A stretch of 64,000 nt of DNA from Amaranthus tricolor. Its lineage: Eukaryota > Streptophyta > Magnoliopsida > Caryophyllales > Amaranthaceae. The translations under genes and the position numbers were made by a program. Below, piece after piece: positions 1 to 64,000 of the stretch. The notes beneath the pieces are model-generated. The model did not search any database, had not been told where the DNA came from, and saw nothing but the letters and a program-made list of their open reading frames with translations. The DNA is taken from positions 3,145,144 to 3,209,143 of the forward strand of contig NC_080050.1 in the NCBI RefSeq assembly GCF_026212465.1, in the 5' to 3' direction. Position 1 is the first letter of the stretch, and the number at the start of each line of letters is the position of its first letter.

Positions 1-1437
<1,437 letters not shown>

Positions 1438-1713
1438 CTTTTTTATTGTAATGCAGAAAATCAGGAAAATTAGCAAGTGGGTCTTTAAGGGAAGAAGCTG
1501 CTTTGATCAACTCCTCAATGAATTTCTTCTTCTGTAAAATCTACAATCAATAATAAATTAACACATAAATAATCTGCAAGAAACAAAAAAAAAATTCAAT
1601 TTCCTTTCAATAATTGAAACTAAAAGAAGTTAATTTGGAATATAGTTGTTTACCTCTTTTCTTTTTGTTGTTTTATGATTCTTTCCATTGACATCAACAT
1701 TTTCTACCTCCAT
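1438..1713 (-). CDS. First two coding exons of a possible N-alpha-acetyltransferase (NAA40/NatD-like); rest not found
   Basis: Exon 1 (1713-1654) starts at an ATG and encodes a lysine-rich N-terminus, MEVENVDVNGKNHKTTKRKE, followed by a GTAAAC donor. Exon 2 (1531-1438) follows a pyrimidine-rich TTACAG acceptor, encodes KKKFIEELIKAASSLKDPLA and then NFPDFLHYNKK, and ends at a GTAACT donor with one base of the next codon. The pattern of a basic start, then ELIKAAS, DPL, F-P-F and HYN resembles the N-terminus of plant NAA40, which acetylates histones H2A and H4. That match is from memory and rests on about 50 residues. The catalytic GNAT domain should follow at lower coordinates but I do not see it in 1-1437. 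It either lies beyond the window start or is lost. Both exons keep the frame with canonical splice sites, so this is likely a real gene or a recently broken one. Confidence 0.42.
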
Positions 1714-2480
1714 AATAATAATTCTCTCTTCAGAGTTCAAAGCTTGGAAGTTCTTCCTACATTTGATTCAATTAAATGTTTTAGAGGAAGCAAGTATTAT
1801 TGGTAATCCATAAACCCTAGTTTTGATATGCTCTCAAGTCTCAATTTTCGTAGTTCTGTGTTTATGATCGCGCGAACACGGATTTGCAAAACTTAATTCT
1901 TTCTCTTTATTTCAATCGGAGCGGCAGGGAGAGACTAATAACCAAAAGACAGGGGGCGACTAGTTTGGGAAGGGGGGGGTGGGGTGGCGTCTAGGTGGCG
2001 GCTGGTGTGGGATGGTGGGGTGCGGGAAAGAAGAGAGTGGTGGTGATCTGGTGGGGGAAGGGAAGGAGGTAACGAGAGAGAAAGGTTTTGCTTTCATTTT
2101 CTTTATTTTTTTGGTTTTTAATAGGTTAAAAGCTATAACTTTTTATTGTTTTAGAGTGATCACTTATTATATGTCTTGTCTTAAGGTGAGATGATCTCAT
2201 AAAATTGCTAATCAATTTATTGAAAAGTCTCAATTTGACTTCTACTATCAGAGCATGTATAAAAAATGCATTCTCCTTTGAAACTGTTAGGGGTCTAATA
2301 ATGAGGCCCATAAAATATTTAGTCAAACCTTAAACCACTCACTTTAGTTCATTATCTTTCTAAAATAACTCCTCACTATTCCCACATCTACTAACATTAT
2401 CTTCATGATTATCCCATTATCAAGAAACCAACCTCTAAAGACCCTACAAGAGACTATTATAAATACTTCCTTCAATAATT
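1714..2480. other. 5' flank of the minus-strand gene, with a G-rich block
   Basis: From 1,714 to about 1,960 lies the likely 5'UTR and promoter of the minus-strand gene, including CTAGTTTTG-like and CGCG motifs. About 1,958-2,075 is strikingly G-rich on the plus strand (runs of G up to nine, GGTGG and GGGG blocks), unlike the AT-rich surroundings. The open frame across it is compositional and I do not treat it as a gene. From about 2,080 to 2,480 I see nothing recognisable. Confidence 0.4.
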
Positions 2481-3059
2481 CATAGGGGAAGCTTTCATAT
2501 CACATACAACCATCTTATTTACGTTCTATACTCAAGCAAATATTCTGGACTGAATTTGGGAGGAAATCTTCAATGTGATGTGAAGATGTAAGCCAGCATT
2601 CAAATCCACGCAATGTAATGGCCAACAATCCCCAAACACAATCAAACAAAGACTAATCTTCACACAAACAGAATAAATGTAACCGAATAGTTCTTGAATT
2701 GAAAGACTAGGAGTTTTGATCCTCCAAGGCCAAAAATTCCCTTAATACAACCAAGGACTACTCTCAGTCGCAAAAGGTGATGATCTTGCACTACTCAAGA
2801 TCGTTGAATATACACACTCAAGGAGAAACAAAGGATTAAAATCCAATGAATTGATTTTCTGAAATTTCAAACTTGAATGTTTACAAGGCTAAGGCCATCT
2901 ATATATAGACGTATGGGACGAGGGAAATACAAAGAGAAGGCTAATGACACGTCTAACTAATAATAACGGTCATAAAGGAACACGTGCACCACATGTGCTC
3001 ATTTAAAAGAATGAAAAAAAAACTAAACTAAGCATTCTGATTTCTGACGGTAAGTTGCT

Positions 3060-6000
3060 GACCAGGTGACCTTCCACACACTTTCTTGTGTCCTTCCAAA
3101 GGTTGATAATGGTCACTAAGAGTCTTGGTAGCAAGATTCTAGTGTAGAGATTCCATTTCTACCCTTGGTGGTCCCGTAGATCAAAAGGTACATTGTAACA
3201 CCCCTGAATTTTCGACCCTTTAAAGAAACCAAAACCGTAAAGGACGGGAGGAAATTCGGGTGTTACATAAAAGAAAAGGAAGAGAATTTAGATAAACGTT
3301 AAATATTAACTTAAAAAAGGTGAATGGAAATTTCGGCAGCATCTGCCTTAAAACTGTGTGCCTTTGTAGAAAAACAAAAGTTATTTAGAAGCTAATAAAG
3401 TAAAGGTATCAACGGCCTATCAAAACTATGTCACGGCGGAATGATTCGTCGCCGGCTTCTCAAAATCAACATGCCAAGCATGGATCATGGTTCCAGTGTC
3501 GATGTTTGCGTTTTAAAAAGACTTAACTCCTTAAAACCATACAGAGTTATAAACTACACAGCGGAAATACAAATATACGAGGGAGGACACAAGGCCTCAT
3601 AACAAACATATACAACCAAAATTTACAAAAAAATAACAAGAGCTACAAAAATCGAAAGATAGCAGTATGACACAGGTTATGCTTCGCCCTCATCACTCTC
3701 CCCAAATGCAATGCAATGCAAAAGAAGCTCCAGTAGCTGCTACGCCTGTCTATGATCCTCCTGCTGCTCGACATTAGACCAAAGGCCAATGTGTCATAGC
3801 AGGACAATCATAGAAAGTCATCAACAATCAAACATAAACACAAACACGTACACGTCAGTAACTAGCATCAAATATAATAAGACCAACTACTAGATAGCAT
3901 TATATCATAAAACAACATAAGATGATTTCATAAAACGCAAGCACAGATAGTAACCGTTTATCGGCCACTTATACTTCTTAATTTCATTACGTGCTTTTCA
4001 ACCCGAACCATGTGTTCTTGGGTAGAATGCAGGTCTTCACGCTTCTCTTTTCAAACATAAACTCTTGCAAAACACATATAGTATCAACTCGACCAAAGGC
4101 ATTAACAGAATACCTAACACATGACCTTATAGAGCTTGTCTATCTTAAGGTAAGTGTGATCATAGTCTGTAATACCCTTGAGGTAACTTAACTTAGGCAC
4201 ACTTCTCACTAGCATAAACTATTCTATAAATAAGTAAATGTTCTATCAATGAGTAAATGTTCAATCAAAGAGTAAACGTTCTATCAATGTGTAAGCGTTC
4301 TATCAAAGAACGAACCTCCTATCATTAAATAACTTTCGATCAATAAATAAACTTTCTATCACTGAATAAATTTCTATCAGTGGATCTTTCTCTACTTCCT
4401 AGCATAGTGACACGGCCAAGGGCGTTATCGGCCATCCGGCGCCCATGGCATAGTATGAGCTCATGCCCCCTCCAGCTGACCATCTCGGGTCCTACCTTCG
4501 GGAAAAACTAACACACTGGGGTTCTAAACCAGTGAAGAGGCCACCATATTGGGGTTTGCAAGGCTCGCATGGTAACACCTCGGTCAAGGGGCGGTATCGG
4601 CCATCTGGTGCCCGGTGACCCAAGCATGCTCATACCCCCTTACAGTGGTCCCGTCGAACCTCACCTAGGGGACTAATAAATCAACCGGACATAATCCAGT
4701 TGAGTCACACAAGCTAATCATAATCTAATACTTTATCAAATGGGAATAACTTCCACTTTCGATTAATAATGAGCGCCCTGGGATAGCAACACGCCAAAAC
4801 CCACTGAGCCACTCTTCAAAATATGAAATTCACCTCTAAAGGAGTCATTCTAACTCCAAGTAAGGCATAATCCAATTCTTAAATAGATAAGGGGGTTGTT
4901 CTCACTTTTTATTAACACTCTCATTCTCTAAACTATTCTAAGCACAAAGATTTCATAGTCGATAGCTCTTCATATAAAGTGTACTCACTAGTACTCATAG
5001 TTTTGATGTAGTGCATATTATTACAATAAACAATAATGTCTTAAATAAAATTGCATATAAGGGTTCGTTACTGCGTGTACGTACCTGTAAGCGTCACTGC
5101 ACGATCAAAAGTCACAAAATCACCCGACTAATGGACACCTATATAAGTTATGAGTAGAACTAATAAGTTCCCTTAACTACTTTGCCATACCAAACTAAAT
5201 ACCAAAGTAATCACTATCACCCATTCAATATGAGTTTCCGATTACCCTAGCACGCACACAACTCATTCAATACAAGTCAAAATCATTAACTCAACACAAC
5301 ATAAGTCTTTCCATCAATTTAAAGTAGAAGTATGTGTGAATCGTTTCTTTAAATTAACTAATTTTGAGCATATCGGCTCGCGTTACCCAAAAATAACTAA
5401 TCACAACTAAATCTTACAATTTTAATATAACATTAATATAACGATAAAGCAAATCTTAGAGTTAACGTATCGAGATATCATTGGATACAATCTCCAAAGC
5501 CATTAAGAACTATAGTCAAAACAACACGACAATTAACTTTAGCAACCATCGACGATAAGTTGACATTATGCTCTAGGCTTACTAGTATCATGTATCTATA
5601 ACTTCAATAACAACCTAATAAGGGTATTTGTAATTCACAACAATCAAACCACAACAATTAGTAGCTATTTTATTCTCAATTTAATCATTCAAAATCACTT
5701 TCATAGTCAACTAACATCATCACCATTACTAATTATTCATAATAATAACCAATCGACCAAATCTTAAAACAACTTTTAACGTTATTTAATCAATCATCAC
5801 CAAGATATAGTATAAAACACACATTATTAGTAATTTCATCTCTAAATCCAAGCCCTAATCGTTTCGTGTTCAAAGATAACATATTTAATAAGTACTCATA
5901 CTAAGATTCAAAGAAACTAATACAAAACCAACACATCACCCATAATTTCAAATCACACTTCAAACCCTAATCATTTCATGTTCAAGGATAATTCTTTTAA

Positions 6001-7245
6001 CCATTACCCATACTAGAATTCCATGAGACTAATACACAATCAACATACAACTCATAAACATGGTAGATTCTAGTTAGAAATGGTAAATTAATCAATTTGA
6101 AAAGTGAGAGATGGCTTACAATGGGGTAATTTAGAAACGGGGTGAAGGCTAGGTGGTTGTTGAGGTGGTGTGCAGCATAAAGATGGTGGCGCTGTGCTCG
6201 TGGAGGGCTGCTGGTGTGCAGCTGGTTGCTGCCGTGGAGGAGGGAAGGAAGGCTGCTGAGCAGCTGCTGTTTGGGGGAGAAATTGCAGCCCCTGCTGTTG
6301 GCGGCTGTGCTGGTGGTCACGTAGGCGGCAACTGGTGGTGGTGGCTGCTGGTCGTGAGCGGCTGATCGAGGCCAACTACTAGCGGCACAGCAAGAGGAAA
6401 GGGAGAAGAGAAAGAGAGAAGAGAAGAAAGGGGGAGTGACGGCGTGAATTAAGTGAGGGAGGGAGTAATACCCCTTAAAATCCTAACTCATCCTACTTAT
6501 TTAATTTATACACTTATTTATTTATTTATTTACCTAGGTTCATCTTCTTGTGAGGCCCAACTAAAAAAAACTCACCTACGTGTGCTCACATATTTCAATA
6601 AAATAATTCTTTTGATTCGAACCTCTTTATTTAGAAATTGTAATTGTACTTTTAATATAAATATATGTTAATATTTAAATTGGTATATGAAAGGAGTTTA
6701 TTAAAACTACTTCTAAATTAATTTAACATAATTATAAAATTTCTAAAATTATTAAAATATTAATTAATGACATCAGAATATCTCGGGGTGTTACATATGT
6801 TCAGGCCAAGGCTCACAAGGTCAGCTGGTCATAAGATCAGTGTTGTTCTGTTTGAACCAGCTGTTGAGTGGGTGACCTTCATCCACTTTTCTAGGAATCT
6901 TCCAATGGTTGTTAATAGTAACCTTGAATCATGGTAAGTAGATCCAAGTGCAAAGATTCTAAATCTACCCTTAGAGTCCCCCAAGAAGTCTAGGCTCGTT
7001 CTAGCACAAGTCCTCAAGGTCAGCTGGTCATCAGTTTCAGCCCCACCCTGATGTGTAGTTGTTGTTGAGTGGGCTACCTTCAGCTCTGCTTCTTGGGGTC
7101 TTCTAATGTTTGAAAGAAGGTCTCTTGGACCATGGTAGGAAGGTCCATGTGTAGAGATTCCATTAGTACCTTCTATGCTTCCCAAGGTGTCTATGCTTGC
7201 TCTGGAAAGGACGTGCAAGGTCAACTGGTCGCCATTATTGATCAT
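3060..7245. repeat. About 200-bp tandem repeat (three units), first unit split by an insertion
   Basis: Units begin near 3,060, 6,866 and 7,067 and share the order GAGTGGGTGACC-like, ACCTTGG-like, AGAGATTC, then CAAGGTCAGCTGGTC. Units 2 and 3 start 201 bp apart. Unit 1 is split: 3,060-3,193 plus 6,796-6,865 add up to about 200 bp once the intervening block is removed. An open frame crosses units 2-3 on the minus strand, but it carries no recognisable domain. Confidence 0.75.
3194..6795. mobile_element. Solo LTR, 3.6 kb, probably of a Ty3/Gypsy element (Tekay/Del type)
   Basis: The block opens with TGTAACACCCC and closes with the exact inverse GGGGTGTTACA, the TG...CA ends typical of large Gypsy LTRs in plants. 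No protein domain is found inside. An internal imperfect direct repeat (about 4,405-4,480 and 4,570-4,645) carries TATCGGCCATC. The right end near 6,150-6,440 is GC-rich with CTG/CAGCAG repeats and looks like a transcribed leader on the minus strand. The flanks TACAT and TATGT match at three of five positions, so the target duplication is weak. The insertion itself is well supported because removing it restores a ~200-bp tandem unit. Minus orientation is likely but not proven. Confidence 0.7.
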
Positions 7246-7700
7246 ACTCTACTGTGCTGTATCTTTGAGCTCTGCATATTCCTTTTCTATTGTTGAATAT
7301 GTCCTATTGTTGGAATATGCTTCATTGCTTGGTTCTTCATCCTTGCTTCTTGTGTAAGTCATCATTGAACCATCCCAAATTGGTTCATATTCCTTCAACA
7401 GATCTGAACTCATCTTACAATCCGTTAATCATGCATTCATTCAATTACTGTAAATTCATTGATTTTTATTTCCCAATCTGACTTGAGTGCCGGAGGGGTT
7501 TTCCGAGAAACCATCCCCAGGCAAGGCTAACGTTGTGTCGCAAGATTTGAGGTCTAATCGATAGAAGGATCATAAGCACTTACAGCATACTGACAGTTAT
7601 TCCCGGTTACACCTTACTTCCAGGTTTTTTGAGTGTTTTTTGCACTTCCTAGTTTCATTACTGAAACAGAAACTGAGCATGAATTCAATTACATTAGCCC

Positions 7701-8564
7701 CTTAGTGAACATAGTAGATATTGGGAGAGTAACAACCAAATTTGAAATGCGAGGGATTTGAGGTTTGATGAAGAACAAATGGGTTAAAGAAAGCACAAAA
7801 ACAAAGCAACAATAATAAAAGAAAACAAACACAAAGATATATAAGATTTCTTAGATACCTCCCCTTCAACAATGGTTTACTTCAATTAATATATCAAAAA
7901 TACATTAATGATTAACCTCACACAACCTTTGAGAACGATCTATCAGAGATTCAACCTTTGATGGCAATCTCTCTCAAATACACTACTACAAGATAGAAAG
8001 AACTCTCTTGCCTAAACCGTATTTGTATCTATGTATTAGGCTTTCCTCTTGCTTTCTAATGATGTTTAAACCCCCTTATACAGCATACAACATTTAGAAA
8101 CCCTAGGACAAATTGCACGCCTTGCTCCTCAAGACAAAATACCGCAAATCAGAAATGCGTCTTTGAGCTTGTTAGGAACTCGCTCAGACAAGCACATTAA
8201 TTATATGCTCAAATGAGCGGTAGGTTCAGAATGCTACTTGCTTCCTCTTTTTGCCTCGCTTAAGCATTTTCTCCATTGTTCCTTGCCTCGTTTCAAGGCA
8301 CATGCCAAAGCCTTTCTTGAGCATTTCCTCCTTTGTTCCTTGCCTCGTTCAAGGCACATGTCAAAGCCTTTCTTGAGCATTTCCTTGCCTTCATCAAGGC
8401 TTCTCAAGTGCTCCCCCTTGATCACTTCATCAAGTGATCCAAACCTTATCTCACCATATCCCATGCCACTCACATCTTAACTCTCAAGTGTGCAAGACTA
8501 TGCATGAGCTATAAGGTGATCAAAGCCATCACCAAAATCATGAGAGTTGGCACTTGCTCCAACA
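7701..8564 (-). mobile_element. LTR-like sequence beginning TGTTGGAGCAAGTGCC, minus orientation
   Basis: On the minus strand an LTR-like start, TGTTGGAGCAAGTGCCAAC, begins at 8,564, followed by repeated GCCTTGAACGAGGCAAGGAA-type units (8,430-8,240) and GCTC...GAGC motifs. Similar motifs occur in the Copia LTR at 32,690-33,787, which suggests related families. No primer-binding site or gag is found at the lower end, and the 3' boundary near 7,700 is approximate. The open frames at 8,234-8,480 reflect the internal repeats and are not treated as genes. Confidence 0.5.
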
Positions 8565-9670
8565 TAATCCTATATAACTTTTTAGAAGGCTGACTATGTT
8601 GAAAGTTAATGTCAAACTTCTTAACCACCGTTACAAACATATAGGTGTGTAGCTGATAGAAGACCTAATTGAACACCGATTTCATCCATGTTCAACTAAA
8701 TAAACAATGATGAATCTTTTAGAGGTTGTTCGAGAGAAAAACTGCTTTGACTAACCACACACTTGGCACATTGTATACCATTACTTGGATTATATTGTCA
8801 TATACAATCTTCAATAACATAGACCCTGATCACAATTTTTCTATAAGTGGAATAGACTGGATATGATGATGATGGTGATGATATAATCTTCGATAAAAAG
8901 TTAATTTGTTTAACTTTTACAATGAAAACTTACATAAAACATTCAGAATTTGTAGTTGGTTATGAGATAAAGGTAGACGGATAATGGTATTGACTTTCAT
9001 AGATGGACCTTTGACTTGTACAGTTGTACCATATAGTTTCATCACTATCAAACCTGCAATGGCAACTCTTAGTATGAGACAAACACTTGAAATTACATTA
9101 GTCAACTATGTGAAATAAAGCGAGCCTACATGTTGCATGTAGCAAAAACAAATCCACATTCACAAAATATTGAGAAAAACCAATAGTTGGTACCTCCTAA
9201 AGAAATTGCATTAATTGCATTGGAATACTTAATTATTTTTGCAAATTTCATCACTACAAACCAAAACCTTATGAAAGAAAATTACAATAGTTATTTAAAC
9301 ATTAGTCACCAAGTATAGCCAACGAACTACAATGGAAAAAGTAAATAACATACAATAACATATAATCTTTTCCTAACTAACACACCTAAGCACGTTATTA
9401 CATTTATACAGGACGACATAATAATACCATATTTTAAGACAATAATATCTTTATTATTAACACTATTAATTAAGTCAGATGAAACACTTACTACCGAATA
9501 AATATCACTATTACATTGATTACTCAAACTTTTATGAGCAGAGTATACTGAACATGATCATAATTGTTCCACTCAAATTGCTATAATATGAGATTTCCTT
9601 TGATGTTTGCCAATATTTTTTTAGATTTGCTTCAATTACTCTCATGATCTCATCTACACGTTTTTTTCGG
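8565..9670. other. Intergenic; one short LINE/SINE-like tail
   Basis: Mostly featureless sequence. At about 8,835-8,885 lies TATAAGTGGAATAGACTGGA followed by a GATGATGATGGTGATGAT run. It resembles the tails at 15,470-15,530 and 25,520-25,560, so it is probably the 3' end of a non-LTR retroelement. The part next to 9,670 is the likely 3'UTR of the PADRE gene. Confidence 0.4.
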
Positions 9671-10327
9671 TCAGCGGGATCGAGGAGTACTTGCCAATGA
9701 CGACGATAACGACAAAAACGACCCCGGTTTAGCACCACTAGTAGAAGAACAACAATTACTAGTGGACCCACTACCACATTTAGCAACAGTTCTGACACTC
9801 TCAATCAACTGTTGAGTTTTATTATCTTGCGACAAAATCTCTGACAATTGCTCCGGGTTTATAACCAGCCTCACTTTCCATACACCCGTACCATTATACT
9901 TGGGCACAACATCCGGGTCGGGTTGATTCTTGTACACCATTCGGGTACCCACATCTACCGACATCCTATAAGGGGCGGTTGCCAACACACTATCTTTCCC
10001 TATTAATGTAGTGTCGGTTGGGGAAGAGATAGAAAGAGGAAGGAGATAGTAAAGATGACCCGGGGTTAAAATTTCGTTGTGTGAAAGTGCCGGGTGGGTC
10101 GGGTTCGGGTTAAGAAATAACCCATGGTTTGAAAATTCGGATGTAATTTGCTCAACCGTGATTGGAGCATAAAGCTCCATAATACCTCCCGTTGTTGTTA
10201 CAACTTTGATCATAGACGTTTGTTCTGCCGCCAATATGTATTGTTGGCGGCGGTCAGAATGATTATGATCATCTAATTTTGACGCGGTTGTATTATTATA
10301 GTAATCTTTAAAAACACAGTTTCCCAT
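9671..10327 (-). CDS. PADRE / DUF4228 domain protein
   Basis: A single-exon gene of 218 residues. It starts MGNCVF, and Gly2 plus Cys4 suggest N-myristoylation and palmitoylation, hence membrane attachment; this is usual for the family but unproven here. The N-terminal part (about residues 38-100) carries the PADRE signature: a TTGGIMELYAPITVEQI strand, then HLYYLLPL. The C-terminal part carries WKVRLVINPEQLSEILSQ and TQQLIESVRTVAKCG (about 148-186), diagnostic of plant DUF4228 proteins. The tail is serine-rich and ends in TPRSR. Members are plant-specific and respond to abiotic stress and pathogens; their biochemical activity is not established. The intact frame, the usual length and the ATG at the start of the motif support a functional gene. 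An overlapping minus frame (9,532-9,804) is a shadow. The upstream flank (10,330-10,530) is pyrimidine-rich in gene direction, as expected of a 5'UTR. Confidence 0.93.
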   Translation of the reverse strand: MGNCVFKDYYNNTTASKLDDHNHSDRRQQYILAAEQTSMIKVVTTTGGIMELYAPITVEQITSEFSNHGLFLNPNPTHPALSHNEILTPGHLYYLLPLSISSPTDTTLIGKDSVLATAPYRMSVDVGTRMVYKNQPDPDVVPKYNGTGVWKVRLVINPEQLSEILSQDNKTQQLIESVRTVAKCGSGSTSNCCSSTSGAKPGSFLSLSSSLASTPRSR

Positions 10328-10948
10328 AATTAACGGTTAAAATTGCATAAAAGAAATAAGAAAAAGAAATTATGTGAGTGAATGGAGAAAATGAATGAGG
10401 AACTAAAAGAGGAGAATGGTAATGGTGTAGGAGTATAATATTGCCTAGTTGCACAAAATGAATTGAGGAATAACTTATAGTGTGTATAGGCAGCCGACAC
10501 AAGAATCCTTTGCTTTTGGCAAAACAAAATTAAGAATGCATATAATAATAACTATTTCACAAATATTTTTATTAAGAGAGTTTTATGGTAGGACTATTTT
10601 TTTGGGTTGATTTATGTATATTAGTGTGTTAAAGTGATTATTTACAATTTTAAAATGATTAATTAGAGAAAATAGCTAATTATATGGCCATCTCATAAAG
10701 AGACGGTCATACAAGACGAACAGTTGCTATTCTTGTATAAGAAAAAACAATTCATATTTTAATAAAAAAGAAAATGTTGAAAATTTTATTGTCATAAGTT
10801 TTGTATCATATATTTCCAAATCAAATTATCTCTTATTTCAATGGGATCAATGAGATATGATTTCTAAATTTATACAGATCTCACATTAAAAATAAGAAAA
10901 TTAATATTGAAAAACATATAAGTGAAATACTTTAATCCCTAAAATATA

Positions 10949-10983
<35 letters not shown>

Positions 10984-13900
10984 ATGAACCAACTTCAAAT
11001 TAGTACTATGGGATTTTTTAGGAAGAAGCCCAAACACAAATTCATATGGTCATGATCCACAGCGGTTAATATCATACTAATGTGGATTATTCACGACAAA
11101 TTATAATGGACTGTTCTAAAAATAATTTTTAAATTATATACACTTTTTTTTTTATGAAAGGAATTATATATACTTATTATATAAAGTTGTAGATATTTTT
11201 TTTTTTGAATATAAAAAGTTGTAGATATTGTTGTTATTATATATTTAATTTTATATACAATTGAGTTATAAGTATTTAATTTTTAGTTAAAATTATGGAA
11301 TAAAGAAAGTAAAAAATTATAAATAAAAAAATTATAAAAATAACTATAAGACGGACTAAAATAAAAAATATATATATATACCAAATTATATGTGGCTTGA
11401 AATTATTTATATGAAATTTGTAGGAAAAAAGTTTGGTATTAGGACCCACAAATTGGAATGGAAGATTTGGGATCCAACTATTTGGTCCCCTAATATTTAT
11501 TAAGTAAATTAAAATAAAGTACTCAAGTAGTACAATAATTAATGGAGTATGGGTTAATGTCGTTCATACAATTGAGACAAAGAAGCTGTTTATAGTCACA
11601 TTCCTTCTTGTTAATTAGGCTATTGATAACCATTAAACTTCACTCGTGTGGATTTATAGAAAGGGAGAGGTTTATTTTTTTAGTAAAATAAAATATTTTG
11701 TAATATAATATTGTTCGTATGTATCTTTTAGTATGAAAATATAATTTATTTGTAAGCTATATACATTTATTTGTAAACTATGAAAATATAATTAATCTCT
11801 CCATAACCAGAAAGTACAGGTACTATATCTTTTAGTATCTTATATTCTATAATTAAGAACAAAATAATATAATATTTTTTAATTATTGTGATATAATAAT
11901 AGTATATCTTTTGGGATCATATTTATAGCTATATACTTTGAACACAATTAGTGATGAAGTCACGTCGGAGCTGATAGGGCCCGATCTCTACGTTTTACTC
12001 TTGTGATTTACTCTTACAACTTAATGACTTATTGTCCATGTAGATTTTTTTATTATATACTGCTAGTATTGTTAAAAGAGTAGTAAAGGATTTATGGTTT
12101 AATGATCTAGAATGTCTCGATATTACACGAGGATAAAATTATGCACAATTAGAGATATATTAGGATTGAATTAGTGTATTTAATAGAGTGTAAAATTCAA
12201 ATAGGACAATTGGTATATATAAATTGAAGGAAATAAAATATAAATATTTCTCAAAATATCTTTTTTTTTTTATAACATTATATTATAATATAGAAAGAAT
12301 AAGATTTTTTTCTAACCACTATGCACAAAGAGAATTTAGAGGTCGACAATGAAATTAAAGTTAAATTACAAAGTAGGCAAAGGAAGAAAAAAGGTAAAAA
12401 GATTCTTACCTGAAAAAGTAATACTTATTTTAAATGAGATAAAAATCTTGAATACTAAGGAGAAGATTACGGTCAAAAGGCTTAGATTTTGTGCGCATGG
12501 ATGTTGTGATATTAAGAGTGGCTCAAAGTTTGACTAAACCCATTCTTAAAGTAAATGCTACCAATTTAAAGAGCATTTTCCAAGAATTTTGTTAAAGAGA
12601 TTTTGTTCAAAAGTCTCCATCATCATGAAACCCCCCATATCTTTCCTATACGTGTGAAGTGTCAATGTGAATTCTAGTGTTCTTGTAGCTATACTCACAT
12701 CCAACAATGCTGGTGATGGTTTAGTATAACTTGGGATTCTAGAGATTTTAGAGGTCTTGAGCAAAAATTATATTATAGGCTCTATCATGTATAAAATATA
12801 GATTAATATTACAAAATTTATAATATCATAAAAATGTTACACACGACATACCAATACAGGTTAAGTAGACAATCAATGAAAAATGAAATGAGTATATAAT
12901 AGAAGTACAATGTTCTAAAAATTAACTAGCAACCAATCAAATATTTTTATTGAGCCATTACAACTCCAAAAGGACTAAATAAAAATCCTTAAAAAAACTT
13001 TATTTATTATTATATAAAAATAAAGGAAAAAATTTAACACTCACTAATTTTATTTGCTCAAATCAAATATACATACAATCGATCAAATAAATTAAAAGTA
13101 ATGCATTAAATTAAAGATAAGTTGAAAAATAAAAAAAATAAAATAAATCTAGAGGATTAAGCATAGAAAAATTAAAAACAACCAAAAAAATTGGAAATAT
13201 ACTAGTATTAATTAATAACTAAAGTTTAATAATTAATCCCAATGTTATCCGCTTTTTGTTGACAATTGTGCAATAATAATTCAAGAAATAATAAGTAAAC
13301 AAGTAATAATTATATTAATAGCACTTTGTTTGGTGGTTAAGTGCACAATTTAATGACACAAGTTCTTAAGTTTGATGCATATGAAAGCAATTTTTGACTA
13401 ATTTTTTCGTGGGCCTTGAGCACAGGCCGTTCTTGCCCTTGCGTAGATTCGGGCCCAAGTGTTCTAGCATTCAAAAGGCCTTTTTTGTTTATTTTAACTT
13501 GAGTATCTTGGCAAGCTTACGTGCACCAACTACTCTCAACCTCTCAAGGCCCTGAAGTTAAAAAGACCATAAAAACTTCAACAGTCCCAAGGAAACTCAA
13601 ACCTATAACCTTCTATTCTTGCTCTACTTTTCGGGCACATCCCTTTCTCGAGCAATCTTAAAAGCACTGACGGAGTACTAGATTGAATTAGAGGTTCAAG
13701 TTAGAGGATTCATACTAAATCATGCCTAGACTAAGTATATGGGTGCGGTGGGTCGAAAGAAGGTTGATATATAGTGTTTGCATGTATTGGTTGATCCAAT
13801 TAACCAGCTCAATCATGCCATGCCCTGGCCTATAACTTCAATCAGCTGCAAACTGCACACAACTTGTGAATGGTCCTGGGTGAGGTTTGGGTTGAATCCA

Positions 13901-14065
13901 ACTAGACCCAAATTCAAACTCATTAATTTTTAATTAATGAACTCATCCTCAAATTCGAATTTTTAGGGTATGAAAATTTTAGAGTCAAACCCATCAGGTT
14001 TGGTGGGTCTAAGGTCTAAATAGGCCCTAAGTGAGTCTTAATTTTATTATACATTCTTAAACATT
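10328..14065. other. AT-rich intergenic region without a recognisable gene
   Basis: Upstream of the PADRE gene the DNA is AT-rich with scattered homopolymers. It contains an (AAAT)n microsatellite at about 10,949-10,985 and a single MITE arm near 10,683-10,735 (GAGACGGTCATACAAGACGA). At 13,880-14,040 there is GGTCTAGG/CCTAGACC-type sequence also seen at 14,340-14,560, 14,810-14,865 and 19,110-19,260, probably fragments of one dispersed repeat. The open frames at 12,349-12,537 and 12,558-12,764 have no recognisable content. Confidence 0.5.
10949..10985. repeat. (AAAT)n microsatellite
   Basis: About nine consecutive AAAT units followed by AAATGAACC. Confidence 0.95.
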
Positions 14066-14215
14066 TAGTTATTGTGAGAGACCATCTCTCAAATAGACGA
14101 CCTTAAAACAAAAAGTCTATATTCTTATTTTCTCTTTAATTTGTATTAATTGCGCTATTTAGCCCATATTTATATAATGCGTCTCTCGAAAGACCATCTC
14201 TCACAATAATTTGTG
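14066..14215. mobile_element. Short Mutator-like MITE with a 10-bp target duplication
   Basis: Terminal inverted repeats read TTATTGTGAGAGACCATCTC on the left and the inverse of GACCATCTCTCACAATAA on the right. CTTAAACATT occurs directly on both sides (14,056-14,065 and 14,216-14,225). A 9-11-bp duplication is characteristic of Mutator-like elements. The 150-bp element encodes nothing. It is the smallest complete member of the GAGACGGTCTC-like family found throughout the window. Confidence 0.75.
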
Positions 14216-14559
14216 CTTAAACATTACATTTTAAAGGTTTTATTGCTATTAAAATGGTTTTATGGGTTATATTTAGAACTAAAATAAGTCTAAATAAATA
14301 TAAAAATAGGTTTAGAATGAATTTAAAATTGATTTTGATTTGTGTAGGTTGAGTTTTGGTTTTAAATGGGTGCAAAAATAAAGTATGGGTCGGGTCTAGG
14401 TCTAATGAGGTCATTATTACCATTGTAACCAGTGTATCCCGCCTATAGAAATCGTTCATCATCATCATCGAGTTTAAGTCTAAAGAATTAAAGATCCTAA
14501 ATCTAGATTTAAACCCATTATTTTTTATGGACCCAAATCCAGATTCGTTAAGTCTCAAA

Positions 14560-14812
14560 AAACACAAATTTTTGTGAAAGACCATCTTTAATTGGGTCCA
14601 TTATATAACTTTTAAAATATTGTAAGTATTTAAAATGATGTAAGTAAACATTTAAGATATTGAAAGTAGACATTAAGGATACAGTAAGTAAGCATTAAGG
14701 ATAAAGTAAATAGGCATTAAAAATACAGCAAGCAGGTATTAATCTTTAATGAATTGGGCTTGAGATACGTCTCTCAAAGAGACGGTCTCCTAAAAGACTA
14801 TATACTCAAAAC
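14560..14812. mobile_element. MITE with internal 22-bp tandem repeats (AAGTAGGCATTAAGGATA type)
   Basis: Left arm TTTGTGAAAGACCATC and right arm GAGACGGTCTCCTAAAAGAC are inverted relatives. Between them are at least four units of exactly or nearly 22 bp, such as AAGGATACAGTAAGTAAGCA and AAGGATAAAGTAAATAGGCA, each continuing TT. CTCAAAAAA and CTCAAAACA flank the arms and may be an imperfect 9-bp target duplication. The same internal unit, inverted, fills the element at 18,711-19,052. Confidence 0.7.
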
Positions 14813-16960
14813 ATTAGACTCAAACCCTTAATTTTAGGGTTGGACCAATAAGGTCTTGGACCCATTACTATCTTTACCCTGTGAAAGCTTGTCTCATGCA
14901 GCAATACTACTCTATAGACTCTTCTTAGACAAGACGTCGCAACCAAAATCCAAAGTTCCTACATCATTAAGAAAGGCAAGGAAAAAAGGGTGGGTAGTAA
15001 TTAGTAAAGTAGGTTCATCTTTGGAAATACTTTTACATTATAAATTGTCAATGATTGATAGTAAGACAATCAACAATCAACACTCAACAGTCATGAAAGT
15101 GACCAAAAGACTACGCTGTCCGGCAAAAGCATTGCCATTAGAATCTCAACAAATCAATCCAAACTCAGAATGTTTTTAGTCGGACATCAAAAAAGAATTT
15201 GAAGGATGGATGGCTGAGGAAGACTTACATATATATGCATTAGTCCACATTCATATCATAATGTGTGCGAAAGAACCCAGCAACAGACGAGAAGCTAGGG
15301 TACTAAACAAACATCATCGATTTACACGAAATCTGATAAGCAATAAAAGAGCTCTTATAACCTAACAAGATATGTCGAACTTCTAAAACGACAAAAGTAT
15401 CAGCAGGAAAGGTAATAGAATATTTCAAGTTTTCTCCGGATTGCGACTTAGTAAGTATTCTACGGCTATAAAGCATGTTGAGCGGGATATACCCCGTATG
15501 ATGATGGTGGTGGTGGTGGTGGTGGTAGTGACGGATTTAAAGAATGTTATGAAGCTATAGGAAGTTAACAAATATAGGAATATCGCAATCGTACTACAAC
15601 AGATCATCTCAAACTTGCCTTGGGTGATGGGTCTACATAGCAGTTCTGATAGAGAATGTCTCTACAACAACAGATTTACCTAAAGTCTGGATTCGAGAAG
15701 CGCAAGCACCAATTTCACAAAAGATCATCTCAACAAAGTATTGACTGTAAGCTGTTACATTAACAAAAATTTCGATAGAAAAGCTATGAATCTTTGTCAA
15801 ACCAATAAGACTCGAGTTTCTAAAGCAGTTGGTACTTGCTAAGATTCTGTGGCATTTGAAAAAACCTTAAAACCCGATCGCAAAGGGCAAACTCAATCAT
15901 ATGCAATGAATCTGTTTCATATTCGAACAGAAATGGGATCCTCAATTGACAATCTTTAAGCACAACAATTGGAACCGATGATCAACAAGATAGTGAGGAA
16001 AGATTGTAAAACTAGTTAGATACAAACAACTCGAATGCTTTGTTCCTAATGGCTAAACCGGCGTTAGTAAGGACTCTAACTTTAACGGTTCGTATGCATA
16101 TAGCACTAGAACGCATTAAATCTGAAATCGAGTAACCCGAACTCTGTGATATGAATTGCGCAGTCGATCATCATATTCAAAACCAAGAAACATAGCTTCA
16201 CACTCAACAATCCAAATCACCCTGTTTTAACCCTCTCCCCCACGCAAAAACATACAAGATGTTTACATGGATGGTTTGTAAGAACGCAAGATAATAAATG
16301 AAGTACAATTTTAGGTGTAAAAACTTGGTGGAAAGAGATATAAAGAATTGAGACTTATAGGTAGAGATAATAGAAAATCGAATGAATGGAGAAGAAGAAT
16401 CCATGTAGACAACCACTAGAAAAGATCTATTGGTTCATGTAGCCGACCCAAATCTTTTGGGTTTGGCAATGTTGTTGTTGAACTAGTGCAAGAGAAATGG
16501 CCTTGTAGATGTTCGATCTCGTTATTTATCTAATCAAATTGTAAGGAATCATTTAGAGAGGCTGGATCGAGGTAAAATGTGGTGTATATATATGTGATTA
16601 AGAGTGCTTGGGCATCCCAATCACAAGCTTAAGAAATATCATCCAAAACCCCATATCTGGGAGCAATGTGATGCCCTAATTTTGTACAAAACCTTTGATA
16701 ATTTTACTCCAAATTCTTTACAACCCCTAAATCCTAACAGAATCTAATCTTCGACCTTAAAATTAATCATCAATTCCTTACCAACATTCACCACTAAACT
16801 ATTGTCTATGCACCTACAAAGGACATCAAACCTAAGTCATATTAGTGACTATGAGCCTCGTCTCACTAATTATAAGTTCCAACACCCAATCTTGATCTCA
16901 TATCACTAATCCTAAGTTCAAGCTATTGCCTATACACCATATAAAAGGCAGCAAAACACA
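14813..16960. other. Unclassified, moderate GC; two retroelement-like tails
   Basis: This region is less AT-rich than its neighbours, and a 107-residue plus-strand frame (14,856-15,179) is open, but no domain is recognisable. At 15,479-15,530 is GAGCGGGATATACCCCGTAT followed by GATGATGGTGGTGG, a retroelement-like tail. At 16,438-16,478 is GTAGCCGACCCAAATCTTTT continuing GGGTTTGGC and a TTG repeat, like the 3' ends of plant Au-type SINEs and some LINEs. The whole could be a decayed non-LTR element or gene relic; I cannot decide. Confidence 0.35.
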
Positions 16961-16964
16961 TAAC

Positions 16965-17110
16965 ACACATTCTTGTGTGAGACGGTCTCATCGTGAGACG
17001 TTCCTTATCTATGGGCTGAATAACTCAACTAACATAATTATTAGCACATGGGCTTCTTATTTTGAGGTTGTCTCACTGACAGAAAGTCTATATCAACTCA
17101 ACAAATAATA
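16965..17110. mobile_element. GAGACGGTCTC-end MITE, short form
   Basis: The left arm TTGTGTGAGACGGTCTCATC and the inner GTGAGACG are followed about 90 bp later by ATGGGCTTCTTATTTTGAGG continuing TTGTCTCACTGACAGAAA. The interior line ATGGGCTTCTTATTTTGAGG recurs almost exactly at 35,780-35,800, so the two copies belong to the same subfamily. No tandem repeats lie inside. Confidence 0.6.
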
Positions 17111-17561
17111 ACACGCCGCTATAATTATTCCCAATCTCTTCTAATAGCTAGCTTCAATTCACAATGTACATCACAAAACACTTTCACCTAACCTAACAAC
17201 AATACATAGCATGATCCAACACAAAATTTAAACAAACAAACAAACAAAAACTCAACAATTTCACATGCCCATCTACACATTACAAAAAGTAACATTCTCA
17301 CACCATCATTTAAGATGAACAAATGTTTCTTTCTTTCCACTAATCTCAAGACTCAAAATACAATCAATTTATTTAATAACACCTTTCTACAAGCCAAAAC
17401 AGATATTCAACACAAAATCACAAATCTTCAACTGATTATCTATAAAGTGAATTAAGTTGATGTTCATTCTTTCCATTCAACACGACAAATTCCATCATGA
17501 TCTTATCATAAAACTAGCAAATCAATTCTACAAATTAAAAACAAAAACTAATAAAGAAAAA

Positions 17562-18071
17562 TCATTCCAATACCACAGTTGCACCGAGAGCCTTTAATTT
17601 CTCAATAATAGCTTCACCTTCTTCTTTAGTAACACCTTTCTTAATCAAAGATGGAGTCTTTTCCACTAAATCTTTTGCTTCTTTCAAACCCAAATCAGTA
17701 AAAGTCCTCACTTCCTTAATGATCTTTATCTTTGAAGATGCATCAAACTTTTCCAGCTTCACATCAAACATAGTCTTCTCTTTAGACTCAGCTTCAGCAG
17801 TGGGCTGGGCTGACCCAGATGAGGTTGGCCCAGATGAAAGTGAAGCAGCCCCAGCATTCTTCAAGCCCATCTTTAATCTAAACAAGATTGAATAATCGTG
17901 AAGTTCAACTGGATTCAGGGAAAGTAATTCATTTGCAATTCTATCTAATTTCTGGGTTTTTGTTTCTGTTGATGTTGAAAAATATTGGGAATTGGAGGAT
18001 ATGGAGATTAATGGAAGGTAATATTTTTGAAAATACTTTAATGGGATTTTTGATGAAATTACTGAACGCAT
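17562..18071 (-). CDS. Mitochondrial large ribosomal subunit protein bL12m (L7/L12)
   Basis: A single-exon gene of 169 residues. Residues 1-35 are rich in Arg, Ser, Lys and hydrophobics with no early acid ([18 protein letters not shown]), a mitochondrial targeting peptide. Next comes the L7/L12 dimerisation region (about 39-73: [20 protein letters not shown]), an Ala/Ser/Pro-rich hinge (about 74-97), and the C-terminal domain (98-169) with [20 protein letters not shown], the loop [13 protein letters not shown], and the end [13 protein letters not shown]. Those last segments are the hallmark of bL12, which binds elongation factors at the ribosomal stalk. Plastid L12 genes have a different transit peptide, and the hinge here fits the mitochondrial form. 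The ATG is the first in frame. The stop is TGA. No operon exists; the nearest gene is 7 kb away. Confidence 0.95.
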
Positions 18072-18158
18072 TTTAATGATTTTTTACAGATTAATTTAAG
18101 GTCTGAAAATGGAGGGCAGAACTGAAAAATGAAGATAGGATCTCTGGGTTTGAATTGA

Positions 18159-18229
18159 TTAGGGTTTTACAGTGGAAAATTAATTTGTTGAAGATGACGA
18201 ATGCGAGGATGGGCTTTAAACAAAGCCCA
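18159..18229 (-). promoter_or_regulatory. bL12m promoter: telo-box and an inverted pair of TGGGCT motifs
   Basis: On the plus strand TTAGGGTTT lies at 18,159-18,167 (telo-box AAACCCTAA in gene direction), about 90 bp upstream of the ATG. TGGGCTTTAAACAAAGCCCA (18,210-18,229) holds two TGGGCT 'site II' motifs facing each other. TGGGCY with a telo-box is the established arrangement in plant ribosomal-protein and mitochondrial-biogenesis genes (TCP factor targets). Confidence 0.7.
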
Positions 18230-18310
18230 AAATAAAAAGGCCTAATTATGCCGAAAATTTGAAATAAATAAGCAAAAATATATATATAAAAAAATCACAT
18301 TGTAGCTAAC

Positions 18311-18580
18311 TTTTAAAATTATTTTCCAAGATAAGTTGTTTTTTTGCTAGACTTGAGGTTTGGGGTTGTTCGCACTTAATAACAGCGAACAAAATCAGAG
18401 GGTTAAAAAAAGCAAAGGGTCTGTTCGCTATTACTAACAGAGAACAAAGCTAAAACCTGGTCAAATAGGAGATCTGTTGTTTTTAGCTCGCATCAGTTTG
18501 CTGTTACTAACAGCGAACAACCCTAAACTACAACTTTGGAAAAAAACTGCTTATCTTGGGAATTATTTTGCAAAGTTTAC
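18311..18580. mobile_element. Foldback element with TGTTCGC palindromes, copy 1
   Basis: Outer arms CCAAGATAAGTTGTTTTTTT and the inverse of AAAAAAACTGCTTATCTTGG enclose three 25-bp near-palindromes (18,367-18,391; 18,422-18,446; 18,495-18,519). The best has arms TTTGCTGTTA / TAACAGCGAA around a single C. Nothing is encoded. The related copies lie at 51,161-51,499 and 61,915-62,105. Confidence 0.75.
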
Positions 18581-18710
18581 TATTGTATGAATTTTTTATA
18601 TTTTTTTGTTGCCCTAAATAAAATGATCATTTTTATCTTGAAGTAATCACTTACAGTCTTAAAATAATTGTTTATAACCTTAAAGTAATCACTTATATTT
18701 TTAAAGTAAT

Positions 18711-19052
18711 AGTCAATCTCCTGAGAGACCGTCTAAACCTTAATGTCCACTTAGTGTATCCTTAATGCCTATTTACAATATACTTAATGTCCACCAAAAA
18801 TGTACTCAAAATGCCTACTTACCATATCTTTAATATCTACTTGCAATATACTTAATGCGAATAATGAGTAAGTACTTAAGTGCTTACAATATTTTAAATG
18901 CCTACTTACAATATACCACCGAGTAAGTACTTAAGTGTGTACAATATTCTAAATGCATACTTACAATATTCTTAATGCTTACCGAAAAATTTACTCTATA
19001 TTTTATTTTTTGGGCCAACTCAATTAGAGATGGTCTCTCACAAGAATTTGAG
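18711..19052. mobile_element. MITE with internal 22-bp repeats (TTAATGCCTACTTACAATA type)
   Basis: Left arm CTGAGAGACCGTCT and right arm GAGATGGTCTCTCACAAG are inverted relatives. TTAAAGTAAT occurs directly at both borders (18,701-18,710 and 19,053-19,062), a 10-bp target duplication. The interior repeats TTAATGTCCACTTAGTGTAT / TTAATGCCTATTTACAATAT every 22 bp. The element has landed inside another MITE whose own 22-bp unit (AAGTAATCACTTATA...) continues on both sides. Confidence 0.75.
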
Positions 19053-19059
19053 TTAAAGT

Positions 19060-19670
19060 AATCACTTATTGTCAAATTTTACATGTCAAGAGACCCTTTT
19101 TAGACCCATTACGAACCCTAAACCAATCAAATATGGTAGGTCTGGCCGTCTGGGTATGAGTTTGAAAATTTCAGACCCTTAGATCCGGATCTGGTTCTAA
19201 ATCCATTAAAAACTAATGGGTTTAAGTCCAGGTCTGGTTGGACCCGCTTCAAACCCGCCCATGATCAATCCTAATCTTAGAGTAATTATTTATAACCTTA
19301 AAGTGATCACTTGTAACCCTAGTCACATAATAATATAGCCTAAAACAAGACTTGTTGTACAAAATTAGTTGATTGCATGACGGGGGACATACCTCCCTGA
19401 TTGGCGTGGACAGAACATGGTTACACGACCATGCAAGGTTGATAAAAAAAAAGGTGATATAGTTCCCACCCCACCATAGTCCGTATATGATATATCCTCC
19501 CCATACACACATAAAAAGCAAATTAATAATACAATGTATTGTCGAAGCAAAGCATTTGCAGTATTTGCTTATAATTATAAATGTTGTGGTCATAAAACAA
19601 GTCCATCAAGCATCGGAAGACTCACCATATTTTGTCAAAGTCACTATCTGACTAAGATAGCTCACATTCT
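19060..19670. other. Intergenic; dispersed GGTCTGG/GGACC-type repeat fragment
   Basis: At 19,110-19,260 repeated GGTCTGG, GATCCGGATC and TTGGACCCG words match the composition of 13,880-14,040 and 14,340-14,560. It is probably a fragment of one dispersed element. The open frames nearby are not recognisable. Confidence 0.35.
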
Positions 19671-19672
19671 AT

Positions 19673-19826
19673 TAAGAAATCAATTTAACCAAAAATTTAT
19701 ACTGATGGTTGAAATATCAATATATTTTAACATGGCTTTTAATAATATGTCAAAAACTCAACTTGACCAAAAATATAAACTAGTGATTGAAGTCTGATGA
19801 TATGTTATATACTCTATTATCAACAT
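19673..19826 (-). mobile_element. Decayed TRIM LTR pair
   Basis: Two degenerate copies of the TRIM LTR described at 58,438-58,724 lie side by side in minus orientation: 19,673-19,733 (TTTAACCAAAAATTTATACT then GATGGTTGAA) and 19,748-19,826 (ACTCAACTTGACCAAAAATA ... GATGATATGTTATATACTCT). The internal domain is almost gone. Confidence 0.5.
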
Positions 19827-20287
19827 GATAAAAAACCTAAGTTAATGGTCGAGGTCTTATATCCTACCCCAAATCCATATAAATAAAAGCTATTTAATGA
19901 TGTTAGGATAAGTCATGTAATAAAATGTTGTGATATGTTATTGCGCGGTTCAGGTTGTGCATCAACAAATTTAACTTACCACCTTCAAACGTATTTAATC
20001 TGCTTGACGTTTATTCAGCTTTTATATCATGTGCATTCCAAACGACACTCTATTTGGGTCAGTATAATTTAACCCCAAAAACTATAAAAGAAACAAAAAA
20101 GTACAAGGCATACTTTCTTCAACCTCCATCCTGCTTAATTTGCACACAATTTAATTTTATTCAGAGTTAGCTAGACTCACTCGTTTTGCAAAATTTTTTA
20201 TTTTGTTGATAATCTAATAATATTAATAATATTATATACAAACTTATTTTCTGTTTTAATTTCATTATCTAAGTTTTTCACCACATT
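19827..20287. other. AT-rich intergenic sequence
   Basis: No gene, RNA or clear repeat boundary is visible here. The 71-residue open frame at 19,955-20,170 has no recognisable features. Confidence 0.5.
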
Positions 20288-20715
20288 TACTTTTTGGAAA
20301 ATTGTTAAAAAATACGTAATAAAAAAGTTTTGCTAAAAAATACCTAATAAAATTTTTTCCTTTTCAAAGAGTACCAATTAACATTTTCCTTCAATCGACC
20401 GTCAAATATAACGGTTGACTGGTGAAAATCAAAAATTCTTCTTCCTCATTTCAATTTCTTTTCCAATTTAATTTCGATTTTGAGTAAAAAATAGCGAAAG
20501 TAGATAGTAAAGAAATTGAATTGGAAAAGAAATTGAACATGAGGAAGAAGAATTTTTTATGTTGACCAGTCAACCGTTATATTTAACGGTCAACTAAAGA
20601 AAACGTTAATTGGTACTCTTTGGAAATGAAAAAATTTTATTAAGTATTTTTTGACAACTGTTTTTATTAGGTACTTTTTGGAAAAAAAAATTATTATGTA
20701 CTTTTTGATACTTTT
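20288..20715. mobile_element. Large foldback MITE with about 180-bp inverted arms
   Basis: The left half, including AAAGAGTACCAATTAAC, TATAACGGTTGACTGG, ATTCTTCTTCCTCAT and CAATTTCTTTTCCAATT, is repeated inverted in the right half with few changes, around a centre near 20,490. A transcript would fold into one long hairpin. TTAGGTACTTTTTGG-type words at the ends recur near 1,225-1,260 and 62,770-62,880, so related pieces exist elsewhere in the window. There is no coding content. Confidence 0.8.
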
Positions 20716-21800
20716 TCCTTTACTTTTTGTATTATTCGAATTAATATTTACACCTCTTTTAAAATATGCAAATTAAATACTACAGAGAAAGCATAAATGC
20801 TTGCATCCAAGTTGCAACTACAGATGTTCATTCCTGTCAAAAGCTCGATTTCAAACAGGGTTACAATTGAGTCTTGTTACACATTAATTTTTACATCACT
20901 ACAAATCAATTTCTTATGTTAGATTAAAAGAAAATTCAATTATATAATATGGGATAAATATCAAATGAATTTATTTTGAACACCTAAGACTCCGACTGCA
21001 AACCAAATCAAGGAAAGCAAAGCAATTACAATTTACAGATCAAAGAATTGGTCAAAACTGAAAATGGTCAAAAGAGAGAAGAAATAAATGAGGTTATTAA
21101 AATAATTAATAAAAGAATGAAAAGGTAATTAAGCGAAGAAAAATGGAGTAGTAAAAAAAGGGATTGGGGAAACTGGCAAAGTGCATGTGCAAACCTGCTG
21201 GCGCACCTGTGTCTGTGATTGCCTCTGAGTTGTGTCATTGTGGGGGCGTGCTTTCTCTTTCTTTTTTTTTTTCCTTCTCTTCTCTCCCTTTCCAGTCGCG
21301 CATGTGGATCATTACTTCTCACTCTATCAATTATCCCAAATTTACCCTTTTTCCTATTAATCTCGTATACATCAAAATATATATACATGACCAATTAAGA
21401 TTTTGAATTAGGAGTTAAATAATTGATATATTAGTAAATTATAGGTTAAAATAAACTTGAATCATAAGAAAAAAAATATATTTAACTTATATAAGTTAAA
21501 GCTTGCGTATAATTATCTCTTTTGAAAAAATTCAAGTGTTTTTAACTCTATTATTTGCGTTGTAAATCTCCAAAAAACATACTATTGAAAATAAGATAAC
21601 AAAAATATAAACTCACACACTAAAAAGGATAAATGTAAAATTATATAAGATAAAAAGTAATGACATTATGATAAAAATTTATTAGTTTATTAAATATATA
21701 ATTGTTTACATTAGGATTTGATCTTTTAACCTTCGATTACAAATGTATCACTCCAACCATTAAGCTACAGTAATTTTGATGTGTTTTTACATAAATTCTT
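20716..21800. other. Intergenic sequence
   Basis: About 21,150-21,310 is less AT-rich, with open frames on both strands, but no domain is recognisable. The rest is AT-rich. I see nothing supportable. Confidence 0.45.
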
Positions 21801-22180
21801 ACTTGAGACTGTCTTTATAAGAGACGCGTCTCAAATGGGCCGGCCCATTATTACTTAGAAAAACAACTAGAAAAAAACGCGCGTTGTGTAATCTTATTTA
21901 AAGTTGGCGTTATAACTTATTGAAGTTGGTATTATAACCTGTTAAAATTGGTATTATAACCTATTAAAGTTGGTATCTCCAAATAGGTTATAATACCAAC
22001 TTTAATAGGTTATAACACCAACTCCAAATACCAACTTTAATAGGTTATAACACCAATTTGAATAGATTATAACACCAACTCCAAATAGGGTCAAACGCGC
22101 GCGTCAGTTTTTAGGCTTTTTTTCAAATGTTGGGCCTGGTCCTGGAGAGTCGTCTCTTATAAAGACGGTTTCTCAAAAGA
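21801..22180. mobile_element. MITE with inverted arrays of a 22-bp repeat
   Basis: The ends TTGAGACTGTCTTTATAAGA then GACGCGTCTC, and the inverse of GAGTCGTCTCTTATAAAGAC, form ~30-bp terminal inverted repeats. CGCGCG and GGGCC blocks lie just inside both ends. The interior starts with three exact 22-bp units at 21,901, 21,923 and 21,945 (AAGTTGGTATTATAACC...) and then reverses into CCAACTTTAATAGGTTATAA units. The element is therefore a nested palindrome at both scales. Confidence 0.78.
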
Positions 22181-22265
22181 GGTGCTGATTTTTTCATACT
22201 ATTTAAACTATATATCATATATTAGTAATTTTTGTTATATTTTTACGGCATGTAGCTTCGCAACT

Positions 22266-23170
<905 letters not shown>

Positions 23171-23518
23171 CACTACAACAAAATAAACTTTTGCGATATT
23201 AAAAAAATGTTACTAATTTATATTTATAGTCTAATAATTATTGATTTTTATTTTAAACTCCACTATAAAGTAATTTCGTGACATTCTATTTGGCCTTTAG
23301 TGATATATATAATTGTTACAGTAATTTATAGTACCATTTATTAGAAATGTCACAAGATTCTATATCGCTAAAAGTATAAATATGATTTTTTATTATACTG
23401 CTAAATGTCTAATAAATATTACTAAATTTACTATATATATCATTAGAAATTCAAAATAGTAATATTTTAATTAAATGTTACTAAATATATCCCATTATAA
23501 GTATATTATGTTGTAGTG
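23171..23518. mobile_element. CACTA-type MITE, copy A (348 bp, TAA target duplication)
   Basis: Begins CACTACAACAAAA and ends TTATGTTGTAGTG, the CACTA-superfamily terminus. TAA lies on both sides (23,168-23,170 and 23,519-23,521), the expected 3-bp duplication. No coding capacity, so it is non-autonomous. The interior matches the copy at 33,096-33,467 along its whole length, for example CACTATAAAGTAATTT / CACTATAAAGTGATTT, and the inverted copy at 28,904-29,269. Confidence 0.85.
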
Positions 23519-23521
23519 TAA

Positions 23522-24227
23522 CCCCGTAGATAGGGTAATTCAAACTACACATTACTTTGGAATCATGTAAAATAGTCGTTGGAATCTCAAAACTTGCCTT
23601 TGAACTAACTTTGTTCATCCATTCCCACACCAAAGCATTCATCTCTTACTCCCTTAACTTCTCTCACCAGTTAGTCTCTTATAACTCTCTATAATTGGTC
23701 TATAATTAATTACTAACTCGGTTCTCTAATGTTTTTCTTATTTTGAATTTTTTAACCTTAAGAAGAGAGAAGTCTGACTACGATTTTTGATAGATATAAT
23801 ATATTCATATGAGATCTTTTTAGATTCGTTTTAATGTATATTTTATTATCATATATTTTCTATATTTTTAATGATTTATATTTAGAGATGTTGAAACTTG
23901 AAATTTTTAAAAACTGCGTAAAAAATAAAAGGGAAGAACAAAAAAATAACGAAATAAGTCTCTTAATTTCTTTTTAAATTTCTCAAATTATTCTTCAAGA
24001 TCTTTAAATAACAAACAAAAAAAGTTTACATTCTTGTAAAAAATGTGTTTGATTGGAAGTACAACTTAAGTTGAAAATTGAAGAAGAACAAAAATATGAA
24101 CTAATAACCCCAATTGGTTCCATTAAGGATGAACGAATCGACACTGAATGGGATCAGTTCAAAATACTTCAACTCTTTAGTAGAGCCAAAACCAGAAATC
24201 ATCCAAATCGCATCGCAGACTATCACT
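23522..24227. other. AT-rich intergenic sequence
   Basis: A plus-strand open frame runs from 24,053 into the TRIM and begins MEVQLKLKIEEEQKYELITP. No domain is recognisable, and the last third is TRIM sequence. I do not call it a gene. Confidence 0.4.
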
Positions 24228-24473
24228 TGTTAGAGTATATAACATATCCTGGGGCCTCAACCATCAGCTTAAGCTTTTGGTATCAGAGCCAACGTGAGAG
24301 GTCACGGGTTCGAATCTCAACCACCCCTTATTTAAAGTGGAATACTCAGCGCCTATGCGCATCCACACTTCTAGCCCAATGGGATCTCGTGTGAGGGGGC
24401 GTGTTAGAGTATATAACATATCCTGAGGCCTCAACCATCAGCTTAAGCTTTTGGTTGAGTTGGTTCCTTGACA
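24228..24473 (+). mobile_element. TRIM retrotransposon with truncated 5' LTR, TCACT target duplication
   Basis: The 3' LTR (24,402-24,473, 72 bp) starts TGTTAGAGTATATAACATAT and ends TTCCTTGACA. The 5' LTR (24,228-24,280) matches but lacks its last ~20 bp and runs straight into TATCAGAGCC, the remainder of a TGGTATCAGAGCC primer-binding site (initiator-Met type). Deletion between two TTGG/TGG words explains this. GGTCACGGGTTCGAATCTC, a tRNA T-arm/B-box-like word, follows. TCACT flanks both ends exactly (24,223-24,227 and 24,474-24,478). Nothing is encoded. Confidence 0.9.
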
Positions 24474-24872
24474 TCACTACTTGTAAGTTGTAACTAAGCC
24501 TCTTTATTTTGCCTTAGATTTTGTATTGGATCCTGAACACTCAAAATGAATTAGATACTTATACTTATATTTATACTAATATCAAAACTCGTATAATATA
24601 CCATGTTTTTAATATTAACATATAATATATATAAACATGTTACTTGTAAAAAGAGAATTGACGGTGAAATTGGAGTAGTCACCATGATCAGTTTATCCTT
24701 GAAAAATGGTAGGATTAGCTTTTAATATTTATGTTATTAAAACATTATGTGAAATAATTTAAATTTACAACATAAAAAATCTAATAAAAATATTTAACTA
24801 ATTAGTAACCTCCTTAAATCAAAATAATTAACTAATAAATGCCCATTTTAAATTTCAAATTAATTATAGCTT

Positions 24873-25130
24873 TTTTTGTATGAGATCGTCTCACTATGAG
24901 ACAGAACAATATAATTAGCAAATTTCTTTAATTGATTATTATAAGACCGTTAGTGATCGTGTTAACGATATAAGAAATCACTCTAAGACTATAAAAACTG
25001 ATTATATTATAATTGTAACTTGTAAGTAATCACTTTTAACGTTATATGTGATCACTTTGAGACATTAAGTGTATATTGGGTCAGCCCAATAAAGACGGTC
25101 TCATCGTGAAACTGTCTCATTTAAGAATTA
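24873..25130. mobile_element. GAGACGGTCTC-end MITE with GTGATCACTT units
   Basis: The left arm TTGTATGAGATCGTCTCACT and right arm GACGGTCTCATCGTGAAAC then TGTCTCATTTAAG are inverted relatives. Inside are GTAAGTAATCACTTTTAACG and TATGTGATCACTTTGAGAC units of about 22 bp, then GGGTCAGCCCAAT. Related elements lie at 50,365-50,650, 52,440-52,650 and 63,130-63,250. Confidence 0.72.
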
Positions 25131-26040
25131 TTGAATTATATAATAAACCAATCTATTCTTATGTTTAGTAAATTCTAATAAATGTGATTAACTCAAATTC
25201 TTTTTTACCTTATTTAAATCATTCTAAGTAACTGAAATTTCTGGCTGATTGATTGTTTTAAAATATTTAATTTTTAGTTTTTAAAAATGGTAGATTTTTG
25301 ATATGAAATAAATTAAAACCATTTCCTTTTTAAAATGGTAGTTTCTTTTTTTTAGTTGGTTCTACTTATTTATTTTATTTATAAGCATTTAATTTATCTT
25401 TCCCCTTGTAGTTGCGTCTCTTTATCTTTCTTAAGTCGGGCGATTCTTTTGGCCGTGCTCTTCTTTATGGGTATGAATTGCCGCCATCCTTCCCTCCCCA
25501 GATTCTGTCCATAGTTTTCTATGAGTGGAATACACCGGGTAAGATGATGATGACTATGAGTAAATGACAGCCTGGTAATTTTCATTTATTACGTAAGTCA
25601 ACATCAACGAATGAAATTATTCTAATTGAAGGGGCTTTGTGAGTAAAACATTAAAATTTTTCTAATAATTTTATTAAATTATACTAGTAATTATTTAAAA
25701 TTATACCCCTAGGAGCATAAGAAAACAAATTGTCATATATATCATGGCAGGACAAGAGGAAGGTTCCAAAAGTTGTGACCTGTATCAGTTGGAAATTGGA
25801 ATCATTCTTGGTATGCATCACATCGTCAAAGTCAATTGAACGATTGGACACGGTCACTATCGCAAAACATTCATCCAAAACCCTAATAAAGCATGCAACA
25901 TAACTAAAATTCAAAATATATATCCTCTAATCTTTGTGATTAAAATCAATATTAATTCTAAATTCCTTTTTATGAAAAGTTATTTCCCTTTTTATTTTTA
26001 CAAAAAACTTTATTATTTGATTGACCATAAATTTAAGATA
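25131..26040 (+). other. Intergenic; LINE-like 3' tail at about 25,400-25,565
   Basis: About 25,430-25,565 has higher GC and ends TATGAGTGGAATACACCGGG then TAAGATGATGATGACTATGAG, similar to the tails at 8,835 and 15,480. I read it as the 3' end of a non-LTR retrotransposon (RTE-like), from resemblance only. The rest is AT-rich, with nothing recognisable. Confidence 0.4.
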
Positions 26041-26044
26041 AATT

Positions 26045-26215
26045 CTTCTGAAGACCATCTCACCGTGCGATAACTTAATATAGGTTGGCCTAATTTTTAA
26101 TTTATTAAAATTTGAATAAAAAACATATTTTATTCAGTCAATTGCTGTGTAAATGTAACTTTGGGCTATTTGTTTGGACCCATCTCACGGCGAGACGATC
26201 TCATATAAAATTAGC
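26045..26215. mobile_element. GAGACGGTCTC-end MITE, degenerate
   Basis: The left arm CTGAAGACCATCTCACCGTG and the right arm CCCATCTCACGGCGAGACGA then TCTCATATAAAAT enclose about 120 bp with GGTTGGCC/GGACCC words. The arms are less alike than in other copies. Confidence 0.5.
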
Positions 26216-26394
26216 CGTAAATTATTTATTAATACATGAATTTGTAATAACCAAAGGAAAACCTGGTTGTCTAATTCATACACCTTACACGATGTTAGAT
26301 TCTTTGGTAATTTGTAAACCTCTTATAATAACGGTTACGAAGCAAGTATATAAATGTCAATTTTAGAGGTTAAAAATTGTTGTAGATGTCGCAG

Positions 26395-26815
26395 CCCCAT
26401 GTGTTTTGAAATGATTTTATCGAGTTTATCACGGTCTGATTATTGTATCGGAGATGACCGAATATGTGAAAATGATTCGTTAAAAGCTTGAGGCAGTCCA
26501 TAATCGACAAAAGTCTTATGTAGATCTAAAGAGATGATAGAATGAGTTTGATGCGGCACAATATGAACTATTGAGGGTTTTGTCGATGAAAGGAGTTATG
26601 AGATGCTCATATGAAGTCACTGAGGGTTTGAAAAGTTGCTTATAGACTCGCAATGCCTAATAAGTTGGGTAAGATGCATTATGTATTTCAAAACTCGCAA
26701 ATTAATGAGATACGTTTTCGATAGATTCATATACTAGATCATGAACCTTTAGACCTTGACGGGAGTTTGTCTTATAAGGAGAAACCTATCTATTCTCATC
26801 TCACGGACTATTTTT
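26395..26815 (+). pseudogene. Ty3/Gypsy polyprotein relic (integrase C-terminus)
   Basis: Broken plus-strand reading frames keep, in the right order, the end of a chromovirus-type pol: MTEYVKMIR, then a HNRQKSYVDLKR word, then SMKGVMR, then a DHEPLDLDGSLSYKEKPI word. Intact Gypsy elements have the run from RQKSYAD through KGVMRFGKKGKL to EELTYEE-PV in this position, between the integrase core and the LTR. Several stops and shifts lie between these words, and the core enzyme domains, LTRs and target duplication are absent. It is therefore an old fragment. Confidence 0.75.
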
Positions 26816-27278
26816 TAGTTTGACCTCTCTAGATTTTTCATTTATATATTGATAATACAGCTTGATATATTTTCAGCTCTCTTAATTATAATTTTCTGAT
26901 TCGCCTCTGAAAACTTGAATGTGATCAACATAAGACTTCATGATAAAAATAATGCATTCACTGATGCACCCACTTAGTCTTAATGAAAGAGAAATGATTG
27001 CTATAACTATAATTATCTTTAATTAACTGACTAACCGTTTTCTGTTCAACTAAAAACTCAAAAATCAAAGGTATATAAGTTCAAAAACAGGAGTATATAC
27101 CTAAGCTGATACAAGTATATGATTACATCCCTGGTATATTATTGAATCTTTGGTGTTACTTTTCAGTACATTATTTACATTAATGCTCTTTCAATACCCA
27201 CAAACAATATCCTTTTTATGGATGCATGCGCATTTTAAAAAGAGAGAAATCATGAAAAGAAGAGCATATATTACATAG

Positions 27279-27356
<78 letters not shown>

Positions 27357-28811
27357 TATCATAAATAAATCATAATGTCAGGAGTTGGTTTATAAAACAT
27401 CTATTAGTACTCCCTTTGCCTAATACATTTTGCTATATTTTTCTTTTTGTTCGGTCTCGTACAATTTGTTATATTTTTATGTTTAATTATATAATTCACA
27501 TTCTTTTTATATTTCTCATCCAGATGTTTAAATTGATTTTTTTATCTCATACATATTATTTTTTTACTTTCCCATAAACATATATCTTAAAGTATTTTTC
27601 TTATTTACTTAGTATTTTCAAAATATGTACTTGTAGTAAATATTGTGGCGCTCATAATGGTAACTAAAATCTCAAGTACAACTAGTAATGCTATGCTTAG
27701 CTAATTAATTATGCCCCCAAATATTGTTTTCTTTGTCTCATCATAATCATGCAAAGACCTAGATATAATAAAGGTATTTCTTAGAATTTTGTAGTAGGAT
27801 GTGATCATGTCATGAAAAGATAAGTAGATAGTACATTGAGGATGATGCTATGTGATTTGTAAATGTGAGACACTATAATTTGATCTCATAATAATTAGTC
27901 TTCATCATGCATCTTGTGTGCCAACTTATAGAGGCCAACAAGGATGGGATTTGTTGGAATTTATATATTTTTATATTCATATATGAATTGGTAGAAACTC
28001 CTAATTTAAATTGAATTTTCTCGTACATATAAGGTAAAAATAAATCGATTTGAGCAATTGTTGTTATCGAGTTGTGTCTATGTATTTTGATCACATCTCA
28101 CTTGGAGAGATCTCTTCTCTGTCTAGCTTTACAACATCTGTATTATGACCTTTTGAGCTAAAAATAAAATTCATTTGTTTTTGTCATTCCTTGACATATA
28201 GTTTAAAGTTAGAGTTGAAAATTTTTGTTGGTCATTGATCAGACTTAACCCACTCGACTCAAATAATAGTTAGGATTGAACAACATTTTTCCAAAAAAGT
28301 TTAATGTATGAACAAGCCAAGTAAGTTTCACAGTTTTTCTCTAATGCTAATGCAAAACAACAAAGTAATAATAATATTAAAAATAATAAAATAAAGCAAA
28401 AATAATAAATTGAAATGTTCACTATGTTGTTTAGATTGCTTCTGACAATAACATTTTTGTAAAATAAAATATTACTATCAACAATAATCTCGAGAAACAA
28501 AAGAGCAATCAAATTTAAGAAAAAAGTTATTATAAAAAAAGTAAGAAGAAATATAAAAAAGCTTAGGTTTGACTTTGACCAATCTGCAAAGAAGAAAGTG
28601 CAATACCGTTATTTGTGGTAGTGACAGTCATTAGGAGTAGGTAATTTCTATACTCCCTGCCAGTGCCAACACCTGCCATCCACCTTGTTTCTATTACCTG
28701 CAATATCTTTTCATTTTCCTTATTTATCATCCTATTTTGGTATATATTCTTTGTGATTTGGATTGATTGAACTCACCTGTCTTACGTCGAAGTATTAAAT
28801 TGAATTTAATA
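26816..28811. other. AT-rich intergenic region with one TA array
   Basis: Apart from the array at 27,282-27,352 there is one isolated Stowaway-like arm at 27,409 (TACTCCCTTTGCCTAATAC) without a partner. The small frames near 27,873-28,094 and 28,270-28,512 are not recognisable. Confidence 0.5.
27282..27352. repeat. (TA)n microsatellite, 71 bp
   Basis: An uninterrupted TA dinucleotide array. Confidence 0.97.
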
Positions 28812-29589
28812 CTCTCTCTGTCTCAAAGAAATTATCTCAATTTTAATCTATTTTATTAAATTTGTTTAATTTTTATTTTTGATTTTTGGTTATAATCTAT
28901 GATTACTACAATATAATTTGCTTTTGGTGGAATATATGTTAGCAATATTTAATTTATATGTCACTACTTTAAATTTCTAATAGTATATATAGTGGATTTA
29001 GAGTCAATTATTAGACCCTTTAGCAGCATTATAAAAAATCATACTAAAGTATTTTGGGATATAAAATCTAATGATATTTCTCATAAATGTTACTATAGAC
29101 TATAGAAACAATTAGATATTGCACTAAAGGCCAAATAAAGTGTCCCTAAATCACTTTATAGTGAAACTTGAAATAAAAACTAATAATTATTACACCAAAA
29201 ATTTAAATCAGTGGCATTTTTGTAAGGCAACTAAATTCTAGGACTCAAAAAGTTAAATTTGTTGTTGTGAACTAATGAAAAAAATTTATCTATACATTTA
29301 ACTTATCTTTTCGTCTCATCCACACAATTTTCTCATTTTCCTATAATACTTTTTTTATAATTTGACAGATTTTTTATCCTTGATTAATTTGTACTTGAGA
29401 CTATTCTTTAAGAATAGATAAAATTCTTGAGTTTATTACCGAGGAATTTAACTAAGATTAAGGTTTAGTTGATTATTAAAAATTGAATTCTAAATGATAG
29501 TAAAAGAGAAGAAATGTATAAATGAGTTTTAAATAAAACATTAGGAACTAATTCTATATAAGGTAATGTAGCTTGAGAGATGGAGGGAG
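28812..29589. mobile_element. Stowaway-like MITE with a nested CACTA-type MITE
   Basis: CTCTCTCTGTCTCAAAGAAA at the left and the inverse of GAGAGATGGAGGGAG at the right form the ends, each next to TA (28,810-28,811 and 29,590-29,591). CTCCCTCCGTC with TA duplication is the Stowaway (Tc1/mariner) signature. At about 780 bp it is too long for a simple Stowaway because it contains the element at 28,904-29,269. Confidence 0.6.
28904..29269. mobile_element. CACTA-type MITE, copy C, inverted and decayed
   Basis: Runs from TACTACAATATAAT to GTTGTTGTG and matches the inverse of copies A and B throughout, for example CACTTTATAGTG and AAAGTGTCCCTAAATCACTT in place of the CACTATAAAG region. Both termini have mutated and no clean target duplication remains. 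Confidence 0.72.
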
Positions 29590-29874
29590 TATAATATATT
29601 TAAAAAAAATAAGATCAAATAAAATATCTATCAAATATTTGAATTATTTTAATGTAAATAGTTTTTTTTATTTCATAATAAGAAAATTTTCTCTATAGGT
29701 AAGAGAGAGCAATTAGGCCTCGTATGTAAGTGATGAAAGGTGAGAATTAATAAATCCTATTATAGTTGTTAGGAGAAAAAAGTATTTAACCCTTAATTTA
29801 AGCTATAATAATTCTTAATTTAAGTTGTTCCTTTTATATATATTATACAAAATGGAAAATGAAAATGAATTTAT

Positions 29875-30090
29875 TCTGTCCTATGAAATTTATCTCATTT
29901 TTTCTTTTAATTTATTATATTAAATTTGCTTAAGTATTAATTTTATCATAATTTACACTTTTTTTTATAATTTTTATCTATATATTTAACTTACATTTTA
30001 ATGTGATTAACTTATTTTCTCACTTTTCATAGACTATCACTATACGCATTTTTGTTGATGAGGCAATTTTCGTGAGATTGAGGAAGTAAT
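29875..30090. mobile_element. Possible decayed Stowaway-like MITE
   Basis: TTCTGTCCTATGAAATTTAT at the left and GTGAGATTGAGGAAGTAAT at the right are weakly inverted relatives of the CTCCCTCCGTC ends. Interior is AT-rich. Confidence 0.3.
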
Positions 30091-30605
30091 ACAAATTGAT
30101 GTCAATAGACAAAGGTGCTTCACATCTGGCACCTGAATGGTACTCCTGCATTCTTTTTTCTTCTGTCATGTTTCCATCATTAAATTGAAGTATTTTAAAT
30201 ATTTATTTCAAAAAATTTAAGACATTAAAAAAGTAATAATTAAAATAAGTGTAAGTAGAGCTCTTTTATTTATTCTTTGAGAGTCTTGAGCTGTTAATAA
30301 TTTCAAACGTGTCTAGAATTTTTAATATGTAAATTAAATCATATTAAATGAAATTCTTTTTAATTAATTTTGATGTAAATTTTATTAATATTAACTTTTG
30401 ATTATTTTATCCAATCATGATTAAAGATATTTAAAATTGTAAAAATATTTTCTAAGTATGAAAAACAAAAAAAAGACATTTGGTCAAAATAATAGAAAGT
30501 ACTACTCCATTGATGGAATATTAATGAATAGACAAAAAAAAAATGAAATCACATTGAATAATATGATTGAAGCAAGTTTTCACGTAAAGTTTATCTAATT
30601 TAATA
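30091..30605. other. AT-rich intergenic sequence
   Basis: Nothing recognisable. Confidence 0.5.
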
Positions 30606-30970
30606 AAAAAAATTGTCTTCAATAATTCGACATATTGTCAATTTTCTGTAAATAATCCTTACTATTGATTATTTTCAAATAATTCGACCTTTGAATTTTT
30701 TTTTCTCACAGCACCCCTTTCCACATTTTAACCGACTACTATCGCTACTTACCACCAAAGAGGAGTTGGGGTAGACCAACAAAAAAGCATAAGAAGGAAG
30801 AAAAAATGAGCGTAACAGTCAATAAGAACCTACAATAGTCGGTTAAAATGTGGTAAATGGTACTGTCAGCAAAAAATATATAAAGGTTGGATTATTTGGA
30901 AATAATCAATAGTTGAAATTATTCACAGCAAAGGGGCAATAGGTCGCGAATTATTTAGGACAATTTTTCC
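30606..30970. mobile_element. Foldback MITE with ~150-bp inverted arms
   Basis: Left-arm words AAAATTGTC, ACTATTGATTATTTTCAAAT, AATTCGACCTTT and CCACATTTTAACCGACTA recur inverted and in reverse order on the right (TAGTCGGTTAAAATGTGG, AAAGGTTGGATTATTTGG, AAATAATCAATAGTT, GACAATTTTTCC). The loop at about 30,760-30,820 contains AAGAGGAGTTGGGGTAGACC. It is a different family from the one at 20,288. Confidence 0.78.
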
Positions 30971-32420
30971 TAAAAAAACATTCTCATATAAAATAAGAAT
31001 AAATTATAAAAGCAAATTCAAAATAACGAACAACCAGAGTATAATTGAAAATTGAGTGAAATATTTTGATATAAATACTATTGTAAGTATACATAAATTT
31101 TTAAATAAAACGATTTCTTTATAAGACGCAATTTAAATATGAGTTAATAGTATATGACTCCTTATTACTTCATAACAAAGTCTCACCTAAAAATTATGTC
31201 CCAACATAATAGCCATGGAAAAGAAATGAAGCTGTTCCAGTGATCTAACTGTTATTCATACTTATCCACATGAATTGAATAATGTATGTTAAATCACCCA
31301 TGTCGAGAATCAATCTAGTGATCCATGATATGACACTTCCACCTTAACCACTTGCTTTAATTTTAACACTACTAATCAATCAATTTTGTTTTACAATTAA
31401 ATAGTAACACTATTTATTACAATTGAATAATAACTACACTTAATAGTAATCACTATTAATCTAAAAATCTTCTTTTACATTTTTTTTCAAATGAATAAAG
31501 AAAAACATAATCAATTAAGATTTTAATTGATTTGTCTTAAGATATATTTTCATTATTACATCAAATTTTCAAAATTTTTATTATGTATATTTAAAGATAT
31601 TTAATATTAAAATAACACATTAAATAGTCTAAAAACTGAAAATATAGTCATTAAAAAAAGAGAAAGTATTTAAATATACTCCCAATTAGTATGACATTCT
31701 TATATAGATATAGCTAATACAGGTAATTCTTATGTTTTTTAATGACTGCACTTTCAAATTTCACGCTATTTAATATATGATTTTAACATTAATTATTTTT
31801 AAGAATGTATAATATAAAATTATAACTAGTTGACATAACGAAAATATATATTATGACAAATCAAAAAAGATTAAACTTTGTTAAGTCTTTCATACATTTC
31901 GAAAAATCGTAAAACAAGACAACTTGATGAATAGTATTTTATTATTCAAGTGTATGAGCATCATTCAAAAAATAAGGAAGTATATCATAAAGTTTAAAAT
32001 TTATCACAAAATCAATGATCAAAATATTTTGATTTTAGGAGTACTATTTTTATATTTAATTTTATCTCCTAAAATACCCTTTAAATATATTATTACTCTT
32101 GTTACTAAATGTCTAAAGATCGTTCGTTAGCTTTAGTCTTTCTATAATACTTATATGGTTTGAATATATTGACAATATACAAACGATTTTTTCTCCACAT
32201 TTTTATTCAGTGTATTTGCCATTTGTACTCTAAATTATAGTAGATAATAACTATTAGCAGGATTTATTAAGTTCTTTTATATGTCAATTATTAATAAATG
32301 GAAATGCATAATGCCATATTTCATTTCAATTAATATTTAATTCTTATTTAAGTCATAATTGTACTCAAACAAAATACTCCTAGTAATTAAAGAATGCTAC
32401 ATAAGAGGTTCAATTGCCAA
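30971..32420. other. AT-rich intergenic sequence
   Basis: No gene, RNA or bounded repeat is recognisable over about 1.4 kb. The frame at 31,924-32,130 is hydrophobic by composition only. Confidence 0.55.
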
Positions 32421-32487
32421 TAAATATATTTCACATAACCAAATCACTAAGAGATTGGAATTATTGTTTCGTCTTTAATATATATAT

Positions 32488-32576
<89 letters not shown>

Positions 32577-32598
32577 AATATATTTCACATAACCAAAT
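32421..32598. repeat. TA array flanked by an exact 24-bp direct repeat
   Basis: TAAATATATTTCACATAACC then AAAT occurs at 32,421-32,444 and again at 32,575-32,598. Between them are unique sequence (32,445-32,477) and a ~98-bp TA array with two phase breaks. Confidence 0.9.
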
Positions 32599-32689
32599 AT
32601 TAATTAAAGGATGTTATTCTAAAAAGTGCCAATACTCTTAACAATAACAATGAATTTCATCACTTAATCGAACATGCCTTAACTTGTAC

Positions 32690-33802
32690 ATTGGAGAAGG
32701 ACTTTGAGAATGTGTCGAGTGGTAGTGAATCAGTGTTTGGAACTGATTAGTGAGGTGATCGATGTGGGGTGTTGACGCTTCACTAAAAGATGTGGAACCA
32801 TGCCTTGAACGAGGGAAGGCATGCGTAGTGGTTGCTCAAGGAAGGCAACATGGGAAAGGGTTGCCCGAGTGATGTGCTCGTTCGAGTAGTATGTGAAGAA
32901 TTAAGCAGAAGCTCAGATTGAAGGTTGCTCGTTTGAGCAGTATTGTGGCTCGTCCGAGCAGTGTGCTTAATTCTTGTTCGTGTATGGCATTGAAAAGTTG
33001 CTTAATTCTTGTTTAATGCTATATTAATTGTATGTTGTTAATGTGCATTGAGTGGTGAGTTATGAGAAAGTTCTAGAATGTTGTATTCCTCTTCCCACTA
33101 CAATAAAATTAAAATTTCGCAACATAAGATTTAGTGACATTAAAAAATATCGTTGATTTATATTTTTAGTGTAATAATTGTTGTTTAATATATTAAATTA
33201 CACTATAAAGTGATTTAATGACACTTTATTTGGCTTGTAGTCACATATGTAATTGTTACTATAGCCTATATATAGTGGCATATATGAGAAATGTCACTAT
33301 ATCGTATGTTGCGAAAAAGCTTTAGTATGATTTTTTATTATGCTTCTAAAGTGTCTTAATAAATTTCAATAAATCCACTATATGTATACCATTAGAAAGT
33401 TAAAGTAGTGACATATAAATTAAATGCCACTAAATATATCCCACACAATGTATATTATGTTGTAGTGTCTATAAAAGGATACATCATTCATGAAATCAAA
33501 TCACCACAAACAGCACATACTGTAGAAAGGGCTAAATACACAAGTGAGAGTTAGGGTGTTTACCAAAATAGTTTCTTACTTTTGTTTTGGTGTTTGTGAT
33601 CTTGAGAGATTGTTCTCAATATAGGAAGGGTTATTTATATTGTATTGTTAAATCATTATAAATAAACTATTGTTGAGGTAGACGTATCCAAGATACCTCA
33701 TAAAGTCATTGTGCCATTGTTTCGTTGTTTTTGTTTGCATTTCTCATTTTGTTTTTCATTGATATACGCTCATAAAACTTTCATTCAATTGTTATCAGAG
33801 CA
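32690..33802 (+). mobile_element. Copia-type LTR with primer-binding site, interrupted by a MITE
   Basis: A plus-oriented LTR runs from about 32,690 to 33,787 and ends in CA. It is followed at about 33,789 by TTGTTATCAGAGCAGGAG, close to the TGGTATCAGAGC site that pairs with initiator tRNA-Met. The U3 contains CTCGTTCGAGTAGT, CTCGTTTGAGCAGT and CTCGTCCGAGCAGT. TCTATAAAAGGA at 33,467 is a good TATA box, with CTTGAGAGATTGTTCTCAAT downstream. No gag-pol follows; a foldback sequence begins almost at once. The start is not fixed to the base. Related motifs occur at 7,701-8,564. Confidence 0.72.
33096..33467. mobile_element. CACTA-type MITE, copy B, inside the Copia LTR
   Basis: Starts CACTACAATAAAATT and ends TTATGTTGTAGTG. 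TCC and TCT flank it, one mismatch from a 3-bp duplication. Interior matches copy A end to end. Removing it brings the LTR U3 next to its TATA box, so it is younger than the LTR. Confidence 0.82.
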
Positions 33803-33804
33803 GG

Positions 33805-34228
33805 AGAATAATCCAAATTTTTTATGATTTTCCTACAATAATCTCACCTGCAACCATGAATAATCCAAACTTTAGGGGGTATTTGCCTAGAGTAAACCTG
33901 AAATTAGATGACTTGCTATAGCAAGTTTTATTTTTTTAAAAAGATAAAATAAAATAAAATATCGAAAAAAATGTCGAAAAAAATGTAAAAACTTTTTCTG
34001 ATTTTTTTATCATTCGAAATTTTTTATGTAAATTTCAAAATTATTCTCTTATTTTATATTAATTTTCAATTTATTTTTTTGGATAAATTACCTACTATAG
34101 CAGTTAATCTGGTTACCAGAGTTTAATATTAACAAATACCTCATAAAGTTGAAATTATTTATGATTAATCCATAGATGGAATGATTTATAGTAAAATCAT
34201 GAAAATTTTAAATTAGTCTAAGTAATTT
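33805..34228. mobile_element. Foldback sequence with long inverted arms next to the Copia primer site
   Basis: Words on the left (AATAATCCAAATTTTTTATG, ATTTTCCTAC, ATGAATAATCCAAACTTTA, GGTATTTG, AGAGTAAAC, TTGCTATAG) recur inverted on the right (CTATAGCAG, AGAGTTTAA, CAAATACC, TAAAGTTGAAATTATTTATG, TAAAATCATGAAAATTTTAA). The arms are about 140 bp with an AT-rich centre. It lies directly after the LTR primer site, where gag would normally begin. Confidence 0.7.
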
Positions 34229-34664
34229 TTTCTAAAAAATACCTAGTAACGAATATGTTTAAGCGGGAGTTTATAGAAATAAAAAGAATATCAAGAGTTT
34301 CGTTATGAAATGACCATTTAGAATATGATGCTATATTTTCTGGGGGTCAAGTGCGATCGAGCACCTTAACATCTTTAGATTCGCTTCTAGGTAAAATATT
34401 ATACATTCACTCTAAAATAGGTAAAATATTTGGTACCCTTTTCTGCAAGTAATTTCAAGAGGAAAAATAAATGTTTCTCTCTTATGATTTATTTATGACT
34501 TTAATTGCATTATTGTAAAGATATATCTTTATTACACTTATGGAAAGAAGAAAGCGTGGGATATTTCAGATGATTAAAGGCCAAGCTATCCCCACACATT
34601 CTGAAGAAATGGATAGTAGTTTTTCAAGTCTTAATTGACTTGAATTGCATTGTCATTCTAGCGT

Positions 34665-34789
<125 letters not shown>

Positions 34790-35004
34790 AGAAGGATAAA
34801 AAAGATTTATTTTGGTCACTATATGTACAAAACATACTATAATATAAATTAAAAATATTTTTCAGTATTTAGGAATATATAGTAACTTTTACAATTAAGT
34901 AATTCTAACTCAATTATGACTTAGATTCTTTTATCTTATTGAAATTAAGAATGTATAATATTTTTTTATTTTATTTTAAACATCCTTCTTATTGGATTCC
35001 ACCC

Positions 35005-35592
<588 letters not shown>

Positions 35593-35702
35593 GATCATAT
35601 CATATCATATATAATGTATTATGTTTAATAGATATAACTATAACAAAAATCACCCGTTTCGCAAAAAAAAAATCCTTTTTCCAATATATAATCTTTCACA
35701 AA

Positions 35703-35832
35703 GTTTTGTATGAGACAGTCTCGCTATGAGACCCGCCTCATTCTTAGGTTTAATAGCTCAAAATAGAAATTTTTAGCTTATGGGCTTCTTATTTTGAGGT
35801 CGTCTCATCGTGAGACGATTTTATACAAGATG
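35703..35832. mobile_element. GAGACGGTCTC-end MITE, short form
   Basis: TTTTGTATGAGACAGTCTCG at the left and the inverse of CTCATCGTGAGACGATTTTA then TACAAGA at the right. The interior ATGGGCTTCTTATTTTGAGG is shared with 16,965-17,110. Confidence 0.75.
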
Positions 35833-36081
35833 GGCTGATAACCTTTTGATTAATTAATTCTAAGTTTTTTGTTGATAATGCATGATCTTCTTGTATTATT
35901 AACACTTAGAAAGGTATGCTACCATAAATAAAGGATGTATTTTTAGAAATTGATTTTAGATTATTTTTTAGATATTATAATTAATTACAAATTATATAAG
36001 TGAACATTATAACTATGCTATCATAAAGTTTAACTAAAGCACTGAATTTATATCTTAGCCACTACATTTTATCTTTTAATA

Positions 36082-36522
36082 TTAAACCTTACTTAGCCAC
36101 CCTTTTATTTTGTTGGCATTGGTTAAAGCGGGGTGTAATGAATTTGAATGTGCATTTATCTCGCCTCTTTTTATCAACCTCCAAACCGTTGACGGTGCCA
36201 AGTCTAAACATGTTGTCACATCTCTAATGCAAGTACGTTCGCCAATTGGTTTAGACTTAAGTATGTTTGGTGGTACCACGACTCTTTTTCTTCCATAGTT
36301 TTTGTACTTCAATTCTACAACGTATAGCTTGTTTGCTTGTTTTCATAAATTTCTTATGGTTCTATGATGATAACCGTATTTTTTAGCAATCCGTTTGAAT
36401 GTACCATGAGGAAGTGAGTCACTAACTTTTAATGACAACATTTCTTGAAAAATAAGATGTCTTAACTCATTGCTGAGCCTTGGCTTATAATGATCTATTG
36501 GTTGTGCCTGTTGTTCCTCCAT
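36082..36522 (-). pseudogene. Mariner-like transposase N-terminus, one in-frame stop, truncated
   Basis: From the ATG at 36,522 the minus frame stays open through MEEQQAQPIDHYKPRLSNEL, a helix-turn-helix (FQEMLSLKV through GTFKRIAKKYGYHHRTIRN), and then an in-frame TGA where the family has tryptophan. It continues without a shift into KQANKLYVV, GRKRVVVP, the conserved block ERTCIRDVTTCLDLAPSTVW and HSNSLHPALTNANK. It stops at 36,082, before any DDD catalytic domain. Plant mariner-like transposases have this N-terminal DNA-binding region, including the AHSN..KP.LT motif. Loss of the catalytic part and the internal stop make it non-functional. Confidence 0.85.
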
Positions 36523-37806
36523 GTTTTGTGGTTCTTCTTCTAATTCTAAAATTGACTCTGGATCGTATGCATTTGATCCAAAGGATCAAGCCCCCTGTTC
36601 CTCATCCTGTTTTCCTTAAGCCATTAAAAGGCAATGATGCACTGAAGTTATGGACTGTTTTGGTTAATAATTTATGCACTGATGGTACTATGTTGGTTTA
36701 GCTTTGTTTCAATGGTTCAAGTTTGTGTTTTTGGTTCAGAAATTGCAGGTTGTGATCCTGATTCCTTATGGAAGGTTTTATATACTCCCAAACCAGAATT
36801 TGGAAGGTTTTTTTTAATGATTATCAATGTAACTTATGATTAGCTAGATTTAATGTTATTAATCCATGTACTCCTAAATTGCCCGATGCAATTGTAAGTT
36901 TCTGGATCTTCAATTTGGTTTTTTTAGTTTTTTTCCTCCTTTTTTTAGAATACTCACCAAAACCTTCTTAATTTGGAAAGTTTAGTGGGTTTGTTACATT
37001 GTACGGTTCTCTCTCATTCAATTTAATGCAATCTTTTTTTTAGTTTATGTTTTGTTTCATTTTAATTTTCTCTCTCATACTTCCAATACAATCATTACTT
37101 TACACTACTATCTAATTAAAATAACACCCACTATAATAAAAGATTATATTTTTCTTAATAAGTATGAAAAACCCAAAGTGGAAAGACATAAAAGAACGAA
37201 GGGAGTATTTCAATAATAAATAATTAATCCTATCGTATAAATATTTCATTAATGTAATAAGTTAAACTATTAGTAATACTTTATCTTCTAATGTTTAAAT
37301 TGTAGATGTATTAATTTTTCAACCCTAGTCACCTCGTCTCCCTCTTTTCTCTCCCTTTTTTTCAAATTTTAAATTTTTGTACCCATTTAATAAATTTGTA
37401 AAAGTTGGTTTATTGATGAAAATTTTTGTAGCGTTAAAGTTCGGATATTTCATGATATACCACTGAGTTTCTTCAAAATTCACCATATACCACACGAAAT
37501 TTTCTAATTCACCATATACTATTGAGTTTACGTCCGTTAGCACAGAATACCATTAATGAAAACTGCCGTCAGTGTGCCATTTGTGGTAAATTAATAATTC
37601 ACCATATACCATTTACTTTTTTTATTTGCGTCAAATACCATTTTTTTTAAATATACCCCTTGGAATTATGATAAACAAAAGAAGTGTCATACAAACCAAG
37701 TAGTTAACATTTTGTTCAAAAACAACTTGACAATAAACAATGCTCACCCAAAAAATGACACTAAACAATGCTAAGTAGCAGCCTTTCTCTTCCCCCTAGT
37801 GTTGCC
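36523..37806. other. Intergenic, with a possible Mutator-end repeat at 37,440-37,670
   Basis: At 36,580-36,900 an open stretch (CCCCCTGTTCCTCATCCTGT...) resembles gene-derived sequence but carries nothing recognisable. At 37,440-37,670 the words TTCACCATATACCA and AAATACCATTTTTTTT repeat, and AACTGCCGTCAGTGTGCCAT lies between them. This may be the terminal region of the Mutator element whose transposase follows. A matching inverted copy beyond 38,786 was not seen. Confidence 0.4.
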
Positions 37807-38786
37807 TTACTGTGAAGAGGAAGCTGCATGTGCTGTCTTCTTTGATGATGCCTTTTTTGCCTTGCATGTCACTGCATTGTGGCCTAGTTCTTTGCATAGG
37901 CTGTATTTGTTATTCTTATGCCTCTTTCCTTTTTTTGCTTCACGAGCAGCTCTTCTCCTTTACTTAGGTGGTCTGCCAGCATTTCTTTTCCCTTGGGGTG
38001 GTGCAATTTCTGGCACATCTAGTGAAGGCCAGTGAGTTGGATGAGCCATGGGGTGGATGTGGTCTCCATATGTGAGATTGTAAGCAGCCCCCTTGTAGAA
38101 AGGTGAGACAAAGTCCCTAGGATCAAGTCTCTGGTTGTAAATGACCCTTAGCCCATGCTTGCAAGGGATCCCTGATCCTTGCCATTTCCCACACCCACAA
38201 GTCATATTTCCAAGGGTGACAGGGAACTTGACATGGCCATCCCTCACTTCAAACTCTCCACCACCAGCTGCAGTGACATGGCAGAACCTAGAATTATCAG
38301 TCCTAGTCGCCAGCACCCCCTTTGCATGCTTTGTTAGATCATTAGGTTCCATGCTTACTGCTTTATCGAACCTGGAACCCATCCTTTTCATGCACCAATT
38401 CCTGACATCTTAATTATTCAAAAAACCAAAAAAAAAAAATACACAGTAAGCAACAACAATTTTTTTGCATTTAAATAAGCAAAACATGGACACAAATTTA
38501 CCTCCAGCAATGTCAACACAGGCATGTCCCTGTTGGCCTTTGTTATTTCATTGAATGACTCCACAAAGTTTGTTGTGTTATGATCACAACAAACTATCCT
38601 GTCAAACATGTGCACACTCCACTGCTCTTCTACATTTTTGAGATAGTCATATGCTGTTGCATCAAAATCTTTTATCTTGGACATAGCTTTTTCAAAAATG
38701 TACTCATTGTAGGCATTTGCCGCAATCCAAAACATCTTATGAAATGCTGCCCCACTCCATCCTGCAGCCTTGCAATTTGAGTACAA
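37807..38786 (-). pseudogene. Mutator-like (MuDR) transposase, C-terminal half, broken
   Basis: The upstream segment (38,786-about 38,500) encodes WSGAAFHKMFWIAANAYNEY, then EQWSVHMFDRIVCCDHNTTN and FVESFNEITKANRDMPVLTL, the conserved region after the MULE DDE core. After a small intron-like gap, 38,391-37,960 encodes the SWIM zinc finger (CGCGKWQGSGIPCKHG, a C-x-C...C-x-H pattern) and ends GKRNAGRPPK at a TAA. The same frame continues to 37,807 with a basic zinc-knuckle region, LCKELGHNAVTC. The first knuckle cysteine is tyrosine (TAC). The catalytic N-terminal half is missing, and the gap junction does not splice cleanly. Host-domesticated FAR1/FHY3 or MUSTANG genes are an alternative, but the truncation argues against one. 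Confidence 0.88.
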
Positions 38787-40908
38787 ATATCATCAAATAT
38801 CATATATAACGATCGTTATATCTAAAAACATGAATTAAGAGTAGTTAAATAAGATCAATTCAGTAAAAAACAACTTTTTTTGTTTAGTAAAGTTAATCAT
38901 ATTCCTCCAACTCTCTTATGATATGGGTATAGTTAGATTGTTCATTACTTTCCCTCAGACTTTATTTTTGAGTGGAATATTCAGTTGATAATTATAATGA
39001 GTAGTAAAAGAAGCAAACAAAAATTTTTTAGTAAATTTAAGGAAAAATTAATTGGGAGTTAACCAATACAAGAAAACCAATCACACTAACATAAAGTTTT
39101 AACAATTTTTTATATATCTAAATAAAATTTATGACTTTAATTTTAATGAAGCTTTGTGATTCTGTAAAAATAAATTTTAGTTTATAAAATAAAGCGAAAA
39201 TAACACGATAGGTGGGGTAATTTTCCCTTATTTTTTCTTGGTTTTTGACTTAGTTTGATGAAATTTCCGAAAATGAAAAAATAATATTTACTTGGACTTG
39301 TTGGTTGGAACTTTATCGGTCATTCTTAAACAAGTGTGATTGCTTATTGTGTAAATTTAACAATATTGGATTAAAAACACAACTTGAGGTATGAAGTGGT
39401 TTATAATGAGACGTGCTTTGTGCAAAATAGTCTAACAAACACAAATAAAAAAAAGAAATTTCTGATTAGAGCTCCAAACCATCTTACCATTGTAGCTCAT
39501 TAAAAAAATTATATATAAATTACTAAAAAAATAAAATTAAATCTTTCAGAAAGAAGATTAAGATTTAAAGTAAGAGATTTAAGACTTAAAGTAAGAGTTT
39601 TAATGCTTGAACTTAACAGTTTAAGAATTAAAATAAGTGTTTAAAAAGTTGGGATAGATAATAAAAAAATAAAGTTAAACCTTTGAAAAATGAAGATTAA
39701 GACTTATAATAGGGAGTTTAAGTGTTGAAAATTGCATTTTTAAGTCTTTAAGTGAATGTTTTAAGTCAAAGAATTGATAGTTAAATAACATAAATATTCT
39801 CACTTTTGAGTTCATTGGTAAATATTTCTCAAAAAAAGAAGCTCTATTTTATATTTCACAAATTAGTGTTCTTGCAAGGGGTTATAGTTTTTTAAATTTG
39901 AAAACTTTCAACCTTTGGTTTTTTTTAAAGACTTACACATTTTCATTTCTAATCCAAAAATAAATTAATAATATAGATAATTACAACTAAAAGTAGTCGC
40001 AAATAAGAAAATACATTTTAAATACATATTTTAGTATTCTTTGTAACACTGTAATTTTTCAACCACAATTTTTTACAAGAGCACTAGTTTGGGAATATTT
40101 TAAAATTTTTATTACGAAAATGCATCTAAATTAGTTTGGGTAAGATGTGGTGGGAGGTGAAATTAAGTTAGAAAATAAAACAGATGAAAAAAATAAGTAG
40201 GTAAGATGAAGAGAAATAATGAGTTCTTAAATTAGATTAAAAAAAAATAAAGTCATTACCAAAAGAGAGAATGATAAATAATAGATGAGACAAACTAAAA
40301 TAAAAAATAATAATAATTAAAAAAAAAAGTACAAATCAAGAAAAACAATGAGAATAATAAAGAAATTTTTAATTTTTATAGCAGTAAAATATCATTACCC
40401 TGGATTGAAAGTGTGAGTATTTACTCAAAGTTTTGAAAATAAATGTAATTGGACAAAGGCAGCCCCTCTCACAAAACCCAATAGTTGTGGGTACATAGTA
40501 GCAGCTTTCTTGTCTTTCTCTCTCTTCTACACTTTCCAATTTCCAGCTAGGCATTATCTTAATTAACACATAGTGATAGTACCCTCTTCTCCTCCCTATT
40601 CTCCATATTTCTTTTATTTTATTAATAATATCATTATAAATTTCTTTCAATCCCATATTTATCTGTTTCTTTTTCATCTTCTTAGTCTTCTCCCTATTAT
40701 CTTAAAAATACCTATATTTTTTCATTTTTTAGTCTTTACTGCATATTAAACCATCTAGGTTTTAGTTTTTGAATTCTTAAACCAAAAATCCAAAAACTAA
40801 TTTTTATATTTTTTATCTAAATTTATACTTTTTTTTCATAGAATAAATCATCAATTATTATTATTATTATTATAATTATAATACATTTTTATTTGAATTC
40901 CTTTGATT
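38787..40908. other. Intergenic: AT-rich, with a 21-bp tandem repeat and the RRM gene promoter
   Basis: At 39,548-39,610 and decaying to about 39,780, units near 21 bp (AAGATTTAAAGTAAGAGATTT, AAGACTTAAAGTAAGAGTTTT, each exactly 21 bp) recall the interior of the MITE at 51,770-52,160, but no clear GAGACGGTCTC arms were found. From about 40,450 the sequence is the likely promoter and 5'UTR of the RRM gene (pyrimidine-rich, TTATTATTATTATT just before the ATG). The minus frame at 40,369-40,677 is not supported. Confidence 0.45.
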
Positions 40909-43900
40909 ATGTCTCAACCAAGGCAATTTCATATAGTTGGAGAAAATTATAATTATGGAATTCAGTTCATAAATAATGATACAACTTATACAAAAATATT
41001 TGTGGGTGGTTTAGCTTGGGAAACTCAAAGAGATACTATGAAGAAATATTTTGAACAATTTGGTGAGATCTTGGAAGCTGTAGTCATCACTGATAAAACT
41101 ACCGGAAGATCTAAAGGCTATGGATTTGTAAGATTAATTCTACCTTTTTTATCATTTCGAATTTCATTTACGTTTTGTTTTGGTTTATTTGTTATACTTT
41201 GATCAAAATTATAATAAATTTTTTAATAATTAATACAAAAGTATTTAAAATGGGTTATTTTGTAAATAGTTTTTTTTATGGGATTATTGTTATTTAATAT
41301 TTTCTATTCACTATTATTATCTCATTTGTTATTTCAAATAATTATTTATCAATTAATCTTAATATGTATTTTATTCATTAATAAGTTAAAAAATAATCAA
41401 ATAAAATCATAATTGATTCTTATAGATATAGATTTATTAATATCAAATTTTTGTTTTTTTTTTAATCGGAAAAAATTGTTTTTATGTGGATGATTTTTAG
41501 GTAACATTTAAGCATCCGGAATCAGCTTTTAGGGCATGTCAAAACCCATCACCAGTTATTGATGGAAGAAGGGCAAATTGCAATCTTGCTTCTTTTGGTG
41601 CTCAGAAGAACCGTCCACCCACTCCTCAAAATGGTTTATCTCTATAAAACTAACAAATTTTGGTTTAGTGGGATTGGTTGGGTGATTTTGACCAATTTCA
41701 ATGCAACTTAACTGCATAGATCATCCCAATTGGTTGTTTTTGGACCACTAAATGTTTATACATCGTAAAAATAAGAAATAATTTCTTATTATATTTATTT
41801 GTTATAAATATTTAATCAAGAAATATCTCATATTTTTGTTAAATATCTCATATGTTTGCAAAAATATTGGTTGGACGATGTGAATGTGCAAAAACAATCG
41901 CATTTTGGGTATATAATATATTTGTTAATTATTTAACGTTACCATAACTGTATCAGTTGACTGCATTGTCGTGTTGTTATACTAAGAACTCTACGATTAT
42001 TTTAATTGATCTGCATTATATATTATCATGATTGATTATATGTAAATATTTTTAAGTTTAGTAAATTTTGGATATATTTTAGAATGGGTTGCATGCAAGA
42101 AATTTTTGATGAAAGTTCTGTCAAAAAAATTAAAATTTTGGAATTTGATTTGATTCGGTTCGATTCGATTTGATTTGATTTGATTATTGCATACAGTTGT
42201 TGCAGGAGCAGGAAGGTATAGAACATCACCTGGATTGATGAATGCGCCTGCTTATCCAGGTTCATCTTCACCAGCTTACTATCATCAACCATCTGCTCAC
42301 CAACCTCCATTTCCTTATTCATCTTATGGGTAAGTCATAATAATGTGGCCATTTTGTTAAATTAAATTAATATTTTAATTATTTTAATTTTTTTAAAAAC
42401 ATTATCATAATTACTTTTAGTTAAGGATTTACCATGATCCATGATTTCACTTTTTTGTGAATATATCATGTTATTTGGGGCCAGTTTTGAGGAGTGGTCA
42501 AAACTATTATAGACAACTAGACAAATACTAATGCAGAAAAAATAGTCCAAAATACAACAAAAATATTACTTCTATTTCTTTTACATGCTTATGCAACCCA
42601 AACTTTAGTGTAAAGAATTTTAATATTAACTTTATATATGTATTAAACTCTTAAACTATATATGTTAAAATTTAGTCGTGTGAAATCTTGTTTGATTCAT
42701 CTTAGTACAAAGTTTTATAATAGGAGTATATATAATTTTAATTCAATTAAATTAGAGATATCAAAACTTGAATAAATGTCTAATATGTTTTTTTGACACT
42801 ATTCCGCAATTACTTTTAGTTTGCATTTTATTCACAATCTATAAATCAACACATAGTCAATTGAAATCTTATTTGATTCATCTCAGGTTAAATTGATTAG
42901 TATTAAATTTTTATAGCTTTTAATCAAATACAATAAGAGTTTTAGGGTTGAAATAATATATCAGCAAGTCTGCAAAATCAAAGGAGAGTGTATGTTCATG
43001 TAATCAAATTTATACTCTTCCCTTTTTTTAATCAAATGTCGTCTCATTTGTTTTTACTCTATTTTTAATCACTCTTAGTTTAAAACATATTTTAAGCGAA
43101 ATGTTGCTTAATTCGTTTTAGTGTAAATTTTATTTATATTAATTTTTTAGTAACTTAGAATCAGACACAATTAAAAATATTAAAGATTGAAATAACGAAT
43201 CAACAATTGTATAAACTCAAACGAGACATTTTATAGAATAGGAAAGAGTCAATATAGAACATTTTATCTTCTATTTTACCAAACTTAACAAAACTGAAAA
43301 GATTTTTTCATATTAATTATCTAAATTAAATTTTCAACCATTGTCTTTAAATAGGGTATAAAGTTTTTAGAAGGGTATTTTATTATCCCTATGAAAGCAG
43401 TAATTTTAGCTACATTATTATTATTGAATAATAAAAAGATCAACGAAAATGCCAGTGCCCCCTTTTCAGATACCTCTTAGGTAGTGAGATTTTTATCCAA
43501 TTAAATACATGTAACTTTTTCCCTTTCTTTTAAAAAACATGGTCAAAGAACAAAATCACTGTATTTGACTGCATAATGTCTTCCTAATTGTTACTGTGGT
43601 AAATGCAGTTGCAGAAAAGGGAATATCCAAGGAAAATGTTTTATTTTTAAAATTTAAAACCTAATCCTATTAGATTAGAGTAAAATTTTTTAGTAATTTA
43701 TTTACTGTCATATTGAGATTGCTATATTTAATTTTAAAAATTATTATATTAATATATAATAGTAACAATTTCATAGGGACAAAAGGTAATACTTTTTCTA
43801 TTGCCCTATCTTAGTTAGTATATTTGATTTCAAAACTCAAAAGCTCTCGTATTGATACATATAATGTATTAATTTCAGTGGGATAAAAAAAATTAACACT

Positions 43901-46655
43901 TTTCTAATGTTATATTGAGATCGTTACATGTGCTCTCAAAAGCTCTCTTATTGAAACGTAATTTTTTTTTCACCGTCTTATTAAAATTGGTACATTTAAT
44001 TTCTAAAATTTAATATTTATATATATAAGTATAATGTATCAATTTCTATGTAATCCGAAAAATTCAAAATACATTCTAAGACACTTAATAAAATTCTATC
44101 ATTAATCATTATGTTTTTAATGGACTTTGTATTATTAATCCAAGTTCAAATTAAAAATCCATTAATATTTCCTCTTTGTTTTCTTGTGCCTTGATTATAT
44201 TTGCAGATTCACTGGTTATGCACATGATACAATGTACCCTATGGTAATTGCTAGCTTCATTTCCATTATTTTTTTTTTATTAGTACACTCTCTCTTACTC
44301 ATCTTGATAGTCTTATTATTTAACTTTTGTCACTGATTATCGATTATTTTTAACTTGTATTTATTCTTAATTTATAAGTTATAATTAACATAGTTAAGTG
44401 AGATCATGAATATCTACTTTTTACAATATGGACAATTAAATATATTAATGATAGAATTATTACATTGGTAAATGTGCTCAGTCAAATGAAACTAGGGTGT
44501 TCATTTGAACCATCGGGTTAATTTCGAATTAGGTATTTCAGTTCGGTCCAGAATAGAGTGTTGTGTCTACATTGGTTTTTAGATACTTTTACGTGCATTT
44601 TAAAGTCGGATCAAGTTGAATTCGGTTACAATGTCGGATAAATATCAGATCGAATAATGTGTTTTAAACACCTCTAAATAAATCTATTAGGATGAAAAAG
44701 AGAAAATATGTGATATAATGCACTAAAAATTAACTTAAATTTAAGTTCAACAATTTCCCTAAATAAAAATATTTTATGACCCACAGAATTACTATGGTGT
44801 GTATGGTCAACAATTTTCTCCATACTACCCAACAACTGGAACAGCAACAGCAGCATCATCATCAACAGGGACAATAGGGTATTTTCACAACTATTACCCA
44901 TATTATGCCCCTTATGCACAAAGTAATCAAGCTCTTGGTTTTGGGACCCAGTATCCTCAAATGCTACAACAATACCCTTTCTTACCCCAGCAACTTAATA
45001 CCAGTGGAATCTTATCACTTCCCACTTCAACTATGCCAATGCCTAATACTATCACTTCTACTACAGGTTATTATTTTTTCTTTATTCTATTTTTATTTTT
45101 TTTTTCTGTTTTTTTTTTTTTTTAACTTGCAATACATTCGTGATACCGATCGATATATATGGAGGAAGAGAACGAATAATACTACCTTAGGTCTTTAATA
45201 GTTATTGTTGATTAATTGATCTTATTTAGCCTATATTTTTCTGTATTTAACTAGAACATAATTAAAATGAGATCTTTATAGATTCATCTTGATACATATA
45301 TTTATAATATAAGTTTTTAAAAACTTTTTATTATATAAGACTAAAGATATTAAGGATTAAAATTACACATTGAATTGCGTGAAAAATAAAAGTAACTATA
45401 AAAACCAAAAAAAGTATAAATAGACATACTTTCTCGTTCCATATTACTTGCATCAAACCAATTTTTTCACTATTCTTCATTCTATGACAATTTACTTATT
45501 TCGGCTATTATAAGAGGAAAAAACACAGTCATGTGGGATCTTGTTTTATTCGTCTGATCATATATTTTCATAATATCAAATTTTTATAGTTTTTAGTTAT
45601 GTAATACTCTAGATATAAACGATCCGACAAACTTATTAAATTGCGCAAAAAGATATTTGGTGAAAGTATTTTGAAACGAGGAAGTATATATTAGCTTTAA
45701 AACTTACTCACCGATACGATAAAGATGTTATCTTAATATGGTTTGATTTATTTTAATTGATCTGTCCTTTTACTTTCTCTCAAAATGAATGTTTAAATGA
45801 TGAGTTGCGACTTTCAGTATAAAGAAACAAAAAAAGTATATATTTATAAATAGGTATTTATTTTAGCTATAATACAAAGTTTTCAATTTCATTTAGAATA
45901 GTCTAAAATGATGTGGCTTGACTTTGGAATGACGTAAGAAAACTCACATGGTTTCATATCATTTGGTGTGCATGATCTTGTACTTAGGTAGAGTTTGGGT
46001 AGTACAAGAGTTACTATTAAAATGACATAAATGTCCTAATTGATTTTAACATAGTTTTTCCTCTTTATTAGGACATTTTCATCGTTTAAATCTTATTTTA
46101 TGAAAAATTTAATACCCTAATTCCTTTGAATTTATTACATTAGATCCATAAAAATATCGCTTTAATTTGTATAATGTAACAAATTCAAAACAAGAAATGA
46201 ATATTTATTTAACATGTTAGAAAATGCATGCAACAAAATGAGAAAATTGTAATTAGATAAATTTAAAGAAACTACACCCTAGTCGGTGTTTAGCAAACCT
46301 TTAATTTATTTCATTCTTTGAATTTTGACCGTTCTAATCCTAAAAGTTTATCTTCTGAGTGATTATTGTCTTCTGATCTTATTTGTACTCATTTTCTCAG
46401 CATTATTTTCTCATTTGATAATGGTTCGTATGATTCTTTTTTAATTCATTTACAAATTCATTTATTCTTTCAACCTCATTAACCTATTCCTTAAACCGAG
46501 GTGCAAATAAAATAAATTTCTTTTTTAACACAAAATAAATAATAAGTGCAGGAGTGACAACAACTATAGAGATAATGGCTGTATCAACAGAGTCAGGTCC
46601 TTCTCAAGCAATTACCACTGGAGCAATTACCTCTGAACCCATTTCATCAACCTAG
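40909..46655 (+). CDS. RRM RNA-binding protein, ARP1/RBM24-like
   Basis: Six exons: 40909-41127, 41501-41633, 42206-42329, 44207-44243, 44787-45066 and 46552-46655. All have GT-AG borders and join in frame to 298 residues plus TAG. One RRM lies at about residues 24-100, with RNP2 IFVGGL and RNP1 KGYGFV split by intron 1 (GF|V). It opens [13 protein letters not shown], and after the RRM comes [14 protein letters not shown], both shared with plant RBM24-like proteins such as Arabidopsis ARP1. The rest is low complexity, rich in Tyr, Pro, Gln and Ser ([16 protein letters not shown]), a prion-like tail. Such proteins bind mRNA in nucleus or cytoplasm and respond to ABA. I chose the ATG at 40,909 because the family starts MSQPRQFH. 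Retaining intron 2 would add LSL and a TAA just after the RRM. Introns 3 and 5 hold Stowaway-like MITEs. Confidence 0.93.
42136..42186. repeat. GATTT/GATTC pentamer repeat before exon 3 of the RRM gene
   Basis: About eight units of TTGAT with C variants lie 20-70 bp upstream of the exon 3 acceptor, in the zone where branch points occur. Confidence 0.85.
43013..43250. mobile_element. Stowaway-like MITE in intron 3 of the RRM gene
   Basis: ATACTCTTCCCTTTTTTTAA at the left and the inverse of GAATAGGAAAGAGTC at the right; the second-level words GTCGTCTCATTTGT and ACGAGACATTTTAT are also inverted. AT-rich and non-coding. Confidence 0.5.
45427..45686. mobile_element. Stowaway-like MITE in intron 5 of the RRM gene
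   Basis: TACTTTCTCGTTCC at the left matches the inverse of GAAACGAGGAAGTA at the right in 12 of 14 positions, including the TA duplication. Length about 260 bp, non-coding. Confidence 0.68.
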
Positions 46656-49600
46656 CAAGAAGAAGCCCATGTGCTTTATATTATAAAGACTAACAAATTT
46701 CATAAAAATGTGAAAAAAAGAAGAAAATATTTCCCATTAATCTTCAACATTGAAGCAACATAAGCTCCATTTCTTCCCGGGATCGCGATAACAAGAGCTT
46801 GAAGAAGATTTAGCCATGTTTATCGTCCAAGATTTTCATAAGATTGATCAAATTAAACCATAATATGATCAATCTTTTAATCTTGGTTTATGTTACATGT
46901 TTAATTATTAGGGTTATTATAGTTAATTAGTAGTATTAGGAGTCATTAATTAGCATAAGTAGGATTATGAAGGGGGGAAAATCATATTGATTAAATTTAA
47001 TTTTTTGGCATATTTTTCATGAGGTTGGAACCTAAAATTGGTATTGGTTACAACCCAATTAGATAATTTTGGTTTATGTCATGGATGCATGAAGCATCTC
47101 TAGGGCATAAATCTTGTTCATATTTAGTAGCATTATTTTTATTATTTGGTTCAAAAGGTTGGTTTTATAACTTTTGAACCAAAAAATTTGTTGTTTTTAT
47201 AGGTGCATTTAGGAAGGGGAGATAGGATTCAAACCCTTTACCTAATAGTCAGGATAACCAATATGTGGCTATTTAGGCCCTTTATTGATCCAATTGTATT
47301 TGTTCTTTATTATAAAAAAAAAAAAAAAGAAGGCAAGCTTGGATGGCCTTGTCAAATGTTGACTAGTAGTACCCATTTTTTGTTCTAATTTTGTTAATTT
47401 ATAATTTATTCAATAATTTATTGATAAATATTCAAATATGGATTAATCACAAAGTGATCAAAGACTTTCCTTTTTACCCTTGTAATAAAAGAGTTTGATT
47501 TTTATCACCTATATTAAGATACATATTCCTCTCCTATTTGTCTGTAATGGATTATTTCTACTTCGAAATCAAAATACATTGGAGTTAGTTTCATTCAATT
47601 CAGTTTTATTGATCACTTTTTCTACCATTAGAATGAAGTTAAAGAAACAAAAGATGTAGATTGTCTTTTTTAACATGGTTGTTATACTAGTACTTGACAA
47701 CCCTTTTAGGTTGTGAACTTGTGATGCTTCACTTTCACCCTACTTTCTCTTTTTCTTTTGAAAGGGATAGTTTATTGTGTCTTCTTATATGACTTTATTT
47801 TATTTTTGTCTCCCTCTAAAGGTTGCATGTAGAATGTAGTTGGAATCCAAGGGATCTTGTAGAAAATGTAATGAATTTAGTCCTTTTTTGCTAGTGATCT
47901 CAAAGTTGAGCATGCAAGTCTACATGATATGTAATTCTCCATTGGATTCCTACATGACAAAGATTTATTCATGTAAAAAGGAAAAAGTAAAGGTAAGAAT
48001 CCAAGGCATAATAGTATTTGAACATACTATGAAAGTATATCTACAACTCTAATACAACATTCACATGCAATAAGTGAACTATTATCATGAAACCATTGGT
48101 TGAAACTTTGGTTTCAAACAAAAAGCATTGTGTTTTTTGTGATCAATAGGTTGAGTAATTTGAAAATATGTCAACTACAGTCCGTTTGATAACTTGTATT
48201 ATATAGTGGGAATGGTAATAAAATATTAGAGTAATTTTGGTAGAAATATATTTTGACAAGTTTAATGGTCATGATTATTCACCTTCAACAACATGATTGT
48301 CTTAAAAAAAATATTCTAATTCTTTACCATTTGCAAATGTGATATTAGATGGTAATAGAAAATCGTGAACAAAAAAACTTTTTTATGATTAAACTTTCAT
48401 TACCATAGAAATGACTTAATACATATCATGAAATTTTACACTATAAATCATTTTCATTCCTACCTTTTAATACAGATCAGTAAATGGGCCGTTAAATCCA
48501 ATCTCAAGGCCAAATAAAAGAAAATGTCCTTATGAAGTTGTTAGGATTAACTATTGGCTTCTTCCCTTAAAGTCCGAAAGTGTTATCATCTTGTTACAAG
48601 TTTTCTTTCTAGTACTAATATCGAAGTACATATATAAAATAAAATATTTAAATATCGATATAATATTTTTATCAAACTATTATAAATCTAAAACAATTAC
48701 TAAACTTGAAATAAAAATTCTAAATATATGATTCAGCTTTTGACTTTTCATATAATGTGTAGTAAAAATAACATTGTCAGTCTATTAATTAACATCTTAT
48801 TATACCACTTTAAGCAATGACATAATTTAATTTGAACTTTTTTTTCCTAATACAATACTACGTAATGACAACTTTAAAATCATACTCTAACAATGGTTAG
48901 ATTAGTGGTAGAGGTAATGTTTTCAATACTAAGAGGTCAAAATTTTAACTTTATTTTTTAACCTAAGTTTTGAAGTTTAATTATTTATCCCTTTCCTTTT
49001 TAACCCAGTTTTAAGATCTACGCCTTTGCCCCTTCTATTTTTCATTAAGTTTCGATATAGACTCACTTTAAAGCGTCATAAATCTAACACACAAAGTTAA
49101 CAAAGTAAAAATGAGAATAAAAGTAATAAATTTTAGCTTATATTAATGGCATGATATAGGAGGAAATTCATGCACATGGAGATAAGTTTTGGCGTTTACT
49201 ACAAATTAATACTTATTATAGCTAGTTGATAAATGATAGTAGTAGTTTATGGATGGCTATGATTGCGGGGAAATGGCGCGATTTCACTCGAAATTGGCAA
49301 CAATCCCATTCTCACCTACTTGACTGATTCCTTTTTAAGCACTATATGTACCTTACCTAGCTGTAGCTCATTGCTCTTACTCCTTCACTCCCTATGATTA
49401 TGCAACAATCATTTTTCACAAAGATTTAAGATATACGGAGACGATTAAATTATATGGATAAGATTAAAAATAAGAAAAATAAGAAAAACTGTGTAGATAA
49501 GAATAAAAAATATTATAAAAAATATTATCTAAAATAAAAAATATAATTGCAAAGTAGAAAATACGGATCAAAATAAAAATATTGGCAAACTAGTAGGAGT

Positions 49601-50364
49601 ACCATTATACTTAACTTTCACTTCTTCCCCAATTTATAACCGTTTGCCATCATTTATTTTGGTCATCTAACATGTGATATACTAGTATATCATGATTCAA
49701 TTTTCAATGGATGCTTTCTTTTTCAATGATTTACCTAAGAAAATTATTGGTTTCTACTAGTTAAATATCTTTCCTTTTTTATTGTTGGTTCGTTTAAATT
49801 ATATTTTGTAATTTGGTTTAATTTTTGGATTATAAGTTAGGCTGATAGAAGGGAATGATTAGATGGGATTTAATTTTCGAATTATGTCTTTAAAAGACGT
49901 TACTTATTCCAATTGAGACAAGACTAATATTTAAGTTTGGTTTAAGTACTAAATTAAACCATGTTCACCCTCCAATTGAATGAAGATTAAAAAGTAATTA
50001 AGAGTATAAAGTATCTTACAAGTGCATCTTATAATGCCAAATTAATTCTATAATCAAACCCTAGATGGCCACATATGTGGCCTAGATTGTTCAACTTTTC
50101 TCATTATACATTTCATGAATGAGTTTATGACCTAATTGGAATTGAAACAACCCCCTTAAAATATAAACCACAAGGATACAATAATCGATCAATGTGCTAA
50201 TTATTCAACTTTCACAATGATGAGAAGAAAAGAATAATACTTATTATCTTAACCATTATCACTAAATCATGATCTAGTATATCATTTATGCTCGTTGTAA
50301 GAGACTGTATTTCAGTGAGACGATATCAAAACAAAGAGCTCATATTCTCATTATTAATATTATC
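46656..50364. other. RRM gene 3'UTR, then AT-rich intergenic region
   Basis: The first ~300 bp after the stop is the likely 3'UTR, with several AATAAA-like words. A (A)13 tract lies at about 47,316-47,328. No further gene is recognisable up to 50,364. A MITE half-arm lies at 50,298-50,325 (GTAAGAGACTGTATTTCAGT). Confidence 0.5.
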
Positions 50365-50650
50365 AGCAAATTTTGTATGAGACAGTTTCATTGTGAAATG
50401 AGTCAGTTCTCTAATGGATCCCTTTAAAATTGTAAGTAATCGCTTTTAAGGTTATGAGTGATCACTTTATTATGACTACAAAAGTGATCACTTTAAGGTT
50501 TTAATTGGTCACTTAAAGATTCTAAGTGAGCATTTTAAAACTATAAGTGATCACTTTAAGATTATAATTACTCAATTTAAGACTATCATTATTTATTGGA
50601 CCATCCTAATAAAGATGGTCTATCCGTGAGACTTTCTCATTTGAAGATTT
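50365..50650. mobile_element. GAGACGGTCTC-end MITE with 22-bp GTGATCACTT repeats
   Basis: The left arm TTTTGTATGAGACAGTTTCA and right arm AAGATGGTCTATCCGTGAGA then CTTTCTCATTTGAAG are inverted relatives. From 50,424 the interior repeats TTAAGGTTATGAGTGATCAC then TT every 20-26 bp, most often 22, about seven times. Each unit carries the palindrome AGTGATCACT. A further pair of family arms follows at 50,700-50,850. Confidence 0.75.
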
Positions 50651-50699
50651 ATGTCATACTAAATGGGTTTTTTGAACCATGTATGAATTGTCTAACAAT

Positions 50700-50850
50700 G
50701 AGATTGCCTCTTACAATAATTCATTATACAATTTCTCTTGAGACGAGTTTATACAAAATGTCCATTATGCGAAAAATTTCTATTATTAGACTATTTAACC
50801 CAAATATATGACACGTCTCACGGCGAAATCGTTTCATATAAGAAATTGTG
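50700..50850. mobile_element. Further GAGAC-end MITE fragment
   Basis: CTCTTGAGACGAGTTTATAC and CACGTCTCACGGCGAAATCG then TTTCATATAAG lie about 70 bp apart and resemble family arms, with a CCCAAATATATG interior. Borders are uncertain. Confidence 0.45.
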
Positions 50851-51160
50851 CTTATAATATCCTTCAAAAAAATTAAAAGAAATTAATCCACATTCAAACC
50901 AAACCTTGTGATTGGATGAGAGTCCATCCAAAAAAATTGAAAGAATAGGGCCTAATGGTTCAAAAGATTTTATGAAGCGCATATGAATTATGAATGGACC
51001 TAAGGAACCAATAGGACCACCATCTATTGGTACATAACCATAACACGCTTCTGGGCCTAACCCTTTTAAAAGCGGGCAGCCAGCCTACCACATTTGGATA
51101 AGAAGGATATAGAAAATTTGAAATGTATAAGACAATTTATTAAAAAAATAAACAAAATAA

Positions 51161-51499
51161 TATAAGTTTCAACTTTATTCCAAAATCAAACGCAAAATTC
51201 TCAAATCTGAGGGAGATTTGGGGCTGTTCACAGTTAGTAACTACGAACAGGTTAAAAAAGACAAAATAGTTGTTCGCAGTTACTAACTGCGAACAGCTAT
51301 TTGACCTGTTATTGTGGAGCATGTTGTTCGCAGTTACTAACTGGGAATAGATAAAAATAGGTCAAATAGCTATTCGCAGTTAGTAACTGCAAACAACTAT
51401 TTTGTCTTTTTTGACCTGTTCGCAGTTACTAACGAACGGCTCCAAACCTCAAATTTGGGAATTTCACGTTTACTTTTGAAATAATATTGAAACTTATAC
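51161..51499. mobile_element. Foldback element with TGTTCGC palindromes, copy 2 (best preserved)
   Basis: TATAAGTTTCAA at 51,161 and its inverse at 51,499 are the ends. Moving inward, AAATTCTCAAATCTGAG, GTTAAAAAAGACAAAATAGT and AGCTATTTGACCTGTT all recur inverted, so the whole 339 bp folds on itself. Five 25-bp palindromes lie inside (starting at 51,224, 51,271, 51,325, 51,371 and 51,417). That at 51,271-51,295 is perfect: TGTTCGCAGTTA, C, then the complement. Nothing is encoded. Confidence 0.82.
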
Positions 51500-51699
51500 T
51501 ATTTTATTCATTTTTTTTATAAATTATCTTATACATTTTAATTTTTCAAGGATATACCTAGTGGCCCGAATATCCCCATAATCTTTTGCTTGAAAAAACT
51601 ATACTGAGTTGCTTTTATAAGTGGCTGATCTTCGGTGATACAATTTTAAATAAAAAGCTTAATCTCATATTATGTATTAGATGGATTATTTAACTCTTA

Positions 51700-52160
51700 G
51701 GTACTTTCCTGTGAAACGGCCTAAGTCGTGTAACTGATCCATGCCCAATTATTTATAAAAAATTCCGACATACTAATTTCAAGACTTAAAAGGATAATTC
51801 AAGACTTAAAAACTAATATCAAGAATTAAAAGGTCTATTTTAAGTTTTTAATATCAGTTTCTTCATTTAAGTCATCCTACTTTAAAGTAGAAATGAGAAT
51901 TTTAAGTCTTGCTATTGGTCTTTTAAGTCTTGCTATTGGTCTTTTAAGTCTTTAAATTGGTCTTTTAAGTATTAGAATTGAGCTTTTAAGTATTGAAATT
52001 GTCAAATTCCACGACTTAAAATGACAATTTCAAAACTTTAAAATTGATCTTTTAAGTTTTCAAGTTGGTCTCTTGAAATTGATATTTTAATTTGTGAAAT
52101 TGGTTTTTTTTAAAAAAATAGGTCGGCCCAATAAGACGTGTCTTACAAGTGAGATGATCT
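51700..52160. mobile_element. MITE-like element with 21-bp CTTTTAAGTCTTGCTATTGGT repeats
   Basis: From 51,900 to 52,000 four units of exactly 21 bp begin CTTTTAAGT (ending GCTATTGGT, AAATTGGT or AGAATTGAG), and inverted units (AAGACTTAAAAG...) occupy 51,780-51,840. The right arm GGTCGGCCCAATAAGACGTG then TCTTACAAGTGAGATGATCTC is of the family type. The left arm near 51,710 (GTGAAACGGCCTAAGTCGTG) is weak. Confidence 0.6.
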
Positions 52161-52439
52161 CATCTAAGATTTTGTGATTTAACCCATGTATAATGTGTGT
52201 CTTACCATGAACACCATTTCATTCAATAATTTGTGAGTAAAAATTTGTGATACTCACAAATTTTTGAATAAGATGGCGTCATGGTAAGACTATTTCTATT
52301 GGGTTGGTTCATATACCTTTAGTCTATCAAAGTGACTATTTACTATTTTTAAAGTGAACAATTAGAAAAATTGACTAATTATATGGGCATGTCTCATGGT
52401 GAGACGTTCTCATACATTATGAGTTGTAAAGTAGTCAAC

Positions 52440-52650
52440 AAGTCTTGTATGAGACTGTTTCACCATAAGACGGACTATATAATTAGTTTATTTCTCTCAA
52501 CGATCACTTTCAGACTCATATTTAAAGTTATAATTGGTCATTTTAATATAATAAGTGATTATTATAAGTGATCACTTTAAAACTGTAAATGTACATTGAG
52601 TTAGCCCAGCAAAAATGTTATCACTGTGAAACTACCTTATTTGAGAATTT
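52440..52650. mobile_element. GAGACGGTCTC-end MITE with GTGATCACTT units
   Basis: The left arm CTTGTATGAGACTGTTTCAC and right arm AATGTTATCACTGTGAAACT then ACCTTATTTGAG are inverted relatives. The interior has CGATCACTTTCAGACTCATA and TAAGTGATCACTTTAAAACT units. It sits next to other arms at 52,260-52,300 and 52,385-52,420, so several copies appear nested. Confidence 0.65.
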
Positions 52651-54800
52651 ATCTATAATTGCTTTTTTAATATAATAATATAAGATTAATTGGACGTATT
52701 TATTTATGTACATTATTAGAATTTTATAAAAAAATTATTGAACATTTAAAATCATCATCCGATTTTGCATGTAAACATAACGATTTTAAAATCATTGATT
52801 ATATTTACAATGATTATCACCTAGATGGATACCCATGCACTTATTTTATATCTTATATGTATGATAGATTTTTTACAATTCATATTTACTATGTATTATT
52901 CAATAATTTATCCAATATGTTATAAAATAATATTTGTATCATTAAATAAATAATATACATTTATTCAAAATATTACGTAAAGCTTTTTATTAAATCTTTA
53001 TCTTTTTCAAATTGGCACATTTCATATTTAGTTTTTAAATTGTTATCCTTCCTAAAATTTTGATATTTACGATCATTATCAATTAATTTTAGAGCATTAT
53101 TTAAGATAAAAAAAATCAAACTAATATCCCATCTTGGAGTGGTGAGCATATATCCTATTCATAAGTGGAGAATTTTTAACCGCCGCCTTATTGGGTGAAT
53201 CACATTTTAGCCTTTTATTTATATTATTTATTTAAACTTGATTGGTACCGTAAACAAAGTATTGATCTAATTTTTAAAAAAATATCTAATTTTAACTATT
53301 TGTGCTATATAAGTTGCAAGTATATATGAAAAGTATATTTAAATTTTTTTTTTTGTGGGATGATTTATTAAATTAAATGTTGAAATGAATTAGAGTAAAA
53401 AATCTAAACCCGAACCTCACCATAAAAAAGTTTAAATTAAGATAAAGGGTGACAAAAATAATAAATATAGAAAATTTAAATAGTGGAAGATATTATTAAG
53501 TCGAGACAATATTCTATTATTATAATTTCATTAAGTGGTTTCTACTTTCCACACAAGTGAGATAATATTAATTATTATTTTTATTTTACTTATAATTAGA
53601 TCTTAATGGTTCGACTTAAATTCGATCATTAATATGACCCTATTTATTATGAGCCTATTATTTGATACTACTTCTATACATCAAAAAAATTACAATATGT
53701 TAATATAGTGATTAGGGTTTGACGTTGATTCTTAATCCTTGATTTATATGTTGTGGTGAAAAGATGTGAAAAGGTGTAAAATTCATATAAGGTAAAAATT
53801 AAAAATATGGATTCTTAATCCTTGGTTTACTTAGACTTATACTAAACAACTTATTAATATAATGGTTACTATTTTCATTTCCATATCATATTTGTCACCA
53901 CTTCCTTTCCATTTCATGACAAATACCAAACAACTCCTAAGTGTATTAGTCCCTATATGTTATAAATAGGGCTAAACACATAATTATTAGACTAATGCTT
54001 TCTTAATTTTTCTCTCTCTCTCTCTCTACAAATTAATCTCTTCTCTCCTTATTCTCTATTTCTCAATTGTAATCATCATCATCATCTTTGTATCTCCATT
54101 GGAGGATCTTTGAAGAACCAATAACACATCTAGGCTAGAACCATGAATGTAGTTCAATTAAGAGTGAATCACGTAAATTCTTGAGACTTAAACCTTTGTT
54201 CCTTTGGATATTGGGGTTAAATTCTTCGGTTAACTTTTACACTATTTACGAACAAAGTTTAACGCAAATGATTATTCATGTATATGAGCATTTGATCTTT
54301 TTGATAATGCTAATTTAAAAATAAATTTTGAACACTTGATTTTTATTTTTAGTATTATTTAATTTTATCAGCCCGTTAAATTTAAAAAATTTTAAATATT
54401 AATATTTTCTATTTATAGTATACAATATTAACTTTAAAATTAACTTTAGCTTAATTCTTTCAAGCTCACTTTATATAAAATTCAAATTCGTTATTTATAT
54501 GAGCATTTAATCTTTTTGATAATGCTAATCTAAAGTAAATTTTAAACTCTTAATTTTTTTTTATTATTTAATTATATCAGTCCATGAAATTTAAAAAATT
54601 TAAAATATTAATAATTTTTATTTACATACAATATTAACTTTAAAATTAACTTTAACTTAATTCTTTCAAGCTCACTTAATATAACATTCAAATCCGTCAC
54701 TAAATAAGGCAATACGTGATAGATTTTTTTTTTCTATTTATCAGCTTAAATTAATTATGTGACACAAGATTTCATTAGGGTAGGAGTTTTTCATATTTTT
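52651..54800. other. AT-rich intergenic region upstream of the SR gene
   Basis: No gene is recognisable. A (CT)n tract lies at 54,009-54,027. At 54,270-54,480 and 54,500-54,690 a ~210-bp direct repeat is visible: ATGAGCATTTGATCTTTTTG / ATGAGCATTTAATCTTTTTG, followed in both by TTAACTTTAAAATTAACTTT. Confidence 0.5.
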
Positions 54801-54925
54801 TTCCAGTCTTGCTTTGCTTCAAGCTCCAAATATCAGAGCCTATGAGGCTGTGACTCTGTGAGCAAATCCAGCAGTTTCAACTGAGCAAGAGCTGAGAAGA
54901 ACACTCTTTTAGTTCATCAAAACAG
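54800..54925 (+). other. Likely 5'UTR exon of the SR splicing-factor gene
   Basis: The sequence from about 54,800 ends CAAAACAG|GTTGTTAAC, a plausible donor at 54,925. The matching acceptor TTGCCTGCAG ends at 56,119, 31 bp before the start codon. The transcription start is a guess. An open frame inside the intron (55,380-55,580) is not recognisable. Confidence 0.55.
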
Positions 54926-56149
54926 GTTGTTAACTTGTAACTTTATTAATTAGATCTTCAATTTCTGCTATTCCTTACAATATCTATTCATATATTGCTA
55001 CTAAATTTTAATTTGATTCTTCATTATACTTGAATTGATTTCTCTTTACTGTTAGCTATAAAGTTTTCTTCTTTATTATTCAATCTCTTCTGGGTTTTTT
55101 GTATGATTTTTGTTTCTGGGGTTTATGGGTATATTGTGTTAAGTGTATGTTTTGGGAATGATGTGAAATGGTACAATTAATTAGATGGGTGTTGCTAAAT
55201 TTGGATATTAAGTTGTAGACTATGATTTTTTGAAAGGGTTAATTTCATTTTTGCTTAGAAATGAGTATTGTCAAAAGATCTGATCTTGGCTTGTTCTAAC
55301 ACTTTTAGGCATTTTCTAGATGGATAGGTTTTTAGAATCCTTTTCTGGGAGGCATAGGTTGTGATTAATCAGGAAGTATTTGTTTGAAGGTCTTGCATTT
55401 GTTAAGGGCTTAAGATTCAAGTTCAAGCAGCATTTGGATTCAATTTTTGCTATACAGAACTTGAATTCTCGGGTTGCTGGACAGTTATACACGATTCATT
55501 ACTCTTCTCGCGAATTGAAAAACAAATTATGGTTGGCTGTGGACTATTTTGAGCATTCACAAATTCAAAACACAGATTAGTTGGCGAATTATGTTACACT
55601 GTTCCTGGATATGCTAGTTGTCTCTTGAGTCTTGACCTTGATCTACTTCCAATTATAAAACTATTTTACTAGGTAGCTAACATGAACTAATACCATATAT
55701 TCATTAATTTTAATTATAACTTATGAATACATAACCGACTCTCCGTATTGTGACATTTGATGACGCACAATTTCTTCATGATAGATGAAAGGAGCTTGGA
55801 CAAATAGGAGCAACATATATAGGGATATAGGAGGGGAGAGGGAGAGTTCAATGTGCTTGTGCTTTCCTTGATGTGTCGTGGTAAAGGAGATTTTCGGTCA
55901 CGCTTAGAAGATCTTCTTTGCCTATGCAAGAATCAGGAAGAGAATTGGGCGAAGCTTGTGTAGCACCACAGTGTGGATTGCTCTCATGGTCCGCTTCAGT
56001 TTGGGCTTTGCTTATCCTGTGTTTATCTACTGATGCTACACGGCAGTTTTTTTATTTGAAAATTACCTTTTATGAGTGATGTATTATAGGTACTTAATAA
56101 GCATTTATGTTGCCTGCAGCAAACCTGCAGCGAAATTGATTCATTACGG

Positions 56150-59100
56150 ATGGCTGGTAGTGGTCGTGCCTCCCGCACAATTTATGTTGGAAATCTTCCG
56201 CTGGATGTAAAGGAATATGAGCTTGAAGATCTGTTTTACAAGGTTGTGTAAGTTTTGGCAAGTTGGTTACTATCTTCGTAGGTATTTGTGCTCGTTACTT
56301 GAAAAAACATTACACTTGAAGACCAAATCATTTTTGTTTTTTTTTTCTTTTTGGAAAAAACTTGTGGGAGACGGATGCAAGAGTAATATACTGAGATACA
56401 AATAGCATTGAAAGTCACTGTAAACAAAGTGTGAACTTGGTTGATGAAAATAAAAATCCTTTATTGTCATGGCTATGTATTTTTCTGTGTATTTTCTAAG
56501 TTTCCATTGTAATGATTTCAACATTTTACTATGCTTTATTGTACGGATGGTATTTCTGTCATCATAAGTTTATCCTAATAAGAGTAAGGTTGCGTACATC
56601 CAACCCATTAAACCCTCGAAGGAGCCATTTTAATGGCATAGGGGTAATAAAATCATGTTGTTTAAGTTTTACTGAGTTGTTAAAGACGGTGATGCTTTCT
56701 TGTAATTTGAAATTCAGAGACATGATGCACCTGATGTTGCAATGACGTGTAGTGTATCTCAGTCAAATTTAATGCATTATTTTGATCACTAAATATTAAG
56801 CTTCCATGCTGGGATGTACTATTGATATCTATGATTGACAATTATTAGAAGTGGCTTCTATTCACCACATTCAGAGTCAGAGTCATCAACCCATTTTCCC
56901 GCACAAGTCAGGGTCCTGGGGGGAGGGTAACGGATATATCATATCTATGCCCCCTCCAAGGAGAGGACAAGGAGATATGTGCTCACTCAGTTTATCCCCC
57001 ACGAGTATCATTTCTTTATACCTAACATGAGACACTGACAGATTATTTTTAGCTTCTTTTATCAGTATTTATGTGTTAGTTCTTTTGATTTCTACAGTGG
57101 CTGCGTCTCTCATCTTATTTCCTATGCTCTTCATTGCTTTAGGATAAAGAAGAAAGTTAACATGTCATTAACAATGGAAAGTTTAAAAACAAAACTGCAA
57201 AGTCGAAAAACTTCTATTTTGTTGGTTTTTACTATTTTTTTATTGTCTGCATCATCTGTTTTAATCATAGAATGATTATGAATACTTAGAAAAACTCTTT
57301 CCGCTTGCTGCAGTATGGCCGTATCGTAGATATTGAATTGAAGCTTCCTCCACGCCCTCCAGGCTATTCTTTTGTAGAGGTATACCCTTCATCTTAAAAT
57401 GCATATTAGCTCCATATTCAAGGTCAGTCATTGAGGTGGTTTTGAGGACCAGGCTCTGACGAAGGACTTGTACTACAACCTTTGGGCAGCCTGTCGATGT
57501 TTTGATGCCAGATTTACACCGAAGTTATCCGTAAAACATTCTTACGTTGCCCCTTTTAACTTTGTATTTCTTTTTCTTTTTTGGTAGTTTGAGGATCCTA
57601 GGGATGCTCAAGATGCAATAAGGGGTCGTGATGGCTATAACTTTGATGGTTGTCTTCTGAGGGTATATGCCACTAATTACAAATACATGTTTTACTTGCT
57701 GCTCAGTTTTCAGTTTATTAAGTAGCTTGTTATTCAGGTTGAGCTGGCTCATGGTGGTAGGGGTAGGTCCCCTATGGGCCCACGTGGTGGCAGAGGTGGC
57801 AATAGTGGAGGTGGGCAGTATAGTGTTTCCCGTCATTCTGAGTTTCGAGGTACATACAATATTAAATGGACATTGTCATCATTCTGCTTTCTATACTTGT
57901 TCTGGGGTTTAACAACAATTATGTGAATAAAAGACTTGGAACTTTTTTCTGTGTAATTTAGATTTCAGCAGCAATTGGCAATTGTTTAGGGGAAATTCTA
58001 GTGCATCTTGCATAGACTAGTTCAGAGATGCTACATGGCGATGTGTGGAGTAGCTTCTGAGGAGTAGTAGGAAGTAGGATGCAGAAAAGACTTAAGAGTC
58101 AGTTCCTTTGAGGAAAAACATATAATCTTCAATGATCACAATTCACAAGACCCTTTTTTGTACTTTTCCGACCCATCGTTTGTTAAGGACCAGTACATGT
58201 ATACAAAGACGAATAACACTTGTACAAGGGATTGAACAAGACAAATAGTAATCACAAACAACACTAGAAAAACAATTGCATAAAAATCAAGTGGCAGTGA
58301 AAAACCGGTAGATGAATTCATTTTAAATGGAAGGGATTCTAGAGAAATTCTGAAAGTACATGCAAGAGATCTCTCTCAGAGATCTGCTATTCAAACCCTC
58401 CCAATACAAAGAAAATACAAGATGCTTGTGGAATATTTGTTAAGGAACCAACTCAACCAAAAGGTTACGCTGATGGTTGAGGCCCAATGATATGTTATAT
58501 ACTCTAACACGCCTTCTCTTACGAGAACCTTTGGGCTTGAAATGTGGATACAGCACAGATCCTCCTCATACCTGGCGCTAACTATTCTACTTTAAATGAG
58601 GGGTGGTTGAGATTCGAACCCGTGATCTCTTTTCTCGCTGGCTTCTGATACCATGTCAAGGAACCAACTCAACAAAAGCTTTAGCTGATGGTTAAGGCCC
58701 CATGATATGTTATAAACTCTAACAATATTTATACATTGGAGTATAAAAGATAGAAGTAAAATCATATTATCTTTTTACAAAACCCATTCCTCTAGATGTT
58801 TAGTTCTTCCTCTATTTCTTATTGTCAGCATGATATTGATTTATATTTTGTTATGTAGTTGTTGTGCGTGGACTGCCCCCTTCGGCCTCGTGGCAAGATC
58901 TGAAGGTGTGGGAACTGAGAATTCTATATATTTTAGTAATTTCGGTGCTCAGCCATCACACATCCTAATTGTTACTCTATCTTATAGGATCATATGCGTA
59001 AGGCTGGGGATGTGTGCTTTGCGCAAGTTTTTCGTGATGGTGAAGGTATGAAACTATTTTTGTTGATTTCTTGATGTGGCTTTGTTCGGGTGTACCAGAA

Positions 59101-61490
59101 AAGTTATCACCAGAATTCTCTTAATTGCAACTTATACTATTTTAGATTCGATTCATATTTTCAATGCTCTGTACCTTGATGCATCAAGGATGTGTACTAA
59201 ATCTATTTTATTTCACATTTTCGTTGCTTCTCTATATGACTTCTCATTTGTCTGAAAATGTTATTTCAGGTATGATGGGAATAGTTGACTATACTAATTA
59301 TGAAGATATGCAATATGCTGTAAGTATCACAAGTATTCCAATCAGTGTAACATTATTTGCCAGTTAATTTGCTTTTTTAATTCACGATTCGCTCATAATA
59401 ATCCTAAAATAGCCTAAAACTGATCATAATTCACTTTATTTGATACGCGATTTGCAAGGAGATTATTGAATCATGTGACAGTGAGTCCAATGCCTTATGA
59501 TAAATATGTTCTGTTGAATGCTCAATTTTTAACGATGAGATTTATTTCTCACACAGATACGCAAACTGGACAACACTGAATTTCGAAATCCTTTCTCAAG
59601 ATCCTACATGCGGGTATATCTCCTTGACTATAATTTTCAATAGCTTGTTGTGCATAGCATTTTCATTTTGCTTCATTACAATCACCTCAAAAATAAACAA
59701 GATGCATCATATTCATGGTATGGGGGAACATTAGAAAGCTTTTATTATCTTTTGTGCTTGGGTTTGGGCAAGTAGTTTAGAATTTTTGTGCTTTGTTTTA
59801 CACTACCATTGCTGCATCAATTGTCGTCCATCAATAGACTGAGACGAGTGTAAACTTTTGTGGACTTGTTGTACCTACTACATACTTCATTTTGCACATT
59901 GAAGTGAAAAGCAAAGCAATAGCAACAGCATGCTTGGTCACATGTTACATTTTTTGAAATTAAAGGGGGATCCATGTATCAAGAAGAGTCATTAACCCAG
60001 TATCCCGCACAAGTCAAGGTCAGGGTAGGAGGGTAGCAGAAAGATCATATTGCTTTACTTTTCCCGACTTCATTGCAAAGGCTTGCAATTTCCTATCCAG
60101 CTAATCTGTGAGCTACTTGATTATATCTATGGTAACAAAAGGAAAAACTAATAGCCAAAAAAAGTTCAAAAAAGAAATCACATGTTACAATTTCTGAATC
60201 TGACATGCAATTGTATTTCAAAGTTAACTTCATGAGTCTCAATTCTCATTTCTTACTTTCTGAAACATGTACTTGAAGATAAAAGCTTACGAGGGTAGTC
60301 CACCAAGAAACCGGAGTAGGAGTAGGAGCCCAATCCGAGATAGAAGCAGAAGTTTAGAAAGGAGCCCAAGGTATAATGACGATATTTCTCCATGCTTACG
60401 GTGTTGTGCTTTATTTATTTGTTAGTTCATATGTTTTCTGCATGCTGGTTAGTGTTGTTTTCTTATCATGTTTGTTGCTTGGTGTTGACAAAGAATGACA
60501 TGATTATATATGTAACCCAGACCGGCTCCAAGATCTAGCTCTGCATCCCTTGCAGAACCATCAAGGTACTTTTTAATTTGATGAACTTTTTGTAGCATTA
60601 TGCTTCATCTTTCTATGTCTTGATCTGATCATCTTATGCATTTTGTTGCGAATAGTGAATAAACTAAGAGTCAATTAACAAATGAAGGAAATCAGGAGAA
60701 CTGCCGGAAACCATGATTAAAACCATTATATGAAACACATAGGATGATAGGAATATAATCTACCCCGTATTTGAAAATCGATAAGATGTTGAAATTTCAA
60801 TTAGACTAAAGAGGTGGTGTACCTTCAGAGTCTAAATCCCAAGTAATTGGAAACCATAAAGAGTTCTTAAGATACAAAATCCAAAACGACACTCTGTTTG
60901 GATAGCAAATTAGGAGAGAAAAGAATGGAAGGGAAGGGGAAGAGAAAGGAAGGGAAAGGAAGGGGAGGGGTAAGCAGGACGAGTGCATATTATTTGTTTA
61001 GAAGGGAAGAGAAGGAAAAAGGAAGAAAAACAGGTGTTTTCTCTCCAAATTCCTCCCCTCTCTTTCTGTTATCCAAACAAGGGATCCTTCATTCTTTCAA
61101 ATACCTCGCCTCCTTTCTCTGCATTTCTCTCTATCCAAACACAGCGTAAATAAACAGAGGCCAAGTCAACGTAATAGTTTCAATGTCACATGCTACTGTT
61201 GACTAAGCAACCGCTTTAGCATATAGATATGCTTTGGCGTTTGGAGGTGTTAAAAGTTCCAAGTAGCGTGCCTGGGCCGATTGGGGTGGCCCAAGCCAAC
61301 TGACATAGTACAAAACAAATCGAACCCACCCTAAAATGCCCAATATTTGGCCATGTGCAAGCTGATCAGCTCTACATTTATGCTTAATGATGCATTAATG
61401 ATCGTATTCCTGTTTTCTGAAATGAACTGTTGTATATTGCTTGAACGTTTGTTTTTCTTTTTCGACAGGACCTTTGTTACAGGGGATTAA
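56150..61490 (+). CDS. SF2/ASF-type SR splicing factor (SR34/SR34A-like)
   Basis: Eleven coding exons: 56150-56242, 57314-57379, 57588-57662, 57738-57849, 58859-58905, 58988-59045, 59270-59319, 59557-59613, 60279-60370, 60521-60565, 61469-61490. They join in frame to 238 residues. RRM1 (about 9-80) has RNP2 IYVGNL and RNP1-like GYSFVEF. A glycine-rich linker (GGRGRSPMGPRGGRGG) follows, then a pseudo-RRM with the diagnostic SWQDLKD (about 127-133), and a short RS region (NRSRSRSPIRDRSRS). This architecture defines the SF2/SRSF1 subfamily, nuclear regulators of 5' splice-site choice. The tail is short and ends RTFVTGD, so this may be one isoform, or longer RS exons are missed. Exon 1's donor AAG|GTTGTGTAAGT offers several GT choices; only the first restores FYKYGRI. 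Confidence 0.94.
58438..58724 (-). mobile_element. Complete TRIM retrotransposon in intron 4 of the SR gene, ATATT target duplication
   Basis: Read on the minus strand: 5' LTR 58,724-58,654 (71 bp, TGTTAGAGTTTATAACATAT...TTCCTTGACA), primer site TGGTATCAGAAGCC (58,653-58,640), a B-box-like ATCACGGGTTCGAATCTC, a short non-coding interior, and 3' LTR 58,509-58,438 (72 bp). ATATT flanks both ends exactly (58,433-58,437 and 58,725-58,729). It lies antisense to the gene, in a normal-looking intron. Confidence 0.93.
60892..61145. mobile_element. MITE with CTGTTTGGATAG ends in intron 10 of the SR gene
   Basis: CTCTGTTTGGATAG at the left and the inverse of CTATCCAAACACAG at the right. The left half is purine-rich (GGAAGGGAAGGGG), the right half pyrimidine-rich, so it can fold. 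Plant MITEs with 'GTTTGGATA' ends are common. The frames on both strands are compositional. Confidence 0.65.
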
Positions 61491-61914
61491 CACCATCAGG
61501 AAATGTTGTTTCCCATCTCAGAAAGTAATGTTTGCCTTATTGATGTATGTTGAATCATTTTTGTGGCAAATGGTACTTCATATGGTATTTGAATGTCGTG
61601 GTTACTTTGCTAACCATGCACATCCGATTGTAGGAAGGTTATTCGTGTTTATCCACAACCTTGGCCTGCATTCGAAGCCTAGAACTTTGTAATACATTAA
61701 TTGTTGAACCTCAATGCCATGCACTACACATGAGGATACACTTGTGCTTTTTGCCTTGTGAATTTGGATCGGTTTCATCTCTTTTCTTGGTTACCTGTTT
61801 TGGAACTTCATATTGGATTTCGTTTGTTTTGGTGGAAGTTGTTAGACCATGACAATTTATCGCATAATTATTTTATGGGCTTACTCGTATGAAAATTTGA
61901 GAAGAATAAGCAAA
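61491..61914 (+). other. 3'UTR of the SR gene
   Basis: Sequence after the stop keeps mRNA-like composition to about 61,860. The open frames at 61,441-61,852 overlap it and are not supported as genes. No perfect AATAAA is seen; GCATAATTATTTTATGG near 61,862 is a possible weak signal. Confidence 0.45.
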
Positions 61915-62105
61915 TTAATATAAAAAATTCAAAAAATAAGCAACTTTTAAACTTAATTTTCAAAATAAACACTTTTTGCCCAGAGCACAGATTCGGAGTT
62001 GTTCGCTATTAGTAACAACGAATAAAGAAGTTGCTTATTTTGGGAATTAAATGCTTATTTTGCTTATTTTGGGAATTAAGTTTAGAAGTTGTTTATATGT
62101 GGAGG
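61915..62105. mobile_element. Foldback element with one TGTTCGC palindrome, copy 3
   Basis: The left arm ATAAGCAACTTTTAAACTTA then ATTTTCAAAATAA and the inverse of GAATTAAGTTTAGAAGTTGT on the right enclose one palindrome at 62,000-62,024 (TGTTCGCTATTA / GTAACAACGAATA). TTGCTTATTTTGGGAATTAA is duplicated on the right side. It is the shortest of the three copies. Confidence 0.68.
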
Positions 62106-62290
62106 AGGAAGAAGACATGGGTAAAATGATAATTTCTCAATTTAATGGAAAATAAACGTTTTTCCCTTATAATGTTACTGTAGTTAATTGTTCAACAGTT
62201 AAGTGATATTTCATGGAAAGAATTTTAAAAATTGCTACCACTCGTCTTTTGCAATAGTTGATGCCTGCCATATAGAATAAACCTTTTAAA

Positions 62291-62620
62291 AAATAGCGTT
62301 ATAATGAGTAAAAATAACGTTAAATATCTTTTTCGGTTTACGTGCCGAAAAATAGACAAATAAGTACTTGTTTCAATCAAATTTCTAAAAGAGTTATCCC
62401 ATAAGGATAATAGCGACGTCTGTTTTTTGAAAAATCATCGTCATGATGGGTAAAAATGGCATTAAGTATCTTTTTCGGTTTACGTGTCGGGAAATGGGTG
62501 AATAAGTATTTGTTTTGACTGGATTTTTGAAAGAGTTATTCTGAAGGGTAGTTAGGACGTTCGTTTTTTGAAAACCATCGTTATGATGCGTAAAAATAAC
62601 GTTGAAAATGACGTAAAAAA
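62291..62620. repeat. 140-bp tandem repeat, about 2.3 units
   Basis: Units start at about 62,291, 62,431 and 62,571, exactly 140 bp apart. Shared words include ATCTTTTTCGGTTTACGTG, AATAAGTA and TTGTTT, AAAGAGTTAT and ACGT then TTTTTTGAAAA. The third unit breaks off after about 50 bp. Confidence 0.88.
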
Positions 62621-62699
62621 ATATCTTTTTTGTTAATTTATGTGTTTTAATTTTTAATTATTTAAAAATATGAGGACCCATGAAATGCTGTCACATACA

Positions 62700-62885
62700 C
62701 AACTTAACCTCTCAAACTTAACGGTCAATTAATGTTTTCTGTTAAGTGGTATTTATTTGCAGATAAATATATCACATTAGGTAGTTTTTTGCAAAAAGAA
62801 ATACATTAAGTAGTTTTTTGCAAAAAGAAATACATTAACTAGTTTTTTTAAATAGACTTATACATTAACTAGTTTCATATAATTT
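62700..62885. repeat. AAATACATTAAGTAGTTTTTTGC-type short tandem repeat
   Basis: Three or four units of about 28 bp containing TAGTTTTTTGCAAAAAGAAA then TACATTAA. CTTAACGGTCAATTAA upstream echoes the foldback at 20,288-20,715 (TTAACGGTCAACTAAAG), so it may be a half element. Confidence 0.6.
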
Positions 62886-63129
62886 TTCCTTTTAAGAATG
62901 TCGTACAATGTATTGATATTTTGGGAATTTATCATACTTATTTTGACAATTAGTTTTTAAAAACGCTTTTTTAAATTTTTATATATGAAAGAGGTTTATT
63001 TAATTTAAAACTTATTCACACTTTTAGATATTAGAACGTTTATTTATAAAAAATTTAGACTTACGTATGGATCAGTCTCCTAGACGGTCCCATTTATTGA
63101 GTTTGAACTCAAGTTAACAAAAATAGTTT

Positions 63130-63470
63130 ATTTTGTATGAGATTGTCTCATCATGAGACAAGTCTATATAATTAAATTATTTTTCTATTAATCAATTTAA
63201 AATTTTAAGTGATCACTTTATACGGTAAATATACATCGGTCAGCTCAATTGAGAACGTGTCATCAAAAAAATCGCAAGTTCTCTAATCACTCGGTTCAAA
63301 TTCTTTAATAACACGGTCTGACAATGAGACTATCTCGATTAAGCTATGAGATCACTTACAAGTTTAAAAGGATAGCTTTTTTTTATAGGCATTTAGTGAT
63401 TACTTATAACTTAAGGTGATCATTTAAATAATCAGTTAAAGAAATAAATTAATATATATGGATTTATTAA
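63130..63470. mobile_element. GAGACGGTCTC-end MITE fragments with GTGATCACTT units
   Basis: TTTTGTATGAGATTGTCTCA then TCATGAGAC (63,133-63,160), TAAGTGATCACTTTATACGG, and GTCAGCTCAATTGAGAACGT then GTCATC form most of one copy. ACACGGTCTGACAATGAGAC then TATCTCG and more ATCACTT units follow to 63,440. Confidence 0.58.
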
Positions 63471-63501
63471 TAATAATTGTTGTTTAACAAAAAATAAGAA
63501 T

Positions 63502-63629
63502 TGGGCCGAAAGAAAATTGGGCCTACTCAATCAAACCCACCCGTTAGAACATAGAAGTAGAATCAAAAGAAAAACCCTGGATTTTCCCGTATAAAAGCAA
63601 ACTATTAGCCATTTCTATCAAAACCCTAA
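63502..63629 (+). promoter_or_regulatory. Ribosomal protein P1 promoter: two TGGGCC, TATA box, telo-box
   Basis: TGGGCC lies at 63,502-63,507 and 63,518-63,523 (site II). TATAAAAG lies at 63,590-63,597, and AAACCCTAA (telo-box) at 63,621-63,629, with a near copy AAACCCTG at 63,572. The combination is typical of plant cytosolic ribosomal-protein genes. A 5'UTR intron between about 63,683 (GTAAATC) and a TTTCAG or TTACAG near 63,773-63,826 is likely. Confidence 0.8.
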
Positions 63630-63861
63630 TCTATCTTCTCATTTGAGTAGCCGTAAACAAGCAGGAAACCCTCTTTCCTTCGGTAAATCTCTCTTCCTTT
63701 CAACATCCTTCGATTTCTTTCGATTAAATTTAATTAATAGTCTTCCTAATTGATGTTTTCTGGTTATGTTTCAGTGATTTGTTTATAAATATTTCACGAA
63801 GTGGTGTTTTCTTCTTAATTTTACAGTGATTTGATTGTAATTTCATTCAAAAATATCAACA

Positions 63862-63930
63862 ATGTCGGTTGGAGAACTCGCCTGCACCTACGCTGCTTTG
63901 ATCCTTCACGACGACGAAGTCGCCGTCACT
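63862..63930 (+). CDS. RPP1: 60S acidic ribosomal protein P1, first coding exon (continues beyond window)
   Basis: The exon encodes 23 residues, MSVGELACTYAALILHDDEV then AVT, followed by a GTAATC donor at 63,931. The motif VGELACTYAALILHDD and the exon end after AVT match the N-terminal dimerisation region of P1, which pairs with P2 on the 60S stalk and helps recruit elongation factors. The remaining two thirds, including the alanine-rich hinge and acidic GFGLFD end, lie outside the window. The promoter upstream is of the ribosomal-protein type. P2 starts MKVVAAYLLA, so P1 is the better call. Confidence 0.93.
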
Positions 63931-64000
63931 GTAATCTTCTACTTTTTTTTATCTTTCCCCCTCTTTGGTTGATCGGAATTCTATCTCATCTCATATGTTT

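What the first reader, a model, noticed from the sequence alone, without database searches (positions are those of the whole stretch)
51161..51499. Foldback family built from a repeated 25-bp palindrome, with paired changes in the arms
Seen: three loci (18,311-18,580; 51,161-51,499; 61,915-62,105) share inverted ends and hold nine 25-bp near-palindromes in total. At 51,271 the arms are TGTTCGCAGTTA and its complement. At 18,495 they are ...TTTGCTGTTA and TAACAGCGAA, so CAG/CTG became CTG/CAG on both sides. Inference: the arms change together, either because new copies arise by foldback copying or because the hairpin is selected. I know no described plant family with this unit. The palindromes could be protein-binding sites, DNA cruciforms or small-RNA hairpins.
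Basis: partly seen in the sequence, partly recalled or inferred. Interest (0 to 1): 0.75.

Follow-up and report, generated by a model that had tools for sequence, protein, structure and literature searches.

The report
Palindrome-filled foldback mini-transposons in amaranth
The hairpin-like spots are worn copies of a very common, non-coding jumping-gene family of the foldback Mutator type in an amaranth genome; the matching changes in the palindrome arms mostly reflect two subfamilies rather than a special pairing process.

Summary
The genome is an Amaranthus, very probably A. tricolor. The stated ends are too narrow. The main copy is a 436-bp element at 51,112-51,547 with a perfect 9-bp target-site duplication, AAGGATATA. 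Of 40 related copies, 24 have perfect 9-bp duplications. It is a foldback-type, Mutator-like (MULE) MITE: two ~205-bp arms carrying five palindromes. The 18-kb copy belongs to a second subfamily (B) and has collapsed internally; the 62-kb copy is short, its right end not found.

The paired change is strong at one position only (position 8, A or T), where it marks subfamilies. Elsewhere arm changes are mostly one-sided: 437 one-sided, 43 complementary. Subfamily B fixed a mismatched first palindrome (left A in 29 of 30 copies, right T in 28). Both argue against general selection for pairing. Short deletions break preferentially inside palindromes, so hairpins probably form, but as a source of damage and unit turnover. 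No transposase source was found. I rate it a new member of a known kind (compare MuTAnT, FARE, Muta1).

The parts
51103..51111 (.). left target-site duplication AAGGATATA
   Evidence: identical 9 bp on both sides
51112..51547 (+). subfamily A foldback MULE MITE, 436 bp, 88% identical to the majority of 40 copies
   Evidence: single strand folds into one long hairpin, z = -24
51548..51556 (.). right target-site duplication AAGGATATA
51112..51220 (+). left terminal inverted repeat outside the palindrome array, begins GAAAATTTGAAAT; inner limit approximate
51440..51547 (-). right terminal inverted repeat outside the palindrome array; inner limit approximate
51225..51249 (.). palindrome P1 (2 mismatches to unit)
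51271..51295 (.). palindrome P2 (perfect; -11.4 kcal/mol as DNA hairpin)
51325..51349 (.). palindrome P3 (2 mismatches), near the centre of the foldback
51371..51395 (.). palindrome P4 (2 mismatches)
51417..51438 (.). palindrome P5, damaged by a 3-bp deletion in the right arm
18253..18607 (+). subfamily B copy; units 3 to 5 apparently collapsed into one palindrome; last 17 bp of the right end not matched
   Evidence: two collinear matches to the L010 element overlapping at 18508-18520; aligned with 29 further copies
18367..18391 (.). B palindrome P1, hybrid: left arm A at position 8, right arm T type
18422..18446 (.). B palindrome P2
18495..18519 (.). B palindrome, probable fusion of P3 and P5
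61891..62103 (+). short B-related copy: left end, palindrome P1, part of right inverted repeat; right terminus not found
   Evidence: 76% over positions 1-139 of the L010 element; inverted arms 61929-61971 / 62061-62103
62000..62024 (.). palindrome P1 of the short copy (3 mismatches; hardly folds alone)

Best explanation
The three loci are old copies of a high-copy, non-coding, foldback-type Mutator-like MITE superfamily. Shown: 9-bp target-site duplications; shared termini GAAAATTTGAAA; an element that is almost wholly an inverted repeat; five copies of a 25-27-bp palindrome in the full-length copies of two well-sampled subfamilies (A, with A at arm position 8; B, with T in nine of ten arms), plus several other subfamilies. 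Shown: within copies the palindrome arms differ mostly by one-sided changes, C-to-T and G-to-A being the commonest, and by short deletions. Inferred: a MULE transposase acting in trans moved them. Inferred: the matched change at position 8 arose once and spread through the array of a source element by turnover of whole palindromes (unequal exchange, slippage or snap-back copying), then was copied to the whole subfamily. The hairpin itself need not be selected.
For: Duplications: 24 of 40 A copies perfect, 7 with one mismatch (a best-of search near the ends, and L064 at an odd length may be chance). In 35 elements pre-filtered at two or fewer mismatches, 19 are perfect, against 0 of 175 pairs with two or fewer mismatches when the flanks are shifted. 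Structure: 204 of 218 position pairs of the A majority are complementary, palindromes at 110, 156, 211, 257, 303. Arms: only position 8 departs strongly from independence in 239 palindromes (196 agree, 116 expected). B: P1 left arm A in 29 of 30, right arm T in 28 of 30; the other eight arms are T in nearly all copies that have them. Changes seen in one copy only, at A/T sites: palindrome, spacer, inverted repeat 0.011, 0.013, 0.014 per cell in A and 0.014, 0.022, 0.020 in B; none of the contrasts is significant (p 0.11 to 0.61), so upkeep after insertion is not detected. Turnover: 30 of 36 breakpoints of 18 distinct short deletions fall in palindromes, which make up 52% of the array; three of seven long B deletions (112 bp) equal the P3-P5 distance.
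Against: No transposase-bearing element with these ends or this unit was found. Complementary double changes exceed shuffles slightly (17 against 6.9 and 26 against 16.3), with 9 of 13 in P4 in the A alignment, so a little arm-to-arm copying or shared ancestry remains. The long inverted repeats outside the palindromes change together strongly (220 complementary against 94 shuffled), which sub-subfamily structure explains but which foldback copying would also give. In A, 73 of 281 palindrome changes are G-to-C or C-to-G, which methylation decay does not explain.
Confidence: 0.88

Rival explanations
1. New copies arise by foldback copying: during replication or repair one arm templates the other, so arms change together.
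For: Position 8 differs on both arms between subfamilies; both halves of A are near-perfect inverted copies; in the B majority the spacers on either side of P4 are near-inverted copies of each other (read by eye); small excess of complementary double changes.
Against: 437 one-sided against 43 complementary changes in 368 palindromes; the hybrid P1 of B stands unrepaired in nearly all 30 copies.
Confidence: 0.25
2. The palindrome is a conserved protein-binding site (transposase, element-encoded anti-silencing protein, or host factor binding as a dimer) needed for spread.
For: In subfamily A, palindrome A/T sites have 31 private and 0 widely shared variants against 69 and 42 in the inverted repeats (p = 4e-6). 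In four elements whose inverted repeats have drifted to 62-72% identity to A (shuffled baseline mean 0.56, maximum 0.63) the palindromes are 92-98% identical to the unit (L042, L052, L083, L084).
Against: Against the spacers the contrast is borderline in A (p = 0.055) and absent in B (p = 1); in B even the contrast with the inverted repeats is weak (p = 0.1); at C/G sites A palindromes have 33 shared variants and do not lack them relative to spacers. Two other drifted elements have palindromes at only 76% and 85% (L007, L024), and palindromes below 73% would not have been detected. Array homogenisation would give the same pattern. B carries a mismatched P1.
Confidence: 0.35
3. The palindromes are small-RNA (miRNA-like) hairpins kept by the host.
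For: The whole element folds into one long hairpin, z = -24. In B, single-copy changes at A/T sites are somewhat rarer in palindromes (0.014 against 0.022 in spacers), not significantly.
Against: No significant upkeep of palindromes after insertion in A or B; no Rfam match at gathering threshold in the window; B P1 is mismatched in nearly all copies.
Confidence: 0.05

Closest known systems
MuTAnT (Medicago truncatula foldback MULE MITEs; PMC4486113, passages seen)
   Same: Non-coding few-hundred-bp MULE elements, long inverted repeats built of similar modules, hairpin fold, two subfamilies, 218 elements
   Different: MuTAnT targets TA microsatellites; duplications here are of varied sequence; module sequence not compared; a transposase-bearing AutoMuTAnT is known there, none found here
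FARE foldback transposons of Arabidopsis (Genetics 2000; paper not held, known here only through citations in PMC4486113 and PMC3169594)
   Same: Foldback with long palindromic ends, MULE-type transposase, plant (as cited)
   Different: Sequences not compared here
Muta1 (Aedes aegypti MULE, 'type2 Foldback'; PMC5225508, passages seen)
   Same: 8-9-bp duplications, inverted repeats holding arrays of short subterminal units, many non-autonomous derivatives
   Different: 12-bp direct tandem unit, autonomous copies known, animal
Tm1 (root-knot nematode Mutator/Foldback; PMC3169594, passages including part of the abstract seen)
   Same: 9-bp duplications, composite inverted repeats with variable numbers of a short unit, MITE-like members
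   Different: 14-bp direct unit, asymmetric 7-bp termini, animal

Membership tests
Mutator-like element (non-autonomous) | target-site duplication of about 9 bp | tested here: met
   24 of 40 A copies perfect 9 bp; 0 of 175 shifted controls with two or fewer mismatches
Mutator-like element (non-autonomous) | long terminal inverted repeats | tested here: met
   204 of 218 position pairs complementary in the A majority
Mutator-like element (non-autonomous) | related element encoding a MULE transposase with the same ends | tested here: inconclusive
   none in stretches around 20 MULE transposase places (4 of 5-7 kb, 16 of only 1.2 kb upstream), out of 150 scored and 2,301 first-look candidates; no long-range pair held up among 38 A-type and 5 B-type ends
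MITE | short, non-coding, high copy number | tested here: met
   293-550 bp in 55 of 56 rows with matching duplications; the 725-bp row, L018, is probably mis-paired; 1,406 first-look candidates
Foldback element | inverted repeats fill the element and hold repeated modules | tested here: met
MuTAnT | insertion into TA microsatellites | tested here: not met
   duplications of varied sequence
Stowaway/Tourist MITEs (defining 2-3 bp duplication recalled) | TA or TAA-type duplication | tested here: not met
   9 bp
FARE | sequence relationship to FARE1/FARE2 | not tested
   paper not held
VANDAL/VANC target arrays | short motifs arrayed in one orientation at high density | tested here: not met
   unit here is a palindrome in inverted pairs; motif description from PMC5735166 passages

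The most novel reading that the evidence does not exclude
The 25-bp palindrome is a dimeric binding site for a protein needed for mobility or for escape from silencing, retained across MULE MITE subfamilies whose ends diverged, with position 8 as its one free base. A recalled lead, from no call: both states fit the plant MYB core CNGTTR, with position 8 as its N, giving each unit two head-to-head MYB cores. A separate MULE class in the same genome carries arrays of a different inverted unit upstream of its transposase gene, so palindrome arrays may be a recurrent MULE device in amaranths.
Probability: 0.25. Interest if true: 0.5.

Novelty: new member of a known kind. Interest (0 to 1): 0.3.

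Why it matters
It turns a puzzling covariation into a testable case: with well over a thousand copies of one palindrome, one can separate what happens in the source lineage (whole-unit turnover) from what happens after insertion (one-sided decay, deletions inside palindromes). If the unit proves to be a binding site, it would give amaranths a tractable model for how MULEs keep recognition arrays. As a repeat family it is worth adding to Amaranthus annotation libraries.

Tried and rejected
Autonomous partner. A Pfam MULE search of the genome gave 150 scored places of 2,301 candidates. I read stretches at 20 of them: L054 (5.2 kb), L093-L095 (7 kb each) and only 1.2 kb upstream of the domain for L096-L111. 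None carries the unit as its own part; L054 holds a separate MITE copy beside a MULE. The 1.2-kb pieces may miss element ends, so this is weak negative evidence. A class with short transposase ORFs has its own inverted AGTCGC arrays, but the place where homology between its copies begins reads TGGG or similar, so it is not the partner. Two end patterns gave 38 and 5 places. The long-range pairs that I saw by eye, 19 and 44 kb apart on C12, are segmental duplications of one 408-bp copy with the same duplication AACCCATTT.

Published Amaranthus sequences. The EPSPS-linked MITEs of A. palmeri have a 3-bp TAA duplication (PMC3677901, passages), which differs; sequences were not compared. The EPSPS cassette paper (PMC5240378, passages) describes palindromic sequences in short tandem arrays beside EPSPS; I could not compare them, so a link to this family is open. 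Term searches found no 'MITE' or 'Mutator' at a word start in PMC9847342 and no 'MITE', 'palindrom' or 'foldback' in PMC12651990. 'No print match for the unit' rests on literature searches only; no repeat database was available.

Weak or flawed counts. One search split long B deletions into 30-bp pieces and is replaced, whose breakpoints come in pairs, are not independent and depend on gap placement. The 35 elements were pre-filtered. The 40 A copies include some with uncertain ends (9 with two or three mismatches in the best duplication) and one composite (L082). Copies were chosen by similarity to the window copies or by holding a perfect unit, so they are not a random sample. Shuffling tests ignore relatedness of copies.

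Full report
What is there. The window lies at G000:C4:3145144-3209143 of a 519.85-Mb genome in 45 contigs. A window gene (9,671-10,327, minus) is 94% identical to an Amaranthus hypochondriacus protein, the best of 385 hits. The A. tricolor paper reports 520 Mb, 17 chromosomes and a longest chromosome of 45 Mb (PMC9847342, passages), matching C1 at 45.4 Mb. I take the source to be A. tricolor or a close relative (inference).

Observation. Scanning the window for the unit gives exactly nine places, 0 in the reversed window. Genome-wide the exact unit TGTTCGCAGTTANTAACTGCGAACA occurs 1,724 times, reversed control 0.

True limits. The 51-kb element is 51,112-51,547, flanked on both sides by AAGGATATA. 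Among all 40 A copies, 24 have a perfect 9-bp duplication, 7 one mismatch, 3 two and 6 three. Shifting the flanks outward by 10, 20 or 30 or inward by 5 or 15 bases gave 0 of 175 pairs with two or fewer mismatches. Nine bases and long inverted repeats point to the Mutator superfamily (established knowledge; the same reasoning on 9 bp stands in PMC3169594).

Anatomy of subfamily A. The majority of 40 copies is 436 bp; 204 of 218 position pairs are complementary; five perfect palindromes start at 110, 156, 211, 257 and 303. The spacer between P4 and P5 is the reverse complement of that between P1 and P2 (read by eye). As single-stranded DNA the window copy folds into one long hairpin of -139 kcal/mol, shuffles -36. 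Of eight of the nine window palindromes folded alone, the best gives -11.4 and the worst -1.3.

Subfamily B. The 18-kb copy and 29 further copies align to a 486-bp majority with five palindromes. P2 to P5 carry T at position 8 in both arms in nearly all copies that have them. P1 has A on its left arm in 29 of 30 copies, C at position 9 in 27 of 30, and T on its right arm in 28 of 30. Thus nine of ten arms share one state and the outermost does not. In one search, where B stands for one copy (L010, 489 bp), the window copy matches 1-265 and 372-472, so the stretch between P3 and P5 and the last 17 bp are missing or changed. The 62-kb copy matches positions 1-139 at 76% and keeps part of the right repeat in inverse. 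Further subfamilies with other ends occur.

Do the arms change together? Genome-wide, among otherwise perfect units, 1,724 are A/A, 166 T/T and 1,931 in all, so 41 are mixed; independence would give about 337. So position 8 is coupled. In 239 palindromes of 49 non-overlapping loci it is the only position that departs strongly: 196 agree, 116 expected; the other 11 lie within 9 of expectation. In a larger set (419 palindromes, 108 loci, 11 of 119 dropped as overlaps or duplicates) the two pure classes of 245 and 123 (51 of other states left out) show 215 and 222 one-sided changes, 17 and 26 complementary ones (6.9 and 16.3 after shuffling) and 2 and 12 double changes that do not pair. The small excess is beyond shuffles (1 and 8 of 1,000 reach it), but shuffles ignore relatedness, and in the A alignment 9 of 13 sit in P4. 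The long inverted repeats outside the palindromes do co-vary (220 complementary, 94 shuffled), as expected if sub-subfamilies differ in both ends, though foldback copying would also give it.

Constraint. Changes seen in a single copy, at A/T sites, run at 0.011, 0.013 and 0.014 per cell in palindromes, spacers and inverted repeats of A, and 0.014, 0.022 and 0.020 in B. Palindromes are lowest in both, but no contrast is significant (p 0.11 to 0.61): upkeep after insertion is not detected. Variants shared by three or more copies are absent at A/T sites of A palindromes (0, with 31 private) but common in inverted repeats (42, with 69 private; p = 4e-6). Against spacers p = 0.055 in A and 1 in B, against inverted repeats in B p = 0.1, and at C/G sites A palindromes have 33 shared variants. 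This allows constraint or homogenisation in the source lineage and decides neither. C-to-T and G-to-A make up 150 of 281 palindrome changes in A and 188 of 262 in B, as methylated sites would decay (inference); in A another 73 are G-to-C or C-to-G, unexplained by that.

Hairpins as weak points. Of 18 distinct short deletions in the array, 30 of 36 breakpoints lie in palindromes, which fill 52% of it; three of seven long B deletions are 112 bp, the P3-P5 distance. This points to loss of arms and unit-to-unit exchange, the process that I think also spread the position-8 change.

Mechanism. Most likely: non-autonomous MULE MITEs moved in trans by a MULE transposase (inferred), whose palindrome arrays are reshaped in source elements by unit exchange, slippage or snap-back copying (suggested by the deletions and by the inverted spacers around P4 in B), then frozen in daughter copies that decay mostly one arm at a time (shown).

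Comparison. Foldback MULEs with modular inverted repeats are known in Medicago (MuTAnT), Arabidopsis (FARE, as cited), Aedes (Muta1) and Meloidogyne (Tm1), all seen as passages only. The unit itself was not met in six literature searches; palindromic arrays beside EPSPS in A. palmeri could not be compared. I file it as a new member of a known kind.

Noticed in passing
L054:3042-3342, L095:5052-5152, L096-L104: A MULE class with short transposase ORFs (334-395 aa) has two or more AGTCGC motifs upstream of the transposase in 10 of 11 loci, in both orientations in 9, reversed-motif control 0 in all 11; 9 loci of other MULE classes have at most 1 (for L054 and L095 the stretch counted was chosen after the palindromes had been seen). 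A plant-mobile-domain gene sits beside it in the two loci checked, L054 and L095. In L095 one perfect palindrome has 50-bp arms. Ends differ from the MITE.
   Followed up: partly
L112-L117 (C12:22.57-23.21 Mb): Six copies of one and the same 408-bp MITE insertion, same duplication AACCCATTT, 97-99% identical with flanks, in both orientations: a multiplied and partly inverted segment.
   Followed up: partly
window 37960-38391 (-): Fragment with a SWIM zinc finger, perhaps the end of a MULE or FAR1-like transposase; not linked to the MITE.
   Followed up: no
window 34939-35628: Long AT-rich microsatellite-like stretch open in several frames (isoleucine-tyrosine repeats).
   Followed up: no
A majority, right-hand junction of array and inverted repeat (degenerate left counterpart about window 51200-51223): A second small palindrome, CCCAAACC-TCA-GGTTTGGG on the + strand of the majority, sits where the palindrome array meets the inverted repeat, with a near-copy in inverse at the left junction (read by eye).
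   Followed up: no
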